Assembly (NCBI GenBank): GCA_018398765.1
Contig: JAHBMJ010001898.1
Coordinates: 1 to 22,500, forward strand
Direction of reading: 5' to 3'
Origin: Chromera velia
Lineage: Eukaryota > Sar > Chromeraceae
Length of the DNA stretch: 22,500 nucleotides
The notes below the pieces were generated by a model. That model saw nothing but the letters and a program-made list of their open reading frames with translations, made no database searches and was not told the origin of the DNA. Below are positions 1 through 22,500 of this stretch, in pieces. The position numbers were made by a program, and so were the translations under genes. The number at the start of each line of letters is the position of its first letter. Position 1 is the stretch's first letter.

Positions 1-54
1 CTCTCTCTGTCTGCCTCTCTCTCTCTCTCTCTGTCTCTCTCTCTTTCTCTCTCT
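1..54. repeat. CT-rich microsatellite
   Basis: A nearly pure (CT)n run with a few G and T interruptions starts the window, so its true left end is not visible. It borders the AT-rich island directly. Confidence 0.9.
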
Positions 55-600
55 AGACTAAATTAGATATTATACTACTATTATATATTATGCAACAATA
101 TAAATACAAATATATTATAGATATAATATTATATTAATATATTAATAAAAATCTCCCGGGTTACTAGAATCAAACTAATATACGCTAAGCCTTCTAAAAA
201 TTTCTTCATTTGTTATTATAATTGTATATGTATATTGTACTTGTAAATCTTTATTATATTTCTATATATATTTGTTTTGATACTGGTTTCTTTATGAAAT
301 TGTTGATAAATACAACTTATTCAATAAGTAACAACTTGCATCGCACCATATTATATAGTCTATATATATTATAGTACTAAGTTGCATGGTATCATCTTTT
401 GCAAGGTACATGATTTTCGAATCAAAATTTCGATACCGAGGACTGCAGCCTAGATTTAAGCTATATATGATAGAATCTTTAAAAAAAAATCCGCTGATCT
501 AGGGTGGAATTCATCCAAATAGGATTCAACAAGTTCATTAGTAGTTAGAACTTACACATCCACACATAGCGCGAGTCACACTGGCAGTGGCACTGTAGTC
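55..600. other. AT-rich non-coding island
   Basis: The base composition is dominated by A and T, with many short TATA/ATAT strings and stops in all frames. No gene or RNA is visible. The right end, near 581-592, carries an imperfectly symmetric CACTGGCAGTG motif and gives way abruptly to GC-balanced DNA that holds the nuclease gene. Confidence 0.7.
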
Positions 601-670
601 CGAGCTATCGGAGGAAATGCGGGAGTCAGGCCGCAAAAGCGGAAACTGCTGGGAGCCTGGAACCCTTGCC

Positions 671-1588
671 TTACACGGTAGTTTGGTTCGACTCTTCTAT
701 CCAGTCCTTCCACTCTTTGGAACTCATACGCCTCCCAGCAGAGTAAGGAACGGCATCTTTGCGCCGTACGAGCTCATCACCCACGTCCGGGCACTCTCTG
801 GTAGAAATTCGGACCGCAAGAAGACGTCCGAACTTGTCCTGGGATCCACAGAGCACCTGTGCGTGGGTGTCTTTTGGCAGGAGCTCCGAAAGTGTTGCAT
901 GCGCTCTTTCGGCTCTCTGACGTACGACGGGAACATCCGAACGGAGCTCGGGGGAGTCCACAGACTGCAATCGCACATGGAAGAGGACAGGCAGACTCTC
1001 TTCCTTCGTGCCGAGGGCCTCGGGGGGAAGGCAGGAAAAAATCTCAACACTGTCACCGTCAAGGACCTTTACGATCGTTGCGTTCAGTGTGTGACCCTCC
1101 AGAAACCTGGACCACTTGGGGGGATTCTTCTTCTTCTCGTGGGCTGCCCCTTTTTTGGAGCCTTCAGACGGGTCAATGTCGGAGTCTCCATCAGGGACCG
1201 ATGTTAAGTCTGACCAAGCCTGAGCCTGACTGATGTGGCTGTGACAGAACCCTGAGGGGTCGTTCGTTTTTCTCTGACACTGCGTCCCGTCGGCTTTCTT
1301 CCCTCTACACTGGGAGGCCGCAGACTTGATAGACGGGCGCTTTGGTTTGGTCTGGGTCTGCTGGTCGCTGCAATTGTCTTCAGTCACTGTGATGGCAATC
1401 TCACTTGTTGGATACGCAGTGCTTCTTTCGTCGTTGCTGCTGTGACATTCATCTACTGCGGGGGGGGGGATTGCACATGGGGCCTGGTCTCGGTGGCTGT
1501 GACAATACCCCGAGGCGTCAGCAGTGATTCGCTGGCAACGGGCCTTATCTGACTGCTTGAAACCTCTGCACTGTGTTGCTGCCGGCAT
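671..1588 (-). CDS. Staphylococcal-nuclease-like (TNase fold) protein with two N-terminal Cys/His motifs
   Basis: This single-exon frame encodes 305 residues from the first in-frame ATG at 1588; the frame is open 36 bases further up, but only from a GTG. Residues 7-32 and 94-118 are two copies of a Cys-x9/10-Cys-x10-Cys-x2-His motif (CRG...C...GYCHSH and CRG...C...GFCHSH), which looks zinc-binding. A polar linker rich in Ser, Lys and Asp follows. Residues 165-285 resemble the SNase domain: DGD at 177-179, Arg206, Asp211, Glu214 (VDSPE) and Arg255 (DKFGR) match the Ca-binding and catalytic residues Asp21, Arg35, Asp40, Glu43 and Arg87 of the S. aureus enzyme. Phosphodiester cleavage of DNA or RNA is therefore inferred. 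No signal peptide is evident, suggesting an intracellular protein. Its biological role is unknown; it is surrounded by repeats and shows no operon-like context. Confidence 0.8.
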   Translation of the reverse strand: MPAATQCRGFKQSDKARCQRITADASGYCHSHRDQAPCAIPPPAVDECHSSNDERSTAYPTSEIAITVTEDNCSDQQTQTKPKRPSIKSAASQCRGKKADGTQCQRKTNDPSGFCHSHISQAQAWSDLTSVPDGDSDIDPSEGSKKGAAHEKKKNPPKWSRFLEGHTLNATIVKVLDGDSVEIFSCLPPEALGTKEESLPVLFHVRLQSVDSPELRSDVPVVRQRAERAHATLSELLPKDTHAQVLCGSQDKFGRLLAVRISTRECPDVGDELVRRKDAVPYSAGRRMSSKEWKDWIEESNQTTV

Positions 1589-2328
1589 TCTTGCTCTCAC
1601 GTGGAAAGCGAGAGACACAAGCACAGCCTGACTTCGATCTTGGACTCTCGTGTGTCGCGTCGCTTGACTAGCTTCCCAAACTGCGCACAGCTCCTTTACA
1701 CACCCTGACAGAGGTTTCCTGGCAGCGCCCTAGCTGTCTTTTTTTGCTTTGAGCTCGAAACAGCTTGAAATCACACCACTTGTTGACATTCCGTCGGATT
1801 CACCTTTGTTGCTGCAATGTTGCATGCGTGCAACTCTTTTGTGTCTCTCCAGTGCAACGGTTGCTCGCATGGATTTTGCACGCGCGGTGTTGCATTCAAT
1901 GGAATTAATTAACGCATGCCTGTTGCGTGTTGCGCATGTGTTGCTCAGCTGAACCCGGCCGTCTGCGTGAATGATCTGAAGACCCTTTCAAGAATGTCAA
2001 GAGGAAGCCTACAACTAACCAGCTTCATGGAGAACAAGCTAGCAGGGAGGCTTAAGGGCATGGTCAACCAGCAGCTGTTGAATGAATATATTCAGAGCTG
2101 AAACCTCGAGATTCAAATTCACACACAAACAGAGAAGAAACGGTGAATCTGTACCCGACACATTCAAGTAACCTCACCGTCATCAACCAGCTGAGCCGCA
2201 GGATCCGAGTGAGGCAGGGCACAAACGACAAGCGAATGACGAAACCCATTCCTCTAGAATTCGCTTCCAAGTGCGTGCTGCTGCAGCTAAAGCATTTGAG
2301 TCAAAGTATGATGTGTTGCGCGCATTGA
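1589..2328. other. Gap without a supported gene
   Basis: The 5' flank of the nuclease gene is followed by short open frames (for example 1916-2101 and 2143-2328 on the plus strand) with no recognisable similarity. Part of 2143-2328 is in the same frame as the open stretch that starts after the TGA at 2326, so it may belong to the putative gene downstream, but no splice arrangement could be fixed. Confidence 0.4.
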
Positions 2329-3457
2329 TTCAGTTACGTACATGCACGTGTTGTCCATGACACGGCGACCCAAAGAGGCATCAGACAAGGGGAGATTCCA
2401 ACAAAGATCGGTATCAATTTGCCTCAGGATTACCTCTTTTCCTCGGTCTGCTCGTACGAAGATCCTTCTCATCCGCCCATGCACCTGTTTCGTTGGGTGT
2501 TGCATATTCTCTCGGGTGATCACCTCTCTGTGTTTCCTTCCTTATGCCGATGAAACATCTCCCCCTCCCCCCCCAATCTTCTTTTCTATTTCCTTCCCTT
2601 TCCTTCCTTTCCTTTCCCCGCGCTGCTCTCTTCGGTGCTTTTGTAGAACAAAATTCGAGCTATATGCGTCTCTCTCTTTTTGGGGCTCTGTCGACGTCAG
2701 AGGGTCCGCAATTCTGTGGGCCCTCCTGGATCCGCAGAGTCTTTCATCTTGGGTGATGTGCCCTTGGGCGACTTCCGGTACATCAATGGGAGAAGGTAGG
2801 TAGGAGCTAGAAGTTCTAGATGACGAAAAGGAGGTCACAAGGGTCCATCCACCCATCGGGTGAGAACACTCCGATCGAGCTGGTGGCACTAGCTGCCTTT
2901 CTTCTCTCTCTGAGGGATCCTCCGAGGAGGAGGGAAGAAACACTTAAGTCTCTGGATGACCCGACGGACGTCTTGACCTCATGGGCGTGCTCCGACCTCA
3001 AGTGGATTGCTGGCGGGGTGCGTACGTGTTTCTGGGATCTGGCTCTCTTTCTGGCTTCCTTCCCTTCCTTCCTTCCTTGCTTCCTGGCAGATCTGTTTGA
3101 AGCAAAAAGGTCAGTCAGGGGTTTGTTTGTTTTCTTCCACTGGCTGACTGGGCCCTTTTTCTTTTCAGTCCCTCCAATACAACGCAGCGCCTCTTTACAC
3201 TTCTTCTCTCTTTGTCCTTGCTTTGGCGTGAGTGATTTGTTCGTTTTGTGAGCGTGCGAATGACATGGATACCGAAAGAGACTGAATCTGAGGAAGGGTT
3301 TCCTTTCGTGGACGTGAGGTCAGCAGCTGACGGCGTCGATATACGATCGTTTTTTGCAACTCTGTGGTCCCCCGTGCTGGCCTTACAAGCCGGCGGGGTC
3401 TTCGCTTACTTTCAAAACTCACGCACTGCGGGTGGGGGGGCTTTGCGTCAGTGCTGA
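2329..3457 (+). CDS. Candidate unrecognised spliced gene (exons approximate)
   Basis: Several stop-free, protein-like segments are separated by intron-like DNA. Segment 2329-2553 reads smoothly (includes GINLPQDYLFSSVCSYEDPS). A pyrimidine tract then ends in TTTTGTAG at 2646. Segment 2647-2795 (includes ILGDVPLGDFRYINGR) ends at a GTAGGT donor. Segment 2915-3017 follows a strong CTTCTCTCTCTGAG acceptor and joins the previous one in phase (includes LDDPTDVLTSWACSDLKW), ending at GTGCGT. Segment 3169-3227 lies between CTTTTCAG and GTGAGT. A 19-base segment at about 3092-3110 with a GTCAGT donor could be a further micro-exon. The last exon may start at 3390 after TTACAAG. The reading frame of the final exons is not settled, because more than one frame stays open and no homology decides. 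I do not recognise the product. No start codon is assigned. Confidence 0.25.
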
Positions 3458-4071
3458 GCCTGACTAGGGCAGCCAGATGCAGCCAGGGCACTTCCGAAGT
3501 TCGCCGCATGATGGAATGATTCTGATTCGCAACGCGTCCTTCCTTTTGTTATCCTTCGGGGCATGGGGGGTCATTCATGCGCTGTTTCATTCATTCAGGT
3601 TGAGTGAGAGCTTGAAAGTGCCAGACCCCATGCAGACTCGCGGCGCAAGGTGTGCAGCACGCAGTACGTACAACGGAAGTGCAGGTCCGCGTGCACACAG
3701 AGATTGAAGCAGTGAATTCTGAGGTGCTGCTTCTCAGACAGTTCTTTCGTGCAGTCTTCATGCGTGCGTGTCGGCAGTCGTCTTCAGGGACAGCTGACAA
3801 CATGTGTGCAGGCAGGAGGTCTTTTGATCGGGTGCACGTTGGCTGCGTTCTCACTCCTGAGTGTTGTTTTTTTTTCTTGTCGAAGTGATGCGCACCTGGC
3901 TGCCTGTTGTGTTCAGTCTCCACATCTGCAGGTGCTTAAGAAAGGGACAAAAGAGGAGAGGAGAGGCGAGGAGAAGAGACTCTGAACTGTTGAAGATGAA
4001 GTCGCTTGCTGGGTGGGACGGGCTCTCTCTCTGCCTTCCTTCCTTCCTTCCTGCCTTCTTTCCTGGCGGAA
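3458..4071. other. Low-complexity stretch without a supported gene
   Basis: Open frames here are short. One plus-strand segment at about 3660-3790 reads plausibly (EIEAVNSEVLLLRQFFRAVF) and might be another exon of the preceding candidate gene. The CTTCC-rich segment at 4021-4070 resembles the one at 3040-3090. Confidence 0.35.
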
Positions 4072-4130
4072 CTGCTTTAAACAAAATGCCAGTGATGAAT
4101 GCTTTAAACAAAATGCTTTAAACAAAATGC
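4072..4130. repeat. Three copies of GCTTTAAACAAAATGC
   Basis: The 16-base word GCTTTAAACAAAATGC appears three times, the second and third nearly abutting. They sit exactly at the switch from GC-balanced to AT-rich DNA. Confidence 0.8.
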
Positions 4131-5080
4131 CGCAGTCACTGTAAAAGATTGTGTTGAACAAAACGTCTGTAAGATATGTAGCTGTGTGCCAAAAGCTTCC
4201 AAAATTATTTGTCAGGCTCGGATGGTTAACATGTTCTGAAAATCGGGAAAGTTGGTAACTATAATAGTGAGAAAAACACAAAAATTAATGCAGTAGTAAG
4301 GTATTTTAAAAACTAGCCCAAAAAGAACCACATCATGTGTTAAATAGATATAGAGTTATCATGATTGATCTTCAACTTTGAAATCACAGTGACATGTAAT
4401 GCCACCAAATACCACCAAACGTTAGACAGTAGAATTTAAGGTCATGCAGACGTTTAAAAATATGTTAACATTGAACCGGGATGACATGTAGTTGGAATTT
4501 GTTGAATGATAGTGCTATATAGACAGCAACGTGTAAATTACGGTGTAATAATGATTATTGATCTATAATGATCACCAAAGATGATGATTTCTATTTTCTA
4601 AGTTTTCTTCATATTAATTGATTGTATCGTTCCACAATTAGATATTTAAAGTTGAACATGATTCTAGATATGATTACTAATTGTCTAGCTAATTGTTATA
4701 CATTTCGATAATAAAAAAAATTATACAATTATTAATAATTTATTATAGATTAATTAAGATCATAAAATTGTAAATACTCGAAGACTTCCTCAGCTGCGCC
4801 GCAATTGTACTATACGATATGATATAATAAATTCCTATACGTTACAATGTATTCCAAAATGTGTTCCGAGTCTTCATACATATATTATAAATTGATTGAG
4901 GGCTTTGTTGAAGACGTTTGCAGATTGCTTGCTGCTATAGTGCTGATGCTGAAACCCTGAAAGAATCTGATCGGGTTGCTACCTGGTTCACTTGAAAGTC
5001 GACAGTTAGTCACACTGTTCAGAACCGGAATGGAAATTATCGATAAATAACTTAGAACAAAAGAGAAGCTCGAACGAAAA
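4131..5080. other. AT-rich non-coding island
   Basis: About 950 bases of A/T-dominated sequence have frequent stops on both strands and no RNA-gene features I could see. The last 200 bases are less AT-rich. A short minus-strand open frame at 4885-5115 has no recognisable product. Confidence 0.65.
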
Positions 5081-5227
5081 AAAAACCGGTGGGAGAGTGA
5101 ACATCTACAGTACAATTGACAATATCCCCCAGTGGACCCCCACTCGTTTGGAGCTTTTGTGCATGCTTCCTTTCTGCTTCTTTCTCTGTCTCACACACAT
5201 TATCCCGGTGACTCAAGCGTCGGCAGG

Positions 5228-5386
5228 CCTGTATTGGGTGCCAACTGATCGAGTGACGAAGACGCAACAAGCAAACAAGCAGAGCGCTAGGCAGAGCGTT
5301 ACTTTCCCTGTATTGGGTGCCAACTGATCGAGTGACGAAGACGCAACAAGCAAACAAGCAGAGCGCTAGGCAGAGCGTTACTTTCC
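5228..5386. repeat. Perfect 79-bp tandem duplication
   Basis: Two adjacent copies, 5228-5306 and 5307-5385, appear identical throughout, each running from CCTGTATTGGGTGCC to GCGTTACTTTC. The unit is not a multiple of three and does not sit in a supported gene. Perfect identity suggests a recent event or an assembly artefact. Confidence 0.95.
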
Positions 5387-5813
5387 AAGGAACGAAAATT
5401 TAAAAAAATGGCCCGCTTTGTCGTTCTCTTTTGCATTCATACACAAGCATGGCTCTTCCTCATTGAGTGAGAGACTGATTCGATTTCATTTTTCATCACC
5501 CCCTTTCCAGGATAAGCATGCAGACGGACGTGCATCTACCCTGCCCGATCATGATCATCATTTCAGAACATGAGGGAGAGGATCTGACAGACGAGATAAA
5601 CAAATTGAGTCCGAGACGAGAGAGAGAGAGAACAAAAAAGGACACCCACCCCATGCATCATGAGGGCGCCAATCAATCACGTCAACATTTCTTCGTCTCA
5701 TCTTTTCGTTCTGTCTCCCACTCGCCATGCGTGCCTTTTTGACTCAACGCAGGATCGAGGGAACAAGACAGAGAACGAAAGAAGGAACCAAGGATTGAAG
5801 GGGAAATGATAAA
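5387..5813. other. Intergenic DNA, nothing supported
   Basis: This holds only short open frames and purine-rich patches. It is the 3' flank of the membrane-protein gene on the minus strand. Confidence 0.5.
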
Positions 5814-7635
5814 TCAGGTACGACCCGAGTACGCCCTCCTGTCTCTCCTCTTGAGAGGCTTCAGAGCGGCCACCTGAGGATCTCTCTTTTCTTTCACCTC
5901 CAGTTCTTTCTTCCTCTCCCTCTCCCTCTCTACCACACACGGCACTTCTGCTGTTGCATTCTGAAACGAAGAGAAGGAACAACTCAAGACTTCCTTCTTT
6001 TCCTCCCCTTCCTCGTTCCCTTCTCTTCTTGCACCTTCACGCTCTTCGTTCTTCCCCCTCAACCTCAACACCAAACTCACGAGACGCGCCCCCCCTTCCG
6101 TCACTGCCGAGACCACCACCGAGTCACCAGCCTCCCACGCCACGGCAACGAAGGAAACCAAAGACACCACTGTCCAAAGCAACGCCTCCCTGCCATCAGC
6201 CCCCAAAGAAAAAGCCCACACCACCCAGAGAGAGGAGTGCACAGTCTGCACCCACCCCCCTGCGCGGTACAATTTCAGAGGCGCCACCCCCAAATTCAGA
6301 GCCCTGTACGAGGCTTGAAGAACGAACACCCCCGCGAGACCTCCACGCACTCCGCCCACTCCCTTCTCGAGGGCAGCCCGAAAGAAGATCAGAAGGAAGA
6401 CGCTCACGTCCACAGAGCTGGCCAAAGTCACTTCCTTCCGCACCTGCATCCATCCATCCAATCAATCAGAAAGAATCCAACCAAATGCAGAACAGGATCG
6501 AGTCAAAAACGGGAGCCAGGGAAACCATTCGATCAGTCAGTCCTCTTGTCAGTTGCTTTTCCTTCTCGCACCCTCATGCACGACTCCACTCAGTTGGAAG
6601 AGAAAATTCAGAGAGAGCCAATCCGATGTGAAGTCTCACCCTTGAAGGACATACAACCAAAAATGTGACCCTGGGGGCATGATCGGCATTCAGAAAAAGG
6701 AATAAGAGAGCAAAATAGGCAGGGAAGAAGACAGAAAACAGGTGTGTGTAAGAAAGGCGAAGCCTGTTCCCGTCTCGTCCTCCCCCCTCGCCCATACGAA
6801 TTTCTCCCCCCATCCACCCACCCTCACCACCGACCCGTTCGATCGAATGGAACCCCTTCACGTAGAGCGTGTAGCCCAAAAACCCGTCCAGCACCATTTT
6901 CGTCCAGAGCATTCCGTTGAAGTACAGGAACACACGGTTGCGTCCATCGGACACCGGGCTGCTCTCACCCCCCCACACCGCCATTTGCACCAAGAGGATC
7001 CACTCGCAATAGGCCCTGACTGTGTGGGAGTAGGTGCTCAGGATTACCCCGAAAGGGTACAGCATAAACAGGGCTACTGCACTATCCAACAGCCTCAGCC
7101 AGAGGCCGCCCCCCGGCAGAAACACAGCCCGGAAGGCCAAATAGGGATACTGCAGACTAGCCACCGCCCTTCCCCAGTTGTACCTCTTTTGTCTCGAGGC
7201 CGAGTCTCCGAGTTTGGGTGTGGAGAAAACGAACCCTTGGAAGGGCATGGGGAGGGCCGTGAGGGTGCACAGCAGCGCTGAGAAGATCCAGACTGCTGCT
7301 ATGATCTGATGGGAGCTGAATTGGGCATCGCTCTGTGAGTGAAGGAGCGATTGGACGGAGCTGTCAAGGGAGAAGCCTGTGACTAGGAGACGGAAAAACT
7401 CCAACCAGACAAGGACGAAGGCACTGGCCCCAAAGAGAGCGTGGCAAACACCCAAAGCGCCAAATCGAAAGAGTGCGGGTTTCGCTCGTTCGTTCGGCAG
7501 ATCCCTCCTCTTTGGGTGTGCAAAGCTCGCAAAGGGGCAGGAGGAAGGTGGGGATGAGGGCGTAGACGGGGAATCGTGAGAAGATTCACTCCGGCTTTTT
7601 TGGTCCTTGTCTTGAAAGGCGAACGGGCAAGACAT
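5814..7635 (-). CDS. Unrecognised multi-pass membrane protein, two-exon model
   Basis: Exon 1 is 7635-6835, starting at the first ATG (MSCPFAFQ); exon 2 is 6443-5814. The join uses a GTCGGT donor and a GATGCAG acceptor, is in phase, and gives about 476 residues. A Ser/Pro-rich N-terminus of about 55 residues is followed by hydrophobic segments at roughly 60-85, 110-135 and 165-210, by others around 215-260, and by three more in exon 2. The C-terminal tail is rich in Glu, Lys and Arg. I do not recognise the family; transport or a structural membrane role are both possible. Another model ends exon 1 at 6828 (donor GTGAGG) and adds a 32-base micro-exon at 6671-6640 before the same exon 2; it is also in phase. 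The gene is head-to-head with the YdcZ-like gene. Confidence 0.55.
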
Positions 7636-8627
7636 ATGTATGTATTCTTTCAGCAGCAATTGAATAAACGAATCGGAGTGTCAATTGATCGAACCAAACG
7701 GCTAATCTGAATACGTGAGACTCAGTCAGTCGATCGGTCGCTTGTCTTTCGACGTCTCCTGCGGTTATATATATATAGATAAGAAGGACAAAGCAAGGTC
7801 AAGAGCAGAGTAACCCACAGGTTTTACGAAGACAATCGAATCCTTTGTCGGAAGCAATATGATCGAATGGAAAGTTCTGAAGTGGTGGGATTTGACATCT
7901 GGCCGGATTGAAGGCCTGGATTTACTGAGTGAAGTATATATATATTGAGTCTGGAAGAGGCGCCGGCGCTCCGCGGTCTTTCAATCGGGCGACCTCGCGC
8001 GGAGGGCAGTTCGGCCTGCATGCATGATGGGCGATTTGAGGCCCCAGTCCTGCATTGGACAATCCGCATAAACATTTCTCCTGATACGGATGGCGCCCCC
8101 GCGAGTCTTGAGCCCTAGATTTTAAGTGAGCCATTTTGAGGCACTCACCTCCTGAGAGGGTGCATCTCGACCTCTCAAATAGCTCGGCCAGTGCGCCGGC
8201 CCGGAAGACTATATATTAATATCCCTTAATATACCTGTCTTCAACTGCCATGATCGACCACCGGCCTCTGACACCGTTCAAACTTCATTGATCGGCCAAC
8301 CACGTATATATATATATATATACACAGTTCTGTCTTTGTTTTTCAACATAGCACATCATTCCACTGTGATCCTGCGTCTTTACTTCTCTCAGGTCCGGCA
8401 GCAGAAAGAATAAAGACCGCCAGCTAGCTAGGTCGAACTAGTTTAGGACTGACTTGCTGTACCTTCAAGCCGTCTCTTCCGTATCTTGTCTTCAACAGGG
8501 AGTCCGGAAGGAAGGTCGATCTCGATGTGTTGAAGTCTGAAAGACATTTTTCTGTAGGGGCGTGGACCAACCAAACCGACTGCACTTATCCAAAAAAACG
8601 TAACGCAACCACACACAAATAACTCCA
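7636..8627. promoter_or_regulatory. Shared 5' region between two divergent membrane-protein genes
   Basis: About 990 bases separate the two start codons. The region contains short AT tracts (TATATATATATAG near 7767, ATATATATA near 8306) and no supported gene. Either or both promoters must lie here, unless unseen upstream exons exist. No specific promoter motif could be assigned. Confidence 0.4.
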
Positions 8628-10063
8628 ATGAATCCGTGGCTGAAGGGGCTGATTGCCCTTTGGCCCTTTGCCATTGGCTCTCTGACTCCCCTCAATGCCC
8701 TCATCATGCTCTCACTCGGACAGACCCTCCGCACGTCCATCCTCTGGCCTCTTCTGATGAACTACGGACCCCAGATGCTATTCTGTCTTCCCTTCAGCTT
8801 CCCCGGACCTCCCTTGTCTGATGTCTTCCAAAGGTTCCGAGAAAGACTGGGTAAGAGTCCCGTAGACGGATTCTCTTTGGTGGCAGGTGTTGTCTCCTCG
8901 GCAGGTATCGGGATCCAGGCGTATTGTTCGGGGCGTATTGGGTTTGGGGTCACGTATGTGACGACGACCTGTGTGATGGTTGTGCTCTCTGCCCTCATTG
9001 ACTCTTTTGGTCTTTTGTGGGCAGTCAGGAGACGGCTGCGAGTGGTGGACTATGTGAGCATCGTGCTGATTGTTGTGGGCACCGCTGTGTGGGTGTTTGA
9101 GAGGGGGCCGGGGACAACAGGTCCAGAGGGGGTCCGGCTGTCTCCAGCAGAGTACGGGGGGACGGTGGTGCTTGCCGCTGTAGGCGCCGCCTCACTTCTG
9201 TCGTCAGGGCCCTTGAATAAGAGACTCAGCCAGTCAACAGGCAACACTTTTAGAACGACATTGTGAGTCTGTCTGTCCACCTGTCTCCTTTTTATCCCTT
9301 TCCTTGTCAATTGAGTCCGCGTGTGTCATGGCTGCTTTTCGACGGAAAGTAAATGGGCAGGAGAAGGCAAGTGAAGTCTTTCGTTCTCTCGCCTCCCCTC
9401 TCTTGTCTCTTTCTGTCAGTCTCTTCATCTTTGTCAGCCTGCCTGTCCATTCACATGCGTTTGTGCCTCCGTTGCATGCATGCAATCAAACTTTGTGCCT
9501 GTCTGCAGATTTGCGAGTGCGGTTGCTTCCGTGGCGATTGTGAGTGTGGCAGCAGGGGTGGACCCGCACCCCCAGTTCCACCGCATCGACAGCTCGAATT
9601 GGTGGAAACTCCTGACCTGCGTGGTCAGTAAGTCGGGCAGGCAGTCAGGTCCTCGATCCGTGGCAGGCAGGCAGTGATTCCTTCCATGCAGCTGATTCAT
9701 TGATTCGTGGTTGATGAAAGAAGTGACAATCATGAATCAAGCACGCAGAGAGAGAGATGGGGGTCGATCGGAAAAACACGAAGAGACAAACATACGTAAA
9801 GAAAGAAAGAAAGGGCAGGTAGACAGGAAAGGAGTCATGCAGGATACCGTCTGACTACCGAAATCTTCTTTGGCCGTTCGCTTGCTGCCCCCCCTCCTTC
9901 CGTTTACAATGAAGGTGGAAGGAGAGTTCCTGTTTTCTTTTAAGCAAGACAAGGGCGTAAGGAAGTGAAGAGAGAGGGAAGAGTCCAGATTGTTTATGAG
10001 ACCTTCACTTTGATGGAAAGTGCACCTCGCCGTGAACGAACGGGTCAATCTGCAGCATGATCA

Positions 10064-10112
<49 letters not shown>

Positions 10113-10767
10113 ACTGTGTGTGTGTGTGTGTGTGCAGCTTGGTTTCTCGATGTTTTTGACCTCCCAGAATGCGCCTCGTTGGATCGGCTTTGCTCTCAGC
10201 AACAGAGCCCGCGTTGCCGGAAACCTGGTGGGCGCCCTTCTGTTGGACGTCTTCGCTCTGGGCACAGACTTCAGATCGCACCCCGATAAACCCGGGGCCT
10301 ATTTTATCTCTCCGGGTGTGGCCTCCGGGGCCGCTCTGGTCCTCGTGGGTCTGGCGGTTTCCCTACGGCCCCCCCCTCCGGTTGAGAAGGGTCCTCAAAC
10401 ACCTGCAGAAGAGTCGCAGGGTGCAGAGCAGAAGAGAGAAAGGGACTCTGCAAGGGAGACAGGGGGGTCGGGTTCCGAATCTGACGAGGGAGACGGGTGC
10501 CATTGCAAGACAGTGAGCGCGGAGGGGGTGGATCCGATCCCATCCGGTGTTGAGGACCTGGAGGTTGGCAATGGCAGTGCGAAAGACATTGGCAGTCCCG
10601 AATTCTTGGAGCAATGTCATCCGAATGTATGTGACTCTGGGGGTATCGGTGAGACAGGGGTGAGGGAAAGTGATCATGGCAGTAGCTGCAACCGCGATAC
10701 AGAAAATGGCTTGCAGCACACTGAGAGGAAGTATGTGGACAACAAGGGGAATGGTACAGAAAAGTAG
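8628..10767 (+). CDS. YdcZ/DUF606-like DMT-superfamily membrane transporter, three exons
   Basis: Exons are 8628-9262, 9509-9623 and 10138-10767, giving 459 residues. Intron 1 has donor GTGAGT and acceptor CTGCAG; intron 2 has donor GTCAGT and ends after a CT/TG microsatellite at GTGCAG. About ten hydrophobic segments are visible. The sequence has the two-fold repeat of the YdcZ group of drug/metabolite transporters: residues about 80-130 (SGRIGFGVTYV...ALIDSFGLL) and 240-290 (APRWIGFALSNR...ALLLDVFAL) correspond, each ending in a (I/L)D-x-F pair. The last 120 residues are a hydrophilic tail rich in Glu, Gly and Ser, unlike bacterial members, which stop after the last helix. The substrate is unknown. 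A GTAAGT at 9628 looks like a better donor but breaks the frame. The assignment rests on pattern, not a search; another DMT family is possible. Confidence 0.65.
10070..10137. repeat. CT and TG microsatellite forming an acceptor tract
   Basis: A (TC)n run followed by (TG)n leads straight into the CAG acceptor of the transporter's exon 3, so it acts as that intron's pyrimidine tract. Length variation here would alter an active splice signal. Confidence 0.85.
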
Positions 10768-11226
10768 GCAAAAAAAGTAAAAATTATGAAATGATCAGGA
10801 TTATTTTTAAAAAAAAAACAAATCTTCGCAAAATTCTTGTTAAATTAAAGTAAAGTTTTTTTAAAAAATAAAGTCAAACCCTAGGTCAAACCACCGTTCC
10901 ACATTTTTTTCGTTTAACTTAAAGTTTGTTCAAAAGTATAGTCAATTTTTCTAGCAATTTTTTTCTACAGTTATCTACAGTATACTGCTTAAAATAATAA
11001 ATTTTTTAAAAGTTGCTTGCAGGGTTTAGTGCAAGGTTTTTTATTGACTCCTTACCGAGTCCTTGGAAAATACTAGTTGAACATCTTGCTTCCAAAGAGT
11101 GATATTTATATGGAAATGATTCACACATTTTATCTATATATAGTACTTAACATCTAGCTTAAAATTTGGAGTTGCCCTAGGCTCTCCATGCATATACGTA
11201 AAAAAATAAATAAGTTAATTGCCCAC
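10768..11226. other. AT-rich 3' flank of the transporter gene
   Basis: AT-rich sequence with poly-A and poly-T runs begins within about ten bases of the transporter stop codon. No gene is visible. Polyadenylation signals cannot be singled out in this composition. Confidence 0.55.
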
Positions 11227-12114
11227 TAGGCGATGCACAGTGGTAAAAAAAAAAAAATCTGAAAACGTCTATTCTTTTTTTTTTATTATTTAAAATTTTA
11301 TTGTATATATATATATAAAAATAAAGGTTAAATGGCTAGCTTTAACTAGAGTTTGAATCATATCTAGGATCCCAGTTTCACTTTTAGCTTGGTAGATGCT
11401 TTAAAAGATTGACCAAAACTAGCTTCGACTAGAGCTTCGAAATGTATATCGTCCTAGATATCATCAAAGAGCCAGTCAAAGAACTTCTCCTCTGTTTGCT
11501 CTTCTGTCTGCATCCATGTATCCATCCTTCTTATCACTCTTTGCATAGGACAAAAGAAAGCCCCCTTTTCCTTTTGCCCGCCCGCTCGCCTTCGTCCCTG
11601 TAATCCCCTTTTGCGATGGTCGCTACGTGCAGTGCCATACATGCAGACTTCATTCATTTTTTAATTAGCATAAATGGTGAAATGACGGACCGGGTTACTT
11701 CCTCTGTCTCTCTCGTCTCTCACACTCAGTTGGTCCATCACCTAGTCCATCACCCGGCATCCCTCAGAGGAGGGAAGCAAGAAGGACGTCAGATGTGTCT
11801 GAGAGAACCACCACAGACGTATGTGTATGTGTGTGCGTCTTTGTGTCTGTATCTATCTAACTGACAGCGTCTCTCGGATGAATACGCAGACCGTCTGAAT
11901 CTTGGATCTAATTAGGGTTGAAACTAGGGTTGAAAGATGTTTAAAACTTTGAGTTGAGTAATAAGTTCACAAGGAAGTTAGTTTAAAAGTACTTCTAAAA
12001 GGTGCTCTTCTAGGTGTTCCTAGAGGTGCTCTAGGAAATCCTTCGTAGAAAAAAAGAAAAACAAAAAATCTGGAAAGGTCTATTTTTTTTTTTTTTACTA
12101 CTGTGCGTCGCCTA
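11227..12114. mobile_element. Putative TA-flanked element with terminal inverted repeats
   Basis: The left end at 11227 reads TAGGCGATGCACAGTGGTA followed by a poly-A run. The right end, read inward on the minus strand from 12114, is TAGGCGACGCACAGTAGTA followed by poly-A. They match at 17 of 19 positions before the A-run. TA at both edges is what a Tc1/mariner-type TA target duplication would leave, or it may be part of the repeat. The 888-base interior has AT-rich arms and a more GC-balanced core (about 11490-11890) without a transposase. It would be non-autonomous, or else two separate short elements in opposite orientation. Confidence 0.45.
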
Positions 12115-12159
12115 TAAACGCTGGTCTGTAGGTTTAAAAGGTCGCCGGAGGGAGCCAAG

Positions 12160-12589
12160 TTATCTGCCTTCTTCTATCCCATCTCTCTCTTTTTCTTTAT
12201 TCTCTTTGCTTTTCCCTAATTGATGTTCGAATACTAAGAAACTCACGCTATCACAGCCATTCTGAAGTACTCCATGGCAGGTGCATGATACGTATGACTT
12301 ACCGTCCTGACCGAGGTGGAAAACCCCCATCGAGTCATGTCCCCAGATTTTCACCGTCTCCTCTGATTTTCTTCTTCTACACAGCACCGCCTTTTCAAAA
12401 ACTGGCTGCGGCCGTGAGCGCGGCTTGTCTGGTTGGCATTGAAGGACGGGGGAAACCAGGAAGGCTGGCATCTACCCCCAGGTGTGCGAAGTCACGGACA
12501 CCGCCATGTTTGCCATGGTTCTGGATCTGAGTGAAATAGAGAGCCCAGCTCGCAGGCGTCTCCTCAGTCGGTTGAAGCTCTGAGGTCAT
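12160..12589 (-). CDS. Candidate small three-exon gene, product unknown
   Basis: Exons 12589-12476, 12405-12303 and 12215-12160 join in phase into 90 residues, from an ATG to a TAA. Donors are GTAGAT and GTAAGT; acceptors are CCGCAG and CAATTAG; introns are 70 and 87 bases. The protein is hydrophilic, with KIWGHDSMGVFHLGQDG near residues 56-72 and a Lys/Glu-rich end. I recognise no family. The stop lies 46 bases from the right end of the putative inverted-repeat element. Further 5' exons or a chance arrangement are both possible. Confidence 0.35.
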
Positions 12590-13817
12590 TGTGGGTGTTT
12601 GCTTCCTCTGCTTGCTCTGTGGTTATCTTTTTGGAGCACCGCTGCTTGTTCCGGAGTGAGGGGACACCTGGCGACTCCGGGGGCCTCAACTACGTCAAAA
12701 GACTGGGGGAACAAGAAGTTCGCAAAGCGGTCTCCGACTGTTGCAGAAGAAGCTCATAGTGTTGGGAGCTGGTAGCCTTCTGCGGCCATGTGGGGCTGCC
12801 TGCTTGTTTGTCTACTCTCTCCGCACCTACGCCAAAGCCTGAAACCGATCGATCGACTCGTAGCATCTACTGCCAGAGGCTGCCACCATGGTTGCCCCTT
12901 TAGCTTTGCCGCTTTGGCTTTACCGCTTTTTAACTGCTACTAAGGCTATGGAAAATTCTACTAAGAATCGTTCTATATACAGAATGTAGTGCTTCTGTAT
13001 CTGCACTGGCATGACAATGGTGGTATCACTAGAAGTCACGCAGTCTGGTATCCGCAGTCACTGCACTGGCAGTGTACCCCTTGTATATCCTTATGTAACA
13101 GGGTTATATATTTTGTTAATTTACGAATTAACTCTAGGGCACCACTAATCACTAATCACTAATCCATAAAAAAGTTGAAGCTTTCATCATTTTTCATATA
13201 TTTTCCCCTTATTTTTAAAAATGAAACATAATATTATGAAAATACCTAAGTAACCTGAGGAGGCTAAGGGTATAATGGAATGCTAACGGTGGTATTAAGA
13301 AAAGCAAAAACTGTTTAAAACAATTATAATTAATACGACTATACTCAGCCCTCACTTAAAGAGTCACTTTTTGAAAACGTGTAAAATCTGAAATCTGACA
13401 GTCGGTGCATTGAATAAGAGGACGCTCCCGCCACCTCTTTTCCAATTTATATCCGGTGGTCAGGCCACCCCCCTTTCAAAACATTCCCTCATAGCCGCTA
13501 GCTGTCTCGCTCTTCTCAGGTACTTGCGGCCGTCCTGCGGCAAAGTGACGTCCCGCCTTGCGAGACATTATCTGATTGCTTCTTCTTTCTGCATTTCCTT
13601 ACCTCTTCACAGACGTTTCCCTCTCGGCTCCATATCTAATCTGACTTCACATCCACCCTCCTCTATGAATCTGGACGTCGGTAGGACACTTCACAAAAAA
13701 GACGGCATCGTTCGATCGATCAACGACGAATATGCCAATTGGGAGATTCTCCTTCAATGCGCCACCCGAATTTCTCCCCTCAAAAATATTCTTCCTTCAT
13801 TATTTCTCTCTCCCTCC
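12590..13817. other. Intergenic region with an AT-rich patch
   Basis: Sequence from 12590 to about 12900 is GC-balanced with no supported gene. About 12940-13400 is AT-rich, with a CACTGGCAGTG motif at 13064-13074 and a triple ACTAATC repeat near 13144. The part from 13410 to 13817 is the 3' flank of chorismate synthase; a plus-strand open frame there (13410-13898) has no recognisable product and overlaps the last exon. Confidence 0.5.
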
Positions 13818-16800
13818 TCACGCTCGGGCCTTCTTCGCAGGCCGCTCTGCCCCCTCGGCCCCCCCGTCTGCCTGTGCAGTTCCAGCCTCCCCCCCTGAGA
13901 GGGAGAGAAGACCATTGAGGGCAGGCCCCCCCGCAACCCAGCCAGAGGGGATCACCGCGAGGGGACAGGGACCTGCTCGGGCTCTCTGACGCATCACTGC
14001 GTCGATGACAACCTGTAGGGACACGTGCGCAAGACAGAATCTGAATCGCACAAATGCATGCATGGTATTAGAGGCTTTCCGCAAGGCGAGACAATGACAG
14101 CTGTTTTTGTTTTGCAAAGCGAGAAGAAAGGAAAGTCGGTGGGAAGGGACAACTCTATGAGTCGCTCTTCCAGGATGCTTTTGCGATCTTGCGAATGAAG
14201 AAATCCTTGCAAGCCTCTGAGGGGAACCGAGGCGGCGAGGGTGAAGGACGATCAGAGCACTCAGATGCAAAATTAAGGAGAAGTCAGGAAGGAGCACAAA
14301 GAAGTGGTTGTGTGACTGCGCTGCATGTGTTTTGTCTTTCTGCCTGACGTGGTGCAAGAATGAGTGAACGACGGTAGCATGTGTGTATGCACACAGGTAC
14401 ATCAAAGGGAAAGGAAGAACAGAAAGAATGACTTCATCCCCCCGACCATTGCCGCCATTCCCTCCACCAGAGGGGGGGCTCGAGGGAGAACGCAGGGGTC
14501 ATGTCGGCCTGCAGGAAGAATCACTCACTCACACAAAAGAAGAACGAACAGACAGCCAGAGAGGAGGTGGAGAGAGGAGACAGGGCAACAAGAGACGAGG
14601 AAGAGAAGATCAGGCGGAAGGAACAGAGAGCTGTGTGGGTCGCTACCGTTTGAGAAAGGCATTTCGAAAGCGTTTAATTTGTTTCACATGCACTAAAACA
14701 ACGATTCTTAGCATGTATGACGATCCCTGTATCTGTGCCCCAAAATGTATCGGCACACCTAGTCATCTGCCTTCTTGACTTTGATCATATGTAGGCGAAA
14801 TTTCGGCATGCACACATCGACGCTTGCAGGAGCCAGTGAGGTGTGGGGACATTTTGAAACCGGAAAATAAGATGACAAAGAAACGAAAGGTAGTGGACCG
14901 TCTTGGTGTAGAGCGGACCACTGAGAGAGGGTGCGAAGCAATCGGCCAAGGGGACAAAAAGAAGACAAAGAAGGCAAGAAATTCGCTAACACATCGCATC
15001 ATAAAGAAACAAGGGGGGGGCGGGAGCGTCCGCTGATTTTCTGTTTCTTCAAAGAGCGGAGGAGGGGGCGTATTGTTTGCTCCTTTCCTCGTCCATCTAC
15101 TTTGAGGATTTGACTCTACTGCCTGCAGTCCGGCTCACTTCCTCTTCCTTGATTTTGCCTGGATGAACGGACGGAAAGTGGGAAGGGCGAATGAGCATTA
15201 CAAAGTCGCCCTCAGCAAAAGAAGTAAGCGCCCGTGCAAGAAAAAAGAACGGCACTCCAATCTCTGGGAAGGCGGCTTCTTCCTTCATTCTTGCCTGTCT
15301 GTTCTGTCTGGTCTCCCTGCACTCACCCACCCTTCACCTCCAGCGTGTCCATTTTTCCAGAGAATCGACAGGACTCCTGCTGGATGGAGATGGACGACAC
15401 GGCCTTGATGGCCACTCGGAAGACGAAATTCTGCCCTGCAACCACCCATCCAACCATGCATGCATGCATGCATGCAGCAAGGCGTTCGCTCCCTTTATGG
15501 ACAAACAAGCACACACACAAGGATACCGACACAGAAAAAGCGAGAAGCAAACAGGCTTTCACAGATTTCTGTTTACGACACAAAGGCGATCACCAACTGA
15601 CTGACACATCTTTCAACTCAAGAGGTCCCGACCGTGTCGTTCCTTCAATTAACATGAAAGCCTTTTCCTCTACATCCCTTCAACGTGCGTCTGGCATCAT
15701 TTGGGCTTGGGCGGGGAGTCCCGGTGACTTACCGAAAGCACTGCCGCCCAACCAGCCTGTTGAAGAATGCAGGACATACTTTTGTCATACAATCATCATC
15801 ATTCAAAAAGCCACGCAGACAGACAGACAGACAGACAGACAATCAGAATGTCCGACCTGATGCAATGCCTCCGAGCGTCCCCCCTGCGTGGTTCGTTTTG
15901 CTCAACAGCACCGGGACGGGGTCCGAAGAAGAGACGGCCCCTGCGGCGGCGGGGGACGGGACGTGTGCTGCCTCAGAGGGCAGTCTGGCAACAAACAAGT
16001 CGTTGTGCTCCGACCCCCTCATGGACACACCAGCAAACCCCTCACCGAACTCGAAGCCTTTCGTCGCGGGCAGAGAAAGCATCGCCTTGGCCATCTCAGC
16101 CTCCAACTGGAATGGGGAATGGAGAGAGAGTTGGACGAAAGTGGATACAAAGAGGAGGAACAGTGAGGATTGAAAAAAATACATATCTATGTGCGGAATG
16201 ATGAGTGCAGCAGCTGGTCCTTTAACTGGAAATGATCTTTTTCTCTTAAATACAGTGCACACAGATGTTCTCTAAATGAGCCAGCAAGCCCACAGGTAGG
16301 AAGGCAGGCGAGAGGACCAAAAAAGAAATCGGATGCCTCCTTCCTTCCTTCCTTCCTTCCTTCCTTCCTTCCATCCCGACATCCCATGGACCCGTCGTCC
16401 CCTACCCTGCCCTACCCTGCCCAACCTGTCGCTCCCATCCCTCCTCCCTTTCCTCCTTTCTTCCTTACCTCCCCCCCTTTCCGCTGCTGCCGACCTTATC
16501 GAAACAAGGTTCCCCCACCCCGATGGGAATGCTGGAGACTGCTGTCGTCAGGATGCCCCCAGTAGAGTCGTGGGCTTCTCTCAGCTGCATCCATTTGTCC
16601 ATCAGTCATTGGTTCTTTCATTCAGCCTGCTGGTTCATAGAGGTGCGGATGCAGTCAAAAAGGAAACAAGCTGGCAGGCAGGCAGGCAGGCAGGTGAGGA
16701 CATCATTCCTCGATCGCAGATCTCACCCGACAGGCATCCTCCCCTCGAGAAGAGAGGTAAGGAGAGAAGCAACAGAAGGGCTTTTACAGGACAAAAAAAA

Positions 16801-19699
16801 AGCATGCGCTTACTCTCATACAAAAAAAAAAACAGAAGGGCTTTTACAGGACCAAAAAAAACATGCGTTTACTTTCATACAAAAAAAAAAAAACAGAAGG
16901 GCTTTTACAGGACAACAAAAAAACAGTGACCAGGCAGCAGCCCGAAAAACTGAAAAGAGGGCAGCGGGGAAAGGAAGGAAGAACGGGAAAGTCATGAATG
17001 AGGCCACCACACATGGAGGGAGACAAAAGGGCAGACACACCTCGCCAATGTGTGCAGCTATTCGTGCTGCTGTGGGTGGGTGTGGGCACCTTGTATGGAC
17101 AACTTTCAGGTCCTTTTCCGCTTCCTTCTCCCCCCCGTTAGCAGACGCAGACGCGTTTGGAAGGGGTTCTCCCGTCTTGCTGCAGTACGAGACTCCGTTC
17201 ACGTCCCTGTAGTTGCCTGTGAGAAGGAAGAAGAAAGAAAAGGCATACATGCAGACAGACTCTGTTATCTCTCTTCTTTCTGCTTTCCTTTCTTTCTCTT
17301 GCCTGGTGAGTCAAGATAAGCAAATCAGACAAAAAGGCCTAGGGGCCCTGGACAAGTACGAAGAGATGGCGAATTGAATAAGAACAGAAAAACTAAAAAA
17401 ACAAAAAACGGACGAGGTGACGAACAATGAAAGCAAAAACAATATGCAAACGCATGCAGACATCCAGACATCCAGACAGACAGACATCCAGACAGACAGA
17501 CAGACAGACAGACAGACCGTCAGGTAGAACAAAGAGCATCCCGAGCCTGTCCACCTCTGCACGTGTGGGCGGTTGTGCTTCCAGTTTCTTTGCCTCTGCC
17601 GGAGGAAGAGACACGCGCCCCGCGGCGCTGACCCACGACACGATGGTGCTGCCGTAAGTCTCCAACAGCCATTTCTCTGCCACAGCTCCCTGCAGTGAGT
17701 GCATCATTCAGCCAAGGTGGGAGAGGAAGGATGACAGAGATTCCGGTCAATGCACCTACCCAGATTTGTTCGGATTCATCTGGCAAAGAATCAGCAAGAC
17801 AGTCAGACAGAATCTTCGGCCGTTGGCAGTATGGACAAGAAAAGGGTTGTGACATGCGAACACCCACACCCACACGCACATTGACGCATGCACAAAAGGA
17901 GAAAGGAAAAGAGAAAGGCTGACAGAGAGGGACCGCCTGACGCACAAAATCCCTGATAGACTGACCGCCGCCACTCTCCCGATGGTCTCTCTTGCAGACG
18001 CCCGCCCGCCTCCACTGGAGGCCTTCACACCATACTTGACTTGGTAAGTGTAGTCGGCGTGTCCGGGGCCTGAAGGCAGGAAAGAGAGAAAGAAAGTAGG
18101 GGATCTTCTTCCTTCATTCCTTCCGTCCTTCCTGTGCCTGTCGGTGAGGACGCGGTTCCACCGACTGAGGAACTTCGTCTCTCTTCTTGCTCTGCCTCTG
18201 TCTGTGTGTGAATGGAACCCGAAGGAGAGGAAAGCAGCCAGACCAGTCGAGCAAGGAAGAAGGAAGAAGAAAGGGGGGCAGACAAAGTCGATCTGCGATC
18301 CATCAGGGAGACGGCAGAGAGGCTTAAATTTCGATTCAAGGGAGAGAGGCATGATGGACTGACGTGGGTGATCCAGAGTGTTGGCGTATGCATTCATTTT
18401 CACACAGAGTTCTTTTTCAGGATGTATGAAAATGATTGAATGGAGGCATGATGGACTGACGTGGGTGATCCAGAGTGTTGGCGTATGCATTCATTTTCAC
18501 ACAGAATTCTTTTTCAGGATGTATGAAAATGATTGAATGGATGCATGATGGACTGACGTGGGTGATCCAGAGTGTTGGCGTATGCATTCATTTTCACACA
18601 GAGTTCTTTTTCAGGATGTATGAAAATGATTGAATGGAGGCATGATGGACTGACGTGGGTGATCCAGAGTGTTGGCGTAGTCAAACTTCCTCTGGTCCTG
18701 ATTCCTCACAAGGAGCCCGATGGGGGTTCCCAGAGTGACCCCGTTCTCGCATCCAGACAGGATCTGCACTGTGTCTGTCTGCACATACACAGAGGGAGAA
18801 GGGGAGGGAGAGAAAAAGAGAGAGAGAGAGAGGGAGAGAGAGGGGGGGGGNGGGGGGGGGGGGGGACAAGGGGAGAGATCTCTTTGACCATCCCGTTTCA
18901 AACAGAGTAGTAGGCGAAAGCAAGCAGGAAAGAAACTGCACATTTTGCCAGGTACGGAACCGATGTGTTTTCCCCTCGTTCTTCCCTTTCTCCTTCTTCC
19001 CTTGGTTGATGCAGAAAACAAAAGCCGGACCTCCACACACCCACCACACCCCCTCTGACTGACGAAGGAACGAAAGAACAAACGAACCTCCTGTCTCGGG
19101 GTGGTCAGGGCCGACTGGCCGGGCCGTCTCCTTGTCAGTTGGGGCTGCAGACGGTCACCCAGACACGCAGATGGACAGAGATTCCTCATACATGCAGAAA
19201 GACGCATTCGATGCTCGGAGTTGAGTCAGCAGATTCACAGGGTGGGAGAGGAAGAGACAGACGGAAAGACAGACCGGAGGAAACGATTGAAGACAGCTAC
19301 AGGCAGACAGAGCCGCCAGACAGAGGGACACTTACACGAAGAGGACCAGACAGAGCTAGACATAAATGGAATGGTACAGAAAGCACTGACACAGAAGGAG
19401 TAAAAAGAACAGAGACGGAAAGGGAGAGGGACCGAAAGGACCGACCGAAGGGAAAACCGACGCGAGACGGGAGACGGAGGAAGGATGGAGACAAGGGACG
19501 AGACAGGAAGAAAAGACATGACAGGTGCACCGCAGCGCTCACACGGAAACACAGAAAGGCTTTTACAGCTCCCCCTCACCTGTATGTCTGCCTCTGTGAG
19601 TTTGAGCCCTGGAGGTACCCCATCGATGATGCACCCTACCCCGACTCCGTGAGACTCCCCGAACGTGCTGACCCTGAACAGAGTGCCGAAAACGCTCAT
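13818..19699 (-). CDS. aroC: Chorismate synthase, 11 exons
   Basis: The enzyme converts 5-enolpyruvylshikimate-3-phosphate to chorismate, the last shikimate-pathway step, using reduced FMN. Exons: 19699-19580, 19144-19088, 18778-18655, 18069-17966, 17689-17518, 17216-17041, 16584-16495, 16106-15857, 15435-15331, 14508-14447, 14012-13818. They total 1455 bases, 484 residues plus stop, and every phase agrees. All three family signatures are present: GESHG at 14-18 (His17 being the conserved active-site His), the [16 protein letters not shown] region at 121-136, and [18 protein letters not shown] at 400-417. HADYTY at 104-109 and GEPCFDK at 275-281 are also typical. Compared with yeast Aro2 it has an insertion of about 44 residues before RCP (236), another of about 20 near 325-350, and a 50-residue C-terminal tail. 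ATG at 19699 is the first in frame and starts the conserved domain directly, so no plastid leader is visible; a cytosolic enzyme is inferred. Confidence 0.93.
15816..15841. repeat. (CAGA)n microsatellite in chorismate synthase intron 8
   Basis: Uninterrupted four-base repeats lie 15 bases inside the intron, just past the exon-8 donor. Confidence 0.9.
16337..16372. repeat. (TTCC)n microsatellite in chorismate synthase intron 7
   Basis: Nine or so tandem TTCC units. Related but shorter CTTCC tracts occur near 3060, 4035 and 18110. Confidence 0.9.
16771..16922. repeat. Three tandem copies of a 60-61 bp A-tailed unit in intron 6
   Basis: Copies start at 16771, 16831 and 16892. Each begins AACAGAAGGGCTTTTACAGG and continues into A-runs and a CATGCG(C/T)TTACT(C/T)TCATAC segment; the third is cut short. 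A similar word, ACAGAAAGGCTTTTACAG, occurs at about 19550-19567 in intron 1. Confidence 0.9.
17466..17516. repeat. (GACA)n microsatellite at the intron 5 donor
   Basis: On the coding strand this is (TGTC)n, which begins with the GTCTGT donor itself, so the 5' splice site of intron 5 is the first unit of a microsatellite. Confidence 0.85.
18347..18679. repeat. 97-bp tandem array copying the exon 3/intron 3 junction
   Basis: Full units at 18347-18443, 18444-18540 and 18541-18637, then a 42-base partial unit at 18638-18679 that includes the genuine last 25 bases of exon 3 and its donor. Only about two substitutions separate the full units. Each copy carries the same GTCAGT donor on the minus strand. 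Confidence 0.95.
18800..18866. repeat. GA microsatellite and G-run with an undetermined base
   Basis: A (GA)n stretch runs into about 24 Gs (18842-18865) with an N at 18851. It lies in intron 2 of chorismate synthase. The N marks a sequencing or assembly weak point; it does not touch coding bases. Confidence 0.9.
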
Positions 19700-20301
19700 C
19701 TTTCTTTCTCTTTCAAAGCCTCTTTGGAATCTAGATGCCTCAGTGTGTCCCAGCCCGTCTCGTGAACGCCTGCCTGACTGAAATGCAAATGTGCAAACTC
19801 CTGAGCTGGGCTTCACAGAGGTGGTGAAGCACCAATTGAGGAGAAGATGAGCCTGTCAGGGTGAAGTGTCAGACGCGGGCCGGGAGAGACTGCGCGTTCG
19901 AGTACATTTTTTTTGTCCGACACGCATGCATGCACTTGACGGACAGAGATAGAAGCGACCCCCCCCCCAAAAATGAAAAAATGCGTTATGCGAGTGCGTG
20001 CGATCTCAGGGCCTCTCGGCTGATCTCAGCAGAGCTGAGCTGCCCCCCGAGGCGATACATGCCTGACGCAGAAATTAATATTGTATATATATACAAGCAA
20101 TCATATATAAGAAATCGAAGCTGGAGTTGCTGCCATGGTCAACGCTTCTCACTCTGTATCGATTGAAAGGTTCCGATTGCTAGTGCATACAGGTACTTTT
20201 TCTTCATTTGACAATGGCAACTAATTGAGACGATCAAGGGGCACATCGATTCCAACTTGTCGTCGGATCGCCGTCTATTTATATATTTACATGCAATTCG
20301 C
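19700..20301. promoter_or_regulatory. Region between two divergent genes
   Basis: This 600-base interval lies between the chorismate synthase ATG and the first ATG of the right-hand plus-strand frame. It contains a short AT tract (TATATATATAC near 20083) and no supported gene. Promoters for one or both genes are likely here; no specific motif is assigned. Confidence 0.35.
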
Positions 20302-22500
20302 ATGCACTTGACCGAAATGCACGAGCAGCTTTGGCTATCGTGTCCACGTCCCTCCTGTAACGACCAAAAAGTTCGGAAGGGCACACCGCTGGGGCAAGTC
20401 CCAGGAATCCACTCCAGACGTTCAGGTTCCTTGCATTTGCTTGGGACGTCTCCGAGAAGGAGGACGGTGAGGACAGAGAACGTCACGATGCTCCTGGGAC
20501 CCTATCTTCCCCAGTCAGCAGAGCCTTCCTCTTCTTTTTCAAAGAGAAAGAAGGGCAACAAGACCCTTCTCGACATATGTTCCCTTTCCTCACGTGAATT
20601 TGGCCGGCGGGTTTCGAAAAGAGAGAACGGACGCAAATCCAGGGGAACAGGGACGGACGTCACAGGAGCAGACAGCCGTCTCTTGAACCAGCGTCACGCC
20701 TCTTCCTCATCTGCCTCTTCCTTTTCTACCCAAACGAAGCCGTCAGAGAAGGCACAGCAGCTCTGGGTGGCAGCAGACGTGGCAGGCGTCCGCACTCGCC
20801 CCTCTTCGTCTTCCCTCTCCTCTGTGTACGGGGGGGTTGCAGGCGGTGGAACTGGCGCACGCCGCCCTCCCAGTTCCTCCTTCCTGGAGGGCCTGAGGCT
20901 CTCAGGTACCCGGGGGAGGCAGGCAGCCCGACGGGAGCTGCAGACGGAAATGGACCTGGAGGTGGAGTTGATGATAGGAAGGCTGGGGAGGGAGGCGGAA
21001 GAAGAAGAAGAGGAAGAGAGGGAGGAGGGGATGGAGAGTGAAATGAATTCGGAAGGCGCACGTGGTGTTTTAGATCTCGACCATGTGGATGCAAATCCCA
21101 CACAGTGCACTGAAGGGGTGGAGGGCCAGATAGAAAGGGGAGGCTCCGAGGAATTCGTTTTCGTGACGCAGAGCGCTGATGCATCAGATTTCGTTTCGGG
21201 TGCAGAATCAGAATCGGGCTATTCCGATCCAACAAAGAAGGAACACAAACAAAAGCAGCAACGAGAAAGGGGACAAAAACAGCAAAAGAGGGTGAAGGGA
21301 AAGGAGGAGAAGGATCCCTTTGAAGATTCCAGAAGCGTTTCGCCTGAACCAGAGCCTGCACTGTCTCTGTGCTTACAGACCACAGAGACCCAAGTGGAAA
21401 CTCTAGCGGTAGGAGAATTCAGCGCGCAAAGGAAGGCGACAGAAAGGAGAGAAACAAGACAAGAGGGTGACAGACACACGGTAAGTCAAAACAAAACGAC
21501 ATCCCGATCAAATCGCCTCCTCATTCAAACGAACGACCCCAACAAAAACAGCGGCCCCCACACCCAACTGAACTCTCCACCCGTCCACCGCCCCATAATT
21601 CCCCGTCTCCGCATCCCCCCTCAACTACCCGCACCTTCCCCAAAGCCTCCCCCCGGATCTCACTCCACCCCTCTGCAGGATCCTCACTGGCTTCTCCTCG
21701 GAAGGCAGGGAAGTATCCAACAGGCCTTGACAATGACGGAGACAGAGAGAGAGACCGTCAGTTCATCTGCCGACAAAGCAAGGGATCCGTGCAGAGAGCG
21801 CGAGACAGGGAAGAGACCTGATTGGCAGGAGCAGAGAGAAAAAGAGAAAGGAAGGCTTCTCTGTTCTCCGGTCTTGCTGCAGAGTCAGCAGAAAGAAAAA
21901 TTAGCGATTGACGGCAAGAGTGCAAAAAGCTCTTCAAACAGGGACAGCTCCAAGCGGCAAAACCAACAGAAGGAAATCAGGCAAGGACAGCATCCTTCCC
22001 AGAAAGTGCCCCTTTCTTTAAAGGGGAAATTGAATACCTGCTTAGGAGGCGCCTCCGCCCCTTCTGACAAGAGGCCTCAGCGTTCACGTCCAGCCACTGC
22101 CGGCGGTGCACGTTTTCGTTCCGGTCCACAACTCTCTCTCTCTGCAGCCCCAAATAGGCCAGCGGACCTCCACAGCCTCAGACCGCTGCCTGACACCACT
22201 GCTACCCCCTCCCCCTCCCCTTCTCATCCCCACTGTTCGTTTCTCTTTCAGGAACGAATTTCAAGACTCCCCCTTCCCACTGCCCTTCCAAAAGAAGCAA
22301 GCCCAGATTCGAATTATTTACAGATCGCAGAAGACCTTTGGAAGACCAAAGGCAGCAAGGGAAGCGTCTCTGGCTTAGGTCACTGGGATGAAAAGGGAAG
22401 CGTTCAGAGAGAAGTTTTGCAGATCTTGGGGGACTCTCAAGAGTCTCTCCAGACACCTTTAGACTTCTCTTCTGTGCCTTCTTCAGACAATGCCATGGGT
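20302..22500 (+). CDS. Partial gene for a large disordered, charged protein, running off the window
   Basis: One plus-strand frame is free of stops from 20212 to the last base, 2289 bases, which is far longer than expected by chance. The first ATG is at 20302 (733 residues to the edge); others are at 20317 and 20488, and an upstream exon is possible. The protein is low in hydrophobic residues: a Ser-rich N-terminal part, an acidic coiled-coil-like segment (Glu run near residues 234-246), a Lys/Gln/Arg-rich stretch, then Ser/Pro-rich sequence. No domain is recognised. GTAAGT at 21481 and CTCTGCAG ending at 21678 could bound an intron. A good acceptor (TTTCTCTTTCAG) ending at 22251 hints at another. 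Minus-strand frames at 20694-21361 are its shadows. Confidence 0.6.
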   Translation, partial: MHLTEMHEQLWLSCPRPSCNDQKVRKGTPLGQVPGIHSRRSGSLHLLGTSPRRRTVRTENVTMLLGPYLPQSAEPSSSFSKRKKGNKTLLDICSLSSREFGRRVSKRENGRKSRGTGTDVTGADSRLLNQRHASSSSASSFSTQTKPSEKAQQLWVAADVAGVRTRPSSSSLSSVYGGVAGGGTGARRPPSSSFLEGLRLSGTRGRQAARRELQTEMDLEVELMIGRLGREAEEEEEEEREEGMESEMNSEGARGVLDLDHVDANPTQCTEGVEGQIERGGSEEFVFVTQSADASDFVSGAESESGYSDPTKKEHKQKQQRERGQKQQKRVKGKEEKDPFEDSRSVSPEPEPALSLCLQTTETQVETLAVGEFSAQRKATERRETRQEGDRHTVSQNKTTSRSNRLLIQTNDPNKNSGPHTQLNSPPVHRPIIPRLRIPPQLPAPSPKPPPGSHSTPLQDPHWLLLGRQGSIQQALTMTETERETVSSSADKARDPCRERETGKRPDWQEQREKEKGRLLCSPVLLQSQQKEKLAIDGKSAKSSSNRDSSKRQNQQKEIRQGQHPSQKVPLSLKGKLNTCLGGASAPSDKRPQRSRPATAGGARFRSGPQLSLSAAPNRPADLHSLRPLPDTTATPSPSPSHPHCSFLFQERISRLPLPTALPKEASPDSNYLQIAEDLWKTKGSKGSVSGLGHWDEKGSVQREVLQILGDSQESLQTPLDFSSVPSSDNAMG
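21481..21678 (+). other. Possible 198-base stop-free intron
   Basis: The stretch starts GTAAGT and ends CTCTGCAG. It is much richer in C and poorer in G than both flanks. Its length is a multiple of three and it has no in-frame stop, so both spliced and retained forms would encode protein. Confidence 0.45.

What the first reader, a model, noticed from the sequence alone, without database searches (positions are those of the whole stretch)
13818..19699. GTC-type splice donors dominate the chorismate synthase gene
Protein family alignment fixes most exon junctions. Donors in order are GTGAGG, GTTCGT, GTCAGT, GTCAGT, GTCTGT, GTGTGT, GTCGGC, GTCGGA, GTGGGT and GTCGGG. Six of ten have C at intron position +3, where most eukaryotes have A or G, and none is GTAAGT or GTGAGT. 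The transporter gene has a GTCAGT donor (9624) and the membrane-protein gene probably a GTCGGT (6834). For introns 3, 4, 7, 8 and 10 the spliced length equals that of yeast Aro2 around the junction, so alternatives are hard to fit. Donor recognition here may differ from the usual U1 pairing.
Basis: partly seen in the sequence, partly recalled or inferred. Interest (0 to 1): 0.7.

Follow-up and report, generated by a model that had tools for sequence, protein, structure and literature searches.

The report
Splice donors indifferent to third base
In this piece of an unidentified eukaryote's genome the sequences that mark where introns begin ignore the usual purine at the third intron base and lean instead on a G just before the intron and a G at its fifth base, a relaxed form of the ordinary splicing signal that could be checked against the whole genome.

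Summary
The chorismate synthase gene (minus strand, 19699..13818) rebuilds as 11 exons and 10 GT..CAG introns with one open frame of 484 aa, and the donors are those listed. Eight of ten junctions are fixed by colinear homology to yeast and Candida proteins; introns 5 and 6, in or beside an insert, are not. A transporter adds two homology-supported donors (GTGAGT, GTCAGT) and a membrane protein one frame-supported donor (GTCGGT).

Over 13 donors, +3 is C 8, G 4, T 1, A 0. What is abnormal is the missing +3 purine preference. The C is about what GTs in these introns carry anyway (39%; p 0.086), and +3 does not separate donors from nearby GTs (p 0.37). The signal sits at +5 G (13 of 13) and -1 G (11 of 13). 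Seven of 13 donors fit neither major human class. Best reading: an ordinary U2-type spliceosome with a relaxed G|GTNNG donor, +3 free to drift. A changed U1 is neither shown nor excluded; no genome or snRNA was available.

The parts
13818..19699 (-). Chorismate synthase gene, start codon to stop, 11 exons and 10 introns (spliced product 484 aa)
   Evidence: open frame, all ten introns GT..CAG; PDB chorismate synthases 7rca E 4e-120, 1r52 yeast E 4.4e-115; PF01264, 64.4 bits on the open frame holding exon 8
19145..19579 (-). Intron 1, donor CAG|GTGAGG
   Evidence: homology-fixed, best GT-AG alternative 38 points lower
18779..19087 (-). Intron 2, donor GAG|GTTCGT (+3 T)
   Evidence: homology-fixed, best GT-AG alternative 16 points lower
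18070..18654 (-). Intron 3, donor CAC|GTCAGT; three further identical donor copies at 18557, 18460, 18363
   Evidence: best alternative 46 lower; the copies lead to a stop at aa 114; 97-bp tandem array
17690..17965 (-). Intron 4, donor GCG|GTCAGT
   Evidence: best alternative 26 lower
17217..17517 (-). Intron 5, donor ACG|GTCTGT at the start of a GTCT microsatellite; junction not fixed by homology
   Evidence: 47 GT-AG alternatives, several scoring higher
16585..17040 (-). Intron 6, donor GAG|GTGTGT; not counted as fixed
   Evidence: one GT-AG alternative 4 points higher, donor GTCCAT 60 nt upstream, same acceptor; one search aligns residues 233-251, before the called junction, without a gap to yeast
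16107..16494 (-). Intron 7, donor AAG|GTCGGC
   Evidence: best alternative 39 lower, with the same donor
15436..15856 (-). Intron 8, donor CAG|GTCGGA
   Evidence: best alternative 58 lower, with the same donor
14509..15330 (-). Intron 9, donor AGG|GTGGGT, with a GTGAGT 4 nt downstream that the model does not use
   Evidence: (best alternative 30 lower, with the same donor)
14013..14446 (-). Intron 10, donor ATG|GTCGGG
   Evidence: best alternative 48 lower
9263..9508 (+). Transporter (DMT_YdcZ) intron 1, donor ATT|GTGAGT, an ordinary donor
   Evidence: PF04657 match 182-292 runs across the junction; the other frame-compatible pairs were not scored
9624..10137 (+). Transporter intron 2, donor GTG|GTCAGT
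   Evidence: 67.8 bits against 61.8 for the donor one codon upstream
6444..6834 (-). Membrane-protein gene intron, donor CGG|GTCGGT, acceptor CAG
   Evidence: frame only, 8 frame-compatible GT-AG pairs found, 2 of them with CAG; no Pfam match

Best explanation
The introns are ordinary U2-type GT-AG introns whose donor signal is G|GTNNG: an exon-end G and a +5 G are kept, while +3 has lost the purine preference (and +4 most of the A preference) and drifted to local base composition, which on the sense strand of these introns is C-rich after GT. How it most likely works (inferred): U1 of the usual sequence recruits through -1 G, +1 G, +2 U, +5 G and often +6 U, tolerating mismatches at its two pseudouridines; the site is then secured by U5 loop 1 at the exon end and U6 ACAGA at +5. 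The two sites without -1 G (CAC|GTCAGT, ATT|GTGAGT) both carry +4 A, +5 G, +6 T, as compensation across the junction would predict. Shown: donor sequences, base statistics, and the junctions as far as homology fixes them. Inferred: which snRNA does the reading, and that the pattern is genome-wide.
For: Ten introns with intact frame and CAG acceptors; 8 of 10 fixed by homology; two more supported in a second gene. +5 G 13 of 13 and -1 G 11 of 13, both reached by 0 of 4000 decoy samples; +3 is not distinctive (p 0.37). +3 distribution C8 G4 T1 A0 against masked intron background C 39%, G 28%, T 22%, A 11%. Nine non-purines of 13 at +3 has p 0.0002 even under a relaxed column with 80% purine (columns assumed, not measured). 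7 of 13 donors (5 of the 10 homology-supported) fall in neither of the two human classes, which together hold 98.7% of human donors (53.6% and 45.1%, PMC11732430 heading 4). Standard U1 still favours true donors over nearby GTs on average. Saccharomycotina changed the +4 preference with the U1 and U6 pairing sequences invariant (PMC10581693 passages), and a tunicate with mostly non-GT/AG introns kept its U1 5' end (PMC13326754 passages).
Against: Only 13 introns from three genes in 22.5 kb; no transcripts. A C preference is not excluded: with whole-window background P(8 or more C of 13) is 0.023, in the GTNNG context 0.036 and in the GGTNNG context 0.0105, or 0.004 on a small intron-only sample of 25. 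A at +3 is absent (0 of 13), though background predicts this in 22% of draws. Two donors pair worse with standard U1 than more than half of nearby GTs (CS3 62%, CS7 56%), and by simple pair counts the standard U at U1 position 6 separates donors from decoys least well of the four bases (mean share of decoys that beat: U 0.191, C 0.165, A 0.147, G 0.121). Amoebophrya, another alveolate with unusual donors, had no detectable U1 (PMC7789003), so a conserved U1 cannot be taken for granted.
Confidence: 0.68

Rival explanations
1. Compensated recognition: the genome's U1 (or a U1 variant), or a modification at U1 position 6, reads C at +3, so that GTC is a selected signal.
For: 8 of 13 donors have +3 C; a U1 with G at position 6 gives stronger duplexes (mean -9.0 against -5.8 kcal/mol) and fewer stronger decoys (5.8% against 17.5%), and separates best of the four bases by pair count. 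C is above the GGTNNG background (p 0.004, 0.0105). U1 was not detected in two Amoebophrya strains, whose authors suggest another way of recognition (PMC7789003 passages).
Against: The advantage is partly built in: draws of +3 from intron background reach it in 12.7% of 2000 trials. Four donors have G and one has T at +3. In three papers seen in passages, unusual donors go with a conserved U1 5' end.
Confidence: 0.08
2. A local fluke: the genome has ordinary GTRAGT donors overall and this window happens to hold weak ones.
For: Two of the 13 donors are GTGAG-type (GTGAGT at 9263; GTGAGG of intron 1); the sample is small.
Against: Genes on both strands share the pattern; 9 of 13 non-purine at +3 has p 0.0002 even under an assumed 80% purine column.
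Confidence: 0.17
3. Misplaced junctions: real splicing uses other sites.
For: Introns 5 and 6 of chorismate synthase and the membrane-protein intron are not fixed by homology. A GTAAGT with an upstream ACAG bounds a possible 24-nt mini-exon inside intron 8.
Against: Eight junctions have no competing GT-AG pair within 60 nt closer than 16 points; equal-scoring slides lose GT or AG. The mini-exon would not change the donors of the main exons.
Confidence: 0.04
4. Proteins (exon definition, or a protein replacing U1 as was suggested for Amoebophrya) carry donor choice and the snRNA pairing matters little.
For: Of four identical tandem donors in intron 3 only the exon-proximal one gives an open product, which suggests that context decides; weak 5' splice signals are reported for Symbiodinium (PMC4083563 passages) and a protein-based subunit is proposed for Amoebophrya (PMC7789003 passages).
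Against: +5 G (13 of 13) and -1 G (11 of 13) are nearly invariant, so pairing positions are under constraint.
Confidence: 0.03

Closest known systems
[quoted passage not shown]
   Same: GT..CAG ends, -1 G and +5 G as main anchors; 6 of 13 donors fit one or both classes
   Different: 7 of 13 fit neither class; -1 G and +5 G co-occur in 11 of 13, whereas the two classes are described as anti-correlated; +3 purine absent in 9 of 13
Dinoflagellate introns (Symbiodinium, Amoebophrya; PMC4083563 and PMC7789003 passages)
   Same: weak donor signal in intron-bearing protist genes
   Different: no GC or GA donor needed for the homology-fixed introns; here the inner positions are relaxed, not the GT
Saccharomycotina +4 A to U donor switch tied to METTL16 and SNRNP27K (PMC10581693 passages)
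   Same: a lineage changes one inner donor position; there U1 and U6 pairing sequences stay fixed
   Different: position +3 rather than +4; an intron-rich gene; the factor and the snRNAs are unknown here

Membership tests
U2-type GT-AG spliceosomal introns | GT at donor, AG at acceptor | tested here: met
   10 of 10 chorismate synthase introns, 2 transporter and 1 membrane-protein intron; for the eight fixed introns non-GT/AG placements gain nothing
U2-type GT-AG spliceosomal introns | donor (A/C)AG|GU(A/G)AGU (consensus as in PMC3488318): purine at +3 | tested here: not met
   4 of 13 purine at +3; p 0.0002 under an assumed 80% purine column. A departure from the consensus, not from the intron type, which varies at this position
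U2-type GT-AG spliceosomal introns | +5 G and -1 G | tested here: met
   13 of 13 and 11 of 13
U12-type introns | donor |ATATCCTT (as in PMC3488318) or its GT form (recalled) | tested here: not met
   none of the 13 donors has TATCC at +2 to +6 (list)
Dinoflagellate-type non-canonical introns | substantial GC or GA donors | tested here: not met
   for the eight fixed introns the best GC/GA-AG placement within 45 nt scored lower than the GT-AG one; the other five donors were not decided against GC/GA by homology
Changed-U1 recognition system | U1 snRNA whose 5' end is complementary to +3 C | not testable with these tools
   no genome held; no Rfam family at gathering score in the window
Chorismate synthase | colinear homology to known chorismate synthases over the whole domain | tested here: met
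   11 PDB sequences matched, all named chorismate synthase, best E 4e-120; PF01264 above cut-off on exon 8

The most novel reading that the evidence does not exclude
A genome-wide donor code G|GTCNG read by an altered U1 (changed base or modification at position 6): a eukaryote whose major spliceosome selects C at +3, which I know of nowhere else (recalled, not established by search).
Probability: 0.06. Interest if true: 0.85.

Novelty: new variant of a known kind. Interest (0 to 1): 0.42.

Why it matters
If genome-wide, a eukaryote with intron-rich genes that keeps -1 G and +5 G but drops the +3 purine would be a natural test of how much of the donor signal U1 needs and how much U5 and U6 supply, complementing the two-class picture drawn from animals, plants and yeasts. 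It would also warn that gene finders trained on GTRAGT will misplace exons in this genome. The tandem identical donors in intron 3 are a small natural experiment on donor choice.

Tried and rejected
Genome-wide logo and U1/U6 search: not possible, the genome is not held; Rfam gave no match at gathering score in the window. Literature for a donor logo of chromerids or other alveolates: search listings and the passages shown from PMC4501334, PMC3971594, PMC7789003, PMC4083563 and PMC3101222 gave no statement on +3; a search for weak splice-site motif terms returned no paper, and one for GTNNG nothing to the point in its 10 listed of 5,159. That the organism is Chromera-like is a guess from gene structure and repeats (repeats in C. 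velia are described in PMC3971594) and was not tested. The first alternative-junction test used a fixed 120-nt downstream stretch that rewarded shortened exons; it was replaced by whole-protein scoring and is cited only for GC/GA placements. Relatives in viral contigs: 16 pattern matches, none confirmed. Traces of this genome in prokaryote contigs: one repeat 26-mer, no match. Compensated U1: kept only as a rival. More genes: a codon-usage scan pointed outside the known genes to 20650-21204 (plus; score 19.2) and two weaker minus-strand stretches; these were not searched for families and no introns were added from them.

Papers: two sections of PMC11732430 (headings 4 and 8) and its outline; passages found by term, not the whole text, in PMC4501334, PMC7789003, PMC3488318, PMC3971594, PMC10581693, PMC3033335, PMC4083563, PMC8283771, PMC13326754, PMC3101222 (for PMC7789003, PMC3488318, PMC8283771 and PMC13326754 only 12 of 24, 30, 26 and 19 places were shown); all others only as search listings. 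Figures and supplements were not seen.

Full report
What was checked. The minus-strand gene at 19699..13818 was rebuilt by script from anchors around each junction. It gives 11 exons, 10 introns of 276-822 nt, one frame of 484 aa ending in a stop at 13818, and CAG at all ten acceptors. The product matches 11 solved chorismate synthase sequences, best 7rca (E 4e-120) and yeast 1r52 (E 4.4e-115).

Are the junctions forced? For introns 1, 2, 3, 4, 7, 8, 9 and 10 the best other GT-AG pair lies 16 to 58 points lower; equal scores come only from sliding both ends by 1-4 nt, which loses GT or AG. Intron 5 lies in an insert that has no aligned counterpart in the two fungal proteins, so only frame and signals fix it; its donor is the first of several identical GTCTGT in a GTCT microsatellite. 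Intron 6 has one GT-AG alternative 4 points higher (GTCCAT, 60 nt upstream) and one 1 point lower; the first would remove residues 232-251, of which phmmer aligns 233-251 without a gap to yeast, so the called donor is the likelier one, but I do not count it as fixed. So 8 of 10 are fixed, and of these 5 have C at +3, 2 have G, 1 has T.

Other introns. The transporter on the plus strand (from 8628) has two introns: ATT|GTGAGT at 9263 and GTG|GTCAGT at 9624. The first 339 of its 459 aa match PF04657 at 67.8 bits, the best stretch (182-292 on profile 5-116) running across both junctions; with the donor one codon upstream the score is 61.8. The other frame-compatible pairs listed (six per intron, the called one included) were not scored. 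The membrane-protein intron has eight frame-compatible GT-AG pairs in the stretch searched; two use the CAG acceptor, with donors GTCGGT (6834) and GTGAAG. That gene has no Pfam match, so it is weaker evidence. In all: 13 donors, 10 of them supported by homology.

What is unusual. At +3 the 13 donors have C 8, G 4, T 1, A 0; the 10 supported ones C 6, G 3, T 1. The usual consensus has A or G there (PMC3488318 passages). Nine or more non-purines of 13 has probability 0.0002 even for an assumed column with 80% purine. In human, 53.6% of donors are NN//GURAG and 45.1% AG//GUNNN (PMC11732430); here 7 of 13 are neither (5 of the 10 supported), and -1 G with +5 G occur together in 11 of 13 (8 of 10).

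What is not unusual. C after GT is common in these introns: 42% unmasked in the ten chorismate synthase introns, 39% over all 13 introns with repeats masked. Eight or more C of 13 then has p 0.086; six or more of ten 0.15 (0.21 unmasked). With both strands of the whole window as background (31% C) p is 0.023; in the GTNNG context 0.036 and in the GGTNNG context 0.0105 (0.11 and 0.004 on intron sites only, the last from 25 sites). Compared with 362 GT decoys within 200 nt (not repeat-masked), +3 does not separate donors (p 0.37) and neither does +6 (p 0.30); -1 and +5 do (0 of 4000 samples each), as do -3 (p 0.0005), -2 (0.017) and +4 (0.020). So the data favour a released +3 over a selected C, though a modest C preference is not excluded.

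Does U1 pairing look different? With the standard 5' end, duplex energies of the 13 donors average -5.8 kcal/mol and on average 17.5% of GTs within 150 nt are stronger; for CS3 and CS7 it is 62% and 56%, for the other 11 at most 25%. An imagined U1 with G at position 6 gives -9.0 and 5.8%. By plain pair counts the share of decoys that beat the true donor is 0.191 for the standard U at position 6, 0.165 for C, 0.147 for A and 0.121 for G: the standard base is the least helpful of the four, as expected if +3 purine is not selected. Drawing +3 from background gives an equal or larger energy advantage for the G variant in 12.7% of 2000 trials, so this is weak evidence for a changed U1. The gene also holds two GTAAGT and three GTGAGT at places that the model does not use as donors, one of them 4 nt below donor 9.

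Mechanism. I take the introns to be ordinary U2-type with a G|GTNNG donor. The exon-end G and +5 G are named as the most conserved human bases beyond the termini and branchpoint, and their association is ascribed to U5 and U6 as well as U1 (PMC8283771 passages). The two sites without -1 G both have +4 A, +5 G, +6 T, as compensation across the junction predicts, but two sites prove nothing. Shifts of donor preference with unchanged U1 are documented in Saccharomycotina and, for a far stronger departure, in a tunicate. Against taking this for granted, no U1 was detected in two Amoebophrya strains with mostly non-canonical introns. The reading by snRNAs is inferred; no snRNA of this organism was seen.

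Limits. Thirteen introns, three genes, no transcripts, no genome, organism unnamed. No statement on +3 in chromerids or other alveolates was seen in the listings or the passages read; figures and supplements, where donor logos would be, could not be read, so absence in print is not claimed.

Noticed in passing
18346-18679: A 97-bp tandem array (3.4 copies) repeats the end of exon 3 and the start of intron 3, giving four identical CAC|GTCAGT donors (18654, 18557, 18460, 18363); using any of the three extra ones brings a stop at aa 114.
   Followed up: partly
15733-15756: Inside intron 8, minus strand, a 24-nt in-frame stretch lies between ACAG| and |GTAAGT; as a mini-exon it would insert eight residues after GGIASG.
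   Followed up: partly
17453-17517: The donor of intron 5 is the start of a GTCT microsatellite, so several identical GTCTGT donors follow each other.
   Followed up: partly
671-1729: Minus-strand open frame with two DUF5763 stretches (E 8.1e-16) and a sub-threshold staphylococcal-nuclease-like match (18.6 bits, cut-off 21).
   Followed up: no
5228-5386: A perfect two-copy tandem repeat of 79 bp.
   Followed up: no
20650-21204: Plus-strand stretch with coding-like codon usage (score 19.2), possibly part of another gene; not searched for families.
   Followed up: no
16771-16925: A 61-bp tandem repeat with A runs inside intron 6 of the chorismate synthase gene.
   Followed up: no
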